Assembly: GCF_003290185.1 (NCBI RefSeq)
Contig: NZ_QNFY01000004.1
Location: forward strand, 62,001 to 126,000
Length of the DNA: 64,000 bases
Direction: 5' to 3'
Source: Chryseobacterium lathyri
GTDB lineage: Bacteria > Bacteroidota > Bacteroidia > Flavobacteriales > Weeksellaceae
The notes under the pieces were generated by a model that searched no databases, was not told the origin of the DNA, and saw only the letters and a list, made by a program, of their open reading frames with translations. Below are positions 1 to 64,000 of this stretch, in pieces. Positions within the stretch are counted from its first letter, which is position 1. Each line of letters starts with the position of its first letter. The position numbers were made by a program, and so were the translations under genes.

Positions 1-545
1 AAGCGGAAATTGAAGGGGAAATGGGAGATTCTAAAATGGGGCTTCATGCAAGATTGATGTCTCAGGCATTGAGAAAACTGACGGCTACCATTTCAAGAAC
101 GAAATGTACCGTAATTTTCATCAACCAATTGAGAGAAAAAATCGGTGTGATGTTTGGAAATCCTGAAACCACTACTGGGGGTAATGCATTGAAATTCTAC
201 GCTTCCGTAAGAGTAGATATCAGAAAAGCAAGTGCGCCTATTAAAAATGGCGATGAAGCTATCGGAAGCCGTGTAAAAGTGAAGATCGTAAAAAATAAAG
301 TAGCACCTCCTTTCAAGCAGGCTGAATTCGATATTATGTACGGTGAGGGAGTTTCCAAAACAGGAGAAATTCTTGATCAGGCTGTAGAACAGGGAATTGT
401 AAAGAAAAGCGGTTCTTGGTTCAGCTATGAGGAGACAAAGCTTGGTCAGGGGCGTGATGCGGTGAAGGATGTTTTAAAAGACAATCCTGAGCTTGCTGAA
501 GAATTGGAAAACAAGATCAAGGAAGAATTGAAAAACAAGAAATAA
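1..545 (+). CDS. recA: RecA recombinase, C-terminal part (5' end outside window)
   Basis: The frame is open from base 3 and reads AEIEGEMGD directly into the RecA core, so the gene begins before the window. RecA forms a filament on single-stranded DNA, drives homologous recombination and activates the SOS response. Visible family signatures are the [19 protein letters not shown] stretch (L2 loop) and [14 protein letters not shown] (polymerisation and ATPase core). The C-terminal domain ends in the usual acidic and lysine-rich tail ([10 protein letters not shown]-like). About 180 residues are present, roughly the last half of a protein that is normally about 335-350 long. A terminator hairpin follows the stop. 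Identification is certain; the true start cannot be seen. Confidence 0.97.
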
Positions 546-554
546 TTAATAGAA

Positions 555-587
555 AACGGTCTGAAATTCAGATCGTTTTTCTTTTTA
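555..587 (+). terminator. rho-independent terminator of recA
   Basis: A 10-bp stem (AACGGTCTGA paired with TCAGATCGTT, one G-T pair) closes a 3-base loop and is followed by a T-rich run, starting 10 bases after the recA stop. Confidence 0.85.
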
Positions 588-620
588 ACTTTATACGCCT
601 GCCAAAACACATTGAAATAA

Positions 621-1475
621 ATGATTACTGATTATAAAAAAATTGATCTGTTCGGGAAGACATTCATTCAGAAAGTAGATGTAATATCTCCTTTTGAATT
701 TACTTTCCCGGTTGCTGAGCAGGCCTGCTTTTTATATATGCTGACAGGTGAGATACAATATCAGTTTAATGATATTCATACCGATATTCCTACCAGACAT
801 TCGTTATTACTCAACTGTATCAATTCCGGAAATCATATCCATAATTCAAATGCTGACAGCAAGGGCGAAGTTGTGATTGTAACCTTCCATCCGGATATAT
901 TAAAGAAAATTTACGAAAGAGAGCTTCCTGTCCTACTCCAGCCAGGCAACAAAGCAACCAACCAGTTGAGTGGAAAAATCAACAATGATTTCCTGATTCA
1001 TAAATATATTGAAGGACTGCTTTTCTATTTTGAGAATCCGGCTTTGATCAATGAAGAGATCCTGATCCTGAAACTAAAGGAAATCATTCTTCTGCTGTCA
1101 CAGACACAAGAGGCAGAAACCATACAGGCCATATTATCCCAGCTTTTCTCACCCACATCTTATACGTTCAGGCAAATTATAGAAAACAACTTATTTTCAC
1201 CGGTAAGTATTGAAGAATTGGCCCATAAAACCAATTTAAGCATTTCTTCTTTTAAGAGAGAGTTTAAAAAGTTATATAATAATTCTCCCGCCAGTTACAT
1301 TAAAACCAAAAGACTGGAAAGAGCTGCTGAATTATTACTGCTTTCCGATGAACGTGTCTCCAATATTGCTTTTGAATGCGGATTTAATGACTTAGCCAAT
1401 TTTACCAAAAGCTTTCATGACAAATACAATACTTCTCCCACAAATTACCGCTCGAAGGTAAATAAGGAAGATTAA
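621..1475 (+). CDS. AraC family transcriptional regulator
   Basis: This 284-residue protein has the AraC plan. The N-terminal half (about 1-170) looks like a cupin-type ligand domain, with a short beta-rich segment and FHPDILKKIYE. The C-terminal double helix-turn-helix runs from about 185 to 280. The second HTH shows the diagnostic series AAELLLLSDERVSNIAFECGF followed by F-KSFHDKYNTSP. Such proteins bind DNA as dimers and usually activate nearby genes in response to a small molecule or stress. It sits 75 bp after recA behind a terminator, so it is probably transcribed separately. A membrane-protein gene follows 144 bp downstream and may be a target, which is inference only. The ligand is unknown. 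Confidence 0.9.
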   Translation: MITDYKKIDLFGKTFIQKVDVISPFEFTFPVAEQACFLYMLTGEIQYQFNDIHTDIPTRHSLLLNCINSGNHIHNSNADSKGEVVIVTFHPDILKKIYERELPVLLQPGNKATNQLSGKINNDFLIHKYIEGLLFYFENPALINEEILILKLKEIILLLSQTQEAETIQAILSQLFSPTSYTFRQIIENNLFSPVSIEELAHKTNLSISSFKREFKKLYNNSPASYIKTKRLERAAELLLLSDERVSNIAFECGFNDLANFTKSFHDKYNTSPTNYRSKVNKED

Positions 1476-1619
1476 ACTTTTTTATCAAAACCGACTTTCC
1501 ACATATTTTATAAAGTTTTTTGAACCAAACAGACAGATAATTGAGCTTATTTACAAAATCTGTTTTCTGTTTCTGTTGCAATTTTGTCAACAGTAATTCA
1601 ACATTCAAAAAAATTAATT

Positions 1620-2108
1620 ATGGGACTATCGTATTTGGGAATTTTTCATACCGTGATAGGTATTATTGCTATTGTAGCAGCTGTTACAGATTTTATAAAA
1701 AAAGGAAAAATTGATCTGAGCTCGTCCGCCGGAAAAATTTATTTTTACCTTACGCTGATCACTTCACTCACCGCTTTGGGATTATCTAAACATGGAGGAT
1801 TTAACCCGGGACATATTTTTGCCCTTTTCATTGTCATTTTAATAGTGGCGGCTTATTTTCTTCATAGAAAAAGAGCAGGAAACAACAAAGCCCGTTTTAT
1901 TGAGACCTTTCTTCTTTCCTTCAGTTTTTTCTTATCGCTGGTTCCTACCGTTAATGAGACTTTTACGCGTGTTCCGCTCGGACACCCGTTAGCTAAAGCA
2001 CCTACGGACGCAATCATCGGACAGACACTTCTTGGTCTTTTTGTGCTGTTTATTATAGGTTCTGTCTTTCAGTTTAGGAAACAAAGGAGAATTAATAAGT
2101 CATTATAA
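1620..2108 (+). CDS. small four-helix integral membrane protein, function unknown
   Basis: The 162-residue product has four hydrophobic segments, at about 2-22, 39-57, 65-82 and 133-152, joined by short basic loops. It ends with a basic tail (RKQRRINKSL). Histidines at the ends of the first segments (GIFHTVIG, SKHGGFNPGH) resemble those of small membrane families that bind haem or metal, but no family is recognised with confidence. The ATG at 1620 is preferred over an upstream in-frame TTG at 1584, because a -7-like box CAATTTTG (1579-1586) overlaps that TTG. It follows the AraC regulator in the same direction. Confidence 0.75.
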   Translation: MGLSYLGIFHTVIGIIAIVAAVTDFIKKGKIDLSSSAGKIYFYLTLITSLTALGLSKHGGFNPGHIFALFIVILIVAAYFLHRKRAGNNKARFIETFLLSFSFFLSLVPTVNETFTRVPLGHPLAKAPTDAIIGQTLLGLFVLFIIGSVFQFRKQRRINKSL

Positions 2109-2157
2109 ATTCTTGTTGCTAAATCCTCAGATTTTAAAGTAATTTTTCACAAATCAA

Positions 2158-2200
2158 TGTCATTCTGTCACATTCTTTTTCATGGTATTTTTTTTGAGGC
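2158..2200 (+). promoter_or_regulatory. htpG upstream region with GG-N10-GA promoter-like motif
   Basis: CATGGTATTTTTTTTGAGG (2181-2199) places GG (2184-2185) ten bases before GA (2196-2197), similar to a -24/-12 layout. The GG lies 48 bp before the htpG ATG. Just upstream are two TGTCA boxes at 2158-2162 and 2166-2170. The same arrangement (CATGGCAT, N10, GA) precedes groES. No good TAnnTTTG box is present here. Assignment as a heat-shock promoter is inference from this similarity. Confidence 0.5.
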
Positions 2201-2231
2201 TTACATAGAAAATTTAAAAACAAAAATTATT

Positions 2232-4124
2232 ATGACTAAAGGAAATATTAATGTATCTGTGGAAAATATTTTCCCGCTTATTAAAAAATTTCTTTACAGT
2301 GACCACGAAATATTCCTGAGAGAGCTTATTTCCAATGCAACGGATGCTACCTTAAAGCTAAAACATTTAACAAGCATCGGGGAAGCAAAGGTTGAATACG
2401 GAAATCCGAAGATTGAAGTTAAAATTGATAAGGAAAATAAAACACTTCATATTGTCGATCAGGGTATCGGGATGACTGCTGAAGAGGTTGAAAAATACAT
2501 CAATCAGGTTGCTTTTTCCGGAGCTGAGGAATTCCTTGAAAAATATAAGGACACGGCAAAAGATGCAGGAATTATCGGACATTTCGGTCTTGGATTCTAT
2601 TCAGCATTTATGGTGGCTGAAAAAGTGGAGATCATCACAAAATCTTACAAAGATGCCCCTGCAGTAAGATGGATCTGCGACGGAAGCCCGGAATTTACCC
2701 TTGAGGAAACTACTGATAAAACTAACAGAGGAACTGAGATCATTCTCCATATTGCAGAAGATTCTACGGAATTTTTAGAAGAAGCTAAAATCCGTGAATT
2801 GCTATCAAAATACAATAAATTCATGCCTGTTCCAATTAAATTCGGGACAAGGACACATACTCTTCCATTACCTGAGGATGCTCCGGAAGATGCTGTTGCA
2901 GAAACCGAGGAAGTAGATAATATCATCAACAATCCTACTCCGGCATGGACCATTGCGCCAAGCGAGCTGACGAATGAAGACTATATGAAGTTCTACCACG
3001 AACTGTATCCAATGCAGTTTGAGGAACCTTTATTCAATATTCACCTGAATGTTGATTATCCTTTCAACCTTACCGGAATTTTATTCTTTCCGAAAATAAG
3101 CAACAATTTAAATATCGATAAGGATAAAATCCAGTTATACCAAAACCAGGTATTTGTAACAGATGAAGTGAAAGGTATTGTTCCTGATTTCCTGATGCTT
3201 CTGAGAGGTGTAATAGATTCTCCGGACATTCCACTGAACGTTTCGCGTTCTTACCTTCAGGCTGATGGTGCAGTGAAGAAAATCTCGTCTTACATCACTA
3301 AGAAGGTTGCCGATAAAATGTCTTCCCTGATCAACGAAAACCGTGAAGATTATGAGCAAAAATGGAACGATATTAAAATCGTGATCGAATACGGAATTAT
3401 CACGGAAGATAAATTCGCAGAAAAGGCAGATAAATTTACACTATATCCTACCACAGACGGAAAGTATTTCCTGTGGAATGAATTAATTGAAAAAATCCAG
3501 CCTGCCCATACGGATAAAGACGGCAATACAGTAATCCTTTATGCAACGAATGCTGATGAACAGCACAGCTATATTCAGGCAGCTAACGATAAAGGTTATG
3601 ACGTTCTGTTATTAGACTCACCTGTGATCTCCCATGTTATTCAGAAACTGGAAACTTCAAAAGAAAAGATCTCATTTGCAAGAGTGGACGCAGACCATAT
3701 CAATAACCTCATCAAAAAAGATGAGCCAGTTATTTCCAAATTAAATGAAACTGAAAAAGAATCTTTGAAGAAAGATGTAGAAGAGGCCGTAAAGGATGCC
3801 AAATTTACTGTACAGCTTGAAGATCTAGACAGCAATGATGCTCCGTTTACAATCACGCAGCCGGAATTCATGAGAAGAATGAAGGAAATGCAGGCAACCG
3901 GAGGAGGCGGTATGTTCGGAATGGGAGGCTTCCCAGAGATGTATAATCTTGTGGTGAATTCTAACAGCGAGCTTTCGAACCAAATTTTAAAGACAGAAAA
4001 TCCTGAGGAAAAGGAAACGCTTATTAAATATGCTCTTGATCTGGCCAAACTTTCACAGAACCTGCTGAAAGGAAAAGACCTGACAGATTTTATCCAGAGA
4101 AGCTATAAGCAGTTGGAAAAATAA
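2232..4124 (+). CDS. htpG: molecular chaperone HtpG (Hsp90)
   Basis: Cytosolic ATP-dependent Hsp90 chaperone of 630 residues, the usual length. The N-terminal GHKL ATPase domain (about 1-210) shows the signatures SDHEIFLRELISNATDA, VDQGIGMTAEEV and GHFGLGFYSAFMVA. The middle domain includes LYPMQFEEPLFNIHLN and DIPLNVSRSYLQ. The C-terminal dimerisation domain has a glycine-rich insert, GGGGMFGMGGFPE. The ATG at 2232 (MTKGNINVSVENIFP) matches the family start. An in-frame ATG at 2157 would add 25 unrelated residues and lies upstream of the proposed promoter. The gene stands alone, followed by a terminator. Regulation is probably heat-shock dependent; see the shared motif with groES. Confidence 0.97.
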   Translation: MTKGNINVSVENIFPLIKKFLYSDHEIFLRELISNATDATLKLKHLTSIGEAKVEYGNPKIEVKIDKENKTLHIVDQGIGMTAEEVEKYINQVAFSGAEEFLEKYKDTAKDAGIIGHFGLGFYSAFMVAEKVEIITKSYKDAPAVRWICDGSPEFTLEETTDKTNRGTEIILHIAEDSTEFLEEAKIRELLSKYNKFMPVPIKFGTRTHTLPLPEDAPEDAVAETEEVDNIINNPTPAWTIAPSELTNEDYMKFYHELYPMQFEEPLFNIHLNVDYPFNLTGILFFPKISNNLNIDKDKIQLYQNQVFVTDEVKGIVPDFLMLLRGVIDSPDIPLNVSRSYLQADGAVKKISSYITKKVADKMSSLINENREDYEQKWNDIKIVIEYGIITEDKFAEKADKFTLYPTTDGKYFLWNELIEKIQPAHTDKDGNTVILYATNADEQHSYIQAANDKGYDVLLLDSPVISHVIQKLETSKEKISFARVDADHINNLIKKDEPVISKLNETEKESLKKDVEEAVKDAKFTVQLEDLDSNDAPFTITQPEFMRRMKEMQATGGGGMFGMGGFPEMYNLVVNSNSELSNQILKTENPEEKETLIKYALDLAKLSQNLLKGKDLTDFIQRSYKQLEK

Positions 4125-4146
4125 TAAAATAATACAGAAATGAATA

Positions 4147-4177
4147 AGGCTGTTCTTCAATGGGAACAGCTTTTTTT
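4147..4177 (+). terminator. terminator of htpG
   Basis: GCTGTTC (4149-4155) pairs with GAACAGC (4164-4170) and is followed by seven T. Confidence 0.85.
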
Positions 4178-4450
4178 ATGTACAGCTTTCGTGAAATTAT
4201 TTAATCAAAGATTGGGCTAAAGCAAAGTTAAAACTGTTTAAGGTGAAAAGATTTCATTCGATAAAATTGTAAACTCTTGTCATTTCAGACGAAAGTGAAT
4301 CAATCTCATTTAGTTAAAAGAAAGTAATGTAAAATTTTAATAATAGCCTTAATGGTTTAAAGTAAAACCCCTAGCCAGCTTGATATTATAAGCTTTTCCA
4401 GCATTTTTGTTTAAATCCCACAGTTCAATGCATATTTTTTCTCTTTTTTA
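4178..4450. other. intergenic region without recognised content
   Basis: AT-rich spacer between the htpG terminator and the XRE gene promoter. No open frame, RNA or long repeat was recognised. A single ggctaaagc string occurs near 4215. Confidence 0.5.
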
Positions 4451-4481
4451 TTGTACACATTGTGCTTTTTTTCCATTTTTG
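4451..4481 (+). promoter_or_regulatory. Bacteroidota-type promoter of XRE gene
   Basis: -33 TTG at 4451-4453 and -7-like CATTTTTG at 4474-4481, spaced 20 bp. The predicted transcript start lies about ten bases before the ATG at 4497. Confidence 0.5.
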
Positions 4482-4496
4482 TATAAAATGTAGGAT

Positions 4497-4880
4497 ATGC
4501 AAAAAGAAAAATTACGCGTTATCAGAAAACAAAAAGGCTATACTCAACAGCAGATAGCTGATATTATCGCGACTGATGTATCCAACTACAGCAGGAAGGA
4601 AAGTGGTGATGTAAAGATCGTAAGGGATGAATGGGAAAAGATTGCCCGTTTTTTGGATGTTTCAGTAGAAGATATTTATGAGGATGAAGAAGCAAAAGTC
4701 GTGATCAATAATAATCATCCTGTATACAATGATCAATCTTCATCATCATCAGGAGTGATCACTCAGTTTCATAATATTTCAACTTCTATTATTCAGAACC
4801 TGCAGGATTATATTGCCTTGCTGAAAGAGGAAAATGAAAAATTAAAAGAAGAATTAAGAACACCGAAAGGAAGAAAATAA
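4497..4880 (+). CDS. XRE-family HTH regulator with C-terminal coiled coil
   Basis: A 127-residue protein with an N-terminal Cro/CI-type helix-turn-helix (about 1-60). KGYTQQQIADIIATDVSNYS is the recognition region, and FLDVSVEDIYEDE ends the domain. A serine-rich linker (about 79-86) leads to a charged, leucine-spaced segment, LKEEENEKLKEEL-like, at about 105-122. This probably forms a dimerising coiled coil. The domain order resembles small Flavobacteriia regulators whose targets are unknown. The gene is single, with its own promoter and terminator. Confidence 0.85.
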   Translation: MQKEKLRVIRKQKGYTQQQIADIIATDVSNYSRKESGDVKIVRDEWEKIARFLDVSVEDIYEDEEAKVVINNNHPVYNDQSSSSSGVITQFHNISTSIIQNLQDYIALLKEENEKLKEELRTPKGRK

Positions 4881-4923
4881 GGTTGTTGTTTTAAAAATCA
4901 GCCTGTTTTTCACATATAAATTT

Positions 4924-4964
4924 AAAAGCCTTGCCTATTCAAAAGTATTCAAGGCTTTTTTATT
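4924..4964 (+). terminator. terminator after XRE gene
   Basis: A 10-bp stem AAAAGCCTTG / CAAGGCTTTT (4924-4933 with 4950-4959) is followed by a T run. Confidence 0.85.
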
Positions 4965-5067
4965 ATGAATATTTTTAATTATACCATCTTTTTACAGGCA
5001 AAAATCCAGTCTTTCAAAGAAGGGGAATAATACGACTTTTGGCAATTGAAACATTGAATGGCCGTTT

Positions 5068-5102
5068 TTTAGTTTCCGGCGGCTTCGCCGCCGGAAACTA
5101 AA
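5068..5102. repeat. perfect palindrome with 16-bp arms (REP-like)
   Basis: Arms 5068-5083 and 5087-5102 are perfectly complementary around a 3-base loop. The core is GGCGGCTTCGCCGCC flanked by TTTAGTTTCC. It is very GC-rich for its surroundings. Neither side has a T tract, so it is not a typical terminator. It lies between the convergent XRE and alkyltransferase-like genes. Confidence 0.8.
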
Positions 5103-5203
5103 TTTATAAGTCCTATTTCATTTATGAACCGAAGTCCTTTAATATCTACAATTAAAAACAGGTGTCTGAACTGTAAATTCTTAACAGACTGTACAATTTA
5201 ATC

Positions 5204-5557
5204 CTAAATTTCCTCAAGTGGATTCCAGAATAGCTTTTTAAAATCTTTTATTCTTAAATTCTCAACGGTAATGCCTTCTGCTTCCAGTCTCTTTTGAAAC
5301 TCGGGAACAGATAATACGCCTGAGCTGGATATGACACGATGTGCCGGGACATCTTCCGGGCATCCTCCCATCGCCTTCCCTACATGACGGGAATGATTAG
5401 GATAACCTACTGCCTTAGCTATGGCACCATAAGAAGAAACTCTTCCTTTTGGAATAAGCCTTGTAATCTCGTAAATCTGCTGTTTAAAAATTTCATCCAT
5501 AGTCAAGTAACCTGCTTTATCGTTATGAAAAATAGAGTCTAAATAAACTTTAAACAT
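5204..5557 (-). CDS. alkyltransferase-like (ATL) DNA-repair protein
   Basis: A 117-residue single-domain protein of the MGMT DNA-binding fold: IPKGRVSSYGAIAKAVG (HTH), then HSRHVGKAMGG, then the active-site region. Methylguanine methyltransferases have PCHRV there; this one reads PAHRVISSSG (P71-A72-H73), so the alkyl-accepting cysteine is replaced by alanine. That is the hallmark of ATL proteins. These bind O6-alkylguanine lesions tightly and direct them into nucleotide excision repair. The start could be the ATG at 5557 or the second ATG at 5500 (MDEIFKQQ), which gives a more typical length of about 98. Confidence 0.88.
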   Translation of the reverse strand: MFKVYLDSIFHNDKAGYLTMDEIFKQQIYEITRLIPKGRVSSYGAIAKAVGYPNHSRHVGKAMGGCPEDVPAHRVISSSGVLSVPEFQKRLEAEGITVENLRIKDFKKLFWNPLEEI

Positions 5558-5618
5558 CTTTCTGCATCATTTTTGAATTCTCAAACATTCAATAATGTCT
5601 GATTGTAAATATAAAGAT

Positions 5619-5765
5619 ATGAAAAAATCATTTTTCCGGCTGCTGAATACAGTCAATAAAAAGTTGCTCCCAAAGTTGAGCAATAAAGATCCGAACAAAC
5701 TGAGTAAAATAGAGAAAGGAATTCTGGCCTACCGATACTTTGTGCTGGTGAATTCTCTTGACTGA
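5619..5765 (+). CDS. 48-residue basic protein of a small Flavobacteriia family, function unknown
   Basis: ATG at 5619 to TGA at 5763-5765 encodes MKKSFFRLLNTVNKKLLP..., ending AYRYFVLVNSLD. It is lysine-rich and amphipathic, with a conserved-looking C-terminal RYFV segment. I recall similar short proteins of about 50 residues in Chryseobacterium, sometimes carrying the database name SsrA-binding protein although they lack the SmpB fold; that name should not be trusted. It is divergent from the ATL gene, and the start codons are 61 bp apart. Function is unknown; it could be a ribosome- or RNA-associated peptide, but nothing in the sequence proves this. Confidence 0.6.
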   Translation: MKKSFFRLLNTVNKKLLPKLSNKDPNKLSKIEKGILAYRYFVLVNSLD

Positions 5766-5776
5766 TCTCCAAGTAA

Positions 5777-5930
5777 GTCATTGCGAGCGAAGCGAAGCAA
5801 TCTCTTAATGATCTTAACTGCTAAACTTTTTCTTAATAGTTTATTTTGAAACATTAAAGTCAGATAAGACTTTAAGAATAAGTTCAAACTTCATTTTTAA
5901 GTGAGATTGCTTCGCTTCGCTCGCAATGAC
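5777..5930. repeat. element bounded by a perfect 28-bp inverted repeat
   Basis: Bases 5777-5804 are the exact reverse complement of 5903-5930, with 98 AT-rich bases between. The arms contain TTGCGAGCGAAGCGAAGCAA. This GCGAGCGAAGCGAAGC core is a dispersed intergenic repeat I recall from many bacterial genomes. It sits between convergent genes (the 48-residue protein and the deoxyhypusine-synthase-like gene) and codes for nothing. Confidence 0.85.
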
Positions 5931-5994
5931 GAATGGGAAATAAAAAACGCTTCAAAATGAATTGAAGCGTTGGTATTTTAAAAGAAATTTATTC

Positions 5995-6966
5995 TTAATT
6001 TTCCAGAATATAAGAGAACATTAATGGTGCACAGATCGTAGCATCACTTTCAACGATGAATTTCGGTGTCGTGATATCCAGTTTACCCCAAGTGATTTTC
6101 TCATTCGGAACTGCTCCTGAATATGAACCGTAAGATGTTGTAGAATCCGAAATCTGGCAGAAATAAGACCAGAAAGGAATGTCATGCATTTCCATATCCT
6201 GATACAACATTGGCACCACACAGATTGGGAAATCTCCTGCAATACCTCCTCCGATCTGGAAGAACCCAACTCCTTTTCCGGCAGAATTTTTAGTATACCA
6301 GTCAGCAAGATAGGTCATATATTCGATTCCTGATTTCATAGTGGTTGCTGTAAGCTCACCTTTGATGCAGTAAGAAGCGAAGATGTTACCCATGGTAGAA
6401 TCTTCCCATCCCGGAACTACGATTGGAAGGTTTTTCTCAGCCGCAGCAATCATCCATGAGTTTTCTCTCGGAATTTCGTAATACTGCTCAAGAACCCCTG
6501 AAAGGATCATTTTATACATGAATTCGTGTGGAAAATAACGTTCGCCCTTAGCTTCTGCATCTTTCCAGATCTCCACGATATGCTTTTGAAGTCTTCTGAA
6601 GGCTTCTTCTTCAGGGATACATGTATCTGTAACTCTGTTTAATCCTCTTTCTAATAGATCCCACTCATCCTGCGCCGTTAAATCTCTGTAATGCGGAACT
6701 CTTTCGTAGTGAGAGTGCGCCACAAGGTTCATCAAATCTTCTTCAAGGTTGGCTCCTGTACAAGAAATAAAATCAACTTTTCCCTGACGGATCATTTCTG
6801 CAAGGATTTTCCCCAATTCAGCAGTAGACATCGCACCTGCCAAAGTGATCATCATTTTTCCGCCATCTTTAAGATGTGCAACATACCCCTTAGATGCATC
6901 TACCAATGCAGCCGCATTGAAGTGCAGGTAATATTTCTCTATAAATTCAGAAATCGGTTTGCTCAT
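5995..6966 (-). CDS. deoxyhypusine synthase family protein
   Basis: A 323-residue NAD-dependent enzyme of the deoxyhypusine/homospermidine synthase family. Seen: MITLAGAMSTAELG and FISCTGANLEEDL (NAD-binding region), PIVVPGWEDSTMGN, GGGIAGDFPI, and the active-site segment ITWGKLD. K295 in this segment corresponds to the catalytic lysine that forms the enzyme-imine intermediate. Eukaryotic members modify eIF5A using spermidine. Bacteria lack eIF5A, and bacterial members probably act on polyamines, for example making homospermidine, so the substrate is open. The ATG at 6966 is chosen because a TATCTTTG box (6982-6989) overlaps the upstream in-frame ATG at 6984. Confidence 0.88.
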   Translation of the reverse strand: MSKPISEFIEKYYLHFNAAALVDASKGYVAHLKDGGKMMITLAGAMSTAELGKILAEMIRQGKVDFISCTGANLEEDLMNLVAHSHYERVPHYRDLTAQDEWDLLERGLNRVTDTCIPEEEAFRRLQKHIVEIWKDAEAKGERYFPHEFMYKMILSGVLEQYYEIPRENSWMIAAAEKNLPIVVPGWEDSTMGNIFASYCIKGELTATTMKSGIEYMTYLADWYTKNSAGKGVGFFQIGGGIAGDFPICVVPMLYQDMEMHDIPFWSYFCQISDSTTSYGSYSGAVPNEKITWGKLDITTPKFIVESDATICAPLMFSYILEN

Positions 6967-6981
6967 TTTTTTTAATTTTTG

Positions 6982-6989
6982 CAAAGATA
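6982..6989 (-). promoter_or_regulatory. -7 promoter box of the deoxyhypusine-synthase-like gene
   Basis: TATCTTTG on the minus strand matches TAnnTTTG and lies about 16 bases before the ATG at 6966. No clear -33 TTG was found at the expected distance. Confidence 0.5.
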
Positions 6990-7091
6990 AAACTTAAAAA
7001 CGGAATGCGACATGAGTACTTAAAGAAACTCTTGCCTGACCATTCTTTTTTAACAAATGATAAAAATAGCTTTATCCATAAGGCTTCCCAT

Positions 7092-7121
7092 GAAAAAGTA
7101 CAGCCGTGAAGCTGTACTTTC
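7092..7121 (-). terminator. terminator of GreA/B-family gene
   Basis: AAAGTACAGC (7095-7104) pairs with GCTGTACTTT (7111-7120). Read on the minus strand, the stem is followed by TTTTTCAT, 27 bases beyond the stop of the gene at 7148. Confidence 0.7.
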
Positions 7122-7147
7122 ATCTAACAAATATAGATACACAGGAA

Positions 7148-7528
7148 TTACCCGTGACAAGATTCTACTTTTAAGATCTCAATTTTTCTTTCACCGTCTT
7201 TAAAAGGCCAGTCAATGATATCTCCCACTCTATATCCAACTGTAGCAAGCGCAATATCTGATAAAATGGAATACTTGTTTTTTACCGGCTTAGCTTTTGA
7301 AGAAGCCACGAAAATATATTCGTGTTCAAAATTCTGAGTATGATCTTTAAGCGTTACTTTCCTGTTAACCGTCACTACATCGGCAGGAAGCTCTCTTCTC
7401 AGTACCTGTTTAGCTTTTCTCAATTCTTCAGCAAGTCTTTTTTCCTCCGGCATGCTTACTTTTTTTCTTCTGAGCGTATCTTTTATAGCATCATAAATTC
7501 CGGTGGTTACAATAATATGATTGGACAT
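7148..7528 (-). CDS. GreA/GreB-family factor (Rnk-like)
   Basis: A 126-residue protein with a short N-terminal helical part (about 20-50, EEKRLAEELRKAKQVLRR) and a C-terminal GreA/GreB FKBP-like domain. The latter is seen in VTVNRKVTLKDH and YSILSDIALATVGYRVGDIIDWP, where the family has the pattern SPIGxALxGxxxGD. It is too short for a full GreA coiled coil (about 158 residues). It is closer to Rnk-type proteins, which bind RNA polymerase in the secondary channel and modulate transcription. It lies alone between the deoxyhypusine-synthase-like gene and arfB, with a hairpin terminator. Confidence 0.82.
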   Translation of the reverse strand: MSNHIIVTTGIYDAIKDTLRRKKVSMPEEKRLAEELRKAKQVLRRELPADVVTVNRKVTLKDHTQNFEHEYIFVASSKAKPVKNKYSILSDIALATVGYRVGDIIDWPFKDGERKIEILKVESCHG

Positions 7529-7872
7529 TTTTTATATTTTTTAAGGTAATGAATACAGTCATTCCATGATCCAATGCAGGATAGCAGACAGCCTTTTCCT
7601 GTAGAAAACTGCAAAAATAATACGTAAAGTTTATCGGAATATTTTCCCTGTCCTGAATCCTGACAGGGCTTAATTGATAAAGTCCTTAGAACTTTTAAGA
7701 AAAGAATCTCTATGTAAATACAGCAACGACAGCAAAAGACCTGAAAAACGGTCCGCTGAGGATAAATAAATAATTGCTACCATACTTAAAATTACTAATA
7801 ATACCCTAAGATACTTAAAAATTTTGATTCGTGAAAGAAACTACTTTTTTACTCTACCCTTTTATTTAAAAT
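7529..7872. other. intergenic region without recognised content
   Basis: AT-rich spacer between arfB and the Rnk-like gene, which both read leftward. No open frame, RNA or repeat was recognised; it presumably holds the Rnk-like gene promoter. Confidence 0.5.
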
Positions 7873-8265
7873 CTAAAACTTAAATTTCCTGTTCTCCTTT
7901 TTTTCAGAAATTTTCTTTTTGGTATCCAGGCGCTTCTGCTTTTGTCCTTTTGAAGGTTTTGTTGCCAGCCTCTTCTTGGGAACAATTAAAGCTTTATTGA
8001 CGAGTTCAATCATTTTTTCAATTGCTTTATTCTTGTTCATCAGCTGGGTTCTGCTTTCAGAAACAGTCAGAAACAGATATCCGTCTGCATTGATTCTGTT
8101 TTTCAGTTTAGTAAGGATTAGTTCCTTCTGATTCTCATTAAAGAATTCAGACCCGGCAACGAGCCATAGAACGGTCACCGAAGTTTCCACCTTATTTACG
8201 TTCTGCCCTCCCGCTCCGCTGCTCCGGGATGTTTTAAAACTGAGTTCTTTCGAAAAGTCTTTCAT
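7873..8265 (-). CDS. arfB: alternative ribosome-rescue factor ArfB (YaeJ-like)
   Basis: A 130-residue class-I release-factor relative without codon-recognition domains. The catalytic GGQ motif is at residues 19-21 in SSGAGGQNVNKVETSV, the N-terminal position typical of ArfB. The C-terminal tail is strongly basic (KKRLATKPSKGQKQKRLDTKKK), which in this family enters the empty mRNA channel of stalled ribosomes. It hydrolyses peptidyl-tRNA on ribosomes stuck on truncated mRNA. It is 74 bp downstream of menE on the same strand and may be co-transcribed with it. Confidence 0.92.
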   Translation of the reverse strand: MKDFSKELSFKTSRSSGAGGQNVNKVETSVTVLWLVAGSEFFNENQKELILTKLKNRINADGYLFLTVSESRTQLMNKNKAIEKMIELVNKALIVPKKRLATKPSKGQKQKRLDTKKKISEKKENRKFKF

Positions 8266-8339
8266 GTTTTTTATTTTAAAGGTCTTGATTCAAGAGCCAG
8301 GAATCAGGAATTAAAGTACATCAAATAACGGGCAAAAAT

Positions 8340-9368
8340 TTATAATCTTTCGGCTATTATTCTATTCAGCTCTATCCGGTTCACTTTTCCGTTCGGTGTT
8401 CGTGGAATATCTTCGATAAAAATAATCTCTTTGGGTTTGTGAAAGCTTTTTTCAAAAGATATTCCGGCAATCTTTTCAATAAGACCCACTGACTCTGATC
8501 CTTCTATCACCAATATCAGCTTCTGGCCCAGGCTTTCATCTTTCAGACCTATAAAAACAGCTTCATTGGTGATTTCTTTTTTTACCAATGTTTCCAGTAT
8601 TTCAGGAAAAATTTTCGCCCCTCCGGAATTAATGACATTGTCTAAACGTCCCAGGAACTTAAACTGTTTCCCATTTTTAATTTCAACTAAATCATTAGTC
8701 TGTAGTACTTCAGCGTTAACATTGGGTGCATAGATTTTCAGACAGCCTCTTTCATCTATGCTGACAGATACATTTTCGAAAGCCGTAAAATAATCTTGCG
8801 GTTCCGGCATAAGCTGCTTTAAAGCAATATGGGAAAGCGTTTCAGACATTCCATAGGTTTCAAAAATACGGATACTTTCTACTCTTTTATTTTGGGCTAT
8901 CTTTCTTTTTAATGATTCGGAAACAGCTGCGCCACCGATGATCAGATTTTTGATCAAATGGAGTTTATCCAGGGAGTTTTCTACCTGAAGGGGAGTCATT
9001 GCACAGAAATCAATTTCTTCACTTAAATGCTCAACTGGTTTCAAGGATGGATCTGAAACAATCAGTTTTAATTTTCTTTCGATAGAACGGACTACCATCA
9101 TTTTACCTGAAATATATTCAACCGGTAGGCATACCAGCGCTTTATCTCCTTCTTTCAAGCCTAAGAAATTACAGGTCATTACAGCAGAGTTCAGCATTTT
9201 TTCTTTTTCGATTTCAAAAATTTTTGGTGTTCCGGTAGAGCCTGAGGTCTGAACCTTTACAGTAGATCCATCAGAAAACCATTCGTCCAAAAATTTTTTG
9301 ATTTTATGTTCAAAATCTGTTTGAAAGGATAAATTATTAATATTGAGATTATTGAAGTCTATCAGCAT
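8340..9368 (-). CDS. menE: AMP-binding ligase, probable o-succinylbenzoate-CoA ligase
   Basis: An ANL-superfamily adenylating enzyme of 342 residues, short like other Bacteroidota MenE proteins. Motifs: P-loop TSGSTGTPK (41-49), the aromatic/adenine motif ETYGMSETLSH, the hinge region LGRLDNVINSGGAKI, and the C-terminal catalytic lysine in TPNGKVNR. MenE activates o-succinylbenzoate with ATP and CoA in menaquinone synthesis, the quinone used by flavobacteria. No other men genes are adjacent, so the substrate rests on family resemblance. The ATG at 9368 (MLIDFNNLN) is preferred; the upstream 22 codons to 9434 read an AT-rich leader and approach the divergent tRNA promoter. Confidence 0.85.
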   Translation of the reverse strand: MLIDFNNLNINNLSFQTDFEHKIKKFLDEWFSDGSTVKVQTSGSTGTPKIFEIEKEKMLNSAVMTCNFLGLKEGDKALVCLPVEYISGKMMVVRSIERKLKLIVSDPSLKPVEHLSEEIDFCAMTPLQVENSLDKLHLIKNLIIGGAAVSESLKRKIAQNKRVESIRIFETYGMSETLSHIALKQLMPEPQDYFTAFENVSVSIDERGCLKIYAPNVNAEVLQTNDLVEIKNGKQFKFLGRLDNVINSGGAKIFPEILETLVKKEITNEAVFIGLKDESLGQKLILVIEGSESVGLIEKIAGISFEKSFHKPKEIIFIEDIPRTPNGKVNRIELNRIIAERL

Positions 9369-9420
9369 GATTGGGGTAGATAAAAAGTGTTGTAAATTTA
9401 AAAAAAACTTTAAAAAATTC

Positions 9421-9450
9421 TTGTATCTAAACAAAAAAGCTGTAAATTTG
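9421..9450 (+). promoter_or_regulatory. promoter of tRNA-Gln
   Basis: -33 TTG (9421-9423) and -7 TAAATTTG (9443-9450) with a 19-bp spacer, an exact fit to the Bacteroidota consensus. The tRNA begins 18 bases after the -7 box. Confidence 0.8.
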
Positions 9451-9467
9451 CCTCACCAAAATAAAAC

Positions 9468-9538
9468 AGACCTATAGTGTAACGGTAGCACTCCGGTTTT
9501 TGGTACCGTCAGTCGGGGTTCGAATCCCTGTGGGTCTA
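9468..9538 (+). tRNA. tRNA-Gln (anticodon TTG)
   Basis: The acceptor arm AGACCTA pairs with TGGGTCT. The D arm is GTGT/GCAC. The anticodon loop TTTTGGT gives TTG at positions 34-36. The T arm is CGGGG-TTCGAAT-CCCTG. The anticodon stem has one terminal C-T mismatch. The discriminator is A at 9538. CA follows, so the full CCA end is not encoded. A strong promoter and a terminator flank it. Confidence 0.93.
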
Positions 9539-9550
9539 CATTCAGAAGAA

Positions 9551-9583
9551 AAAACCACTTGATTTTCAAGTGGTTTTTCTTTT
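9551..9583 (+). terminator. terminator of tRNA-Gln
   Basis: AAAACCACTTGA / TCAAGTGGTTTT stem followed by a T-rich run, starting 12 bases after the tRNA. Confidence 0.88.
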
Positions 9584-9685
9584 CCGGTCAACATGCTTAT
9601 TTACAAGAAGTAAATTTCAAAAAAATTTACTTATGTTTTTCTTACAGACAAGTTTCCAGAGGTATATATTAAAACATTGCTCATA

Positions 9686-10021
9686 TTAAAGGACCTGATA
9701 TTTTTTCTTCCATTTTGCAATACTATTACGACTTAATTTAAATTTTATAGCGACTTGGGTGTTGTTGAGTTTATATTCTTTTTGATAGTCAATAATTTCC
9801 TTTACCGTTTGTTCACAGTAAGAACGAAGCTTTTGATTGAAAATGACCGCTTCTTTATCCTGCTCTCCAAATATTATTTTATTCAGTGTTATAATATCTA
9901 AGGTGGAAAGCATTTTCTTGTTTAATATTACTTGACATACAGATATTTTATCTGGATATTTTCTATCCAAAATATCAGTATAAATCTTTTTATAATCAGG
10001 GGCATCATTCATATTTTTCAT
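9686..10021 (-). CDS. HTH protein, second gene of an overlapping pair
   Basis: A 111-residue protein whose C-terminus carries a transposase-like helix-turn-helix: NNTQVAIKFKLSRNSIAKWKKKYQ (about 85-109). The N-terminal part is helical and unassigned (YKKIYTDILDRKYPDK, LSTLDIITLNKIIFG). Its start overlaps the stop of the preceding gene by four bases (ATGA), which implies translational coupling. Similar pairs are common in Chryseobacterium and are often labelled transposase. There is no catalytic domain or terminal inverted repeat here, so a paired DNA-binding regulator is more likely. Function is unknown. Confidence 0.7.
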   Translation of the reverse strand: MKNMNDAPDYKKIYTDILDRKYPDKISVCQVILNKKMLSTLDIITLNKIIFGEQDKEAVIFNQKLRSYCEQTVKEIIDYQKEYKLNNTQVAIKFKLSRNSIAKWKKKYQVL

Positions 10022-10452
10022 AACTTTTTAGAATTACCATATTTGCTAAGCCATTTGTAAAGAGTAGTTTTTGGAATTTTATATTCTCTTATTATCTGTG
10101 CTTTGGATTTTTCTCCGGCAACTACAAGATCGAGAATAAATTCAATGATCTCTTTTGTATAAATATTTTTTCTGAAAGATGGAAGTTGTGTAACACCGCT
10201 ATTGTACTCCATAGACGCCTGGGGCGAATAAAAAATAAGATGCTGCGAGTACAGCCTGAAAAAATCATACTCTAATAACTTACTCCACTTTAATAATATA
10301 TCTGCTTCTAACGATTGTTTTTCGTACATTTTTTCAATATCCTCTTCAGGGCATTTAAAAAAATTACAGATCCTTTTCACACTTATGTTACATTCTAAAA
10401 CTCTCTGTCTAATTAATTGCCCGACATATATCTCTTTAAGATCTGGTCCCAT
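10018..10452 (-). CDS. HTH protein, first gene of an overlapping pair
   Basis: A 144-residue protein with two DNA-binding-like parts. The N-terminal helical region (about 9-60) resembles an XRE-type fold: GQLIRQRVLECNISVKRICNFF followed by LLKWSKLLEYDFF. The C-terminal HTH (about 95-138) resembles IS3-type OrfA: FRKNIYTKEIIEFILDL, then KAQIIREYKIPKTTLYKWLSKYG. It is translationally coupled to the gene ending at 9686. The combination suggests a two-subunit regulator or a domesticated transposase accessory protein. I recall this family as recurrent in Chryseobacterium without known function. A 7-bp hairpin lies just upstream. Confidence 0.7.
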   Translation of the reverse strand: MGPDLKEIYVGQLIRQRVLECNISVKRICNFFKCPEEDIEKMYEKQSLEADILLKWSKLLEYDFFRLYSQHLIFYSPQASMEYNSGVTQLPSFRKNIYTKEIIEFILDLVVAGEKSKAQIIREYKIPKTTLYKWLSKYGNSKKL

Positions 10453-10820
10453 ATTTTTAAGTTAAATGAAGGCCTCCATTTGTGAATAAAAATTGATAAG
10501 TGGAGGCATTAAATTAATACTATACTTTTGATTTTGATGGATTCACTTATACTTTAAAGTGTTGTACCACTTTATCTGGTGAGATGAACCTGGATCTTAT
10601 TGTATCTGTCAGGCTCGATGGATTTGCAATTTTACATGATTAAAATAAGGGAAACAAAAAACCAGACTTTACTTATATATGACGTCTTTTATTTTTAGCT
10701 ACAAACCATACAAAATATTATTTTTCAGACCCTTATAATACAAACATTCTGCTTTTTGGATCATCTCATTCATGTCTTGCAGCAAATAAAGATCACGGAA
10801 AACAACAAGTATGTACAATA
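10453..10820. other. intergenic region with a short hairpin
   Basis: GCCTCCA (10472-10478) pairs with TGGAGGC (10501-10507), 20 bases upstream of the HTH-pair start. It has no T tract and could be an operator or leader structure. The rest of the region shows nothing recognisable. Confidence 0.45.
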
Positions 10821-10840
10821 TGTAACACCTATGTAATACC
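10821..10840 (+). promoter_or_regulatory. operator-like motif, copy 0, upstream of TPR/LuxR-type regulator
   Basis: TGTAACACCTATGTAATACC matches the motif found before the three secreted-protein genes downstream (consensus TGTAAYAYYYAWGTMATA). It contains two GTAA half-sites about one helical turn apart. It lies 235 bp before the regulator's ATG, and the -33/-7 boxes that accompany the other copies are not recognisable here. Confidence 0.5.
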
Positions 10841-11074
10841 CTATTTTAATCATCCGTCTTCTTAAATCTATAACATTGCCGGACAAAAAATGAATGCTCT
10901 ATTAAAAGACCATACCTTGACATTGAAGACTATGTATTAGCCAAACAGTTAAGAAAGAATGAAAACATTAAGAATAAATCAAATAAATAATCATTTTATA
11001 TTTAATTTTACATTTATAAATTTATTTTAAATGAAATAACACACTAATAAAACAAATACATAAAAACATTTAAA

Positions 11075-12508
11075 ATGATGAAACTTTTTATTTTCTTTTT
11101 CCCGTTATTCATATTTGCTCAACAAAAAATTACCCCTCAGTATATTGATGCGGAGTATAATAAGGTTGAAACCTTACGTAAAGAAGGAAAATTTGATGAA
11201 TATGTAAAAAAAAACCTTCTCTTACTGAAGGAATCCAAACGGATAAACCATTCTAAAGGAATTGCGTTAGGTTATTTACATCTTGCCGGCAGTTATTCAT
11301 ATGCAAAAGATTATAAAAAGGGATTAGAATATCTTAAACTGGCAAGGAATGAAAAATACGCAGACAATAATCCGGAATTTCAGATTTTAATTAAAAGATA
11401 TTTAGGCTTTAACTATTATAATATGGGGCTTTATCAGGAAGCTATTACTTCATTTAAAGACGTTGTCGCATTATCAGATGAAATCCCGATCGATACCTCA
11501 AGATACTTTAAGTCGGCGGCATATATTGAAATGGGGATAGTTTATAAGGATCAGAACAAACTGGATTCCTCCAGATTATATTTAAAGAAAGGACTTACTA
11601 TTTTACGGAATAATAGAAAGGTAACGTATGAATCAAAAGTAAATATATTGATCTATTCCTTAGTGTTAATTGAAATCGATGTTTATGAAAATAAAATTGA
11701 TTCGGCTGAAATAAAACTTAAATCACTTGAAGGCAATGCAAAAAAAATTCCCGGAAATTATAACTTCCAGCTATATAAAGTAAAAGGTCTGATCCATGAG
11801 CATAAAAAAGAGTACGATTCAGCTATTTCCAATTACCAAAAAGCAATCCCATTAGCACAAAATCTTAAGAATATTACCCAGGTTCAATGGTTATATAATG
11901 CAGCCTCCAATGTGTATAAGAAAACAGGTGATAAAGACTCTGCGGAAAAATATTTTCAAAAATATACATCTATTAAAGATAGCCTGGCCAATGCCAAACA
12001 ACCCGCTATTGAAAATACAGTAAAAGAGTTAGTTACCCAAAAAGAAAATGAAATAAAAACCAAGAGTAAGCTTCTGATCTATATTATATGGATTGGAGCT
12101 TTTGGTATTCTTATTTTTATTCTATTGGTTATAAAAAGAATGCGTAAAAAAAATAAAATTTTGAGGGTAAAAGAGCAGGAAACCCAAGCGTTAAATCAAC
12201 AACTAAATCTTGCTTTTGAGGAGGTGGTACGACTTGCAAAAAATAACGACCCTGAATTTCTCACAAGATTTCAGGAAGTTTATCCTAACTTTTTCCCAAA
12301 ATTATTACAAATAGAACCACAATTGCAAAATAGTGAGTTAAAATTTTGCGCTTTACTGTTTTTAAATTTTTCTTCTAAAGACATAGCAACTTATACATTT
12401 GTTCAGCCACAATCCATACAAACCAGAAAAAACAGGCTGAGAAAAAAGCTAAATATTTCTTCTGAAGAAGATATCTACATCTGGATGAAAAATATGAATA
12501 ATCAATAA
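11075..12508 (+). CDS. membrane-anchored TPR protein with C-terminal LuxR-like HTH
   Basis: A 477-residue protein. An N-terminal signal segment (1-16) is followed by tetratricopeptide-type helical repeats (about 20-310; for example AIALGYLHLAGSYSYAKDYKKG and YDSAISNYQKAIPLA). A single transmembrane helix (about 331-352, LIYIIWIGAFGILIFILLV) and a basic/coiled linker come next. The C-terminal HTH (about 420-465) includes LNFSSKDIATYTFVQPQSIQ and TRKNRLRKKLN. The topology puts the TPR domain in the periplasm and the HTH in the cytosol, which suits an envelope-sensing regulator. An operator-like motif upstream of this gene recurs upstream of the next three genes, so these are plausible targets and the gene may regulate itself (inference). 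No kinase or receiver domain is present. Confidence 0.82.
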   Translation: MMKLFIFFFPLFIFAQQKITPQYIDAEYNKVETLRKEGKFDEYVKKNLLLLKESKRINHSKGIALGYLHLAGSYSYAKDYKKGLEYLKLARNEKYADNNPEFQILIKRYLGFNYYNMGLYQEAITSFKDVVALSDEIPIDTSRYFKSAAYIEMGIVYKDQNKLDSSRLYLKKGLTILRNNRKVTYESKVNILIYSLVLIEIDVYENKIDSAEIKLKSLEGNAKKIPGNYNFQLYKVKGLIHEHKKEYDSAISNYQKAIPLAQNLKNITQVQWLYNAASNVYKKTGDKDSAEKYFQKYTSIKDSLANAKQPAIENTVKELVTQKENEIKTKSKLLIYIIWIGAFGILIFILLVIKRMRKKNKILRVKEQETQALNQQLNLAFEEVVRLAKNNDPEFLTRFQEVYPNFFPKLLQIEPQLQNSELKFCALLFLNFSSKDIATYTFVQPQSIQTRKNRLRKKLNISSEEDIYIWMKNMNNQ

Positions 12509-12741
12509 TATATTTATTGACTCTTACCAATATTCAATAATATCAGTCTTCTCTATTTAGCTATCCCTTTGAGATAAAGTCTTAATAGGTGTCTATATGT
12601 GTGTTTAAATCTTAACAGTATCAACTTTCAACACATTTCTATATTTTCCAGTTAACAAGACTGGAATATGGAAACTATTTTCTTTACCTGCCTGGATAGA
12701 ATTCAGATTACTTCCTGCTGATTTTCAACCCATTAAATCAA

Positions 12742-12799
12742 TGTAACACCCAAGTAATAGGTGTGTTTTTTGAATAAGCGGTCCAATCACTCAAATTTG
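12742..12799 (+). promoter_or_regulatory. operator motif copy 1 and promoter of S74-domain protein
   Basis: Motif TGTAACACCCAAGTAATAGG (12742-12761), then -33 TTG (12770-12772), a 19-bp spacer, and -7 CAAATTTG (12792-12799). The layout is identical to that before the two paralogous genes at 14659 and 15926. Confidence 0.75.
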
Positions 12800-12878
12800 T
12801 ATCTCACCCCATATGATTGAGAATGGATAAAATCTAATGATTCTAAAAACACAATAATAAAAAAACAATTCCTTACAA

Positions 12879-14252
12879 ATGAAAAACAAAATTTCGATTT
12901 TGGCAGTTGCACTAGTACTGCCAGTATGTATGTATTCCCAAGTGGGTATTTTAACAGACAAACCCCATAGTACACTTGATCTGGGCACTAAAATTGGCAG
13001 CAGTGTAATTGATAGGGCAGGTAAAAAATTGGCCGTTTATGATAATACAGATGGTACAGATTTTTATGGACTAGGGGTAAGTCCGGGTTTCCTGCAGTTT
13101 CATGTCAATTCTGCACCTGCTAACACTTTACCAGCCATGATATTAAAAAAATATCAGACTGATTTTTATCAGTTAGGCATTAATACAACCAATCCCCATA
13201 ATGTAATTGATATGGGACCTACAATGGGTAATATTTCGGATCCGTCGAGTAAGAAACTAGCGGTTTACAACAGTGCAGACGGAAATGATTTTTATGGATT
13301 AGGGGTAAGCCAGGCTGTCCTTCAGTTTCATGCCGGAACAATATCTGATCAGGCTCCGGCTATGATACTTAAAAAGTATAAGACTAATTTTTTTCAGCTA
13401 GGCATTAATACAACCACCCCTCATAATGTAATTGATATGGGGCCCACAATGGGGAATATTGCAGATCCGGAAAGTAAAAAACTCGCAGTTTATAACAGTG
13501 CTGACGGAAATGATTTTTATGGTTTAGGAGTCAGTCCTTCTATCCTTCAGTTTCATGCCGGAACAGTAAATAATCAGGCTCCCAGTATGGTACTTAAAAA
13601 GTACACGAATAATATTCATCAAATAGGTATTAATACAAATAACCCTCATAACATCATTGATATGGGACCTACAATGGGGGGGATTGCGGATCCGTTGAGT
13701 AAGAAACTAGCAGTTTATAACAGTGCGGATGGAAATGATTTTTACGGTTTAGGAGTCAGTGCTAGTACTCTTCAGTTCCATGCCGGAACAATAAACAATC
13801 AGGCTCCCACTATGGTGCTTCAAGACAACGGACGTCTTGGCATCGGCACATATGCTCCTACTTCTACACTTTCCGTAAATGGGACAGCAGATAAACCCGG
13901 TGGAGGAAGCTGGGGAACTTTTTCAGACAGAAGAGTTAAAAAAGATATTACTGATTTTAAAGATGGTCTCAATGTGATTACTCAACTTAAACCTGTTACT
14001 TATAAATACAACGAAAAATCAGGATATAAAGATTTGAATAAAGAGTATGTAGGGTTTATAGCGCAGGATATAGAAAAAGTTGCCCCCTATATGATCAATG
14101 TTATAGACGATACCGCAAAAAGTGGTTTGGCAGACAAAAGGGAATTAGACGAAAGTGCCCTTACCAAAATATTGGTTAATGCTATACAGCAGCAGCAGTT
14201 TGAAATAAATGAACTTAAGAAGGCAATTTCAGAAATAAAAAAACAAAAATAA
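12879..14252 (+). CDS. secreted repeat protein with C-terminal S74 (tail-fibre chaperone) domain
   Basis: A 457-residue exported protein: signal peptide 1-20 (ending MYSQ), then four repeats of about 75 residues (first from residue 21, others from about 98, 173 and 248). Each repeat carries KKLAVYNSADGNDFYGLGVS and LQFHAG cores. A GIGTYAPTSTLSVNG linker follows. The peptidase-S74 intramolecular chaperone domain runs from about 345 to 435 (FSDRRVKKDI, with S349-D350 as the usual autocleavage region, and YVGFIAQDIEKVAP). A C-terminal coiled coil (QQQQFEINELKKAISEIKKQ) ends it. S74 domains trimerise fibrous proteins and then cleave themselves off. This suggests a trimeric surface fibre or adhesin. 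There are no phage genes nearby. Confidence 0.85.
   Translation: MKNKISILAVALVLPVCMYSQVGILTDKPHSTLDLGTKIGSSVIDRAGKKLAVYDNTDGTDFYGLGVSPGFLQFHVNSAPANTLPAMILKKYQTDFYQLGINTTNPHNVIDMGPTMGNISDPSSKKLAVYNSADGNDFYGLGVSQAVLQFHAGTISDQAPAMILKKYKTNFFQLGINTTTPHNVIDMGPTMGNIADPESKKLAVYNSADGNDFYGLGVSPSILQFHAGTVNNQAPSMVLKKYTNNIHQIGINTNNPHNIIDMGPTMGGIADPLSKKLAVYNSADGNDFYGLGVSASTLQFHAGTINNQAPTMVLQDNGRLGIGTYAPTSTLSVNGTADKPGGGSWGTFSDRRVKKDITDFKDGLNVITQLKPVTYKYNEKSGYKDLNKEYVGFIAQDIEKVAPYMINVIDDTAKSGLADKRELDESALTKILVNAIQQQQFEINELKKAISEIKKQK
13170..13815 (+). repeat. 225-bp in-frame tandem repeats
   Basis: Units begin at 13170, 13395 and 13620, exactly 225 bp (75 codons) apart and highly similar at the DNA level. 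A more diverged first unit runs from 12939. The last unit is cut short near 13815. Copy number could change by slippage or recombination without breaking the frame. Confidence 0.85.
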
Positions 14253-14307
14253 GGGTAACTTAAAATATCTACCCTTTCACTAAAATAAATTCTAAGTCTC
14301 TTAATTT

Positions 14308-14337
14308 GGCTGGGATTCCTCATCCCAGCCATCTTTT
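14308..14337 (+). terminator. terminator of the S74-domain gene
   Basis: GGCTGGGAT / ATCCCAGCC stem (14308-14316 with 14322-14330) followed by ATCTTTT. Confidence 0.75.
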
Positions 14338-14545
14338 AAAAATCGAATGAAGTATACAGCACAAATTGAAAGATATACTCGTAATCGATCTATAGCTTTC
14401 AAAGATTGTCTATCCTATCTAAATTAAACTATTCACAAAATTCAACTTTTCTAAGACAATAAAATCTTTCTTATAGGCTTGGCCTTATAGCTACACAATT
14501 CCCAAATCCCATATAACAATATTGAAAATCAATACATTATAAAAA

Positions 14546-14603
14546 TGTAACATCCATGTCATAGGTCTTTTTTTTGAATAAACAAACCAATAATTCAACT
14601 TTG
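14546..14603 (+). promoter_or_regulatory. operator motif copy 2 and promoter of first paralogue
   Basis: Motif TGTAACATCCATGTCATAGG (14546-14565), -33 TTG (14574-14576), 19-bp spacer, -7 CAACTTTG (14596-14603). Confidence 0.75.
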
Positions 14604-14658
14604 CATCTCAACAGCAATTAGTAAAATACTATAGTTTAACAATTAAGAATGAAAAAAA

Positions 14659-15558
14659 ATGAAAACAAAACTGTTATTTTTAGCAAGCACTGTATTTTTA
14701 TCAGCAAATGCTTACTCACAAGTAGGGATTAATACATTAACGCCTTCCAGCACTTTAGACATAAGGGGATCCGTTGAAGGAAATTTTCGGGAAATTACAG
14801 GCACTAGTACCCTCGATAATAAAGATTATCACGTTTCTTTTTCAGGTACGACAGACGCAGTTCTGAACCTTCCTACAAAATCTACTACAGATGGGAGTAT
14901 GGCAGATTTCAGGGGAAGAAAATATTATATAAAAAACAACAGCATTTCCAACAAGCTGACTTTAACGGCTGCCTCTGGCCAGACCATACGCCTAGGAGGA
15001 AGTGGAACTGCTTCCAATACAATTGATTTAAAACCCGGCAAATTTGGGTTCCTTACCGCTAATGGATTGAACGGATGGGATTTAGACTTCGTTGCTACGG
15101 CATATAACGACAGCTGGGTGCTGGCTAATTCTGACATTAACGGGCCTGCCGTACCTACATCACAGGTTATACCTTCCGGAGCTTCCTTCACAACTGTAAA
15201 TGGTTGTTCAGTTACCGTTACTGTACCTGCTGGCGTAACAAGTTCAAAAGTAGTATTAAGTTTTACAGGTTGGGGAGATGCCGCCGGTAGTATTAGTGCT
15301 ATTGGTTCTTTTCGTTTTCAGGTTGTTAGGACAGGAACATCATCTGCAACCTATGCTTCAACAGCGATGACCTCTTGGGCATTAGGCTCTGCAGCTCTGG
15401 TTCGTTATGCTTATCCAGTAGTATATTCTATTTCGAATCTTGCGGCGGGCACTTATACTTTTAATTTACAGGTAAGAAGAGAAGACGAAACAGGAACTGG
15501 TATAACAACCACTTTTTGGGGCACAATGGGTAGAGCAGATGTTTATGTTAAAGATTAA
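14659..15558 (+). CDS. secreted protein, first of a tandem paralogous pair, function unknown
   Basis: A 299-residue protein with a signal peptide of about 20 residues (ending AYSQ), then QVGINTLTPSSTLDIRGSV. This QVGINT...STLD opening is shared by many Bacteroidota surface proteins and by the S74 protein upstream. The rest is rich in Ser, Thr, Gly and beta-strand patterns. It includes RKYYIKNNS and a carboxy-terminal jelly-roll-like region ending GTMGRADVYVKD. It has no catalytic motif and no type IX sorting domain. It is closely related to the next gene along its full length, differing mostly in the centre. The shared promoter motif suggests co-expression with the fibre protein; a surface or appendage role is likely but unproven. 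Confidence 0.75.
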   Translation: MKTKLLFLASTVFLSANAYSQVGINTLTPSSTLDIRGSVEGNFREITGTSTLDNKDYHVSFSGTTDAVLNLPTKSTTDGSMADFRGRKYYIKNNSISNKLTLTAASGQTIRLGGSGTASNTIDLKPGKFGFLTANGLNGWDLDFVATAYNDSWVLANSDINGPAVPTSQVIPSGASFTTVNGCSVTVTVPAGVTSSKVVLSFTGWGDAAGSISAIGSFRFQVVRTGTSSATYASTAMTSWALGSAALVRYAYPVVYSISNLAAGTYTFNLQVRREDETGTGITTTFWGTMGRADVYVKD

Positions 15559-15630
15559 ATAGCATTTACGATCTCTTGGGTGAAATCTAAATATTTTACA
15601 ATTAATCAATTAAATGTATAGGCTTGCGTC

Positions 15631-15760
15631 TAGAAGCACAGTTCCATGCATTCTAAACAATGATGTTCACGATGAAATAATGTTCCCTGTTTCAGAATGT
15701 TTACAGCTATTCTAAATACACAATGATGATAAACTGCTGCAGAAGCGGCAGTTTATAAAT
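15631..15760. repeat. 3'-flanking repeat, copy 1
   Basis: About 130 bp including ATGAAATAATGTTCCCT and TTTCAGAATGTT recurs after each unit (see 16832-16950 and 17328-17470). It ends in a hairpin, AACTGCTGC / GCGGCAGTT (15732-15753), that probably serves as terminator, although the T tract is weak in this copy. Confidence 0.7.
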
Positions 15761-15813
15761 ATCCTCAATTAATTAGTTCAAATGATTATTGAAAAATCAG
15801 CTAATTCAACTCA

Positions 15814-15871
15814 TGTAATATTCATGTAATAGGTGCTTTTTTTGAATAAATAGATTGATCATTCAACTTTG
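15814..15871 (+). promoter_or_regulatory. operator motif copy 3 and promoter of second paralogue
   Basis: Motif TGTAATATTCATGTAATAGG (15814-15833), -33 TTG (15842-15844), 19-bp spacer, -7 CAACTTTG (15864-15871). Confidence 0.75.
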
Positions 15872-15925
15872 CAACTCAACAACTATTATTAAAAAAACTA
15901 TAGTTTAACCATTAAAAATAAAAAA

Positions 15926-16816
15926 ATGAAAACAAGATTATTACTTTTAGCGAGCATTTTATTTTTATCAGTAAACGCTCACTCCCAAGTAGGAATTAAT
16001 ACCCCGACACCTTCCAGTACCTTAGATGTAAAGGGATCTGTTGAAGGCAATTTTCGGGAAATCACAGGCACAAGTACTCTTGACATTCTGGACTACCATG
16101 TTTCTTTTTCCGGGGCATCAGACGCAACTCTGAACCTTCCTGCAAAATCTACTACCGATGGTACTCCTGCAGATTTTAGAGGCAGGAAATACTATATCAA
16201 GAATAATAGTACGACAAACAATTTAACATTAGTAGCTGCGGCCGGACAAATAATACGCTCGGGAGGAATGGCAGCTGCAAATAATACTTTTATGATGCAG
16301 CCGGGAAAATATGCCGTGCTTACAGCCAGTGGGGCCAATGGATGGGATCTGGATGTTGTTGTATCCAGCGTTGCTGCTAATAATTGGGAGCTTGCCAGTA
16401 TGGATAATCAAGGACCGGTAATTGCATTTCAGGCAATAAGTACATCGGGCTATACTACATTAAGTGGCAGTGCGGTTACTGTAATAGTTCCGGCAGGATA
16501 CACTCAGAGAAAAGTAGTATTAAATTTTACAGGCTTTGGAGAAGGGTCAGGTACAACAAATGCCCAAGGTACATTGCGTTTCCAAATTGTTCAGACAGGC
16601 ACAGCAACGGCAACATATGGTTCAGTAAACATGATGAGCTGGGTCTCGCTCAGTGGAGCTATTAGAAGCTTTAATCATTCAACCTCATACTCCATTTCAG
16701 GTCTGAACCCTGGAACCTACACCTTTAATTTACAAGTTTCAAGGGAAGGAGAAATAGGAGTAGGTGCTGTTACCAATTGGGGTACGGTAGGCAGAGCAGA
16801 CGTTTATGTTAAATAA
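15926..16816 (+). CDS. secreted protein, second of a tandem paralogous pair, function unknown
   Basis: A 296-residue paralogue of the gene at 14659. The signal peptide ends AHSQ and is followed by QVGINTPTPSSTLDVKGSV. Long stretches match its neighbour, for example NFREITGTSTLD, KSTTDGTPADFRGRKYYIKN and the ending GTVGRADVYVK. The middle (about 150-200) diverges most, as expected if that part is exposed or binds a partner. Promoter, 5' leader and 3' flank are also duplicated, so the unit of duplication was the whole transcription unit. No enzymatic motif is seen. Function is unknown; probably a cell-surface beta-rich protein. Confidence 0.75.
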   Translation: MKTRLLLLASILFLSVNAHSQVGINTPTPSSTLDVKGSVEGNFREITGTSTLDILDYHVSFSGASDATLNLPAKSTTDGTPADFRGRKYYIKNNSTTNNLTLVAAAGQIIRSGGMAAANNTFMMQPGKYAVLTASGANGWDLDVVVSSVAANNWELASMDNQGPVIAFQAISTSGYTTLSGSAVTVIVPAGYTQRKVVLNFTGFGEGSGTTNAQGTLRFQIVQTGTATATYGSVNMMSWVSLSGAIRSFNHSTSYSISGLNPGTYTFNLQVSREGEIGVGAVTNWGTVGRADVYVK

Positions 16817-16831
16817 AGATTATCCATAACT

Positions 16832-16950
16832 CTCTAAATAAATTGTATTCATGAATGAAATAATGTTCCCTATTTCAGAATGTTCTAATATACAACGATG
16901 ATCAACTGCTGCAAAAAAATTATTTTCATACCGCAGTTATAAGTATTCTC
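16832..16950. repeat. 3'-flanking repeat, copy 2
   Basis: Related to 15631-15760 and 17328-17470, with AATGAAATAATGTTCCCT, TTTCAGAATGTT and a terminal AACTGC...GCAGTT hairpin with a longer loop. Confidence 0.7.
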
Positions 16951-16989
16951 AATTCAAATTATTACTGAAAATTCAGCTGATTCAACTCA

Positions 16990-17100
16990 TGTAATATTCA
17001 TGTAATAGATGTTTTTTTTGAATAAATGGATTGATCATTCAACTTTACAGCTCAATAGCAATTATTAAAGGACTATAGTTTTAATCATGACAAATAAAAA
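16990..17100 (+). promoter_or_regulatory. operator motif copy 4, orphan promoter and 5' leader
   Basis: Motif TGTAATATTCATGTAATAGA (16990-17009), -33 TTG (17018-17020), 19-bp spacer, -7 CAACTTTA (17040-17047; last base changed from G). The following leader resembles that of the gene at 15926, including the ACTATAGTTT string, but no gene follows. Confidence 0.65.
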
Positions 17101-17327
17101 TTAAAACAATTTATATGTACCTCTAAAGTTCAAAACAAATTTTTATAAAATATATTTTTTGTGGCTAAGAGTTTAGTTATTGGCCGGAGATAAGCCACAC
17201 TCCGGCCCCTTTCGGGGGATGCTATAATCACTTGACACAGATTTAAATATTTTGCCGTATACACCATTAATCAACTAAAAAAGTTCAGAAAATGCTTAGG
17301 CTTATCCGGATACTTATAAAACTTGTT
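17100..17327 (+). pseudogene. site of a lost third paralogue
   Basis: Between an orphan promoter/leader and the third 3'-flank repeat, where the other two units have a gene of about 890-900 bp, only about 230 bp of unrelated non-coding DNA remains. I see no paralogue coding fragment. The segment includes a GC-rich fold: GGCCGGAG/CTCCGGCC (17182-17207) and CCCC-TTTC-GGGG (17206-17217). Gene deletion or replacement is inferred from the layout. Confidence 0.5.
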
Positions 17328-17470
17328 TAGAAGCACATTTCTATGTATTCTCTAAACAATTGTATTCATGATGAAATAATGTTCCCTGTTTCAGAATGTT
17401 TACAACGATTCTAAATACACAATGATGATAACTGCCGCAGAATTGATTTTCATGCAGCAGTTATTTTTTC
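17328..17470 (+). repeat. 3'-flanking repeat, copy 3, ending in a good terminator
   Basis: Matches copy 1 closely (GATGAAATAATGTTCCCT, TTTCAGAATGTTTACA). It ends with a stem ATAACTGCCGCA / TGCAGCAGTTAT (17428-17439 with 17453-17464) and a T run, so it is a functional-looking terminator. Confidence 0.75.
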
Positions 17471-17587
17471 TCCTGAACTATTCACCATAACATTATATTT
17501 TCCTTAAATACTGTAGTTCAGTAAACATCACAATAATGCACAAAAAAAGGACAGATAAAAATCCATCCCTTATATTTCATTTACTGA

Positions 17588-19009
17588 TTATTTGTTTTTA
17601 TACAGCTTAAACATCAGAAACAGGAAAGCCAGCCATATGGGAATTAGGATCACCTGAATTTCCATTCCCGTAATGCTCATCAATACCAAAATAGCGACTA
17701 AAAACAGGATACAGATGTAATTCGATACCGGATAGAATATGGAAGGGAATGAGGTCTTCACACCTGTTCTATCTTTCTCCTTTCTAAATTTCAAATGGGT
17801 ATAGCAGATCATCAGCCAATTGATAATTAGGGTAGAAACCACCAAAGCCATTAAATACTCAAATGCTTTTTCAGGTACCAGTTTATTGATGATAATACAG
17901 ATTCCGGCAAAACAGGACGAGATCAGAATTGCATTGGTAGGAACACTGTTTTTATTCAGTTTCTTTAAAAACTTCGGGGCATTCCCCTGTTGAGCCAACC
18001 CAAAAAGCATTCTGCTGTTGCTGTAAACACTGCTGTTGTACACCGACAAAGCCGCGGTTAAAACAATCAGATTAAGAATATTGGCAATTAAAACATTGAA
18101 CTGGATCACCTTTCCGAAGATATTGAATTCAAATCCATTTAAATTCTGGAAAACCATAACAAACGGGCTTGTCCCTTCTGTAATCTCTCTCCACGGGCTC
18201 AATGCAAATAAAATAACCAAAGCACCCACGTAGAAAATTAGAATTCTGTAAATAACCTGATTCGTCGCTTTAGGAATGGTTTTTTCAGGATTTTTAGCTT
18301 CCGCAGCCGTAATTCCTATTAATTCCAATCCTCCGAAAGAGAACATGATCATCGCCATAGCGGCAAACAATCCGGAAAATCCACCTTCTCCTTTATTAAA
18401 AAATCCTTTGGGGAAAAATCCGCCGTCGTTCCACAAATTCGATATACTTGCTTTATCTCCTCCAGTACCGCTCAACAGTAAATAAATACCAAAAACGATC
18501 ATCCCAATAATGGCTACCACTTTAATGATAGAAAACCAAAATTCAGTTTCCCCATACACTTTTACAGAAGCCAGATTTAAGGCTGTAATCATGACAAAAA
18601 AGAATAAACTGGACACCCAGAGCGGGATTTCGGGCCACCAAAAATGAATATAATGCCCGATAGCCGTCAATTCAGCCATACTTACCAGAATATAGAGAAT
18701 CCAGTAATTCCAGCCGGAAGCAAATCCGGGAAAATTCCCCCAGTATTTATAGGCAAAATGACTGAAACTTCCCGAAACAGGCTCCTGAACCACCATTTCA
18801 CCAAGCTGGCGCATAATAAAGAATGCAATAATCCCTGCTAAAGCATATCCCAGAATAACGGAAGGTCCCGCTAAAACTGCTGCCGGACCGATCCCAAGAA
18901 ACAATCCTGTTCCTATGGCTCCTCCGAGGGCAATTAATTGAATATGTCTGTTGGTTAATCCTCTGACTAGAGTCCCATCATTGGGCTCCGTTTTCTGTTC
19001 GCTGCTCAT
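17588..19009 (-). CDS. amino-acid permease (APC superfamily, AAT family)
   Basis: A 473-residue, 12-helix inner-membrane transporter. The N-terminus has the family signature RGLTNRHIQLIALGGAIGTGLF followed by GPSVILGYALAGI. Further hallmarks are FGGLELIGITAAEAKNPEK and SVYSNSRMLFGLA. It resembles proton-coupled permeases for aromatic, basic or neutral amino acids (AroP/PheP/ProY type). The substrate cannot be decided from sequence. It is monocistronic. An XRE regulator lies 117 bp upstream on the same strand and could be co-regulated. Confidence 0.9.
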   Translation of the reverse strand: MSSEQKTEPNDGTLVRGLTNRHIQLIALGGAIGTGLFLGIGPAAVLAGPSVILGYALAGIIAFFIMRQLGEMVVQEPVSGSFSHFAYKYWGNFPGFASGWNYWILYILVSMAELTAIGHYIHFWWPEIPLWVSSLFFFVMITALNLASVKVYGETEFWFSIIKVVAIIGMIVFGIYLLLSGTGGDKASISNLWNDGGFFPKGFFNKGEGGFSGLFAAMAMIMFSFGGLELIGITAAEAKNPEKTIPKATNQVIYRILIFYVGALVILFALSPWREITEGTSPFVMVFQNLNGFEFNIFGKVIQFNVLIANILNLIVLTAALSVYNSSVYSNSRMLFGLAQQGNAPKFLKKLNKNSVPTNAILISSCFAGICIIINKLVPEKAFEYLMALVVSTLIINWLMICYTHLKFRKEKDRTGVKTSFPSIFYPVSNYICILFLVAILVLMSITGMEIQVILIPIWLAFLFLMFKLYKNK

Positions 19010-19126
19010 AAAATCAATTATGCCCTAAATATATAAAACTTTAGAGAAATTTGACTTCTATGAAGCTGTAAGAACAGTCAATAGATTCAGTTTTAAAGAA
19101 ATAAAAAGTAAAAAAGCTATATTTCT

Positions 19127-19420
19127 TTACAAATACTCCTCCGGAATTGAAATATTATTCTTTTTCATATACTCCAAAAGCGACTGATATCGGTCATCAT
19201 TCCCATCTGTTCCACATTTATGGGAAATACTGCAGATATCGGAAGGCTTAATTTCCAGGATATCGGAGATCTTCGTCAGGATTTCCAGATTGATCTTCAC
19301 TTTAGAATTTTCAATGTCAGAATAGGCCTTCTGGGAAATGCCCATCTCAAAAGCCATATACTCCTGCGTAAAGTCTTTGCTTCTACGGATTTTCCTGATA
19401 TTTTGACCACATACTTTCAT
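19127..19420 (-). CDS. XRE-family HTH regulator
   Basis: A 97-residue protein that is almost entirely one Cro/CI-type DNA-binding domain (about 3-65): NIRKIRRSKDFTQEYMAFEMG, then ISQKAYSDIENSKVKINLEIL, then ISDILEIKPSDI. A short tail contains one CSISHKC segment with two cysteines. It is divergent from the cbb3 oxidase genes. The two -7 boxes lie back to back in the 184-bp gap, so it could control them, but this is inference. Confidence 0.85.
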   Translation of the reverse strand: MKVCGQNIRKIRRSKDFTQEYMAFEMGISQKAYSDIENSKVKINLEILTKISDILEIKPSDICSISHKCGTDGNDDRYQSLLEYMKKNNISIPEEYL

Positions 19421-19477
19421 CGTTTTTGCTTTTAGTAGTTTTCAGTATAGTTTAGAAGGATACCTACTAGACTTACA

Positions 19478-19498
19478 CAAAGTTAATAAATACCTTTG
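19478..19498. promoter_or_regulatory. divergent -7 boxes of XRE gene and ccoNO
   Basis: Minus-strand TAACTTTG (19478-19485, toward the XRE gene) and plus-strand TACCTTTG (19491-19498, toward ccoNO) are five bases apart. Good -33 TTG elements at 19 bp were not found. No FNR-type TTGAT-N4-ATCAA site was seen. Confidence 0.5.
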
Positions 19499-19604
19499 TC
19501 AAAACATTATACACGTTACATGATATTTATTTTTTAATATAAATCAAGGTCAATACCATCTGATTTCAGAGGATAAATATTTTCGGTACAATACAATTGG
19601 AATT

Positions 19605-21884
19605 ATGGAGACGCAAAAATTCAATTATGACAATAATATTGTCAGAGCATTCTTGTATGCTACTATCGTATTCGGGCTGGTCGGCTTTCTGCTGGGACTT
19701 ACAGCCGCGCTGATGCTTTTCTACCCTGAATTACCAGAGTTTTTATTCGGGACAGATGATACCACAATCCAGAGTCTGAGAAGCGGAAATATCCAGGGCC
19801 TTATCAACACGCAGGGTGCCATGGGATTCGGAAGGATCAGAATGCTCCATACCAGTGCCGTTATTTTTGCTTTTGTGTGTAATTCCTTCTTCTGCGGTGC
19901 TTACTACAGTATGCAGAGGCTTTTAAAAACAAGAATGTACAGCGACACGCTTTCATGGATCCATTTCTGGAGCTGGCAGCTGATGATCGTTGCCGTAGTG
20001 ATTACATTCTTAATGGGAATCAATACTTCCAAAGAATACGCAGAACACGAGTGGCCTATTGATATCCTGATTACCTTCTCATGGGTTATTTTCGGAATCA
20101 ATATGTTCGGAACCATTGCGAAGAGAAGGGTAAGACATCTTTATGTAGCCATCTGGTTCTACATCGCAACCTGGATCGCCGTGGCCATGCTGCACATCTT
20201 TAATAACCTTGAAGTTCCCTTATCATTCACAAGCTGGAAATCCTATTCTGTATATGCCGGCGTAAAAGATGCACTTGTACAGTGGTGGTACGGTCACAAT
20301 GCCGTAGCATTCGTACTGACAACACCGGTATTAGGTCTGATGTACTATTTCATGCCGAAAGCGGCACAGCGACCTGTATTCTCCTATAAATTATCCATTA
20401 TTCACTTTTGGTCGCTGATTTTCGTATACCTTTGGGCTGGCCCTCACCACCTTCAGTATACGGCGCTTCCGGCATGGGCTCAGGCCGTAGGAACTGGATT
20501 CTCTATCATGCTTATCGCTCCATCATGGGGAGGAATGCTGAACGGCCTTCTTACCTTAAGAGGAGCCTGGGATAAAGTAAGAGAAAACCCGATCCTTAAA
20601 TTCTTTGTGGTAGCGATTACCTGTTATGGTATGGCTACTTTCGAAGGACCTCTGTTAGCCACAAAATCTTTAAATAAAATCGGGCATTACACCGACTGGG
20701 TGATCGGGCACGTACACTTAGGAGCGCTTGGATGGAACGGGTTCATGGCCTTCGGAGTCGTGTATTATCTGATCCCTATCATGTGGAGAACACCGCTATG
20801 GTCTAAAAAACTGGCCAACTGGCACTTCTGGCTGGGAACTTTAGGAATTATCTTCTATGCAGTTCCGATGTATATCTCAGGATTCACCCAGGGATTGATG
20901 TGGAAACAGTTCAACCCGGATGGTACTTTAATGTATAAAAACTGGCTGGATACGGTAACGGCAATCATTCCTTATTTTAAAATGAGATTCTTAGGAGGTA
21001 TCCTTTATCTTTCAGGAGCAATTTTAATGGTGGTTAATGTGATCAAAACCGTAAGATCAGGCTCATTCCAGAAAAACGTTCCGGCAGAAGCACCGGCATT
21101 GGCAGACATCGGTACCGCGAGAAAAGAAGGCGAAGGCGTACACCTTTGGCTGGAAAGAACTCCAAAACTACTTTCTATTTTAGCTTTCATCACTGTAGCG
21201 ATAGGTGGATTAATAGAAATCGTTCCCACATTATCACTGAAACAGAGTGTTCCTACAATTACAGCTGTAAAACCTTACACACCGCTGGAACTGGAAGGAA
21301 GAGATCTATACGTCCGTGAAGGATGTAACTCCTGCCACTCACAGATGATCCGCCCTTTCCGTGATGAAATCGTAAGGTTTGAAGGCAAAAACGGACAGTA
21401 TTCCAAAGCCGGAGAATTCATTTATGACAGACCTTTCTTATGGGGATCCAAAAGAACCGGACCGGATCTTCACAGAGAAGGCGGCAGGAACCCTGATTCG
21501 TGGCACTTCAAACATATGTATAATCCAAGAATTACATCCGCAGGTTCTATTATGCCTCGTTTCCCATGGCTGATCACCAATAAGCTGGACCGTACTCAAA
21601 TGGTAGACAAAATGAGGTTAATGAAAAATGCTTTCGATGTGCCTTATTCAAAAGCAGAAATAGATTCTGCGGGAAAATGGGCAGATAACCAGTCTAAAGC
21701 CATTGTACAGAGAATTTATTCTGAAGCCACCGATGTGAAAGACCAAATGGAAAAAGAAAAAACATCAAAAGGTGCATCTTATGTGCCGCTTGAGCAGAGA
21801 GAAATTGTAGCGATGATCGCCTACCTGCAAAGATTAGGAACCGATATTAAAACAACACAGATTCAGACAGCAAGCGCTGAGTAA
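19605..21884 (+). CDS. ccoNO: cbb3-type cytochrome c oxidase, CcoN-CcoO fusion
   Basis: A 759-residue fusion of the catalytic subunit CcoN (about 1-500) and the monohaem cytochrome CcoO (about 530-740), typical of Bacteroidota. CcoN ligands seen: RMLHTSAVIF (low-spin haem), WWYGHNAV with H231 (CuB), PHH at 280-282 (CuB) and GHVHLG with H369/H371 (haems). CcoO has one haem c site, CNSCH (574-578), plus later methionines (MPRFPW). The enzyme reduces O2 with high affinity and pumps protons, serving microaerobic respiration. ccoP follows after 18 bp. No ccoS, ccoQ, ccoG or ccoI is adjacent. Confidence 0.95.
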   Translation: METQKFNYDNNIVRAFLYATIVFGLVGFLLGLTAALMLFYPELPEFLFGTDDTTIQSLRSGNIQGLINTQGAMGFGRIRMLHTSAVIFAFVCNSFFCGAYYSMQRLLKTRMYSDTLSWIHFWSWQLMIVAVVITFLMGINTSKEYAEHEWPIDILITFSWVIFGINMFGTIAKRRVRHLYVAIWFYIATWIAVAMLHIFNNLEVPLSFTSWKSYSVYAGVKDALVQWWYGHNAVAFVLTTPVLGLMYYFMPKAAQRPVFSYKLSIIHFWSLIFVYLWAGPHHLQYTALPAWAQAVGTGFSIMLIAPSWGGMLNGLLTLRGAWDKVRENPILKFFVVAITCYGMATFEGPLLATKSLNKIGHYTDWVIGHVHLGALGWNGFMAFGVVYYLIPIMWRTPLWSKKLANWHFWLGTLGIIFYAVPMYISGFTQGLMWKQFNPDGTLMYKNWLDTVTAIIPYFKMRFLGGILYLSGAILMVVNVIKTVRSGSFQKNVPAEAPALADIGTARKEGEGVHLWLERTPKLLSILAFITVAIGGLIEIVPTLSLKQSVPTITAVKPYTPLELEGRDLYVREGCNSCHSQMIRPFRDEIVRFEGKNGQYSKAGEFIYDRPFLWGSKRTGPDLHREGGRNPDSWHFKHMYNPRITSAGSIMPRFPWLITNKLDRTQMVDKMRLMKNAFDVPYSKAEIDSAGKWADNQSKAIVQRIYSEATDVKDQMEKEKTSKGASYVPLEQREIVAMIAYLQRLGTDIKTTQIQTASAE

Positions 21885-21902
21885 CCTTTAAAATTGACTG
21901 CA

Positions 21903-22790
21903 ATGAAAAAGAGAACCCCCATTTCAATATATATCGCAACAACGATAGGCTTAACGATCATGGCGTTTGAAATGTTCACCGGAGACTCAGGTTATTTTTC
22001 CTCGCCGTTTTTCTGGGCACTTATTGTAATCGCTGTAATCCTTCTTCTGATTATGAACTCTATCGGAGATCTGGTGGAAAACGAGAGTTTCAGCAGACTG
22101 TCGGAAGAGGAAAAGAAAGAATATTTAGCTGAAAAAAGCATTCCGTATTACCAGAAGCTTTGGAATTCAGCGTTCAAAAAACAATCTGCTACCGAAGAAA
22201 AAGATATTTTGATCGACCACGGTTTTGACGGAATCACGGAGCTTGACAACTCACTGCCTAAATGGTGGATAGGCCTTTTCTGGTTCGGATGCATATTCTG
22301 CGTCGTGTATATGACTGCTTTTGCTTTTACAGAATATGCCCACCCAGAAGCAGAATACGATAAAGAAGTAAAAACAATGCTGGCATCCATAGCCGAATAT
22401 GAAAAAACGGCACCCCAGATTGACCTGGAAACGGCAAAATACAGCGCAGACCATATAGCAGAAGGCCAGGAACTTTTCAAAACCAACTGCGTAACCTGTC
22501 ACGGTGACGGCGGAAAAGGAGGCATTGGCCCGAACCTTACGGATACGCACTGGATCAATATCAAAGAAAAAAGCCTGTTTAAAAATGTTTTCTGGATGCT
22601 TGAAAACGGCTCTCCCAATAATCCTACGATGAGACCTTTCATCAAAGAAGGAACAATCACAGGAAGAGATGCTGAAAAAATTGCAGCCTATATCTATCAT
22701 ATCAACCAGGAAACTTCTCCTATCACTCCGGCTCAGGGCGGTGCCGCTCCACAGGGTGAAGAAGTGAAATGGGAAAACGGAAACAATTAA
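21903..22790 (+). CDS. ccoP: cbb3 oxidase cytochrome c subunit CcoP (one haem site)
   Basis: A 295-residue membrane-anchored cytochrome. Two hydrophobic helices lie at the N-terminus (about 8-22 and 33-52) and another at about 122-145, near the CcoP signature LPKWWIGLFWFGCIF. One cytochrome c domain follows (about 180-270) with CVTCH at 196-200 and GPNLTDTHW. Classical CcoP has two haem sites; only one CxxCH is present. ATG 21903 (MKKRTPISIY) is chosen over an in-frame TTG at 21894. It forms the ccoNO-ccoP operon. A GGAAG-rich repeat element follows the stop. Confidence 0.92.
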   Translation: MKKRTPISIYIATTIGLTIMAFEMFTGDSGYFSSPFFWALIVIAVILLLIMNSIGDLVENESFSRLSEEEKKEYLAEKSIPYYQKLWNSAFKKQSATEEKDILIDHGFDGITELDNSLPKWWIGLFWFGCIFCVVYMTAFAFTEYAHPEAEYDKEVKTMLASIAEYEKTAPQIDLETAKYSADHIAEGQELFKTNCVTCHGDGGKGGIGPNLTDTHWINIKEKSLFKNVFWMLENGSPNNPTMRPFIKEGTITGRDAEKIAAYIYHINQETSPITPAQGGAAPQGEEVKWENGNN

Positions 22791-22798
22791 TTTAGTAT

Positions 22799-22952
22799 GG
22801 AAGTTTGAAGCTGGAAGAGGGAAGTTATTGAAGTCTAAAAGAAGACTTACAGAACCATTTTATTAATTTTTTTTAAAAGCTAATTTAAGATCACTGTTAA
22901 AAATGAATGTCCAATATAACTTCCAGCCTCCCTCTTACAGCTTCCAGTCATT
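22799..22952. repeat. GGAAG-rich palindromic element, copy A
   Basis: The left arm (22799-22830, GAAGCTGGAAGAGGGAAGTT) is imperfectly complementary to the right arm (22919-22950, AACTTCCAGCCTCCCTCTTA) around about 90 AT-rich bases. A related element lies at 59438-59590 in the opposite orientation, sharing a CCAATAT...AACTTCC string. It is a MITE/REP-like dispersed repeat. Confidence 0.75.
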
Positions 22953-23004
22953 TAAAACTTAGCTCACATAACTTAACAAAATTTATTAACTCCATATATT
23001 CCTT

Positions 23005-23182
23005 GCCCCCTTTGAAACTACTCTAACATTTGAATTTCATTTTTGCTAACCTTTTCAACATTAAAAATGATTAAAAGGGGGCTTTTAAAGAAAAAATCCA
23101 AACCTTGGCTGTCTTTATCAACTGATTCACTTGACAACTACTAAACTAAATTCCATAATAAGGCAGCCAAGGCAGGATTTTT
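23005..23182 (+). other. two consecutive stem structures upstream of tamB
   Basis: Stem 1: GCCCCCTTT (23005-23013) with AAAGGGGGC (23074-23082). Stem 2: CCTTGGCTG (23103-23111) with CAGCCAAGG (23164-23172), extended by AAATCC/GGATTT (23094-23099 with 23175-23180) and followed by TTTTT. Stem 2 could be a terminator with a long loop. The whole could also be a structured non-coding RNA. Confidence 0.45.
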
Positions 23183-23230
23183 GTATTGCTAGTAGGATAC
23201 CACAACAAAGAACTTATAAAATAGTATTCC

Positions 23231-23238
23231 TATCTTTG
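23231..23238 (+). promoter_or_regulatory. -7 box of tamB
   Basis: TATCTTTG lies 19 bases before the TTG start codon. No TTG at the -33 position was seen. Confidence 0.5.
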
Positions 23239-23256
23239 TTTGAAACCTAATCGCAT

Positions 23257-26200
23257 TTGAAACTGAAAATTAACAAAAGAAAGCTCTTAAAGCGTATTGC
23301 AATAACCTTTATTTCAATATTGGTTTTTCTTACCCTTCTGATATTTAGCTTAAGGCTTCCTGTCGTTCAGAACTTCATTAAAGATAAACTGGTTGTATAT
23401 CTTGAGAAAAAGATCAAGACCAAAGTAAGCCTGGAAAGGGTTAATATAGGATTTCCGAACAGCCTTATCATGGAAAACCTTTACCTTAAAGGCCAGGATG
23501 TAGATACACTTCTTGCTGTAAAAAAGCTGGATGTGGGCTTAAACATGCTGAAGCTTATCAGTTCCACAGCTGATATTACTTCGGTAGATCTTGAAGGAGC
23601 CCGCGCCAATGTAGTACGAAAACCCAACGGGACTTTCAATTTCGATTATATTATCAATGCTTTTGCGACCAGCGATAAAGAGGAAAGCCCTTCCAAACCG
23701 TTTATTATTTCCCTGGATAAGATCAATTTAAAAGATATCGGGGTGACGTTCAACGACCAACAGTCGAGGAATGATATTCAGCTGTATTTCAAATCATTTG
23801 ACACAAGGGTTAAAACTTTTGACCTTAATAAAAACACCTATGCCGTTAATGATATTAATCTGGACGGACTGAGATTAAAATTAAAGCAGGATCTTGTTGA
23901 AGAAGTCTCTAAAAAAGTAGAGAAAAAGGTGGATTCTCTTAATAATAAAAAGCCAATGAGTATTGGTCTCAGAGGTATCAAGCTTACCAATTTCAATATT
24001 GATTACGGTGATGATAACACCAAAACTTTTGCTAAAGTTCTGTTTAAAGAATTAAGTACGAAGGTCAATAAACTTGATCTTGAGAATAATTCCTACAATA
24101 TTTCCAATGTTTTTCTTTCCGGGGCAGATATTAACGCCAATCTGTATCTTCCTGCGCAGGACGCCAATCCGAAAGATCAAAAAGAACCTGAAATTTCAAA
24201 AGTTTCAGACAAGGAGAAAGCCATGAAACTGCTTCTTGGGAAGCTTGTCCTAAATGATGTAAAAGCCATTTACAATAACACAGCTATGGCTCCTACCAAA
24301 CAGGGAATGGATTTCAACCACATGAATTTTTCTAAAATGAACGTGGAGGTAAGACGCTTCAAAATGGAGAACAATACTTTTGCAGGCACAGTGAATTCAG
24401 CAGAAATCCAGGAAGGAAGGGGCTTGAATATCCAGAAATTCAATACAGATTTTGTGTATGCAGAAAAACAGGCTTACCTGAAAGATCTTTATCTGCAAAC
24501 CCCGAAGACACTGATCCGTGATGAGGTGATTTTAAATTATAACTCCTTTGACCAGCTGACTTCAAACCCGGGCGCTGTAAAAATTTCAGCCAACATTAAA
24601 GATTCCAAAATAGGTTTCGCCGATATTTTAAACATTGTTCCGACTTTACGAAATACTGTTCCCTTCAACAAATATCCGAATGCCATACTGAATGTCAATG
24701 CCAACGTTCAGGGAATGGTGAATGACCTTCTGATCAAAGATCTTAAAGTTTCAGGACTGGATCAGCTGAGAGTTGCTGCATCAGGAAGAATCAGGAATGC
24801 GATGAAGCCTGAAAATCTGTATTATGATCTTAGGGTCGGAGAATTTTCAGCAGAAGCTAAAACAGTGTACAATCTGGTTCCGAAAAATACAATTCCTTCC
24901 AATATATCCCTGCCTTCTCATTTCAGCATCAAAGGAAATGCAAAAGGAACAACAAAAGTAGTTAAGGCAGACCTGAACCTCTACTCTACCCTTGGAAATG
25001 CCGGTATTATTGCTGATGTGGACATGAGTAGAAAAAACCGGGAACTGTATGATGTAAAAGCCAATCTTCAGGCTGTTCAGGTTGGAAAGATCATTCAAAA
25101 TAAAGATATTGGTCCTATTACCGCACAAATTTCAGCAAAAGGCGAAAGCTTTGATTTCAAAAATGCCAACGCTAATCTGAAAGGTCATGTAGCATCAGCT
25201 GTCTACAAAGGATACCGTTATCAGAACATGGATTTAACAGGTAAAATAAACCGTGGTTTTTATAATATCGTTTTGAACTCAAAAGACCCGAACGCCAATC
25301 TGAATTTAATAGCTTCCGGAGTCTACAGCGAAAAAAATCCTACGGTAAAGATCAATGGTGAAGTGATCAAGCTCGATGTGAATAAACTTGGATTCTATGA
25401 AAAACCAATGATTATTGCCGGAAAAATTGATGGTGATTTTTCAAGCCTCAATCCGGATGCTTTAAACGGTTACCTAAACCTGAAAGATTTTGCTTTTTCA
25501 GATACCAAAGAGGTTTATCCTGTACAGGAAATGAATCTGAAAGCTTCTTCTACACAGGATTCCACGCAGATTATTTTCAATTCTCAGATTGCTGATGTTT
25601 CTTTAAAAGGAAAATATAAGCTGACACAGATTTTTGGTGCTTTAACGCATACGGTTAATCAATATTACCAATTCCAGAAGCCCGATAAAGGTCATAAAAT
25701 TGATCCGGGGCAGTTTTTCACATTCAATGCAAAGATCAAAAATGATGACCTGATCAGGAAATTTGTTCCGGAGCTGAAAAGTTTTGAAACCATCAATTTA
25801 GCCGGAAATTATGATGCAGATTCTCAAAAAATAGAAATAGACGGGCAGATCCCGCAATTATTATATGGTGAAAATTCGTTGGAAAATGTTGCTTTAAAAG
25901 TAACCAATGAAAATCAGGCGCTACAGTACAGCCTTAACGCAGGTGCTTTAAAAAGCTCCAGCTTCACCCTGAAAAAAATTGCAGTCAATGGAGATGTTGC
26001 CAATAATATCATCAATTACAATATTACCACAAAAGACGACAAAGACGCTACGCAGTTCCTTATTGCAGGAAATGCCAAATCTTTGAATGACATTACAGAA
26101 ATTTCTCTGAATCCGAACGGTTTGAAATTAAATTATTCGGACTGGAATGTTGCTGAAAACAATAAAATTCAGATTAGCAGCCAGGGAATTTTAGCTGATA

Positions 26201-28287
26201 ACTTTATCCTGACCAATGGCTCCAGTGAGATTTCACTTCAGTCTGAAACCGAACGCCCAACCAGCCCTTTAAATGTTTCATTAAAAGATTTTAAAATTGA
26301 AACCATTACTGAACTCATCAAAAAAGATACGGTCCTTGCAAAAGGAACCATTAACGGAACAGCTCAGCTTAGAGATGTCACGAAAAACATGACCTTCACT
26401 TCCGATCTTAATATTACAGATCTGATTGTGTACGGAAGCCCGGTTGGAAATCTGGCGGTAAAAGTGAACAACACTTCACCGAATATTTTAAATGCTGATG
26501 TTGCTCTTTCCGGCAATAACAATGATGTGAAAATTCTTGGAGATTACAATACTTCTTCCAGTACATTTGATCTGAATATGGCCATCAACCAGCTCCAGAT
26601 GAAGAGTGTTCAGGGCTTTTCCATGAATGCTATAACGAATACGGAAGGCTATCTTTCAGGAAATTTAAAAATCACCGGAAATACAGATAAACCCAATATT
26701 TTAGGTAAAGTAAAATTCAATGATGCCGGACTTGAAATTACAAAAACAGGCAGCGATTTCAGAAAATTGAATGACGAAATTGATTTTACAAACCGAGGAA
26801 TCGAGCTTAATAAGTTTAAAATAAATGATAAGGATGGAAATTCTCTTGTTATCAATGGGCAGATTCTTACTCAGACTTACAGGGATTTTGCATTCAACCT
26901 GGATGTGAACGCCAAAGACTTCAAGGTAGTCAATTCAGAAAAATCCAATGATGCGATGATGTATGGGATTCTTGCGATTGATGCAGGACTTCATATCAGA
27001 GGAAATTTAGATCTTCCAAAAGTTGACGGCAGGCTGTCGGTTTCTGATGATACGGATTTCACTTTTGTCCTTCCGCAATCCAGCCCCTCTCTGCAGGAAA
27101 GAGACGGAATTGTAGAATTTATCGACCAGGATCAGGTAGTTTTAAATAAAACCATCATTGCCGATTCGCTGAAAGCACAAAGCCGTTTCAAAGGAATGGA
27201 TGTAAGTGTAAACATTGAAGTAAGTAAAGAAGCTAAACTCTCTATTGTTATTGATAAAGCTAACGGAGATTTTGTAAAACTTCAGGGTGAAGCGGAACTG
27301 ACCGGAGGAATAGACCCGTCGGGGAAAACAACTCTTGTGGGAGTGTATGAAGTGGAAAAAGGATCTTATGAACTTTCTGTAAGTCTTCTGAAACGTAAAT
27401 TCGATATTCAGAAAGGAAGCACCATTACCTGGACCGGAGAGCCTACCGCAGCAACAATGGATATTACCGCAGTCTATAAAACGGAAGCTCCGCCTATAGA
27501 TCTCGTTGAGCAACAGGTAAGCGGGGAAGATGCGTCTGTAATGAATCAGTTTAAACAGAGAATACCTTTCAATACTTTATTAAAAATGAAAGGTGAGCTT
27601 CTGAAACCGCAAATCACTTTTGATATTACTACAGACGAAAAAAACAATTCTGTATCCTCAACGGTAACTGATATTGTAGACCAAAAGCTTACTCAGCTCA
27701 GAACACAGGAATCGGAAATGAACAAACAGGTTTTTGCTCTTCTGCTGCTGAACCGTTTCATTGGGGAGAATCCGTTTGAATCCGGCGCAGGAATGTCAGC
27801 TGAGATGATGGCCAGACAGAGTGTGAGTAAAATTCTATCCCAGCAGCTGAATAATCTGGCTTCAGGATTGATTAAAGGGGTTGATATTGATCTGGGTCTT
27901 GATTCTTCTGAAGATTATTCAAGCGGAACAAAGAATACAAGAACGGATCTGAATGTGGGAGTAAGCAAAAAATTACTGAATGACCGTCTGAAAGTTTCTG
28001 TGGGAAGTAATTTTGCACTGGAAGGTGAAGCACGCCAAAATGAGAATACAACGAATATTGCAGGAAACGTCACTGTAGACTACAGTCTTTCAAAAGACGG
28101 AAGATATATGCTTCGGGCTTATCGTAAGGATGAGTATCAGGTAGCTCTTCAGGGACAGATTATAGAAACGGGATTAGGATTTATCATCACTTTAGACTAT
28201 GATAAATTCCGGGAGATTTTTCAAAAATCCAAGAAGGACAGACGTAAAAAAGAAAACAAAAATAACCAGGTAGTAGAATTTAAATAA
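23257..28287 (+). CDS. tamB: TamB-like translocation and assembly protein
   Basis: A very long protein of 1676 residues. An N-terminal membrane anchor (about 13-32, ITFISILVFLTLLIFSLRL) is followed by an AsmA-like start (VQNFIKDKLVVYLEKKIKTK). A long repetitive beta-rich periplasmic region, likely a hydrophobic groove, leads to the C-terminal TamB domain (about 1250-1660; GGIDPSGKTTLVGVYEVEKG, then WTGEPTAATMDITAVYKTEA). TamB-family proteins bridge the inner and outer membranes and take part in outer-membrane protein assembly and lipid transport. The start is TTG (MKLKINKRK); no ATG fits nearby. It overlaps the outer-membrane partner gene by one base (TAATG). Confidence 0.9.
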   Translation: MKLKINKRKLLKRIAITFISILVFLTLLIFSLRLPVVQNFIKDKLVVYLEKKIKTKVSLERVNIGFPNSLIMENLYLKGQDVDTLLAVKKLDVGLNMLKLISSTADITSVDLEGARANVVRKPNGTFNFDYIINAFATSDKEESPSKPFIISLDKINLKDIGVTFNDQQSRNDIQLYFKSFDTRVKTFDLNKNTYAVNDINLDGLRLKLKQDLVEEVSKKVEKKVDSLNNKKPMSIGLRGIKLTNFNIDYGDDNTKTFAKVLFKELSTKVNKLDLENNSYNISNVFLSGADINANLYLPAQDANPKDQKEPEISKVSDKEKAMKLLLGKLVLNDVKAIYNNTAMAPTKQGMDFNHMNFSKMNVEVRRFKMENNTFAGTVNSAEIQEGRGLNIQKFNTDFVYAEKQAYLKDLYLQTPKTLIRDEVILNYNSFDQLTSNPGAVKISANIKDSKIGFADILNIVPTLRNTVPFNKYPNAILNVNANVQGMVNDLLIKDLKVSGLDQLRVAASGRIRNAMKPENLYYDLRVGEFSAEAKTVYNLVPKNTIPSNISLPSHFSIKGNAKGTTKVVKADLNLYSTLGNAGIIADVDMSRKNRELYDVKANLQAVQVGKIIQNKDIGPITAQISAKGESFDFKNANANLKGHVASAVYKGYRYQNMDLTGKINRGFYNIVLNSKDPNANLNLIASGVYSEKNPTVKINGEVIKLDVNKLGFYEKPMIIAGKIDGDFSSLNPDALNGYLNLKDFAFSDTKEVYPVQEMNLKASSTQDSTQIIFNSQIADVSLKGKYKLTQIFGALTHTVNQYYQFQKPDKGHKIDPGQFFTFNAKIKNDDLIRKFVPELKSFETINLAGNYDADSQKIEIDGQIPQLLYGENSLENVALKVTNENQALQYSLNAGALKSSSFTLKKIAVNGDVANNIINYNITTKDDKDATQFLIAGNAKSLNDITEISLNPNGLKLNYSDWNVAENNKIQISSQGILADNFILTNGSSEISLQSETERPTSPLNVSLKDFKIETITELIKKDTVLAKGTINGTAQLRDVTKNMTFTSDLNITDLIVYGSPVGNLAVKVNNTSPNILNADVALSGNNNDVKILGDYNTSSSTFDLNMAINQLQMKSVQGFSMNAITNTEGYLSGNLKITGNTDKPNILGKVKFNDAGLEITKTGSDFRKLNDEIDFTNRGIELNKFKINDKDGNSLVINGQILTQTYRDFAFNLDVNAKDFKVVNSEKSNDAMMYGILAIDAGLHIRGNLDLPKVDGRLSVSDDTDFTFVLPQSSPSLQERDGIVEFIDQDQVVLNKTIIADSLKAQSRFKGMDVSVNIEVSKEAKLSIVIDKANGDFVKLQGEAELTGGIDPSGKTTLVGVYEVEKGSYELSVSLLKRKFDIQKGSTITWTGEPTAATMDITAVYKTEAPPIDLVEQQVSGEDASVMNQFKQRIPFNTLLKMKGELLKPQITFDITTDEKNNSVSSTVTDIVDQKLTQLRTQESEMNKQVFALLLLNRFIGENPFESGAGMSAEMMARQSVSKILSQQLNNLASGLIKGVDIDLGLDSSEDYSSGTKNTRTDLNVGVSKKLLNDRLKVSVGSNFALEGEARQNENTTNIAGNVTVDYSLSKDGRYMLRAYRKDEYQVALQGQIIETGLGFIITLDYDKFREIFQKSKKDRRKKENKNNQVVEFK

Positions 28288-30611
28288 TGAAAATCAGATT
28301 TAATATATATTGGAAATACCTATTTGTTTCAGGCTTTGCGGCTGTTACTTTCTCATGCAGCAATACAAAATTCCTGAAGGAAGACCAGATGCTTTACGTA
28401 GGTGGAGAAGTGAAAATAGAGAATGATACCATCTCCAAGAAGGAGAAAAATGAGCTTCAGTCTGCATTGGAAGAAAATCTGGTTCCAAAGCCTAATTCCA
28501 CCATATTAGGGCTCCGTCCGAGATTGTATTTTTATAACATCGCCAAAGAGCCTAAAAAAGATAAAGGGTTCAATTACTGGCTGAAATATAAAGCAGGCGA
28601 AAAACCTGTTCTGTTAGGGGATGTAGATCGTGAATTCAACAGAAAAATCATTGAAAACTATTCTGAAAACAAAGGCTATTTCAATGCCAGAGCTACCTAT
28701 GATACGGTTTCCAAAAATAAAAAGGCAAAGGTAATTTATACTTTAAGGCCGGGCTCAAGATACTTCATCAGTAATGTTAAGTTTCAGCAGGATTCTTCTC
28801 TTGTCAATAAAGAAATTCAAAGTTTAACAAATAAAACTTTGCTTAAACCCGGAAAACCTTTTGACCTTGACGTGATTAAAGATGAAAGGGAACGTATTGA
28901 TAATGGCTTAAAAGAAAGGGGATTCTATTATTTCAATCCTGATAATATTATTGTTCAGGCAGACAGTACGGTAAGTAAAAATCATAAGGTTGAGCTTAAC
29001 GTAAAATTAAAAGACAATACTCCAGATCTGGCAACGCAGCAATTCAGTATTGACAAGGTCATTGTATTCCCTAATTATAATATACAGGACGTAAAGCGAG
29101 GCAAATACAGTGTTCCGATGAATACGGATTCACTTTCTAAATATGCGTACAATGATATTTATGTAATTGATCCTCAGCATAAATTCAAACCTAAGATTTT
29201 CGACAGAGCTCTGTATTTTAAGAAAGGGGATCTTTACAACCGTTCCAATCACAATCTTACGCTTAACCGTCTGATCAGTCTGGGGGTTTTTAAATTTGTA
29301 AAAAATGAATTCATTGTTTCGGATTCATTAAAACATCAGTTTGATGCTTATTATTTACTGACCCCGAGGCAAATTCAGTCGTTGAGGCTGGAAGCTTTGG
29401 GAAGAACCAATTCCGCCAATTATGCAGGTAGTGAATTAAACCTGAACTGGACACACAGAAATTTTTTCAGAGGAGCCGAACAGTTTAAGGCAGCTGTTTA
29501 CGGAGCTTTTGATTTCCAGATGGGAGGTCAGGAGAATGCAAAGAACCTCTTCCGTGCAGGAACGAATGTTCAGCTTTCGATTCCAAGAATTGTAGCGCCT
29601 TTCCGCTTTAATTCTTCAAGTGCTTTTGTTCCGAGAACAAACATTACTTTAGGCTATGAATTTCAAAACCGTACACAATTTTATACACTTAATAATTTTA
29701 CTGCTTCATTTGGGTATGTATGGAAAGAGAACGCCAGAAAAGAACATGATCTGAAAGTCATTGATATTACCTTAGTTTCTCCTGCCAAAGTAACCGATGA
29801 ATTCCTTAAGCAGGCAACCACCCCCGCTGCACGAAGAGTGGTTGAAAAGCAACTTATATTCGGACCAACTTATTCGTATACGTATACCAATACAATGCTT
29901 CCCAAAACGAATACCATCTATTATAAGGGAACATTGGATCTTGCAGGAAATATTACCGGTTTGGTGACGGGAGCCAATGTAAAAAAAGATAAAGAAAAGA
30001 AAATCTTCGGGGTTCCATTCAGTCAATATGCAAAAATGGAACATGATTTCAGATTCTACCATAAATTCACTGAAAAAAGTTCATTCGCCAGCAGGTTTAT
30101 CGGCGGGATAGCCTATCCATATGGAAATTCGGAATTCATTCCTTTCTCCAAACAGTTTTTCGCAGGAGGAAGCAACAGTATCCGTGCTTTTCGGGCAAGA
30201 ACTTTGGGTCCTGGAAGTTTTGATCCCCGAACGATTGAAAAAGGTACTCTGCTAGATCAGGCTGGAGATATCAAATTAGAATTAAACGCTGAATATCGAG
30301 CTAATATTTATAAATTTCTGAATGTTGCGGCTTTTGTCGACGCAGGAAATGTCTGGTTGATCAATGATGATAAGGACAGACCGGGAGGGAAATTTTCCAA
30401 AGAATTTTTAAGTGAAATTGCAGTGGGAGCCGGAGTTGGCCTAAGACTTGATTTTTCCATCCTGATTTTGAGACTTGACCTGGCAATGCCTTTAAGGGTT
30501 CCTTATTATGAAAAAGGCGACCGATGGGCATTTAACAGGATCAATTTCGGAGATTCACAATGGAGAAAAGATAATTTAGTTTTAAATATAGCCATCGGAT
30601 ATCCTTTCTAA
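28287..30611 (+). CDS. tamA: outer-membrane BamA/TamA-family lipoprotein
   Basis: A 774-residue Omp85 protein. It has a lipoprotein-type signal (VTFSCSNTK; cysteine about residue 24), as is usual for Bacteroidota TamA relatives. POTRA-like domains occupy about 30-360 (NRKIIENYSENKGYFNARATYD, then ERERIDNGLKERGFYYFNPD). A C-terminal 16-strand barrel (about 400-774) carries FAGGSNSIRAFRARTLGPG, the L6 motif region, and ends in aromatic F. It acts with the adjacent TamB. The 1-base overlap argues for an operon. yihY follows after one base. The tamA name is by partner and family, not proof of function. Confidence 0.88.
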   Translation: MKIRFNIYWKYLFVSGFAAVTFSCSNTKFLKEDQMLYVGGEVKIENDTISKKEKNELQSALEENLVPKPNSTILGLRPRLYFYNIAKEPKKDKGFNYWLKYKAGEKPVLLGDVDREFNRKIIENYSENKGYFNARATYDTVSKNKKAKVIYTLRPGSRYFISNVKFQQDSSLVNKEIQSLTNKTLLKPGKPFDLDVIKDERERIDNGLKERGFYYFNPDNIIVQADSTVSKNHKVELNVKLKDNTPDLATQQFSIDKVIVFPNYNIQDVKRGKYSVPMNTDSLSKYAYNDIYVIDPQHKFKPKIFDRALYFKKGDLYNRSNHNLTLNRLISLGVFKFVKNEFIVSDSLKHQFDAYYLLTPRQIQSLRLEALGRTNSANYAGSELNLNWTHRNFFRGAEQFKAAVYGAFDFQMGGQENAKNLFRAGTNVQLSIPRIVAPFRFNSSSAFVPRTNITLGYEFQNRTQFYTLNNFTASFGYVWKENARKEHDLKVIDITLVSPAKVTDEFLKQATTPAARRVVEKQLIFGPTYSYTYTNTMLPKTNTIYYKGTLDLAGNITGLVTGANVKKDKEKKIFGVPFSQYAKMEHDFRFYHKFTEKSSFASRFIGGIAYPYGNSEFIPFSKQFFAGGSNSIRAFRARTLGPGSFDPRTIEKGTLLDQAGDIKLELNAEYRANIYKFLNVAAFVDAGNVWLINDDKDRPGGKFSKEFLSEIAVGAGVGLRLDFSILILRLDLAMPLRVPYYEKGDRWAFNRINFGDSQWRKDNLVLNIAIGYPF

Positions 30612-30612
30612 T

Positions 30613-31545
30613 ATGATCAATACCATCAAATTTTTCTGGGAGGTACTGAAAGATACCTTCGCTGAATGGAACAATTCTTCCGCATCAAAAGATTCGGCAA
30701 GTCTTGCCTATTATGCGATTTTTTCCATCCCGGGATTATTGATCATTATTATCTGGATTGCAGGAAATTTTTTTGGTGAGGAAGCCATCCGCGGTGAGAT
30801 TAGCAACCAGATCAGCGGATTGATGGGAAAAGACGTTGCTAAAAGTATTGAAGGGATGATTGCGGGAGCACTTATTGACAAGCAAAATATTTTTATGAAA
30901 ATTGTAGGGATCGGATCGTTAGTTTTTGGTTCCACTACTTTATTTTTTCAGCTGCAGCATACTTTGAATACGCTTTGGGATGTGGAAGCTGCTCCTAAAA
31001 AAGCCCTGGTGAAATTTCTTTTGGACAGAGCCAACTCATTAGGAATGATCCTGATTCTTGGATTTTTACTGATGATCACAATGATTTTATCTTCAATGAT
31101 CAGCCTGTTTAACAATTGGATTACCAATTACTTTGGTCTTGAGACTTATATGCTTGTAGAGTTGGTGAATTTTGCCATTGGTTTTGGATTGGTGATGCTT
31201 TTATTTGCACTTATGTTCAAAGTGCTTCCTGATATCAAAATCAGTTGGAAACCTGTATGGAAAGGAGCTTTACTGACCACCATTTTATTTACACTGGGTA
31301 AATTTTTACTGAGCCTTTATTTTGGTAATTTTAAACCTACATCTACTTTTGGAGCCGCAGGAACCGTTATTTTAATTATGATGTGGATTAATTATTCCTG
31401 TATGCTTATCTTTTTCGGAGCCGAATTTACGAAAGTGTATAACTACAAAAAAGGCTATAAGGTTGTTCTTTCCAAGCACGCAAAATGGAGTGCTGCAAAG
31501 TTGTACAGAGATAGCAAAAGAGAGGATGAGTTGAAAGAAATATGA
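30613..31545 (+). CDS. YihY/virulence factor BrkB family membrane protein
   Basis: A 310-residue inner-membrane protein with about six hydrophobic helices. Family signatures: SASLAYYAIFSIPGLLIIII near the start, STTLFFQLQHTLNTLWDV, and a C-terminal PTSTFGAAGTVILIMMWINY followed by FFGAEFTKVY. It is a UPF0761-type protein; members have been linked to envelope lipid transport together with AsmA/TamB-like proteins. Its position one base after the TamB-TamA pair fits such a role. A charged C-terminal tail (RDSKREDELKEI) faces the cytosol. Confidence 0.88.
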   Translation: MINTIKFFWEVLKDTFAEWNNSSASKDSASLAYYAIFSIPGLLIIIIWIAGNFFGEEAIRGEISNQISGLMGKDVAKSIEGMIAGALIDKQNIFMKIVGIGSLVFGSTTLFFQLQHTLNTLWDVEAAPKKALVKFLLDRANSLGMILILGFLLMITMILSSMISLFNNWITNYFGLETYMLVELVNFAIGFGLVMLLFALMFKVLPDIKISWKPVWKGALLTTILFTLGKFLLSLYFGNFKPTSTFGAAGTVILIMMWINYSCMLIFFGAEFTKVYNYKKGYKVVLSKHAKWSAAKLYRDSKREDELKEI

Positions 31546-31616
31546 TAACCTTGGAATACGTAGTTACAAAACGGTAACATTAATGGTTGTTTATCATTAA
31601 TACATTTTACACATAA

Positions 31617-31654
31617 AAAAAAGCCTCCCAAAAATTTCAGGAGGCTTTATTTTT
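31617..31654. terminator. bidirectional terminator between yihY-like gene and argS
   Basis: AAAGCCTCC / GGAGGCTTT stem (near 31620-31648) has A-rich DNA on the left and T-rich DNA on the right, so it can end both convergent transcripts. Confidence 0.85.
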
Positions 31655-33414
31655 TACATTCTGTCTACAGTTCCGATACCGAGCAATGCTAATGATTTTT
31701 TGATCGTTTTAGCTGTCAGGTCAGATAAATTTAAACGGAATTGTTTTAATTTTTCATCTTCCAGTTTCAGAATGATATTACTCTGATAGAATGAATTATA
31801 AGATTTAACCAGATCATAAACATAGTTCGCTACTAAAGCAGGGCTTAATGCTTCTGCTGACTTCGCAACCACAGTTTTATAATTTATCAATAACATGATC
31901 AGTTCTTTCTCATATTGATTTAAGGTTACATCAGAAATTTCCTTGTAATCTACGCCGGCTTTTGAAAGCAAGGATTGAATACGTGCATAGGTATAAAGAA
32001 TAAACGGACCTGTATTTCCTGAAAACTCTACACTTTCAGCAGGATTAAACATCATTTTTTTCTTTGGATCTACCTTTAGCATAAAATATTTCAACGCAGC
32101 TAATCCTATTATCTCATAAGAAACTTCTTTTTCTTCTTCAGAAAGCCCTTCCAGTTTTCCTAATTCTGTAGTGATAGATTTTGCTGTCCCATACATTTCC
32201 TGCATGAGATCATCTGCATCCACTACGGTTCCTTCACGGGACTTCATTTTTCCTTCAGGAAGTTCTACCATTCCGTAAGAAAGATGGAACAATTGATCTG
32301 CCCAGGAATATCCCAACTTTTTCATGATTTTAAATAAAACCTGGAAGTGATAATCCTGCTCGTTTCCTACTGTATAGATCAGCTTCTGAATATTATTTTC
32401 CTTGAAACGCTGAACAGCTGTTCCCAAATCCTGAGTCATATAAACCGAAGTTCCGTCTGAACGAAGCAGCAGTTTCTGATCAAGGCCTTCATCGGTAAGA
32501 TCACACCATACGGAGCCATCTTCTTTCTGATAAAGAATACCTTTGTCCAATCCTTCCTGGATCAGATCTTTTCCTAAAATATAAGTATTGCTTTCGTACT
32601 GAACCTGATCAAAATCTACTCCCAATCTTTTGTAAGTTTCATTGAATCCTTTATAAACCCAGGAATTCATTTCGTTCCAAAGATCTCTTACCTGCTGATC
32701 TCCGTTTTCCCAATCTACAAGCATTTTCTGAGCTTCTTTGATCAAAGGAGCCTCTTTTTTAGCCTGCTCTTCTTCTATTCCCTGACCTACAAGTTCGGCA
32801 ATTTCTTTTTTATAGTTCTTATCGAATTCTACATAATAGTTTCCAACAAATTTATCTCCTTTTATATGGGATGTTTCAGGAGTTTCTCCATGTCCGAATT
32901 TCTCCCAGGCCAACATCGATTTGCAGATATGAATTCCTCGGTCGTTAATGATTTGTGATTTAATCACATCATAACCGGCCTCTTTTAAGATTTGAGCTAC
33001 AGAAAAACCTAACAGGTTGTTTCTTACGTGTCCCAGGTGAAGTGGCTTGTTCGTATTTGGAGAAGAATATTCCACCATTACTGTAGAATTTTTCTTTTCA
33101 ATCGTATCAAAATCATTGCTCACAGATCTGAAATTATCCACAAACAGCTGGTTCTGTACCTTAACATTAAGGAACCCTTTCACCACATTAAAACTTTCAA
33201 ATAGGTCAGACTGCTCCGTCAAAGCTTCACCTAATTCAACGCCAATACTTTCCGGATTTTTCTTCAGCTGTTTTACCAATGGAAATGTTACAATGGTAAA
33301 GTCACCTTCAAATTCCGTTTTATTTTCCTGAATCTCCAGATGGATATCTTTTAACTGGTATACATTTAAAATAACCTCTGCAAGTTTCTTTTCTATACTA
33401 TCTTTAATATTCAT
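31654..33414 (-). CDS. argS: arginyl-tRNA synthetase
   Basis: A 586-residue class I synthetase that charges tRNA-Arg. The N-terminal Add-1 domain (about 1-110) is followed by the HIGH motif as HLGH (126-129) in SSPNTNKPLHLGHVRNN. The KMSKS equivalent is GKMKSREGTVVDADDL, the form common in ArgRS. The C-terminal anticodon-binding DALR domain ends in LLGIGTVDRM, as ArgRS usually does. The length is typical. Transcription probably starts at the TATATTTG box at 33479-33486, beside a perfect palindrome. Confidence 0.97.
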   Translation of the reverse strand: MNIKDSIEKKLAEVILNVYQLKDIHLEIQENKTEFEGDFTIVTFPLVKQLKKNPESIGVELGEALTEQSDLFESFNVVKGFLNVKVQNQLFVDNFRSVSNDFDTIEKKNSTVMVEYSSPNTNKPLHLGHVRNNLLGFSVAQILKEAGYDVIKSQIINDRGIHICKSMLAWEKFGHGETPETSHIKGDKFVGNYYVEFDKNYKKEIAELVGQGIEEEQAKKEAPLIKEAQKMLVDWENGDQQVRDLWNEMNSWVYKGFNETYKRLGVDFDQVQYESNTYILGKDLIQEGLDKGILYQKEDGSVWCDLTDEGLDQKLLLRSDGTSVYMTQDLGTAVQRFKENNIQKLIYTVGNEQDYHFQVLFKIMKKLGYSWADQLFHLSYGMVELPEGKMKSREGTVVDADDLMQEMYGTAKSITTELGKLEGLSEEEKEVSYEIIGLAALKYFMLKVDPKKKMMFNPAESVEFSGNTGPFILYTYARIQSLLSKAGVDYKEISDVTLNQYEKELIMLLINYKTVVAKSAEALSPALVANYVYDLVKSYNSFYQSNIILKLEDEKLKQFRLNLSDLTAKTIKKSLALLGIGTVDRM

Positions 33415-33461
33415 GTGTTATATATTAACTTTTTAAAGGCCACATGGAATAGCCTTATTTC

Positions 33462-33486
33462 ATCTCAAATTTGAGATACAAATATA
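33462..33486 (-). promoter_or_regulatory. argS promoter with perfect 16-bp palindrome
   Basis: Minus-strand -7 box TATATTTG (33479-33486) is followed at once by ATCTCAAATTTGAGAT (33462-33477), a perfect palindrome. The predicted start of transcription falls within it, a position suited to a repressor site. Confidence 0.55.
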
Positions 33487-33493
33487 CGGAAAT

Positions 33494-33536
33494 AAAAAAA
33501 CCGCCCGAAGGCGGTTTTGATATGAATGTTAAATAT
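33494..33536 (-). terminator. terminator of susCD pair 1
   Basis: On the minus strand ACCGCC-TTCG-GGCGGT followed by seven T, 9 bases past the susD stop. The hairpin and about 19 adjacent bases are nearly identical to those after the second pair. Confidence 0.88.
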
Positions 33537-33545
33537 ACTAAGGGA

Positions 33546-34991
33546 TTAAAATTTATCCCAGAAAAGTTTTGTTGTTGCTTTATCTCCACCAATTTTACTG
33601 GCAGCTGCGTTAACGTTAGCCCCGTTTAAGACATACTCCTGATCGGAATATGGCATTCTGTAAGGCACAGATGATAAATTAGACTTTGGAGGATTAACAA
33701 GTGTTGGACTATCCAAACGTCTTGTAAAATTCCAGCTTGCAAATCCTTTGTTAAACATTGCAATCCAAGCTTGTGTACCTATAGATTGTTTCCAGTTTGC
33801 CACATTAAATGGATTAGCAGCTAAATACGTTACTGTATTGGCCGTACTTACTCCATTTTCTCTCATAGATTCTGTTACAGCAGCAATATAAAGATCTGCA
33901 GCAGTACCTCCAACAGAGTATCCTCTTGCTGCAGCTTCAGCTTTTAAGAAGGACACTTCCGCATAACTCAATAAATTTGAAGCGGTAGTTGCAGATCTGA
34001 AATAAGGACTTAATTGTGAGAAATTAGTATAAGGATCATTTAATTCTCCGAAAACTCCTCCTTTATAAACTCCTCCAACTTTTGTAAACCATACGTCCAT
34101 TCTCGGATCTGATAAACTACTCATGGTATTAATAACTAACTGACTTGGTAAAAAGTCATTTCTACCGGAAGCTACAAGATTGTCAAAAACAGGATTTGAA
34201 AATGTATTTCCATCATATTTAAATTTATAGGCTTCCGCATCTGAAGAAATTACACCTCCAGCAATCGCTGATTCTACAGTAGTTTTTGATAATGCAGGGT
34301 CAACATCCGCTAAATTTATACCTAATCTTAATTTTATCGAATTAGCAAACTTTGTCCATTTCGCCATGTCTCCGGAATAAACCAGATCTCCGGAGTAATC
34401 TCCGCCAATTGGCATGTATCCTTTAGCACCCGGCTTAATGGTTGCAATAACATCATTGATTCTTTTGATCAAATCAACATAAATAGTTTTTGCATCGTCG
34501 TATTTTGGTGTTAAAATTTCATCCGGTTTAAAGGTCTCAGAATAAGGAACATCACCAAAGGTATCCACCAAATTCTCCCAGATAAAGATTTCTTCAATTT
34601 CTAACGTTGCCAATTTATTAATACGAACATCATCGGTATTAACCTCGTTTTTCAAATTAGTTTTGGCTTGTCTAATATTATTAAGACTATAGACATACAT
34701 TCTATTAAAATGATTTCTAGGCTGGTTTCTGGTAACCAGGTTATATTGACTTTCGTCCGGATATTGAGTTTCAGCCCACTGTTGTGTAAAAAATCTGTAA
34801 TTGTTAAAATTCACACTTGGATTATCCATATAATAGGATGACTGATACAAAGCAGTAGCTAGCAAGTTTTCTGATGGTAGAACCGATGGGTGCTTAGGAT
34901 CATCATTAAGAGAAGTCAGATCACTTTGACATGAACTTAAACTTAAACCTACACATAGAGATACCAAACTTATTTTTAAAATATTTTTCAT
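33546..34991 (-). CDS. SusD/RagB-like nutrient-binding outer-membrane lipoprotein (pair 1)
   Basis: A 481-residue surface lipoprotein. The lipobox LSLSSC puts the modified cysteine near residue 21. The body is a TPR-like SusD fold with family landmarks FFTQQWAETQYPDES, DTFGDVPYSETF, YDDAKTIYVDLIKRIND, GDMAKWTKFANSIKLRLGI, YAEVSFLKAEAAARGY and the C-terminal RRLDSP. SusD caps the SusC channel and captures the ligand. The ligand is not predictable, and no glycan-degrading enzymes are nearby. It lies 11 bp after susC in one operon and ends at the terminator shared in form with pair 2. Confidence 0.92.
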   Translation of the reverse strand: MKNILKISLVSLCVGLSLSSCQSDLTSLNDDPKHPSVLPSENLLATALYQSSYYMDNPSVNFNNYRFFTQQWAETQYPDESQYNLVTRNQPRNHFNRMYVYSLNNIRQAKTNLKNEVNTDDVRINKLATLEIEEIFIWENLVDTFGDVPYSETFKPDEILTPKYDDAKTIYVDLIKRINDVIATIKPGAKGYMPIGGDYSGDLVYSGDMAKWTKFANSIKLRLGINLADVDPALSKTTVESAIAGGVISSDAEAYKFKYDGNTFSNPVFDNLVASGRNDFLPSQLVINTMSSLSDPRMDVWFTKVGGVYKGGVFGELNDPYTNFSQLSPYFRSATTASNLLSYAEVSFLKAEAAARGYSVGGTAADLYIAAVTESMRENGVSTANTVTYLAANPFNVANWKQSIGTQAWIAMFNKGFASWNFTRRLDSPTLVNPPKSNLSSVPYRMPYSDQEYVLNGANVNAAASKIGGDKATTKLFWDKF

Positions 34992-35002
34992 TTTTACGCA
35001 AT

Positions 35003-37999
35003 TTAGAATTTAAATGTTACATTGACTCCAAGATCTCTTGTAGTTGGCATTGAGCCGATGGACCACCCATAAGAATTGAGCCCTCCACCCACAACAGCCT
35101 CAGGATCAGCATATGGTAAATTTTTATGGATAATCCATAAATTTCTTCCTACAATCGAAATTTTAGCATCATAAATTTTGGTTCCAGCCAATAAAGATTT
35201 AGGAAGCATATATCCAATACTAGCCTCTCTTAACTTAATAAAGGAACCATCATAAACAAATTCACGGGATGGCTGTGTTTTATACCCCATAGAACTTCCA
35301 TTATCAAACTGAGACAATTCAATATTATTGGGAGTTCCATTTGGAAGAACTCCTGGGAGTATAACGTTTTTATCTCTATAATCTCCAATAGCTGTTTCTT
35401 TGTATAGACCTGAAGATAATCCATAATACATATCCGTTGAGAATATATCTCCTCCTTTGCGCATATCGATTAAGAAGCTTAAAGAGAATCCTTTATAACT
35501 AAGACTATTTCTTATCCCTCCAATCCAATCAGGAGTAGTGTTACCAATAATCTGATTAGGGTTCTGCAAATACTTTCCGGTTTTTGGATCAACTACTTTC
35601 TCTCCGTTTAAATACGTATAGTCAGCCCCAACCAATGTTCCCCAAGCTTCTCCTACTCTTGCATTTAAAGAAACTCCTCCTTGAAAACTATTTAATAAAA
35701 GATTGGTGATTCCTGGATACAGACTAACCACTTCATTTTTATTTTTAGACCAGTTGACATCTATATTCCAAGTAAAATCTTTAGATTTAATTGGCACTAA
35801 TCCTAACTGCACTTCGTATCCGGTATTGTCAATTCTACCAGCGTTGATAACCTTACCTGTATATCCGATTCCTGAAGAAACAGGAAGAACAATGATTTGA
35901 TCAACTGTTTTTGTTTTATAATAAGCGAAGTCAACGGTTATTCTATCTTTTAGGAAATGAGCTTCAGTCCCTATTTCAAATTCTTTAGATCTTTGAGGTT
36001 TTAGATTTGGATTAGACTGATTTAAGATTGAATTGTATATTCCTATAGTTGATAAGATTCCTGCAGATCTATAATTATTAGCTAGCTGATATGGATCAGC
36101 TGTACCACCAACCTCTGCATAGTTCGCTCTTAATTTCCAGAAATTCATCCAATTTTTAGTATCTAAAATTTCAGACATAATTACTGCACCTGTTACAGAA
36201 GGATAATTATATACATTATTTCCTGCCGGCAAAGTTGAGCTTTGATCCACTCTCCATGTTCCGTCTATATAGAATTTTTTGAAGAAATCAAATGAGGCTG
36301 TAATGTATCCAGAATTTGTTTGAGTTGTGAACTCATTTTCATCTGATGCCAAAGGTGATTTTTTAGAGTTTGACAATGCATAAATTCCCGCAACTACCAA
36401 GCCTCCTTCTGTTGAAGCATAAACAGAATTAAAATAATTTCTACGTATATTTCCACCTACAACTCCAGAAACATTAATATCATCTGTTATATTAAATTTA
36501 TAATTAGCCATTAAGTCGTAATTGGTTTCAGTCCTCAATACATCACGCCTTGCATAGCCAGAAGAAATAGTATTATTGGATTGCCCAAAGGCTTGTGGCA
36601 GAGATCCTACAGCCAATCTACTTTCTGCCAAAAGATTTGATCTATCATAAGAAACTTTTCCAGTAATAGAAATATTATCTATTACATCATAGGTTGCTTG
36701 TGCATAAGTAAAACTTCTGAACCTATTATCTGAAGTATAGTTTTGGTAAGCTTGAAAATATGGGTTATTCCAATATGCCGGTGCTCCATTAGTTGCTGAT
36801 TTTCTATTCCACACGACGTTACCATAATTGTTCGATGCACTGGCAATCGCAGGATCAACATTCGCAAAATATGAATTCTCCAGATCCTTAAGATCTACAT
36901 TGGTTTGCCACCATTGTCTGAAACCTGTTGCTATATTATTGGAATACCCTGTAATCCCACGTCCTTTGGTATCCTGCAAAGTCATTGTAGAATAAAAGGA
37001 AGTATGCAATTTGGGAGTTAAGTCATAGTTAATCTTTAAAGAGAAATTATTCTTGTTGAGATGTGAATTAGGAATCAAACCATCTGACATCATATTTTCA
37101 TAGGTAAAACTAATATTTTTCCCTTTTTGTCCTTTTTCCAGGGTTACACTATTACTAAATGTAGTTGGATTATCAAAGAATTTAATCGGGCCGTTTTTAG
37201 CAGCGACCCATGGTGTAGCTTTTTTGTAGTTAGGAGAAGTCGGGTCAAAAGAGTCCCATTGATAAACCATCAAATTAGGATCAAATTTTGGGCCCCAAGA
37301 TGCATCCGCATTGAAATTTGCATTATTTAAACCATCACCAGCCTGCGTTCCAAATTTTTGAGAATATCCGGCGCCATAGCTTGTTTGGTATTCGGGAAAT
37401 GTTGATTTATCAATAAAACCAACCTGCATCGAAGAAGAAAATGTAACTCCCCAGGAACCGTCATCTTTCCCCTTTCCATTCTTTGTTGTTATTACAATTA
37501 CTCCATTTAAACCTCTTTCTCCATAAAGAGCAGATGCCGCAGCACCTTTTAAAACGTTGATAGATTCAATATCTTCCTGATTGATATCAGATAAAGCATT
37601 ACCATAATCAATATTTTTCTCCTGGGTATACGTATTATTTACTGGAGATCCATCAATCACAATTAAAGGATTTCCCCCTCCAAGAGTTTTTATACCTCTT
37701 ATCAATAAGTTTGATGAGCCTCCAAAGTTGTTATTTGTTGTAACATTTAAGCCAGCTACCTTTCCTGATAATTGCGATGCTATATTCCCTGTATTTGTTG
37801 TACCATCAGAGAGTGCACTTGCCTTAATTTCCTGGGAAGCATAACCAAGAGATTTCTTTTCTCTTTTAATCCCAAGTGCAGTTACTACCACCCCTTCAAT
37901 TTCTTTTGCTTTAATTGTATCATTCTTCTCTTGTGCTTGAGCAATAGCAACAGAGGAAGACAATACCAAAACAAGCAGACTTGTTGTCAGTTTCTTCAT
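35003..37999 (-). CDS. SusC/RagA-like TonB-linked outer-membrane transporter (pair 1)
   Basis: A 998-residue TonB-dependent receptor. The signal peptide MKKLTTSLLVLVLSSSVAIA is followed directly by EIEGVVVTALGIKREKKSLG and the plug domain (about 35-170; GGSSNLLIRGIKTLGGG and DIESINVLKGAAASALYG). A 22-strand barrel ends in aromatic F (VNVTFKF). It lacks the usual N-terminal carboxypeptidase-D-like domain. ATG 37999 is the signal-peptide start; an upstream in-frame start at 38026 overlaps the -7 box. It imports an unknown substrate together with the SusD-like partner. Confidence 0.93.
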   Translation of the reverse strand: MKKLTTSLLVLVLSSSVAIAQAQEKNDTIKAKEIEGVVVTALGIKREKKSLGYASQEIKASALSDGTTNTGNIASQLSGKVAGLNVTTNNNFGGSSNLLIRGIKTLGGGNPLIVIDGSPVNNTYTQEKNIDYGNALSDINQEDIESINVLKGAAASALYGERGLNGVIVITTKNGKGKDDGSWGVTFSSSMQVGFIDKSTFPEYQTSYGAGYSQKFGTQAGDGLNNANFNADASWGPKFDPNLMVYQWDSFDPTSPNYKKATPWVAAKNGPIKFFDNPTTFSNSVTLEKGQKGKNISFTYENMMSDGLIPNSHLNKNNFSLKINYDLTPKLHTSFYSTMTLQDTKGRGITGYSNNIATGFRQWWQTNVDLKDLENSYFANVDPAIASASNNYGNVVWNRKSATNGAPAYWNNPYFQAYQNYTSDNRFRSFTYAQATYDVIDNISITGKVSYDRSNLLAESRLAVGSLPQAFGQSNNTISSGYARRDVLRTETNYDLMANYKFNITDDINVSGVVGGNIRRNYFNSVYASTEGGLVVAGIYALSNSKKSPLASDENEFTTQTNSGYITASFDFFKKFYIDGTWRVDQSSTLPAGNNVYNYPSVTGAVIMSEILDTKNWMNFWKLRANYAEVGGTADPYQLANNYRSAGILSTIGIYNSILNQSNPNLKPQRSKEFEIGTEAHFLKDRITVDFAYYKTKTVDQIIVLPVSSGIGYTGKVINAGRIDNTGYEVQLGLVPIKSKDFTWNIDVNWSKNKNEVVSLYPGITNLLLNSFQGGVSLNARVGEAWGTLVGADYTYLNGEKVVDPKTGKYLQNPNQIIGNTTPDWIGGIRNSLSYKGFSLSFLIDMRKGGDIFSTDMYYGLSSGLYKETAIGDYRDKNVILPGVLPNGTPNNIELSQFDNGSSMGYKTQPSREFVYDGSFIKLREASIGYMLPKSLLAGTKIYDAKISIVGRNLWIIHKNLPYADPEAVVGGGLNSYGWSIGSMPTTRDLGVNVTFKF

Positions 38000-38023
38000 A
38001 TCAAATTTAATTTTAAGACTGTA

Positions 38024-38053
38024 CAAATTTGTAAAACTTTATTAAAAGCACAA
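38024..38053 (-). promoter_or_regulatory. promoter of susCD pair 1
   Basis: Minus-strand -33 TTG (38051-38053), 19-bp spacer and -7 CAAATTTG (38024-38031), nearly identical to the promoter of pair 2. Confidence 0.7.
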
Positions 38054-38362
38054 AGTAAAATCATAAAAAAAATACAAAATATTTATTAAATTTAATAATT
38101 AATAACAATAATTCATTAAATTATGTTAAAATCAATATAATTAACAAAAACAAAACATCTAACCATTATTTTGTTTCAGAAAAATCCAACTGATTTTAAT
38201 TGATATTTTCTATATAGAATATTTCTAAATACACAATAAGTTACTGATAATAAAATAATTACTCACTTAAAAATGAGTAAGGCAAAAATAAATCACAAAA
38301 TTAACAATGTCATACATATCATATTTTCGTTGTAAAAAATCCTTAAGTCACAAATATTAAAC
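38054..38362. other. AT-rich intergenic region between the two susCD pairs
   Basis: Very AT-rich, with no open frame or RNA recognised. A similar TGATTTTAATTGATA-type string near 38188 recurs before pair 2 (near 43073), so the upstream DNA was duplicated too. Confidence 0.5.
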
Positions 38363-38412
38363 AAAAAAAACCGCCCGAAGGCGGCTTTTGATATGAATGT
38401 TAAAATATATCT
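38363..38412 (-). terminator. terminator of susCD pair 2
   Basis: Minus strand GCCGCC-TTCG-GGCGGT plus eight T, directly after the susD stop. The sequence is nearly the same as at 33494-33536. Confidence 0.88.
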
Positions 38413-39843
38413 TTAGTTGATATCCCAGAATATTTTTGTGGTTAATTTATCTCCACCGATTGCAGCACTTGCAGCAGCATAATTACTACCATTCGTTGTA
38501 GCTTCAGCAGTAGGATATTGAAGTCTTACAGGAACTTTTCCTTCGGCATTTGGAATTGCAGTTGAAGGAGCAACCAATTGAGGATAGTCTAATCTTCTGT
38601 AAAAATTCCAGGAAGTTATTGCCTGATTATACATCGCAACCCAAGCCTGCTCACCAATAGATTTTTTCCAGTTGGCAGCATTATATGGATGCGCAGCAAT
38701 ATAAGCGGCAGCATCTGATGCTAATCCCCAATCATTAAAAGATGAAGTAATTGCATCAGAATATAATGCAGCAGGGCTTCCTCCTATACCCCATCTTGCA
38801 GCGGCTTCAGCACGATAAAAAGATACTTCAGTATAGCTTAAAATTATCCCTGGTGTAGTAGCAGTATATGCAAACTCGCCAGCATTTGAAAAATCAGCAA
38901 ATTCTCCCGGAGTCCCAATAACTTGGCCTATATAATCACCGTCAACATCTGTATAATATGCACTGATTCTTGGATCGCTATTAGCATTCATATAATCAAC
39001 CAAAGTCTTTCCAGCAATAAAGTCATCTCTGGAGCTCGTTTCCTGGAACATAGGATTTTCATTAGGAGAAGCTTCTAGATATTGAAACTGGCAATTATCA
39101 CCTGATGAAGTTATTACACCGCCTGTTATTGCTTTGTTTACAGTATTTTGTGCTAAGGTAGGATTAACATCTGCTAAACTAATTCCCAATTTAAGCAATA
39201 ATGAATTTCCAAATTTTCTCCATTTTGCTATATCACCCTTGTAATATATATCTCCATTACCAAAAGTACCTCCAGTAGCTGATAAATTATTAATATCATC
39301 AGTTAATTTAGTTATAAGAGATGAGTATATTTCAGATGCTTTGTCATATTTCGGAAGTGGATAAAGATCTATGTTCAGAGCCTGTGAATAAGGAATATCT
39401 CCATAGGTATCCACTAAAACCTGATAAGTATAAACCTTCAACATATCAACTATAGCCAACTGATTTTTCTTTTTAGCAGGCCATGAAGCTATTTCTGAGG
39501 GAGTTGGCGCGTAAGCATTAATAATTCTTTCTGCCTGATCCAAGTTTTTCAATACGTTCACATAATTGTCGGTCCAAACATTATTAGATACGGTTCTATT
39601 CGTAAAGTCATAATTACTTTCATTTACATAAATAGTTTCTGTCCAGTACTGCATAGTCAGCCTAAAGTTGTTTTCATTTACACTAGGCGTGTTCATATAA
39701 TCACTAAGCTCTTTTTGTGCATAAGTAAGTAAAGACTCCTGAGTCGTGTTATAAAATGCATGATCATCCAAATTGACATCATCAGTCGTTGAACATCCTA
39801 TAAACAAAAGAGCTAATATTGGTGTTATTATATATTTTTTCAT
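38413..39843 (-). CDS. SusD/RagB-like nutrient-binding outer-membrane lipoprotein (pair 2)
   Basis: A 476-residue surface lipoprotein with lipobox LLFIGC (cysteine about residue 17). It is a full-length relative of the SusD at 33546, sharing DTYGDIPYSQAL, YDKASEIYSSLITKL, GDIAKWRKFGNSLLLKLGI, YTEVSFYRAEAAARW and the C-terminal RRLDYPQLV. The partner SusC ends five bases upstream. Sequence has diverged clearly in the ligand-facing middle, so the two pairs probably bind related but different substrates. Confidence 0.92.
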   Translation of the reverse strand: MKKYIITPILALLFIGCSTTDDVNLDDHAFYNTTQESLLTYAQKELSDYMNTPSVNENNFRLTMQYWTETIYVNESNYDFTNRTVSNNVWTDNYVNVLKNLDQAERIINAYAPTPSEIASWPAKKKNQLAIVDMLKVYTYQVLVDTYGDIPYSQALNIDLYPLPKYDKASEIYSSLITKLTDDINNLSATGGTFGNGDIYYKGDIAKWRKFGNSLLLKLGISLADVNPTLAQNTVNKAITGGVITSSGDNCQFQYLEASPNENPMFQETSSRDDFIAGKTLVDYMNANSDPRISAYYTDVDGDYIGQVIGTPGEFADFSNAGEFAYTATTPGIILSYTEVSFYRAEAAARWGIGGSPAALYSDAITSSFNDWGLASDAAAYIAAHPYNAANWKKSIGEQAWVAMYNQAITSWNFYRRLDYPQLVAPSTAIPNAEGKVPVRLQYPTAEATTNGSNYAAASAAIGGDKLTTKIFWDIN

Positions 39844-39848
39844 GTTCT

Positions 39849-42800
39849 TTAGAAATTAATTTTTACATTAAATGAAATGTTTCTAGTAGCTGGCATTGGT
39901 CCAGATTGGTATCCTTGAATATTTCCAGAGGAAAGCCCTGCTTCCGGATCAGAATAAGGTAAATTTTTATGCATAATCCATAAGTTATTTCCTATTAAAC
40001 TTACCGACATGCCCTGTATAAATTTAGAATTAAAGAATTCTTTATTAAATCTATAAGTTATTGCTACCTCTCTTAGTTTTATGAAACTTGCATCATATAC
40101 ATAAGCTGCTCCAGGAAGGTCTGTTCCAAGCACTTGGCTTGATTGTGATTTATCCAATCTGATTGTATTCGGAATATAAGTTCCTGGACTATTAGGGTTC
40201 TCCATTACTCCCGGAAGAATTACCCCTCCACCATTGGCTAGCGTATTTCTGATTGGATTTCCTAGATCATTAAATCCTACTGAATCCGGATAGATCCCTG
40301 TTCCATATCCATAAAATTGATCTAATGAATATATTTTCCCTCCTTTTCTCCAATCAATTAAGAAGCTTAATGACAAGTTCTTGTAATTCAATGTATTATT
40401 CATACCAGCCGTCCAGTCAGCCTGGAAACTTCCTTGGTTATATGTAGGAGTGTCTGTTACTAAATAAGCCCCATTTTCTCCAACAATACGCTGTCCATTT
40501 GAATCATAAACATAGTCAGATGTCCATATTGAACCATAATCTCCATTAAGAGGGGCATTAATACTAACCCCACCCTGGGCTCTACCCATTGTAATATTTT
40601 CAATACCTTCAGCAAGTGCCGTTACTTTTGTCCAAGGATTAGACCAGTTTAAACTTAAATCCCAAGAGAAATTAGTTGTTTTAATAGGTGTTGCATTAAT
40701 GGATACTTCAAAACCTTTTGTTGTAAGTTCTCCTGCATTTTGGGTCTTAGCCAGCGCTCCGTTAGCAAAAGAAACTGGCAACGGTAATATCTGATCAAAT
40801 GCTTTATTCTGGAACCAAGCAACATCAAAACCTAAACGATTATTAAACATTTTTGTTTCAATACCGAATTCTATGTTTTTAAGCCCTTGAGATTTAAGTT
40901 CAAAATTTCTAAGAGTTGTGTTGTAAGCATAGATTGGAATGTCTCCATAAGAAGGCTGTGAGAAATATCTATTCAATAACTGGTCTGCTCCAGTATCTGA
41001 TCCCACTTCTGCATAGGCTGCACGTATCTTACCAAAATTCAACCAGTTTGCTTTTATTAGGTTTGAAAATACAACACTGGCAGATAATGAAGGATACCAG
41101 TAAACAGCATCATTTTCAGGAAGAGCAGTAGACTGATCTCTTCTGTAAGTACCTTCTAAGTAATATGTGTTTTTATACCCCAGTGATATTTGACCAAATA
41201 CGCCATAAACATATTTTGATAAGTCTGAAATTATAGGTCTAACTGGCGCAGAATTTGAATTCGCTATTGTATAAATTCCAGGAATATAAAGACCTCCTGA
41301 TGTAGATTGCTGATTAGAATACGTTTTTTGTACATTAACGTTACCTCCTAATAGAACATTGAAGTTAAAATCATCAGTAATATTCTTTTTATATGTTCCT
41401 ATGAAATCATAATTGGTTTCGGAAAACTTATATTGACTCGTAGCATAACCTGAAGGCTGATTAACCCCTCCATTTAGCCCAAAGGAATTCCCTGTATATG
41501 ACCCTACAGCTTTTCTGTCCTCGGTAATCATTGTGTAACCATCTCTTCCCATTCTTACTAATAGGTTAATATCTTTTGTTACATCATAACTTAAACTGAA
41601 GTTTCCTGCAAATCTGTCTCTTGAGTCATTCTGATAGTTTTCATATCGCTGAAAATAAGGATTATCCCAGAATGCCGGTGTCAGATCTGTCATACTCCTC
41701 ATATTCCATGTATAATTCTTTTTATACGCATCATAGAGATACTGCAAATCTTTAACATCAGTGTTTGTAGCCCACCATTGTCTGAAATTGGTCATAATAT
41801 TATCATTATAACCGGTCGTATTTCGACCAACAGTTTTTTGAGTAATATAATTGGCATATAAGTTAGCAGTCAACTTATCTGTCAATTTATATGATGCATT
41901 TCCACTGAAGTTATTTTTAATCAATGAACTGTTTGGCATTATATCAGAAGCATCAGTGTTTGTATAACTTAATCGATAAGTTGCCTGATCATTTCCTCCA
42001 TTGAAAGATAAACTATTTACGTAATTTGTTCCTGTATTAAAGAATTTAATCGGACCATTTTTCGCCATTTGCCAAGGTGTTCTTTGCCCTTCAGTTGGAG
42101 AACCCGGAATAAATGCACCATACTGCCATACCATTGATCCATCATAAGGCGAACCGTAAGAAGCATCATTACCAAAAGATACCCTTGGGCTTCCTTGATA
42201 CAATGCACTACTAAAGCTTCTCCCTGTATACCCTTGTCCATATTGAGTCTGATATTCCGGGAAAGTAGATTTATCTATAGTAGACATAGTAATAGAAGTA
42301 GAGAATTCCATCCCAATACCTTCTTTATTCTTCTTTCCTCTTTTTGTAGTAATAATGATGGCACCATTCTGTGCTCTCGAACCATATAATGCAGTTGCTG
42401 CCGCACCTTTAAGAACGTTGATAGTCTCTATATCATTGGGGTTGATATCTGATACTGAACTTCCATAGTCATAACCACCACCACCAGTGGCTTGGTTGGC
42501 CGTATTGATATTTTTATTCATAATAGGAACACCATCTACTACAAAAAGCGCCTGGTTATCTCCTAATAGAGATTTATATCCTCTTGTAACTACATTGATA
42601 GATCCTCCAAAGTTTGTACTTTGTTTAATTTCTAAACCCGCTACTTTACCGGATAGGTTATTTAAGAAGTTAGTAGTAGGATTTTTATTAACAGCCTCTC
42701 CCTTTACTTCCTGGGTAGCATAACCGAGAGATCTTTTCTCTCTCTTAATTCCGAGTGCAGTTACTACTACTCCCTCGATTTCTTTTGTTTTTACAGTATC

Positions 42801-42878
42801 ATTCTTCTGTTGAGCGTTAGCAATGGCAACAGATGAAGACAATACCAAAACAAGCAGACTTGTCGTTAGTTTCTTCAT
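39849..42878 (-). CDS. SusC/RagA-like TonB-linked outer-membrane transporter (pair 2)
   Basis: A 1009-residue TonB-dependent receptor closely related to the one at 35003. The signal peptide is the same (MKKLTTSLLVLVLSSSVAIA), followed by EIEGVVVTALGIKREKRSLG. The plug includes GGSINVVTRGYKSLLGDN and DIETINVLKGAAATALYG, and the barrel ends NVKINF. Again no carboxypeptidase-like N-terminal domain. The signal-peptide codons and upstream DNA are almost identical in both genes, while the barrels differ. This suggests duplication followed by divergence, or gene conversion of the 5' end. ATG 42878 is chosen by the signal peptide and promoter position. Confidence 0.93.
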   Translation of the reverse strand: MKKLTTSLLVLVLSSSVAIANAQQKNDTVKTKEIEGVVVTALGIKREKRSLGYATQEVKGEAVNKNPTTNFLNNLSGKVAGLEIKQSTNFGGSINVVTRGYKSLLGDNQALFVVDGVPIMNKNINTANQATGGGGYDYGSSVSDINPNDIETINVLKGAAATALYGSRAQNGAIIITTKRGKKNKEGIGMEFSTSITMSTIDKSTFPEYQTQYGQGYTGRSFSSALYQGSPRVSFGNDASYGSPYDGSMVWQYGAFIPGSPTEGQRTPWQMAKNGPIKFFNTGTNYVNSLSFNGGNDQATYRLSYTNTDASDIMPNSSLIKNNFSGNASYKLTDKLTANLYANYITQKTVGRNTTGYNDNIMTNFRQWWATNTDVKDLQYLYDAYKKNYTWNMRSMTDLTPAFWDNPYFQRYENYQNDSRDRFAGNFSLSYDVTKDINLLVRMGRDGYTMITEDRKAVGSYTGNSFGLNGGVNQPSGYATSQYKFSETNYDFIGTYKKNITDDFNFNVLLGGNVNVQKTYSNQQSTSGGLYIPGIYTIANSNSAPVRPIISDLSKYVYGVFGQISLGYKNTYYLEGTYRRDQSTALPENDAVYWYPSLSASVVFSNLIKANWLNFGKIRAAYAEVGSDTGADQLLNRYFSQPSYGDIPIYAYNTTLRNFELKSQGLKNIEFGIETKMFNNRLGFDVAWFQNKAFDQILPLPVSFANGALAKTQNAGELTTKGFEVSINATPIKTTNFSWDLSLNWSNPWTKVTALAEGIENITMGRAQGGVSINAPLNGDYGSIWTSDYVYDSNGQRIVGENGAYLVTDTPTYNQGSFQADWTAGMNNTLNYKNLSLSFLIDWRKGGKIYSLDQFYGYGTGIYPDSVGFNDLGNPIRNTLANGGGVILPGVMENPNSPGTYIPNTIRLDKSQSSQVLGTDLPGAAYVYDASFIKLREVAITYRFNKEFFNSKFIQGMSVSLIGNNLWIMHKNLPYSDPEAGLSSGNIQGYQSGPMPATRNISFNVKINF

Positions 42879-42904
42879 ATCAAATTTTAATTTTGTATCA
42901 TCTA

Positions 42905-42934
42905 CAAATTTGTAAAACTTTCTTAAAAACACAA
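42905..42934 (-). promoter_or_regulatory. promoter of susCD pair 2
   Basis: Minus-strand -33 TTG (42932-42934), 19-bp spacer, -7 CAAATTTG (42905-42912). Confidence 0.7.
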
Positions 42935-43384
42935 AATAAAATCTTAAAAAAATATCAATTATTCATTTATTTTTAAAAAAAATATGATAAAAATTACTAA
43001 ATTAAGTTAAAAACAAAACAATTAACAATAACAAACTATTTAAACAATATCTTTTTTCAGAAAAAGGCAAATCATTTTAATTGATAATTTCTATAGGAAA
43101 CATTAACAAAATATCATGATAACAACCTGATTATCAAATGAATTAATCACATTATAATGATAAATAATTACTTACTTCATTTATAATACAATGTATTGCA
43201 TATAAATATTTTATCTATTTAAACAGGGATTAAAGCGCTACTTTTAAATAAAACACAATCACAAGCGATAAAAGTTGTTATGAGATTTTAACCAATATAT
43301 TATAAATAGGTTCTAAATATTCATTGATTAAGACTACAATATATTTTACTAATTTTACACCACTTTATGATATGGTAAAAACGT
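42935..43384. other. AT-rich intergenic region between susC and rnhB
   Basis: Divergent spacer of about 450 bp. No open frame, RNA or long repeat was recognised; it must contain the rnhB promoter, which I could not define. Confidence 0.5.
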
Positions 43385-43969
43385 ATGGGCTTATTACAAA
43401 AATGGACGGATCTCTACATCGAGGCTGGATGTGATGAAGTGGGAAGAGGATGCTTAAGCGGTCCGGTAGTTGCGGCAGCCGTTATTCTGGATGATAGCTT
43501 TAAGCCAAATTTAGTTAATGATTCAAAGAAGCTGACATTTAAGACGAGGATGGAACTGGATAGTTATATAAAAGATAATGTAAAAAATTACGCCATTGCA
43601 GAACTGCCTCCTTCTTTTATTGATGAACACAATATTCTTAATGCGAGCATTCATGCTATGCATCGTGCATTAGATCAATTAACAATAATTCCGGAGCTGA
43701 TTTTAGTAGACGGAAATAAATTCCATCCTTATAATTACATTCCTCATCAGTGCATCATACAAGGAGATGCAAAGGTTTTATCTATTGCAGCAGCTTCTAT
43801 TCTTGCCAAAAACTACAGGGATCGATTGATGATTGAACTTCATGAAGAATTTCCACAATATAACTGGAACACCAATTTTGGATATGCCACCAAAGCTCAT
43901 CAGCAGGCTTTAATAAAATATGGTCCGACAAAACACCACCGAAGATCATTCAGATTAGAATATGATTAA
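43385..43969 (+). CDS. rnhB: ribonuclease HII
   Basis: A 194-residue enzyme that cuts the RNA strand of RNA-DNA hybrids and removes single ribonucleotides from DNA. The opening EAGCDEVGRGCLSGPVVAAA holds the first catalytic Asp-Glu pair. Further signatures are NDSKKLTFKTR, LILVDGNKF (third acidic residue) and KVLSIAAASILAKNYRD (fourth). The C-terminal helix ends GYATKAHQQALIKYGPTKHHR, as in the family. Length is normal. It is monocistronic, convergent with yidC. Confidence 0.96.
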   Translation: MGLLQKWTDLYIEAGCDEVGRGCLSGPVVAAAVILDDSFKPNLVNDSKKLTFKTRMELDSYIKDNVKNYAIAELPPSFIDEHNILNASIHAMHRALDQLTIIPELILVDGNKFHPYNYIPHQCIIQGDAKVLSIAAASILAKNYRDRLMIELHEEFPQYNWNTNFGYATKAHQQALIKYGPTKHHRRSFRLEYD

Positions 43970-43982
43970 ATAGGACATAACA

Positions 43983-44013
43983 AAAAGAGAAGCAAAATTT
44001 GCTTCTCTTTTTT
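43983..44013. terminator. terminator between rnhB and yidC
   Basis: AAAGAGAAGCAAA / TTTGCTTCTCTTT stem followed by T on the plus side and preceded by A, so it may serve both convergent genes. Confidence 0.85.
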
Positions 44014-44029
44014 ATAATATACTGTTATT

Positions 44030-45826
44030 TTATTTCTTTTTTTTCTGCTGCTCCTGAATTTTTTGTTGATCCTGAGCTTTCTCCATCATTTCTCTCATTT
44101 TCTTCTGGAATTTACCTTCAGATTTTGGCTTTTCTTTATTTGCCTGTATCTGCGCATGAATTTTCTTTTCATCCAGTATCCAGTATTTAATAACAAGAAT
44201 AATCAAAATATTGATCGCATTGGATACAAAATAATACCATGAAAGACCTGATGCTGACGTATTCAAGAAGAAAAGGAATGTAATAGGGAAAATATACATC
44301 AACACTTTCATGTTCGGCATCCCTTCCTGTTGAGGCTGCTGCATATTTCCTGAAGTCATTACTGTGTAGATTAAGATCACAATGGTACACGCTAGTGCAA
44401 AAACACTTAAATGATCTCCTAAGAAAGGAATCTTAAATGGAAGTTTAATCAAATCATCATAAGCCGTTAAATCTTTTGCAAACCAGAACCCTTTTCCTCT
44501 AAGATCTATAAAGTTCGGGAAGAAACGGAATAAGGCGTAGAAGATCGGAATCTGTACCAGAGCCGGAAGACACCCTGCCATCTGGTTTACTCCTGCCTTT
44601 CGGTAGATTTCCATAGTTGCCTGCTGCTTTTTCATTGGATCTGCATCTTTCAGCTTGGCATTTACTTCGTCAATTTCAGGACGAATCACTTTCATCATCG
44701 CACTTAACTTATGCTGCTTATACATAATCGGCGATAAGATCAGCTTTACAATAATTGTCATTAAGAAGATCACCCAACCTGCTGTAAGTCCCCAACTGGC
44801 AATAAAATTATACATTGGCATAAAGAACCCACGGTTCATCCAACCGATTAAAGACCATCCTAATGGTAATATTTCATCAAAGTTTTTATCATATGATTTT
44901 AACAAAGGTAAATCAAGCGGCATAAAATACCAGGTAAAATCCTGATTAAGCTCGCTTCCTGTCATCTGTACGAATCCTTCAAAATTAAGTTTCTTCAGGT
45001 ATTCGCCTTCTTCAATAGCTTCCTGATTTCCTTTACTTTGTGTGAAACCGCTTTTGGATTCAATTACAGAGGAGAAGAACTGCTGTTTTACACCAATCCA
45101 GTTAAGAGTTTCTTTTTCTTCCTCCATTGTTGTTCTTCCATCATAATCATAATCTTTATAATTATTGAAGGCATATGAGAATTCTGAGTGAGACTGTTCC
45201 TGTGCTCTACCCTTCTCCAGGTTTCTTACACTGTAGTCCCAGATAAAATCTGCTTTGTTATCAGCAGTAATAGCAGCAAGCCCTTTCGTTCTTACTTTAA
45301 AATCAAGTGTATATTTTGGAAGTAATGTGTAAACAAACTGAATAACAGCACTGTTGTAATTAGCCGTCATTGTTACGGTATTTCCATTAACAGCAGGTGT
45401 AAAAACCAAATCTTTAGTATTGATTACTTTTCCTGTTTTATCTTTAAACTGAAAACCGTAGTTCGAATTCTTTTTGTCGATCAGGTAAAGAGGAAGATCC
45501 GCCTTATCTGTTTTATGGTCATATGCTTTATATTCCGAAAGCTGCACTTTAGAAACCTGTCCTCCTAAGCTTGAGAATTCCACGTTCAGTTCTTTGTTGT
45601 TCAAACTGGCCGTCTGGATGGCACCAGGAGTTACATTTGGATTGATATTGCTTGCCTGAGTCTGTTTTACAGCATTTTTTACCTGCTCAACTTTCTGTTC
45701 CTGAGCTTTTAACTGCTCTTCTTTCGACTGTTTGTTCTGGAAATAGAACATGAATCCGAAAAGAACCAAACATAAAACCGCAAAACTGATCATTTGACTT
45801 TTATCGATTCCTTTGTTTTCTTGCAT
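44030..45826 (-). CDS. yidC: membrane protein insertase YidC
   Basis: A 598-residue inner-membrane insertase. The N-terminal helix (about 10-27, ISFAVLCLVLFGFMFYF) is followed by a large periplasmic beta domain (about 60-350). The conserved 60-kDa core (about 360-560) contains LSPIMYKQHKLSAMMKVIRPE, a charged cytosolic hairpin and MAGCLPALVQIPIFYALFR. The C-terminus is a long basic, glutamine-rich tail (KIQEQQKKKK) of the kind that contacts ribosomes. It inserts proteins together with SecYEG or alone. It lies 179 bp downstream of pyrG on the same strand, with a hairpin between them. Confidence 0.96.
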   Translation of the reverse strand: MQENKGIDKSQMISFAVLCLVLFGFMFYFQNKQSKEEQLKAQEQKVEQVKNAVKQTQASNINPNVTPGAIQTASLNNKELNVEFSSLGGQVSKVQLSEYKAYDHKTDKADLPLYLIDKKNSNYGFQFKDKTGKVINTKDLVFTPAVNGNTVTMTANYNSAVIQFVYTLLPKYTLDFKVRTKGLAAITADNKADFIWDYSVRNLEKGRAQEQSHSEFSYAFNNYKDYDYDGRTTMEEEKETLNWIGVKQQFFSSVIESKSGFTQSKGNQEAIEEGEYLKKLNFEGFVQMTGSELNQDFTWYFMPLDLPLLKSYDKNFDEILPLGWSLIGWMNRGFFMPMYNFIASWGLTAGWVIFLMTIIVKLILSPIMYKQHKLSAMMKVIRPEIDEVNAKLKDADPMKKQQATMEIYRKAGVNQMAGCLPALVQIPIFYALFRFFPNFIDLRGKGFWFAKDLTAYDDLIKLPFKIPFLGDHLSVFALACTIVILIYTVMTSGNMQQPQQEGMPNMKVLMYIFPITFLFFLNTSASGLSWYYFVSNAINILIILVIKYWILDEKKIHAQIQANKEKPKSEGKFQKKMREMMEKAQDQQKIQEQQKKKK

Positions 45827-45940
45827 TTTATTTTTATATTAAAATTTTAAATTTAATCAAGCATCACAATATGCTGCTTTTTGAGCTGACAAAAATACTG
45901 TTTTTTTATCAAAACTCTATGCATTACCATGTTACTATAT

Positions 45941-45980
45941 AATAAACTCAAGCTGAGAATAATCAGCCTGAGTTTATTTT
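45941..45980 (-). terminator. hairpin downstream of pyrG
   Basis: AATAAACTCA(A)GCTGA pairs with TCAG(C)CTGAGTTTATT, 26 bases after the pyrG stop. The T tract on the minus strand is short, so it is a probable rather than certain terminator. Confidence 0.6.
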
Positions 45981-46005
45981 AAGACGTTTATAGTAAATAA
46001 TTACC

Positions 46006-47613
46006 TTATTTCTTTTCGCAAGCCTTGACAAAGGCTCTGAATAGAGGGTGCGGCGTTGCTACTGTACTTTTGTATTCAGGGTGGTACTGCACTCCTACAT
46101 AGAACGGATGGTCAGGAAGCTCAAGAGCCTCTACCAGACCTGTTTCCGGATTGGTACCTGTTGCCAGGAACCCGTTCTTTTCAAATTCCTGAAGATAATC
46201 ACTGTTAAATTCATAACGGTGACGGTGTCTTTCTGTAATATTTTTAGTTCCGTAGATATCGTATAGTTTGGAACCGTTTTTCAATGAACATTTCCAAGCT
46301 CCAAGGCGCATTGTGCCTCCTTTGTCTACGATATTTTTCTGTTCTTCCATGATAGAAATTACAGGATCCGGTGTAGAGGTGTCAAATTCCATTGAATTCG
46401 ACTTGGTGTGTCCAAGAACATTTCTTGCAAATTCAATTGTCATGATCTGCATTCCTAGACAAATTCCCAGCATCGGAACTTTATTTTCTCTTGCATATTG
46501 AGCTGTAAGCACTTTTCCTTCGATTCCTCTATCGCCAAAACCTGGAGCAATAAGGATTCCGTCTACCCCATTTAAAGTCTCTTTAATATTTTCAGCAGTG
46601 ATATCTCCACTGTATACCCATCTTACTTTCACTTCAGTTTCAAGACTTGCCCCTGCATGTTTGAAAGCTTCAGCAATAGAAATATAAGAATCCTGCAGAG
46701 AAATATATTTTCCTACCAAGGCAATTTCTACAGTTCTTTTAGGGTTTTTGAATTTTTTAAGGAAAGTTTTCCAATCTTTCAGATCAGCTTCTTTATCATT
46801 TTTCAGATCCAATTCTTTTAAAACGACATCATCAAAATTTTGTTTCTGAAGATACATTGGAACTTCATAGATCGTTTCAAGATCTTTACATTCAATAACA
46901 TTATCCAGAGACACATTACAGAATTGAGCTAATTTCGCTCTCTGATCTTTTGGAATATTATGTTCTGTTCTACAAACCAAGACATCTGCCATAATTCCGC
47001 TTTCCATCAATTGACGAACGGAATGCTGTGAAGGTTTTGTTTTCAATTCACCGCTTGAAGCCAGATAAGGCAACAGGGTAAGGTGGATCACCATAGAATT
47101 CTTCTCACCAAGCTCCCATTTCAGCTGACGTACAGTTTCAATGTATGGAAGAGATTCAATATCTCCTACCGTTCCTCCGATCTCAGTAATGATGATATCG
47201 TAGTTCTGCTTGGAAAGCATTTTAATTCTTCTTTTGATCTCGTTGGTGATATGAGGAATTACCTGAACCGTTTTTCCCAAGAAATCTCCTTTTCTTTCTT
47301 TTTCAATAACTGTTTGGTAGATTTTCCCGGTAGTAACATTGTTGTTTTGGGAGGTAGGAGCATCCAAATAACGCTCGTAGTGACCTAAATCCAGATCCGT
47401 TTCTGCACCATCTTCGGTTACATAGCATTCTCCGTGTTCATATGGATTCAGTGTTCCGGGGTCGATGTTGATATAAGGATCCAGTTTTTGGATCGTTACG
47501 CTAAAACCGCGTGATTTTAACAAAAGTCCCAGAGAAGCAGACACGATTCCTTTTCCCAAAGATGAAGTTACACCTCCTGTCACAAAGATGTACTTTGTAT
47601 TCTTTTTACTCAT
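46006..47613 (-). CDS. pyrG: CTP synthase
   Basis: A 535-residue enzyme that makes CTP from UTP, ATP and glutamine. The synthetase half shows FVTGGVTSSLGKGIVSASLG (P-loop), DPYINIDPGTLNPYEHGE and EIGGTVGDIESLPYIE. The class I glutaminase half (about 300-535) shows APGFGDRG, LGICLGMQ (nucleophile cysteine) and YHPEY near the C-terminus. ATG 47613 (MSKKNTKYIF) is chosen; the in-frame ATG at 47631 lies inside the -7 box TAACTTTG (47629-47636). Confidence 0.97.
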   Translation of the reverse strand: MSKKNTKYIFVTGGVTSSLGKGIVSASLGLLLKSRGFSVTIQKLDPYINIDPGTLNPYEHGECYVTEDGAETDLDLGHYERYLDAPTSQNNNVTTGKIYQTVIEKERKGDFLGKTVQVIPHITNEIKRRIKMLSKQNYDIIITEIGGTVGDIESLPYIETVRQLKWELGEKNSMVIHLTLLPYLASSGELKTKPSQHSVRQLMESGIMADVLVCRTEHNIPKDQRAKLAQFCNVSLDNVIECKDLETIYEVPMYLQKQNFDDVVLKELDLKNDKEADLKDWKTFLKKFKNPKRTVEIALVGKYISLQDSYISIAEAFKHAGASLETEVKVRWVYSGDITAENIKETLNGVDGILIAPGFGDRGIEGKVLTAQYARENKVPMLGICLGMQIMTIEFARNVLGHTKSNSMEFDTSTPDPVISIMEEQKNIVDKGGTMRLGAWKCSLKNGSKLYDIYGTKNITERHRHRYEFNSDYLQEFEKNGFLATGTNPETGLVEALELPDHPFYVGVQYHPEYKSTVATPHPLFRAFVKACEKK

Positions 47614-47628
47614 TAGATTAGGTTTGTG

Positions 47629-47636
47629 CAAAGTTA
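47629..47636 (-). promoter_or_regulatory. -7 box of pyrG
   Basis: TAACTTTG on the minus strand, about 15 bases before the ATG at 47613. A TTG at 47657-47659 gives a spacer of 20. Confidence 0.55.
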
Positions 47637-47885
47637 TGGGAAAAAGAGATACAAAGCAATTTTTTAAATTTTGAAAACCGAAAAACCTCCTGTATCATTT
47701 ATAAATTCTGATTAAAAATTTCATCCATATTTTCATAAATGCAATGACAAAATGCGATAACCATCATGATTTCGGTATACAAATTAAAACCGAAATTCCA
47801 ACAGCTGCCACCCGTATTACCTTTTGCATAAGAATATCTTTTTAATCTGATAGGATGTTGACCAACGGGAAAAATTAATGACCAT

Positions 47886-47921
47886 AAAAAAGGCTTCTCA
47901 ATCACTTGAAAAACCTTTTGA
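47886..47921 (-). terminator. terminator of yceI-like gene
   Basis: Minus strand AAAAGG ... CCTTTT with a partly paired interior (TTTTCAA/TTGAGAA) and a run of T, about 20 bases past the stop at 47940. Confidence 0.65.
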
Positions 47922-47939
47922 ATTTAATTATTTACAAAA

Positions 47940-48506
47940 TTATTGTTTTATCAACTCAAAATATAGACTTACTTCCACATCTTTAGCTACTCCTGCACCG
48001 GTGGGATCGTATTTAATTCCATAGTCTAAGCGGTTAACTGTGAATTTTGTCTGAAAACCCATTACCTCTTTTCCCTGCTGGTTTTTGGTGACTCCTCCGA
48101 ATGTTACCGGAACACTTATTTCCTTTACAGTCTCTTTAATTTTCAGGGTTCCTTTCAGGATGTATGAATTTTTATCCTTGGTAATAGAGGTACTGTGAAA
48201 GCTTATTGCCGGGTATTTTTCCACATCAAAAAAATCAGCGCTTTTAAGATGTCTGTCTCTCATTTCTACTCCTGTGTTAATAGAGCTCACCTCTACTCCA
48301 AAATCGAAAACGGCATTATCTAAATTAGTGCCTTCAGTCGTTACTCTTCCTTTAAAAGAATCGAAACGTCCCTGTACAAAGCTAATCCCCATATGCTTGA
48401 TATTAAAGTTTACCGAAGAATGCATAGGATCTACTGCCCATTCAGTTTGTGCGAAACCCAGAACGCTTAACAGTGTGAAAACGAAAGATAAAAATACTTT
48501 TTTCAT
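47940..48506 (-). CDS. YceI-family periplasmic protein
   Basis: A 188-residue exported protein: signal peptide 1-19 (SVLGFAQ), then the YceI lipocalin-like beta barrel starting TEWAVDPMHSSVNFNIKHMG. It continues with RDRHLKSADFFDVEKYPAISF and ending VEVSLYFELIKQ. The family binds long isoprenoid or amide lipids in a closed barrel; in bacteria the roles are varied (quinone transport, acid or osmotic stress). No isoprenoid genes lie next to it. The gene below, a small membrane protein, is on the same strand 61 bp upstream. Confidence 0.92.
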   Translation of the reverse strand: MKKVFLSFVFTLLSVLGFAQTEWAVDPMHSSVNFNIKHMGISFVQGRFDSFKGRVTTEGTNLDNAVFDFGVEVSSINTGVEMRDRHLKSADFFDVEKYPAISFHSTSITKDKNSYILKGTLKIKETVKEISVPVTFGGVTKNQQGKEVMGFQTKFTVNRLDYGIKYDPTGAGVAKDVEVSLYFELIKQ

Positions 48507-48567
48507 AATAACTTAATTTTAGTTGAGTAAAGATAACACATATTGATTATCTTGTTCTTGATGTAGG

Positions 48568-48978
48568 TTAGTTTTTAATTTTAGATGAAATTATTTTAGA
48601 ATATAACAAGTTGAAGACAAATATGATCAGAAATACAACGAGTGAATTAACATAAAGGAATAAAGCAAGAAGTCCGGCATCTGTTTTATTTGAAAAATAA
48701 GCAAGGGGGTTCGTTCCAGAAATAATTAATGTTATTAAATAAATGATTTCAAATAAAACCGCAATTTTTAAAACTGAACTATAATTCTTTCTGAAGATTA
48801 ATATCGTAATAAAACTGACAATTGTTACAATAATGCATTCCACTAAAACCCCAATTGGCACCAGGGCAATTCCGTCTGATTTTTCTTTTAAAAAACATAA
48901 TGTCCATTCGCTGAATTGGGCATTAAGAAAACTCATCACAATAAATATGACCAAACTTCTCATTAAAATATTTTTCAT
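48568..48978 (-). CDS. small four-helix membrane protein, function unknown
   Basis: A 136-residue protein with four hydrophobic segments, at about 5-20, 39-60, 68-88 and 103-128. Loops are short and the tail is basic (SKIISSKIKN). No family motif is recognised. It is divergent from radA (55 bp between starts) and upstream of the yceI-like gene on the same strand, so the two may be co-transcribed. Base composition and codon use look like those of its neighbours. Confidence 0.65.
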   Translation of the reverse strand: MKNILMRSLVIFIVMSFLNAQFSEWTLCFLKEKSDGIALVPIGVLVECIIVTIVSFITILIFRKNYSSVLKIAVLFEIIYLITLIISGTNPLAYFSNKTDAGLLALFLYVNSLVVFLIIFVFNLLYSKIISSKIKN

Positions 48979-49033
48979 GTTTGGAAATTAATTAAAATTC
49001 TGAAAGGACATTCATTTTTTTTAACTTCGCAGT

Positions 49034-50383
49034 ATGGCAAAACTGAAAACAGCATATTTCTGTCAAAACTGCGGAACCCAATATTCCCAATGGATGGGAC
49101 AGTGCAAAAACTGTGGAGAATGGAATACCCTTGTGGAGGAAGTCGTAGAAAAAACCTCATCCAAAACTCCTCCGTTTTCAAAATCAAAACAGCACGTCAT
49201 CAACATTATTGAAGTTGAGACCAGTGAAGAACCGAGAATAAAAACACCTTCTGAGGAACTAAACCGTGTTCTGGGCGGAGGTATTGTGCTGGGTTCTGTC
49301 ACACTGATCGGAGGAGAGCCCGGAATCGGAAAATCTACACTTCTGCTTCAGCTTGCTTTAAAGATGAAGAAAAAAATCTTTTATGTTTCCGGAGAGGAAA
49401 GTGCTTCACAGATCAAGATGAGGGCAGACAGGCTGACAGATGTTCAGAATCCGAACTGTTTCCTTTTTACGGAAACTTCACTGGAAAAGATTCTCCACGA
49501 AGCCAAAAAGCTGGAACCGGATTTCATAATCATTGATTCTATCCAGACCTTACAATCTCAGTTGATCGAAAGTTCACCCGGAACCGTTTCCCAGATCAGG
49601 GAGTGTTCGAATGAAATTATAAAATTTGCAAAAGAGAACAATACCCCCGTATTCTTGGTAGGCCATATTACAAAAGACGGCCAGATAGCCGGGCCAAAAG
49701 TGCTGGAACATATGGTAGATGTGGTTTTAAACTTCGATGGAGACAGAAATCATCTTTTCAGACTGTTAAGAGCCAATAAAAACCGTTTTGGGTCTACTTC
49801 TGAAATTGGTATCTATGAAATGGTTTCACAGGGTTTAAAAGAAATCAGAAATCCTTCTGAGATCCTTATTACCAAGAAATTTGAAGAGCTTTCCGGCAAT
49901 TCCGTGGCAGTAACTCTGGAAGGAAACCGGCCTATGCTTCTGGAGATCCAGGCATTAGTGAGTACTGCTGTTTACGGGACCCCACAGAGAAGCTCTACCG
50001 GATTTGACGCAAAAAGACTGAATATGCTTCTGGCTGTTCTGGAAAAGCGTGCAGGATTCCAGCTTGGGGCTAAGGATGTCTTTTTAAATATTACCGGAGG
50101 AATAAAAACAGATGATCCGGCATTAGATCTTGCCGTGGTAGCCTCCATCCTGTCGTCCAACGAAGATATTGCCATTTCCGAGCATTACTGTTTTGCAGGC
50201 GAGATCGGATTAAGTGGTGAGATCCGGCCAATAGCACAGGTGGAACAGAGAATTACAGAAGCTGAAAAATTAGGTTACGAAAAAATATTTGTATCGAATC
50301 TTAATAAAATACCGAAAAGAAAATTTGGAATTAAAATTGAGGAAGTGAGCAAAATTGAAGATTTCCACGAGAGAATCTTTTAA
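49034..50383 (+). CDS. radA: DNA repair protein RadA (Sms)
   Basis: A 449-residue RecA-like helicase acting in recombination and branch migration. The zinc finger uses C10, C13, C24 and C27. Walker A is GGEPGIGKST (about 93-102), and the RadA-specific KNRFG motif is at 249-253. The C-terminal Lon-protease-like domain (about 275-449) holds GGIKTDDPALDLAVVASILS and EIGLSGEIRP. All domains are intact. A -7-like TAACTTCG lies just before the ATG, so the transcript leader is very short. Confidence 0.96.
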   Translation: MAKLKTAYFCQNCGTQYSQWMGQCKNCGEWNTLVEEVVEKTSSKTPPFSKSKQHVINIIEVETSEEPRIKTPSEELNRVLGGGIVLGSVTLIGGEPGIGKSTLLLQLALKMKKKIFYVSGEESASQIKMRADRLTDVQNPNCFLFTETSLEKILHEAKKLEPDFIIIDSIQTLQSQLIESSPGTVSQIRECSNEIIKFAKENNTPVFLVGHITKDGQIAGPKVLEHMVDVVLNFDGDRNHLFRLLRANKNRFGSTSEIGIYEMVSQGLKEIRNPSEILITKKFEELSGNSVAVTLEGNRPMLLEIQALVSTAVYGTPQRSSTGFDAKRLNMLLAVLEKRAGFQLGAKDVFLNITGGIKTDDPALDLAVVASILSSNEDIAISEHYCFAGEIGLSGEIRPIAQVEQRITEAEKLGYEKIFVSNLNKIPKRKFGIKIEEVSKIEDFHERIF

Positions 50384-50461
50384 AATATTGTAGGTTCATT
50401 AACTGATATAGCAAAGCGGATTAATTATTCACCATTCATATTTAATCTCTATCTTTAATCT

Positions 50462-51058
50462 ATGAATTATCTTGCTCATTCCTTTCTCACCTTTTCTGAC
50501 GGACAGATTGTAGGACAGTTTCTTGAAGATTTTATCCGGAACAAAGACCGCTATTCCTTTCCAAAGGACATTCAGGATGGAATTACGATACACAGGGCCG
50601 TAGATACATTTACAGATTCCCATCCCGCTATCCATGAAGCTAAAAAGGTTTTCTCTCCTTTGGTCAGATTGTATGCAGGTGCTTTTGTAGATGTTGCCAT
50701 GGATTATTTTGTAGCCACTGATCTTTCCCTGAATTCTTTAGCTGAATGGAAGGCACATTCCTTACGGGTATATAGAGTTCTTAATGAACATGAAGAATGG
50801 CTTCCCGAAAACTTCAAACTCATGTTGGCTAAAATGGAAAAAGATGACTGGCTGTATAATTACCGTGAAGATTGGGGCATTAAGTTCAGCATGCGTAATG
50901 TTCTCAATAAAGCAAAATACCTGAATCCTGACATTCCCGTTTTCGAAGCATTCCTGGAAAATAAACCTTTCCTTCAGGAATGTTATAACAATTTTTTTCC
51001 TGATCTTCTTGATCACGCCAAAGGAATCAATGCAATGATTCAAATGGATCATAAATAA
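50462..51058 (+). CDS. acyl-carrier-protein phosphodiesterase-like protein
   Basis: A 198-residue protein beginning MNYLAHSFLTFSDG and followed by GQFLEDFIRNKDRYSFPKDI, then GITIHRAVDTFTDSHPAI. These match AcpH (YajB), which removes the 4'-phosphopantetheine arm from acyl carrier protein using Mn2+. The histidine/aspartate residues in HRAVDTFTDSH and DVAMDYF are the likely metal ligands (HD-like fold). It follows radA by 78 bp and may share its transcript. A strong terminator follows. Confidence 0.87.
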   Translation: MNYLAHSFLTFSDGQIVGQFLEDFIRNKDRYSFPKDIQDGITIHRAVDTFTDSHPAIHEAKKVFSPLVRLYAGAFVDVAMDYFVATDLSLNSLAEWKAHSLRVYRVLNEHEEWLPENFKLMLAKMEKDDWLYNYREDWGIKFSMRNVLNKAKYLNPDIPVFEAFLENKPFLQECYNNFFPDLLDHAKGINAMIQMDHK

Positions 51059-51090
51059 AAAACACTTACAGGGAACGTAAGTGCTTTTTT
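51057..51090 (+). terminator. terminator after acpH-like gene
   Basis: CACTTAC / GTAAGTG stem within AAAAAACACTTAC ... GTAAGTGCTTTTTTT, overlapping the stop codon. Confidence 0.88.
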
Positions 51091-51597
51091 TAACAATTTG
51101 TGTTGTTAGAATCTGCTGCCTTAATGTGATAATGGGAAATTTTCACATTGCATTAATCGTAGTATAAAAACTGTTATTTAGCACCTTCATTTTTTGACTT
51201 TCGCTTTTATTAATCCCTAACTGATCAACAAAGACTTCTTAGGGTACAAATTAGAGCATCTGTTTCGTTATTAAGGTTTCCACTTATTTCCAATCAGCTT
51301 ATGGCTTTTTATTTCATTTATAAATGATGATTTCAGTGAAAATTTCTTTTTAAGAAATGATTAATTAAAAAAAACAACTACACACAAATATAATTTTTTT
51401 AAAGCAAAAAACAAAATATAATAGGCATTAATTAATAAATAATACCTAATTTTAAATAATTAATAACTAAATATTAAATTTATTGAAAAATAGTCATTGC
51501 AAATAATTTAAACATAGAGACCAATCAAGACTATTAATCAATAATTAGTGATTTAATACTTGTTTAAATTTATAATAGACAAAGGAAAAGTTGCCAA
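51091..51597. other. AT-rich intergenic region without recognised content
   Basis: About 500 bp between two convergent genes, extremely AT-rich in its right half. No open frame, RNA or clear repeat was recognised. Confidence 0.5.
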
Positions 51598-52098
51598 TTA
51601 AAACTGCCTGTATAAATATCGGTTGGGATAGGTAAGCTTTTCACTTTTTCTCTCACCATTCACAATCATGTGAACAATATTAATCTGATCATCAAAAAGA
51701 TTGTACAGAAAACTGACCGCCGACTCCACTTTTTTAGGCGTATTAAGGGTTTCCGACTCAAGAAAAACATTCACAGATTCACTATCTTCTTCATATCCTA
51801 CGTAATTTATTCTTAAAAACTTTCCGTCAGCTTTTAATTTGAAATATTCTGCACAATATTTTTCCAGAGCTTCATTAAGCCTGGCTTTATATTTTTCGTC
51901 ATTAAAATGGAAAGAGTTTCCATATTTTTTGCCTAATGCGTTTTCCAGATCATCAAGAAAAAAACGGCCTGTGATCTCAAAAGATTTGGATTTGGAATTA
52001 TAATTAATTTCAACAGAACCTACATGATAAGGATGCTTCACCTTTGAAAAAGAGAATAAAAAAAATACCGGTAATAAAAACAGCCATAAATTCTTCAT
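51598..52098 (-). CDS. DUF6702-type exported protein
   Basis: A 166-residue protein with an N-terminal signal or anchor (about 1-18, LWLFLLPVFFLFSFS). A HPYHVGSVEINYNSKSKSFEIT segment is followed by RFFLDDLENALGKKYG and a beta-rich C-terminal half. I recognise it as the Bacteroidota family DUF6702, whose role is unknown. It is divergent from the HupE/UreJ-like gene, with 66 bp between start codons. This association with HupE-like and M1 peptidase genes recurs in flavobacteria as I recall, which suggests a common envelope function. Confidence 0.78.
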   Translation of the reverse strand: MKNLWLFLLPVFFLFSFSKVKHPYHVGSVEINYNSKSKSFEITGRFFLDDLENALGKKYGNSFHFNDEKYKARLNEALEKYCAEYFKLKADGKFLRINYVGYEEDSESVNVFLESETLNTPKKVESAVSFLYNLFDDQINIVHMIVNGERKSEKLTYPNRYLYRQF

Positions 52099-52164
52099 AT
52101 GCCCTGACCTTTAAAATTTGTTCGAAATTAATCATTATTTTCGTACGCATTATATTTTTACGTT

Positions 52165-52746
52165 ATGATGCAGGATTTTCTCTTCTATTTAAACCTTGGC
52201 TGGGAACATATTATTTCTCTGGATGCGTTGGACCATCAATTATTTGTCCTCGCTCTGATTGCCGTATATTCTTACAGTGACTGGAAAAAAATACTGATCC
52301 TTGTGACTGCTTTTACAATAGGACATTCTATCACATTGGCATTGAGTATTCTCGATATTTTCAGAGTTCCCTCTGCCTGGGTAGAATTCTTAATTCCGCT
52401 CACAATTGTCCTTACCTCTCTGGATAATATTCTGATGAAAAACAAAAAGCAGACCCTGATGCGGACCAATTATTATCTGGCAGCCATCTTTGGGCTTATC
52501 CATGGAATGGGGTTTGCAAATACGGCAAGAGTGATGATCGCCAAAAGCCAGAGTATCGCCATACCGTTATTAGGCTTTAATATCGGGCTGGAATTGGGTC
52601 AGATCGTTATTGTTTTAGGGATTCTTATCCTTTTATTTATTTTGCTGAGCATTTTTAAGGTTAACAAAAAAGACTGGGTCCTGTTCGTATCTTCCGGAGT
52701 ATTCGCATTGGCTTTAAAAATGACTTTAGAAAGAATTCCTTTTTAA
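52165..52746 (+). CDS. HupE/UreJ-like membrane protein
   Basis: A 193-residue protein of about six transmembrane helices. The opening GWEHIISLDALDHQLFVLAL corresponds to the family pattern G-x-x-H-x(3)-G-x-D-H, with the middle glycine replaced by serine. TIGHSITLAL, GLIHGMGFANTA and NIGLELGQI follow, as in HupE and UreJ. Classical members are thought to import nickel for hydrogenase or urease. No such enzymes are seen here, so metal specificity is open. It starts ATG ATG and is 67 bp before the M1 peptidase gene. Confidence 0.85.
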   Translation: MMQDFLFYLNLGWEHIISLDALDHQLFVLALIAVYSYSDWKKILILVTAFTIGHSITLALSILDIFRVPSAWVEFLIPLTIVLTSLDNILMKNKKQTLMRTNYYLAAIFGLIHGMGFANTARVMIAKSQSIAIPLLGFNIGLELGQIVIVLGILILLFILLSIFKVNKKDWVLFVSSGVFALALKMTLERIPF

Positions 52747-52782
52747 CTTTGAAACATTTTTAATTTTTCAACGACTTATTAT

Positions 52783-52790
52783 TATCTTTG
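52783..52790 (+). promoter_or_regulatory. -7 box of the M1 peptidase gene
   Basis: TATCTTTG lies 23 bases before the ATG; no TTG at the right -33 distance. Confidence 0.45.
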
Positions 52791-52813
52791 ATAACTATTA
52801 AATCAATCCGGTA

Positions 52814-55201
52814 ATGAAATTAAAAGCAGCCCTACTTTCATTTTCTGTATTCGCATATACAGGCTTCACCGCACAAAACATTCAGAATAATCCTGGAAGT
52901 AACCACGGAAACAGATTCGAGCAGCTCGGGACTATTCTTCCCACTCCTAATATTTACAGAACGGCTTCCGGGGCTCCCGGCCAGGGATACTGGCAGAACA
53001 GGGCTGACTATGATATTACAGCCTACCTTGATGAAGATAAAAGAAATCTGAAAGGTTCAGAAACTATTACTTATCATAACAATTCCCCGGATGATCTGGA
53101 TTATATCTGGCTTCAGCTGGATGAAAACGAACAGTCTACTGTAAAAAATGCCGGTTTTGCTTTCCCTTCTACTCTTCCGGCTTCTTCTAACGATCAGCAG
53201 CTGAAAGTCACCGATCTGCCTGAAAAGGACAACGGCTATGGCGTGAACCTTGAGAAGGTGACGGATGCCTCAGGAAATCCCCTAAAATATACGGTGAATA
53301 AGACAATGATGCGCATTGATTTGCCAAAAGTATTGAAAAAAGGAGAAAAACTGGTTTTCAAAATAGACTGGAATTATAACATCCCCAACAGGATTAAGAT
53401 GGGCGGTCGTGGCGGCTATGAAAATTTTGCTGAAGACGGAAATGATCTGTACACCATGACACAATGGTATCCGAGAATGTGCGTATACAGTGATTTTCAC
53501 GGATGGCAGAATCACCAATTCACAGGGCGTGGTGAATTTGCATTGGTATTCGGAAATTTTAAAGTTTCAATGAATGTACCCGCAGACCATATTGTGGGCG
53601 GAACCGGAGAATGTAAAAATTATGAGCAGGTTTTAACTTCGGATCAGATGGCAAGATACCGAAAGGCTGAAAATGCTGCTGAACCTATAGAAATAGTAAC
53701 ATTAGACGAGGCGAAAAAAGCTGAAAAAAATCATTCTAAACAGAGAAAAACATGGAGCTTTGAAGCCAGTGATGTAAGAGATTTCGCATGGACCTCATCC
53801 AGAAAATTTGTCTGGGACGGAATGCGTGTTACCATTCCAGAAAACAACAACAAAGTAATGGCAATGAGTTTCTATCCAAAAGAAGCTTATGGACTTTACA
53901 GAAAATATTCAACAAAAGCAGTTGCCCATACCATCAAAACCTATTCAGAATTCACGATTCCTTATCCATATCCTGTAGCGCAGTCTGTAGAGGCAGCCAA
54001 CGGAATGGAATATCCTATGATCTGCTTCAATTTTGGCAGAACGGAAAAAGACGGGACCTATTCCGAAGGGACCAAAAATGGAATGATCGGAGTTGTGATT
54101 CACGAGGTTGGTCACAATTTTTTCCCCATGATCATCAATTCTGATGAAAGACAGTGGAGCTGGATGGATGAGGGATTGAACACCTTCACAGAATACCTTA
54201 CAGAAGAAAAATGGGACAATAAATTCCCATCCAAAAGAGGCCCGGCCTGGACGATTACCGATTATATGAAGCTTCCTAAAGATCAACTGGAACCAATCAT
54301 GAGTAATTCTGAAAATATTATTCAGTTTGGCCCGAATGCATACTCAAAACCGGCTACCGGATTAAATATTCTTCGTGAGACAATCATGGGAAGAGAATTA
54401 TTCGATAAAGCTTTTAAAACCTATGCAAAAAGATGGGCATTCAAACACCCTGAACCTGCAGACTTCTTCCGTACCATGGAAGATGCCAGCGGTGAGGATC
54501 TCGACTGGTTCTGGAGGGGATGGTTCTACGGAACAGATCCTGTAGATATCGCTATTGATAAAGTAACTGTAGCAGTTCCGGACCTTAATACTCCTCCAAA
54601 AGAAGCTAAAGAAACAAAATATAAGATGGAAAAACCTCTTCAGAATACTTTTGAAGATATTTCTAAAATCAGAAATAAAGAGGATAAAAACATTACGTTC
54701 TACGTAGATAAAGATAAAGAGCTGCAGGATTTCTATTACCGATATGACAGAGGTCAGGAAAAATTAGATACTGAAAAAGAATACACCGTAAAAACGGAAG
54801 CAGGTATTCCTCTGGATGCTAAGGATAAAGAGAAGTTCAAAAATCTTACCGGCTACCAGATCGACTTTGTCAATAAAGGCGGACTCGTAATGCCAATTAT
54901 CCTTGAATTCACTTTTGAAGACGGAACAAAACTATATGATAAATCATCTGCACAGATCTGGAGACAGAATGAACAGAAGGTTTCCAAGACTTATTATTTT
55001 GACAAAAAAATCAAGTCGATACAGCTTGACCCGATGAGAGAAACAGCGGATATTGACACTTCCAATAATGTATGGAGCAGTAACGGTACAGATACTCAGG
55101 TTTCAAAATTCCAGCTGTTTAAACAGAAACAGGGAGAAGGCCCGGTAAGAGGAGGTGCCAGCGGAAAGGTAAATCCGATGCAGGCCGGAAAAAAATCATA
55201 A
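52814..55201 (+). CDS. exported M1-family zinc metallopeptidase
   Basis: A 795-residue protein: signal peptide (about 1-20), an N-terminal beta-sandwich (about 55-330; YDITAYLDEDKRNLKGSETI), then the catalytic domain. The zinc site is HEVGH (430-434) with the third ligand E453 in WMDEGLNTFTEY, the canonical HExxH-x18-E spacing. The gluzincin GxMEN motif is replaced by ANGMEYPMI. The C-terminal part (about 590-795) is extended, charged and of unclear role. It is likely a periplasmic or secreted aminopeptidase. It follows the HupE-like gene in the same direction. Confidence 0.9.
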   Translation: MKLKAALLSFSVFAYTGFTAQNIQNNPGSNHGNRFEQLGTILPTPNIYRTASGAPGQGYWQNRADYDITAYLDEDKRNLKGSETITYHNNSPDDLDYIWLQLDENEQSTVKNAGFAFPSTLPASSNDQQLKVTDLPEKDNGYGVNLEKVTDASGNPLKYTVNKTMMRIDLPKVLKKGEKLVFKIDWNYNIPNRIKMGGRGGYENFAEDGNDLYTMTQWYPRMCVYSDFHGWQNHQFTGRGEFALVFGNFKVSMNVPADHIVGGTGECKNYEQVLTSDQMARYRKAENAAEPIEIVTLDEAKKAEKNHSKQRKTWSFEASDVRDFAWTSSRKFVWDGMRVTIPENNNKVMAMSFYPKEAYGLYRKYSTKAVAHTIKTYSEFTIPYPYPVAQSVEAANGMEYPMICFNFGRTEKDGTYSEGTKNGMIGVVIHEVGHNFFPMIINSDERQWSWMDEGLNTFTEYLTEEKWDNKFPSKRGPAWTITDYMKLPKDQLEPIMSNSENIIQFGPNAYSKPATGLNILRETIMGRELFDKAFKTYAKRWAFKHPEPADFFRTMEDASGEDLDWFWRGWFYGTDPVDIAIDKVTVAVPDLNTPPKEAKETKYKMEKPLQNTFEDISKIRNKEDKNITFYVDKDKELQDFYYRYDRGQEKLDTEKEYTVKTEAGIPLDAKDKEKFKNLTGYQIDFVNKGGLVMPIILEFTFEDGTKLYDKSSAQIWRQNEQKVSKTYYFDKKIKSIQLDPMRETADIDTSNNVWSSNGTDTQVSKFQLFKQKQGEGPVRGGASGKVNPMQAGKKS

Positions 55202-55219
55202 CATAAAACATAAAACATA

Positions 55220-55251
55220 AAAGGTTGTCCATATTTGAGGCAACCTTTTTT
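55220..55251 (+). terminator. terminator of the M1 peptidase gene
   Basis: AAAGGTTG / CAACCTTT stem with 13-base loop and T run. It is preceded by three 8-bp AACATAAA units (about 55200-55222). Confidence 0.85.
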
Positions 55252-55259
55252 ATTAAACT

Positions 55260-55350
55260 TAGCGGGTTAATCATTTTGGCTAAAGCCATTTTTCCGCAAA
55301 ATTGTTAAGCGGGCTAAAGCCCTCTCCTATTGAATTATATAATTCCGAAA
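55260..55350. repeat. ggctaaagcc-type dispersed repeat
   Basis: TGGCTAAAGCCA (about 55279-55290) and GCGGGCTAAAGCCCTCTCCT (about 55307-55326) share the imperfect palindrome GGCTAAAGCC. The second is followed by ATTGAATT. I recall such gggctaaagccc...cctattga elements as common in Chryseobacterium intergenic DNA. The following segment to 55473 looks like eroded repeat DNA. Confidence 0.6.
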
Positions 55351-55473
55351 AAGAAAAAGATCTGCTTAATCTGCGAGCTTTTTTAAACGCAAAGTTTCAT
55401 CTATATTCCGACAATTCAAGTTTGCAAAGGGTGAATCATTTTTTTAAATTGATTGATGAAGCTGTTGTTAAAA

Positions 55474-56172
55474 TTAGTTCAGGTAAGCTTTCAAAGAATT
55501 TTTATAGGTCCTTCCAAGCGGAAGCTTCTCCCCATCTTTAAGATACACATGAGCCGTATCATACGAACTGATATGGGAAGAAAGAACAATATAAGATTTG
55601 TGAATTCTAATAAATCCCAAGTTCTGAAATTTCTCTTCAAAATTTGACATCCGATCAAGGATCATATACTTTTTAAGATGGGTCATCAGGATGATATATT
55701 CTCCAAATCCCTGTACCCACCGTACATCATCCAAAAGGACTTTATGCATCACATAATTGGATTTGAACATGATAAAGTCTTCCTTCTTCTGCTGTTCCGC
55801 AGAGTTTTTAAACTGAAGAAAATCCTTTGCCTTGTTAATCGCTTTCCGGAATGTTTCAAAGTCCACAGGCTTTACAAGATAATGTACAACATCCAGTTCA
55901 AAAGCTTTGACTGCATACTGCGTTTCCAGAGTGAGAAATATGCATAATGGTTTATAAGGTAACTGATGTAAAAGCTCAATTCCGTTGATGTAGGGCATAT
56001 TGATATCCAGAATCACCAGGTCTACCCTGTTCTGCTTAAGATATTCCAATGCTTCTTCCGGATCCTGAAAAAACTTCAGCAGATCTACATCTTCCATTTG
56101 TCCGCAATATTTTTGAATAAGCTGAAGTGCCGGATATTCATCATCTACACTTACGATCGTCAGATTAGCCAT
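55474..56172 (-). CDS. LytTR-family response regulator
   Basis: A 232-residue protein: receiver domain (about 3-120) with phosphorylation site D56 in VILDINMPY, acidic pair DDE (10-12) and the lysine in YLVKPVDF. The C-terminal LytTR DNA-binding domain (about 135-230) contains VRWVQGFGEYIILMT, IRIHKSYIV and LPLGRTYKNSLKAYL. Its start overlaps the stop of the kinase gene (TAATG), so the two are co-expressed as a two-component system. Probable targets are the divergent DUF2490/citrate/dicarboxylate genes. Confidence 0.94.
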   Translation of the reverse strand: MANLTIVSVDDEYPALQLIQKYCGQMEDVDLLKFFQDPEEALEYLKQNRVDLVILDINMPYINGIELLHQLPYKPLCIFLTLETQYAVKAFELDVVHYLVKPVDFETFRKAINKAKDFLQFKNSAEQQKKEDFIMFKSNYVMHKVLLDDVRWVQGFGEYIILMTHLKKYMILDRMSNFEEKFQNLGFIRIHKSYIVLSSHISSYDTAHVYLKDGEKLPLGRTYKNSLKAYLN

Positions 56173-57278
56173 TACAATTTTATTTTTAAAATAGTCTGAT
56201 AGTTGTTGCTTTCCACAGGTTCGGAGATAAAAGTAAATCTTCCTGCATAGTTTTTTTCAAGAATATTGATAACGGCTTCGTTTCCCAAACCGCTGTCATT
56301 CATATTCCCGACAAGATTCTTCTTCCTGGATATAGAATTTATGATCTCAAATAAAAGTTCCTGATTCCTTATTTTATAGCTTACATGAATATGGCTCCCC
56401 TCCTCTATTCCCACCGCTGAATGTTTCAGGGCATTCTCAAATAGAGTAAGGCATACGGAAGGCGGAACATCAATCAATTCAAGGGTTTCTTCATCTTCAA
56501 TCGTAAAAGCAATATTCAATACATTATTATATTTTAGCTGATACAAGCCTGCAAGAGAACGGATCGATGAAAGTTCCTGAGCCATGGAAATTTTCTCTTT
56601 ACTGGTGTCATAAATTATATACTGAAGCAGTTTACTGAGCTGTAATATAGATTCTGAGGTATTTTCTGAGGGCTGGAAACTTTTGGAATAAATATTATTG
56701 AGGGTGTTCAGCAAAAAGTGGGGATTCATTTTAGATTTTAAAAGATCAAGATACAGCTGGTCTTTTTCTTCGCCAAGATCTTTAAAATCCTGTTCAATGA
56801 GGAATTTATCTTTTGTAATCCCCAGGAATGAGGCAACAAGTATGACAATTCCCTGCGCCGTATAGACATTATATAAAAATTTGGTATTGGACAGGCTTTC
56901 ATTAAAACTCATATTAAAAACCGCCGGTTCCAGCAGAATTCTGAAAAGGCTGGAGACAAGAAAAGTGATCAGCGCAAAGAGAATGAACTCAGGATATTTA
57001 TTGGAAAGATAAAATTCCGGGACCAGATAAAAATAGACAAGACTGTAAATTCCGACATTAAAAATAATCACAGATAAAACACTCCAGATAAGTTCCGGAA
57101 CATCCAAAAAGTAGTTTTCGGTAAAAAAAGTGATGATAACGAAGATCAAAAGGAAAAAAATATGCTGAAACTTCAGTAAAAACCCCCAATGATATTCCAT
57201 CAGTCTTTTCAAAACCTTTGCATTAAACAAAACCCTGAAAACCAACAATATAAATACAATATTGATAATTAAAAACAT
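56172..57278 (-). CDS. LytS/YehU-type sensor histidine kinase
   Basis: A 368-residue kinase with about four N-terminal transmembrane helices (about 1-18, 36-51, 64-86, 98-115) and one near 140-153. It has no large periplasmic domain. The His_kinase domain carries the phospho-acceptor H187 in LKSKMNPHFLLNTLNNIYS. It ends with a short HATPase region (PPSVCLTLFENALKHS and SGLGNEAVINIL). Membrane helices probably sense the signal directly, for example membrane state or a small carboxylate. Upstream, TATATTTG on the minus strand (57304-57311) is a plausible promoter. Confidence 0.93.
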   Translation of the reverse strand: MFLIINIVFILLVFRVLFNAKVLKRLMEYHWGFLLKFQHIFFLLIFVIITFFTENYFLDVPELIWSVLSVIIFNVGIYSLVYFYLVPEFYLSNKYPEFILFALITFLVSSLFRILLEPAVFNMSFNESLSNTKFLYNVYTAQGIVILVASFLGITKDKFLIEQDFKDLGEEKDQLYLDLLKSKMNPHFLLNTLNNIYSKSFQPSENTSESILQLSKLLQYIIYDTSKEKISMAQELSSIRSLAGLYQLKYNNVLNIAFTIEDEETLELIDVPPSVCLTLFENALKHSAVGIEEGSHIHVSYKIRNQELLFEIINSISRKKNLVGNMNDSGLGNEAVINILEKNYAGRFTFISEPVESNNYQTILKIKL

Positions 57279-57303
57279 CTAAAAACCCCAATTTTCAATC
57301 TTT

Positions 57304-57401
57304 CAAATATACCATCTTTTTCTGCCCATCCTGCAGTTCACTGATAAAAACTGTCATTGATTGAAAAATAAATCCGCGGCTGGTTCTTATAAATATATTT
57401 G
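57304..57401. promoter_or_regulatory. divergent promoter region, two-component genes and carboxylate genes
   Basis: Two TATATTTG boxes point outward: minus strand 57304-57311 toward the kinase, plus strand 57394-57401 toward the DUF2490 gene. Between them an imperfect inverted repeat CAGTT-N10-AACTG (57334-57353) may be a regulator site. Good -33 TTG elements were not found. Confidence 0.5.
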
Positions 57402-57429
57402 AGACATCAGGATGTTAACTCAATATTAC

Positions 57430-58122
57430 ATGAAAATTAAATTCAAATTAATCATTATTCTACTGTTTGGAATGATCCGCCTGGCAGATGCACAAAGCCG
57501 GGACAACTACAATATGTGGTTCCAGTATCTCATGTCGGCAAGGCTAACGGATAAAAGCACCTTGACCGCTCTATCCCAATACCGTTCTTTTGATTTCGCT
57601 TATGACACCAGGCTTTTTCTGGTATCTGCCTATGTAGATTACGAAGTAGCCCATGAAGTAAAGCCCGCTGCCGGATTTATGTTTCTGGTACTGGATTCCT
57701 ATAAATCTGACAATACAAAGAAAGAGAGGTATGAAAAAAGGCCTTTCCAGCAGGTGACACTGGGAAGTAATATCGGGAGAACTTCGGTTTCACACCGTTT
57801 CCGTGTAGAAGAAAGATTCATAAGCAATCCTGATGAATTCATCGTCAGGCTGCGTTATCTGATTTCACTGAGAATTCCTTTTAACAGAGCGGGAGAAAAA
57901 GAAAAACTATACGGCATTCTGAAAAATGAAATAAGAATGAATGTAGTGAAGGATGAACCGTTTGACAGTAACCGCCTAACGGCCGGCATCGGAGTTAAAG
58001 TGGGGAAAAACTCTGCTATTGAAGTAGCTTTTATCAACCAGCTGGAGACCGGATCTACAAGCAACTACGGCTATATCGGCTACAGAAACAGCTTCGACTG
58101 GAGAAAAAACAAAAATAAATAA
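57430..58122 (+). CDS. DUF2490 family outer-membrane protein
   Basis: A 230-residue exported protein: signal peptide of about 20 residues (ending RLADAQ), then a beta-barrel-like sequence. Alternating strands include NYNMWFQYLMSARLTDKSTL, VSHRFRVEERF and AIEVAFINQLETGSTSNYGYI. The DUF2490 family is predicted to form small outer-membrane barrels of unknown function. ATG 57430 (MKIKFK) is preferred to 57412, which would lie only about ten bases after the -7 box. It is 18 bp before the citrate transporter gene and probably in its operon, so it may help the carboxylate cross the outer membrane (inference). Confidence 0.82.
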   Translation: MKIKFKLIIILLFGMIRLADAQSRDNYNMWFQYLMSARLTDKSTLTALSQYRSFDFAYDTRLFLVSAYVDYEVAHEVKPAAGFMFLVLDSYKSDNTKKERYEKRPFQQVTLGSNIGRTSVSHRFRVEERFISNPDEFIVRLRYLISLRIPFNRAGEKEKLYGILKNEIRMNVVKDEPFDSNRLTAGIGVKVGKNSAIEVAFINQLETGSTSNYGYIGYRNSFDWRKNKNK

Positions 58123-58140
58123 CTATAAATCAAATCATCT

Positions 58141-59427
58141 ATGCTTACTTTCCTTGGATTTCTCATGATCCTGATCTTTATGGTCCTGATCATGAACAAA
58201 AAAATGACTCCGCTCACAGCCTTGGTCATCGTACCCGTAACCATAGCCCTTTTTGCGGGTTTCGGTCCTGAGCTGGGAGATATGATGAAGAACGGTGTAA
58301 AAGAGATCGCACTTACAGGGGTGATGCTGATCTTTGCCATCCTATATTTCAGCTTAATGATCGACACGGGACTTTTTGAGCCCTTAGTAAATATAATCTT
58401 AAAAGCTGTTGGGGACAATCCTATTAAAACCACAATAGGAACCGCCATTCTTACGGCCCTGGTATCACTGGACGGTGACGGTTCTTCCACTTATCTGATT
58501 GTGGTGGCCGCCATGCTTCCGCTTTACAAAAGACAGGGTATGAACCCGTTAATCCTGACCTGCATCATTATGCTTGCCGGGCAAATCATGAATATTCTTC
58601 CATGGGGAGGGCCTACGGCAAGGGTAATGAGCTCACTGAAGCTTGGGCACACAGAAATTTTTGTCCCTATGATCCCCATTATGGCGATAGGCATTCTATG
58701 GGTGATTTTTGTGGCTTACATTCTGGGAAGAAGAGAAAAAATAAGGATTGAAAAGCATGGGAAATTTACCAATTACAACAGCAATGATATCATTGGCGAG
58801 GCAGATCCGAAGCTCCGTCGTCCGAAACTGATCCTGATCAATCTTGCCCTTACCATCACACTTTTAGTGGTCATGATCCTGGATATTGTTCCTTTGGGCA
58901 TTGCTTTTATGATCGCGTTCTGTATCGCTTCCATTATCAATTACCCTAAACTGAAAGACCAGCAGAAAATAATCTCCAAACATGCAGGAAATGCTTTATC
59001 TGTGGCAGGAATGATCTTTGGAGCCGGAATTTTTACCGGAATTCTGAATGGTTCAGGTATTATGCAGGCAATGGGAAACAGTATGATAGAAATAGTTCCT
59101 AAAAGCTGGGGAGGCTATCTGAATATTGTAACAGCACTCTTCAGTATTCCGCTTACTTTTTTCCTTTCCAATGATGCTTATTATTTTGGAATATTGCCTA
59201 TTATTGTGGCTACCGGGCATCAGCTGGGGATTTCACCGGAAATTCTGGGAAGAGCGAGTCTCATTGGTCAAGGTTCACATCTTTTAAGCCCGCTGGTTCC
59301 ATCTACTTATCTGTTAGTATCATTGGCAGGTGTAGAATTTTCTGATCATTTGAAATATACTTTAAAATGGGCATTAGGATCCTCCATTGTGATGCTGCTG
59401 GCAGCACTGATTCTTGGAGTTATCTGA
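58141..59427 (+). CDS. CitMHS-family citrate transporter
   Basis: A 428-residue, about 12-helix inner-membrane transporter. Family features: VSLDGDGSSTYLIVVAAMLP, ILPWGGPTARVMSSL, GAGIFTGILNGSGIMQAM and FFLSNDAYYFGILPI, and GQGSHLLSPLVPSTYLL. CitMHS proteins import metal-citrate complexes with protons. Substrate is inferred from family only. It lies in the DUF2490-CitMHS order and next to a LytS/LytR-type system. Such systems control citrate or pyruvate transport in other bacteria, which supports carboxylate-responsive regulation. Confidence 0.9.
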   Translation: MLTFLGFLMILIFMVLIMNKKMTPLTALVIVPVTIALFAGFGPELGDMMKNGVKEIALTGVMLIFAILYFSLMIDTGLFEPLVNIILKAVGDNPIKTTIGTAILTALVSLDGDGSSTYLIVVAAMLPLYKRQGMNPLILTCIIMLAGQIMNILPWGGPTARVMSSLKLGHTEIFVPMIPIMAIGILWVIFVAYILGRREKIRIEKHGKFTNYNSNDIIGEADPKLRRPKLILINLALTITLLVVMILDIVPLGIAFMIAFCIASIINYPKLKDQQKIISKHAGNALSVAGMIFGAGIFTGILNGSGIMQAMGNSMIEIVPKSWGGYLNIVTALFSIPLTFFLSNDAYYFGILPIIVATGHQLGISPEILGRASLIGQGSHLLSPLVPSTYLLVSLAGVEFSDHLKYTLKWALGSSIVMLLAALILGVI

Positions 59428-59437
59428 TCATTAAAGA

Positions 59438-59590
59438 TTGGAAGCCGGAAGAAGGGGGATGGAAGTTAATATTGGATGCTGTTATAAAATTAATGGGCAG
59501 ACTTTTAAAGATTAATAGAAACTGGCTGGAAGCTTTTATTTCCAACTTCAATAACTTCGTTCTTCCAGCCTCACGTTTCCCTACCCTTAC
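59438..59590. repeat. GGAAG-rich palindromic element, copy B
   Basis: The left arm (59442-59470, GGAAGCCGGAAGAAGG and GGATGGAAGTT) and right arm (59545-59582, CCAACTTC...TTCTTCCAGCC) are imperfectly complementary. In reverse complement the interior (AACAGCATCCAATATTAAC) resembles copy A at 22799-22952. It sits between the citrate and dicarboxylate transporter genes, right after a stop codon, as copy A does after ccoP. Confidence 0.75.
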
Positions 59591-59656
59591 TATTTATTAT
59601 ATTTCAGATGTAAAAAAAACAACAGATCTTTGTACGGAAAGCATAAGCATATTCAG

Positions 59657-60877
59657 ATGAACCTTTTTGAAACAAAAAAAACATTCACAGGAAGATATTT
59701 AAAAAATCTTACCTTATATGTATTTGCCGCAATTCTCGGTGGAGTGCTTACAGGATATTATGCGCCTGAGGCAAGCATTCAGCTGGGAATGGTAAGCCGG
59801 TATTTTTTCATGATTCTGGAAATGCTCATCCTTCCCATTATTTTCATGGCGATCATGTATGGTATCTGCCAGCTGTCAGGAATCAAAAATGCGAGCAGCA
59901 TTGTATGGAAAACTATTCTGTATTTTCTTATCATAAGCTCTGTTGCTATTGTTTTAGGATTTATTTTCGGTTTTGCCGTAAAACCCGGAGCCGATACGGG
60001 AATTGATCCTGCGAGGATCAGTAAATCACTTCCCAGAACATTTGAAATTGACAATACAAGTATATCGGGTATCCTGTACCTCAACAGACACGGTATTTTT
60101 CTTATCGTGTCCATTGTCGCCGGGATTTTCATGAATCTTTCCAGTGCAAGAGAAAAATTCCTGAATCTATTGGACCGTGGTCTCAAGGTTTTTTATACGG
60201 TGATCAAGTATCTCTACCTTATTCTGCCCGTTATCATATTCTGCAACATTGCATACGGAGTTTCTGTATATGGCATCAATACGCTTCTACCGCTCAGTAA
60301 AGTTGTTGCAACAGTATATCTGGCTGATATTGTCTTTATTTTTGGGATTTTGGGAGTTGTCTCTTATCTGTTCAAAATCCGGCTTTGGAAGTTTTTACTT
60401 GATTTAAAAGAAGAAATTATCCTTGTAGTTACCACATCATCTTCCAAAACAGCATTTCCGCTCATCTTTGAAAAAATGGAATCTGAAGGCTACAGCAGAA
60501 AAATTTTAAGGTTTGTCATTCCTTTGGGATATAATTTTAATCTTTCAGGAGCCTGTATTTATATTGCCGTGACCTGCTGCTTTCTTATTCAGTTTTATAA
60601 CATTTCTTTGACTGTCACCGATTATCTGTGGCTTTTCGTCATTATTTCCGTAACCTCGAAAACAGCATCAGGTGTTCCGGGCTCAGGATTTCTGGCCCTT
60701 ATTTTCACTTTAAACAGGTTTGGAAAAATTCCGTTAACGGATATTGCTCTCCTTTACAGTGTGGACCGTTTTATGAATGAGGCGAGATCTGTCACCAACT
60801 TTATCAGCATTGCAGTTTCCGGGGCTGTGATTTCAAAAATAAATCAGAATCAGAAAAATAAAACCCACTCTATTTGA
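59657..60877 (+). CDS. dicarboxylate:cation symporter (DAACS/SDF family)
   Basis: A 406-residue membrane transporter with about eight helices and two re-entrant loops. Signatures: the serine-rich HP1 tip TTSSSKTAFP (S261-S263), NLSGACIYIA (295-304) in TM7 and the HP2 loop TSKTASGVPGSGFLAL. The family takes up C4-dicarboxylates (succinate, fumarate, malate) or glutamate/aspartate with Na+ or H+. ATG 59657 (MNLFETKKTF) matches the family start; an in-frame TTG at 59630 is unlikely. It is downstream of CitMHS across a repeat element, and both fit a TCA-intermediate uptake region. Confidence 0.92.
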   Translation: MNLFETKKTFTGRYLKNLTLYVFAAILGGVLTGYYAPEASIQLGMVSRYFFMILEMLILPIIFMAIMYGICQLSGIKNASSIVWKTILYFLIISSVAIVLGFIFGFAVKPGADTGIDPARISKSLPRTFEIDNTSISGILYLNRHGIFLIVSIVAGIFMNLSSAREKFLNLLDRGLKVFYTVIKYLYLILPVIIFCNIAYGVSVYGINTLLPLSKVVATVYLADIVFIFGILGVVSYLFKIRLWKFLLDLKEEIILVVTTSSSKTAFPLIFEKMESEGYSRKILRFVIPLGYNFNLSGACIYIAVTCCFLIQFYNISLTVTDYLWLFVIISVTSKTASGVPGSGFLALIFTLNRFGKIPLTDIALLYSVDRFMNEARSVTNFISIAVSGAVISKINQNQKNKTHSI

Positions 60878-60958
60878 GTTACTGCATACTACTTTACTGA
60901 CAAGGAAAAATAAGGCTGTAACTTTTTGAAAATGAGTAACACTTATTAATAAAAAATC

Positions 60959-61678
60959 ATGAGGACATTTTTTGTATTGTTATTAATAAGCAGTGTTAAT
61001 TTATTTTCCCAAAAACTGCTCACCCCAGCCAACAGCGCTATTGATCCTAAGCTGATCAAAGATGAAACATCAGAAGCGGTCTGGTATGCTGAAAATGCAG
61101 GAACAAAAATGGAAATTGGGAGCATTATTACAGAACTCAAAAAATTAAACAAAACGGATCTCCTCATCAAAACTACTGTAAAGCTGAAAAAGGCACCTGA
61201 TGCTAAATGGACCGATTCTACCATCGTAAAAACTGCTAATTTCCAGCCAGTCTATCATTCGTCTTTTAATATGATGAGAGATATGGTTCTGAAATCAGGG
61301 AAGGCTAAGGTAACAGGATATTATCTGGATAAAAAATCCAAAAAAAAAGACCCTATCGAAATGGATGCTGCAGATTATTTTGACAGCAGCAGCTACCCTA
61401 TGCTGATCAGGTTTTCTCCCCTGAAAGAAAATTATACTGCTGACCTCTCTATTTTCGATTATAACCCGGATGCTAAGAAAGGACTTATTAAAGCCTATAT
61501 ACTGGACGTAAAGAAAACAGATTACAACGGAAAAAAAGTATGGGCTGTAAAAACAACCGATGATATTAAAGATAAGACAACGATTGTTACTTATTACATA
61601 GATACCGAAACCCGGAAGATCCTGAAACAGGATATGGACCTCGGCGGTAGAAAAATGACATTGGAAACCATTCAATAA
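60959..61678 (+). CDS. secreted protein of unknown function
   Basis: A 239-residue protein with a signal peptide of about 18 residues (LLISSVNLFSQ). The mature part is mixed alpha/beta with segments such as TTVKLKKAPDAKWTDSTIV, YPMLIRFSPLKENYTADLSI and a conserved-looking end TYYIDTETRKILKQDMDLGG. The end resembles DUF3108 or lipoprotein-sorting (LolA-like) folds in other secreted proteins, but I cannot assign a family firmly. It is monocistronic with a strong terminator. Confidence 0.65.
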   Translation: MRTFFVLLLISSVNLFSQKLLTPANSAIDPKLIKDETSEAVWYAENAGTKMEIGSIITELKKLNKTDLLIKTTVKLKKAPDAKWTDSTIVKTANFQPVYHSSFNMMRDMVLKSGKAKVTGYYLDKKSKKKDPIEMDAADYFDSSSYPMLIRFSPLKENYTADLSIFDYNPDAKKGLIKAYILDVKKTDYNGKKVWAVKTTDDIKDKTTIVTYYIDTETRKILKQDMDLGGRKMTLETIQ

Positions 61679-61687
61679 TGGATCTAC

Positions 61688-61721
61688 AAAGTTTACCGTA
61701 ATGGTAAACTTTTACTTTTTA
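61688..61721 (+). terminator. terminator after the secreted-protein gene
   Basis: AAAGTTTACC / GGTAAACTTT stem (61688-61697 with 61703-61712) followed by TACTTTTT. Confidence 0.85.
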
Positions 61722-61849
61722 ATGTTGAGTACTGCTAAGAAGCCTATGCCAGGAGCCTTTTACAAAGCAATCAATAAAACACTGAAAATCAAAATACAAA
61801 CTCCATAAATAAATCTACAAACAGTGTATAATCTGATCATATTTTTTTT

Positions 61850-61857
61850 TATCTTTG
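61850..61857 (+). promoter_or_regulatory. -7 box of the GG-leader peptide gene
   Basis: TATCTTTG about 80 bases before the ATG; no convincing -33 TTG at 19 bp. Confidence 0.5.
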
Positions 61858-61937
61858 ACATACACTATCACATCAAATCGTCAAAATCCTGATTGACATT
61901 AAATGTTCAGGCATGTACAATAAACAAAATATTACCT

Positions 61938-62072
61938 ATGAAAAACGCTAAATCATTAAGCAGAGAGGCTCAAAAATCCATCGTTGGAGGCGCAGCCGGA
62001 ATTGTTTGCTGCGAATGGAACGATCAGGGAAAATGCATCCTTTGGATCGGGCCGGGACAGCACTGCCCTTAG
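61938..62072 (+). CDS. GG-leader bacteriocin-like peptide
   Basis: A 44-residue peptide beginning MKNAKSLSREAQKSIVGG and followed by a 26-residue cysteine-rich core. The leader has the LSRExxxxIxGG pattern of double-glycine leaders cut by C39-type ABC transporters, with cleavage expected after G18. The core has four cysteines (C24, C25, C33, C43), two tryptophans and a C-terminal proline, suited to disulfides or other modification. I recall orphan peptides of this style being frequent in Chryseobacterium. No transporter, immunity or modifying enzyme is encoded nearby. It has its own -7 box and a strong terminator, so expression as a separate unit is likely. Confidence 0.75.
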   Translation: MKNAKSLSREAQKSIVGGAAGIVCCEWNDQGKCILWIGPGQHCP

Positions 62073-62098
62073 TTTACTAATTATTAGAGTTAAATACA

Positions 62099-62130
62099 AA
62101 AGCCGGAGGTTTCCGGCTTTATTTTTTTTC
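62099..62130 (+). terminator. terminator of the GG-leader peptide gene
   Basis: AAAGCCGGA / TCCGGCTTT stem with a 3-4 base loop followed by ATTTTTTTT. Confidence 0.9.
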
Positions 62131-62137
62131 ATTTTTC

Positions 62138-62208
62138 TGCCAAATTTTCACACTGGGAAATAAAATTCTGCCATTTCATCCACAGATCTCTCATGGCATA
62201 CATTTAGA
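62138..62208 (+). promoter_or_regulatory. groES upstream region with GG-N10-GA promoter-like motif
   Basis: CATGGCATACATTTAGAG (62192-62209) places GG (62195-62196) ten bases before GA (62207-62208), 51 bp before the groES ATG, as in front of htpG. TGCCA boxes lie at 62138-62142 and 62169-62173, the second in ATTCTGCCA (compare ATTCTGTCA before htpG). No CIRCE inverted repeat was seen. Confidence 0.5.
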
Positions 62209-62245
62209 GAATTATAACGGAGAATTAATTAAAAATAAATATATT

Positions 62246-62524
62246 ATGTCAGTAAACTTTAAACCATTAGCAGACAGAGTTTTGATCGAGCCGATCGCTG
62301 CAGAAACTAAAACAGCTTCAGGTATTATTATTCCGGACACCGCAAAAGAAAAACCACAGGAAGGTACAGTAGTAGCAGTAGGTCCAGGGAAAAAAGATGA
62401 GCCTACAACTGTTCAGGTAGGTGACAAAGTTCTTTATGGAAAATATTCAGGTTCTGAATTAAAATTAGACGGAAAAGATTTCTTAATCGTTAAGGAAGGT
62501 GATTTACTTGGTGTAATCGGGTAA
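62246..62524 (+). CDS. groES: co-chaperonin GroES
   Basis: A 92-residue co-chaperonin forming the heptameric lid of GroEL. Signatures: [19 protein letters not shown], then the mobile loop [27 protein letters not shown], and [20 protein letters not shown]. Length is normal. It is followed by groEL 119 bp downstream, an unusually long gap for this operon that contains GTAC-rich repeats. Confidence 0.97.
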
Positions 62525-62531
62525 GATTTGT

Positions 62532-64000
<1,469 letters not shown>

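Follow-up and report, generated by a model that had tools for sequence, protein, structure and literature searches.

Known control of chaperone genes

In many bacteria, groESL and dnaK are controlled by HrcA and CIRCE. Sigma-54 is usually discussed in connection with nitrogen, motility, and envelope functions. PspF is an AAA+ activator of a stress regulon that lacks an N-terminal sensor and carries a C-terminal Fis-type helix-turn-helix (HTH).

In Flavobacterium psychrophilum, the mapped starts of groES-groEL, dnaK, grpE-dnaJ, htpG, lon, and clpB carry a sigma-54 motif, SM4 (PMC9723704). Co-expression places groES-groEL, lon, dnaK, grpE-dnaJ, and htpG in one cluster and clpB in another (PMC9723704). 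The available sections of that study list sigma-A, one sigma-54, and seven ECF sigma factors, together with three PF00158 proteins as possible activators, none of which is assigned there to the chaperone promoters (PMC9723704). It was mainly growth on blood agar that induced the SM4 promoters, and the same sections report no heat test (PMC9723704). On a wider scale, a sigma-54 regulon prediction found GroES, GroEL, DnaK, DnaJ, GrpE, and IbpA enriched in Bacteroidota, most strongly in Flavobacteriia; in its available text, grpE and groES of some species are called sigma-54-dependent, citing Sabree 2009, and Gonzalez 2011 is likewise cited (PMC12316311).

Another control has been described in Porphyromonas gingivalis. 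There, gel shifts showed the response regulator RprY bound to the promoters of groES, dnaK, and clpB but not to that of htpG, and it is read as a repressor of the three genes under sodium depletion; no CIRCE was found, according to the available parts of the report (PMC3646045).

The link between sigma-54 and chaperone genes is already in print. The additions made here are a helically phased upstream box and a candidate activator, termed EBP-A. The locus shares with F. psychrophilum the same chaperone genes and the -24/-12 elements, but the available sections of that study mention no phased upstream box (PMC9723704). The phylum-wide work concerns the same kinds of genes, but, in the text available, as a prediction at the level of COGs (PMC12316311). 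The P. gingivalis system is alike in being a Bacteroidia-type control of groES, dnaK, and clpB without CIRCE; it differs in that its regulator is a repressor and a response regulator, for which the available text names no binding motif (PMC3646045). In the other open-licence papers searched, as judged by titles and abstract openings, nothing was recognised on a phased box or an activator of the EBP-A type.

The htpG and groES promoters

The window is a stretch of 64,000 nucleotides of the Chryseobacterium lathyri genome, C4:62001-126000, and coordinates without a contig prefix refer to it. The initial annotation had reported a GG-N10-GA motif before htpG and groES. Direct re-reading of the coordinates confirms it in both places: GG lies at 2184-2185 and GA at 2196-2197, 48 bp before the htpG ATG at 2232, and GG lies at 62195-62196 and GA at 62207-62208, 51 bp before the groES ATG at 62246. 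The features are as follows.

2158..2170, plus strand: htpG upstream element TGTCATTCTGTCA, matching 8/8 fixed positions and ending 12 bp before the -24 TGG
2183..2197, plus strand: htpG sigma-54 type -24/-12 promoter TGGTATTTTTTTTGA (GG-N10-GA)
2209, plus strand: predicted htpG transcription start, placed 12 bp after the A of GA by standard sigma-54 geometry
2232..4124, plus strand: htpG coding sequence (HSP90)
62138..62150, plus strand: groES distal upstream element TGCCAAATTTTCA, matching 7/8 positions, 43 bp before the -24 TGG and in helical phase
62169..62181, plus strand: groES proximal element TGCCATTTCATCC, second half degenerate and below the 6/8 cut, 12 bp before the -24 TGG
62194..62208, plus strand: groES sigma-54 type -24/-12 promoter TGGCATACATTTAGA (GG-N10-GA)
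62220, plus strand: predicted groES transcription start, from the same geometry
62246..62524, plus strand: groES coding sequence (Cpn10, 92 aa)
62644..64000, plus strand: start of groEL, which continues beyond the window; identified from gene order and its first residues

The ATTCTGYCA boxes noted 5' of both promoters, ATTCTGTCA and ATTCTGCCA, are present and proved the more informative part of that annotation. No TAnnTTTG box occurs within 250 bp 5' of groES, htpG, or dnaK in this genome, in agreement with what had been noted for the first two. When upstream box and -24/-12 score are combined, htpG and groES take the top two places, in that order, among the 31 + 43 sigma-54-like sites on the two window strands, a ranking whose permitted box distances were picked after the order-wide box survey.

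Two generalisations of the motif fared less well. The near-equal distance to the ATG holds for this pair (48 and 51 bp) but is no rule, as it spans 39-92 bp across groES, htpG, and dnaK of the order (sites scoring at least 10.5; groES of G021 was left out of this range, where the scan took a second site at 111 bp, and its nearer site was used in the phasing, phase-window, base-count, and control-motif analyses). CATGGYAT is not a common core, for dnaK has TGGTAC and grpE has TGGCAG. With up to two mismatches, CATGGYAT-N5-TTNGAG gives 81 + 58 matches in the 4.86-Mb genome versus 89 + 90 for a reversed control; since the count is at background, the literal motif alone is not significant, and it was dropped as a genome-wide marker. 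The significance of the motif comes from its position, its conservation, and the joint upstream box.

Sigma-54 promoters across the order

Upstream regions were collected from 30 genomes of the order, 18 from the same genus (the C. lathyri genome included) and 12 from other genera; the order, class, and phylum names of the compared genomes are presumed, and we take the class to be Bacteroidia. TGGYA-N6-TTGM-like sites were given a weighted score (maximum 12.2) and accepted from 10.5 upward. Such sites precede groES in 30/30 genomes, dnaK in 29/29, grpE in 30/30, htpG in 26/27, and clpB in 8/26, across 13 genera; 4-13% of shuffled regions reach the cut. These counts leave out htpG of G017 (start not found) and of G025 and G027 (no htpG match), dnaK of G013 (split frame), and clpB of G003 (split) and of G022, G024, and G027 (no full-length match). 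The one htpG without a site at the cut is that of G022. For clpB the split is clean, with 0/17 sites in the genus of the window versus 8/9 in other genera, two of the eight sites being 124 and 152 bp away from the ATG. The suggestion that other heat-shock genes of this genome share the promoter form largely holds: dnaK and grpE have it and a clpC-like gene has a near match, but clpB does not.

Among 57 non-redundant sites (the C. lathyri genome plus the 12 other genera), GG and the -12 G, both of which weigh heavily in the scoring, never vary. The next base is A in 35, C in 16, and T in 6, so that GG-N10-GM is found in 51/57 and GG-N10-GT in 6/57, and GA is commoner in the order than the textbook GC at -12. 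RpoN (PF04552) is present in 247/247 genomes drawn from the phylum, C. lathyri included. The likeness of GG-N10-G(C/A) to sigma-54 promoters, which the initial annotation had proposed, is supported by this conservation and by the mapped starts in F. psychrophilum (PMC9723704). The chaperone genes here and in relatives carry sigma-54 promoters; that reading is right and was known in outline.

A helically phased upstream box

The ATTCTGYCA strings are part of a 13-bp box, TGNCA-N3-TGNCA, whose fixed positions are identical on both strands. In htpG, dnaK, and grpE of the C. lathyri genome, exactly 12 bp separate the end of the box from the T of the -24 TGG, and groES combines a half-degenerate copy at 12 bp with a 7/8 copy at 43 bp. 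Counting boxes with at least 6/8 matches (shuffled background, 0.003 per position), the distances in 56 non-redundant promoters are 12 (25 boxes), 13 (6), 11 (3), 22-23 (9), 32-33 (5), and 42-44 bp (11); other distances exist in these promoters, some of them being the same box read in its 8-bp register. The box thus lies mostly at 12 bp and otherwise mostly at whole turns further out (22-23, 32-33, 42-44, 54, and 63-65 bp). Once overlaps are removed, off-phase boxes remain at 0, 1, 2, 4, 15, 16, 20, 29, 35, and 69 bp. EBP sites are commonly about 80-150 bp away, and the usual box here, at -39 to -51, is closer, a point against its being an EBP site. For an enhancer-binding protein, a phased box this near the promoter would be an unusual and well-defined arrangement.

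For the 48 boxes beyond 15 bp (overlaps removed), R is 0.74 at a period of 10.5, in a test that drew random positions from 16-57 whereas observed distances reach 69. For 37 distinct gene-distance pairs R is 0.68, a value reached by 0/20,000 random sets with a random range of 16-69. Both statistics are optimistic because orthologous promoters share ancestry. At least one box falls within the phase windows in 55/57 promoters, these windows (22 of 65 distances) having been defined after the peaks were seen. Permuted control motifs give 14-28 matches versus 84 for the real box, so that the chance rate is somewhat higher than the 0.003 per position seen with shuffling. The permuted motif GTNAC also reaches R 0.67, probably through its overlap with the real box, and spacing variants reach R up to 0.71, having inherited the half-sites.

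The phasing replicates weakly in the loci of the blind scan described below, where 115 loci yield 8 additional boxes against an expectation of 2.3 (p 0.03). Outside the order, groES of ten genomes of the class always has a TTGGCAY-type site scoring at least 10.5, with a less regular -12 element. Boxes before these genes lie at 12-14, 21-23, 34, 53-54, and 64 bp and also at 4, 5, 7, 41, 51, 61, and 69 bp, a small independent echo of the phasing and no proof of it.

Joint-motif scans

In the C. lathyri genome, only htpG and dnaK match the joint pattern with 12-bp spacing without a mismatch. Three sites have one mismatch, before grpE, before a clpC-like gene, and at C13:109705, where no obvious chaperone gene follows. 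Only matches with zero or one mismatch are informative, since the total is 18 versus 12 in the control. A variant with a repeat period of 9 instead of 8, in effect a negative control, gives 28 matches versus 29 for its reversed control. The clpC-like gene, named by eye (C2:224733, minus strand, L384), has both the near match and an upstream box.

A blind scan for exact TGNCA-N3-TGNCA-N12-TGGCA-N6-TTGA in the GTDB collection of 84,980 species returned at least 119 stretches. Among the matches listed, 117 are Bacteroidota, with genera presumptively placed in phyla from general knowledge, one is a cyanobacterial MAG, and one, Candidatus Scybalousia (L245), carries no phylum assignment. Downstream ORFs were scanned for 117 (L241 and L245 have no readable ORF after the motif). 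Among the matches listed, Pfam assigns them to HSP70 (40), GrpE (28), HSP90-type ATPase (26), thioredoxin (8), Clp_N (3), AAA (2), LON (2), and HSP20 (2), and one further ORF is groES by sequence. With families counted as separate ORFs, about 112/117 readable matches listed precede protein-quality genes. The box looks specific to a protein-quality regulon, as motility and envelope genes are absent among the matches listed.

Eight matches precede a trxA-like thioredoxin gene (L261, L273, L279, L307, L315, L317, L341, and L342). All are from Pedobacter or Mucilaginibacter, which suggests a lineage-specific member of the regulon. Another possible new member is a YugP-type zinc metallopeptidase gene, recognised by eye, at L319.

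EBP-A, a candidate activator

PF00158 proteins are present in 30/30 genomes of the order. One of them, EBP-A, has 384-430 residues, with an AAA+ domain starting at residue 12-14 and a C-terminal Fis-type HTH. It matches PF00158 at an E-value of about 1e-67, and a 13-row alignment has GAFTGA or GSFTGA in the loop. In the four copies scanned, HTH_8 was found, while no receiver, GAF, or PAS domain was detected and there is no N-terminal sensor. The closest solved relatives are the AAA+ domains of FleQ, NtrC-type proteins, ZraR, and PspF. Two copies reached no NCBIfam cut-off among the best 25 of 27 and best 25 of 26 families, and their TIGR02974 scores of 281.2 and 283.6 bits lie below the cut-off of 443.55 for a PspF equivalog. 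EBP-A shares with PspF an alignable AAA+ domain and the sensorless layout with a Fis-type HTH, but differs in its longer AAA-HTH linker and in its target genes.

EBP-A is found near full-length in 29/29 genomes of the class. Its gene follows miaB, directly or with one ORF between, in 12/13 genera of the order and in 16/16 class genomes outside it, and usually precedes lptE. The cluster order is miaB-EBP-lptE-secG-groES-groEL, and EBP-A often stands four genes ahead of groES; within the stretch retrieved, groES lies downstream in 9/13 genera of the order and 10/16 class genomes outside it. A comparable arrangement is tabulated for F. psychrophilum, where an operon of a 'probable sigma-54-dependent regulator' and lptE, four locus tags from groES, is listed under another motif (PMC9723704, Table 2). 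groES lies away from EBP-A in the genus of the window and in G025, G028, and G029. The C. lathyri gene (C2:26324-27595) stands beside miaB and lptE and is unlinked to groES. No clear box was seen by eye in the DNA upstream of EBP-A itself at five loci. G024, G027, and G028 have no strong PF00158 match besides EBP-A, yet they keep the promoters and boxes; EBP-A should therefore be the sole sigma-54 activator in these genomes.

HrcA and CIRCE

The initial annotation had suggested that heat-shock genes of this lineage do without CIRCE and HrcA, and the genomes bear this out. HrcA (PF01628) occurs in 65/118 genomes of the phylum, 0/29 in the class of the window and 65/89 in other classes. The upstream regions of the order hold no CIRCE-like repeat, the best candidates having 5-7 mismatches of 18 per gene. 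groESL and dnaK are targets common to the HrcA/CIRCE system and the one described here, but the class lacks HrcA and the order lacks a CIRCE-like repeat.

HrcA is found in 3/51 genomes with EBP-A at 450 bits or more versus 62/67 below, a cut that was set after the scores were seen and that splits one family (G085, at 449.9 bits, has HrcA). Few evolutionary changes lie behind these counts, and kinship was ignored. G032, G037, and G077, from family f24 of another class, have both HrcA and a high-scoring EBP-A and possibly represent an intermediate state. In family f34, also outside the class, genomes carry EBP-A and no HrcA.

Proposed mechanism and alternatives

The promoters, the box and its phasing, the gene cluster, and the absence of HrcA were established by computation. 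htpG and groES-groEL probably belong to a sigma-54 heat-shock regulon, widespread in the class, in which EBP-A binds the phased box and activates transcription. Members would include htpG, groES-groEL, dnaK, grpE-dnaJ, and clpC, with clpB joining outside the genus of the window. RNA polymerase with RpoN would sit in a closed complex on TGGYA-N6-TTGM, and EBP-A would occupy TGNCA-N3-TGNCA, placed upstream by one or more full turns of the helix, on a face that lets its AAA+ ring reach sigma-54. Rising protein damage would then lead EBP-A to open the complex. We infer that EBP-A is the protein that binds the box and the main activator. Points against this reading are the closeness of the box to the promoter, the missing promoter at clpB of this genus and htpG of G022, the separation of groES from EBP-A in part of the genomes, RprY in P. 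gingivalis, and a second EBP, EBP-B, near grpE in five genera. As for the signal, a guess by analogy is that free chaperones inhibit EBP-A and that induction is relief of this inhibition; PspA acting on PspF, DnaK on sigma-32, and GroEL with HrcA are the models.

Chance resemblance in AT-rich DNA, with GG-N10-GA falling at similar distances from two start codons, would agree with the background frequency of the literal motif genome-wide. Its probability is negligible given that sites precede groES, dnaK, and grpE in all genomes examined as well as 26/27 htpG genes, over 13 genera, and that about 112/117 readable blind-scan matches listed precede protein-quality genes. It is more conceivable, though unlikely, that a repressor, such as a response regulator of the RprY type, uses the box as its operator and gates a sigma-54 promoter that any EBP keeps active. 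The usual box, at about -39 to -51, borders directly on the polymerase, a placement that would fit a repressor, and the available text on P. gingivalis describes RprY binding and apparent repression at groES, dnaK, and clpB in an organism where no CIRCE was found (PMC3646045). However, boxes also occur in helical phase at 22-23, 32-33, 42-44, 54, and 63-65 bp, as suits an activator touching the polymerase, and RprY did not bind the P. gingivalis htpG promoter in the text available, whereas htpG of the order has clear boxes (PMC3646045). As a possible owner of the box, RprY makes the assignment to EBP-A slightly weaker.

It is quite unlikely that the main activator is instead EBP-B, acting from solution while the box serves another protein. 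EBP-B has 385-402 residues, comprising a receiver and an AAA+ domain with its lid, and no DNA-binding domain; no HTH match was found in the copies of nine genera scanned (that of G026 as a shorter ORF). It is widely shared and present in the C. lathyri genome, and an EBP-B-sized copy lies about 1.5-6 kb 3' of grpE in G018, G019, G021, G022, and G026, that of G019 being assigned by size only. Against this stand G024, G027, and G028, which keep promoters and boxes with no second strong PF00158 match, and the specific, helically phased box, which EBP-B alone would leave unexplained. EBP-B loci were recorded at G000:C1:185656-186156 (L141), L096, L097, L099, L103, L111, L113, L117, L118, and L143, and in G022 the EBP-B-sized gene directly follows a DnaJ-like ORF.

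If activation by EBP-A holds, a class common in the gut and the sea would govern its chaperone response through one AAA+ activator. Beside sigma-32 and HrcA, this would be a third logic of heat-shock control, and it would offer a reason for RpoN in every phylum genome drawn. A broader and tentative proposal is that Bacteroidia may have given up HrcA for a single sensorless activator, which would work by short-range, face-of-helix sigma-54 activation and be held down by the chaperones that it induces.

Apart from these genes, a 44-residue ORF lies just 5' of groES at 61938-62072 (MKNAKSLSREAQKSIVGG...). With its GG-type leader look and a tail containing Cys and Trp, it resembles the precursor of a small secreted peptide.
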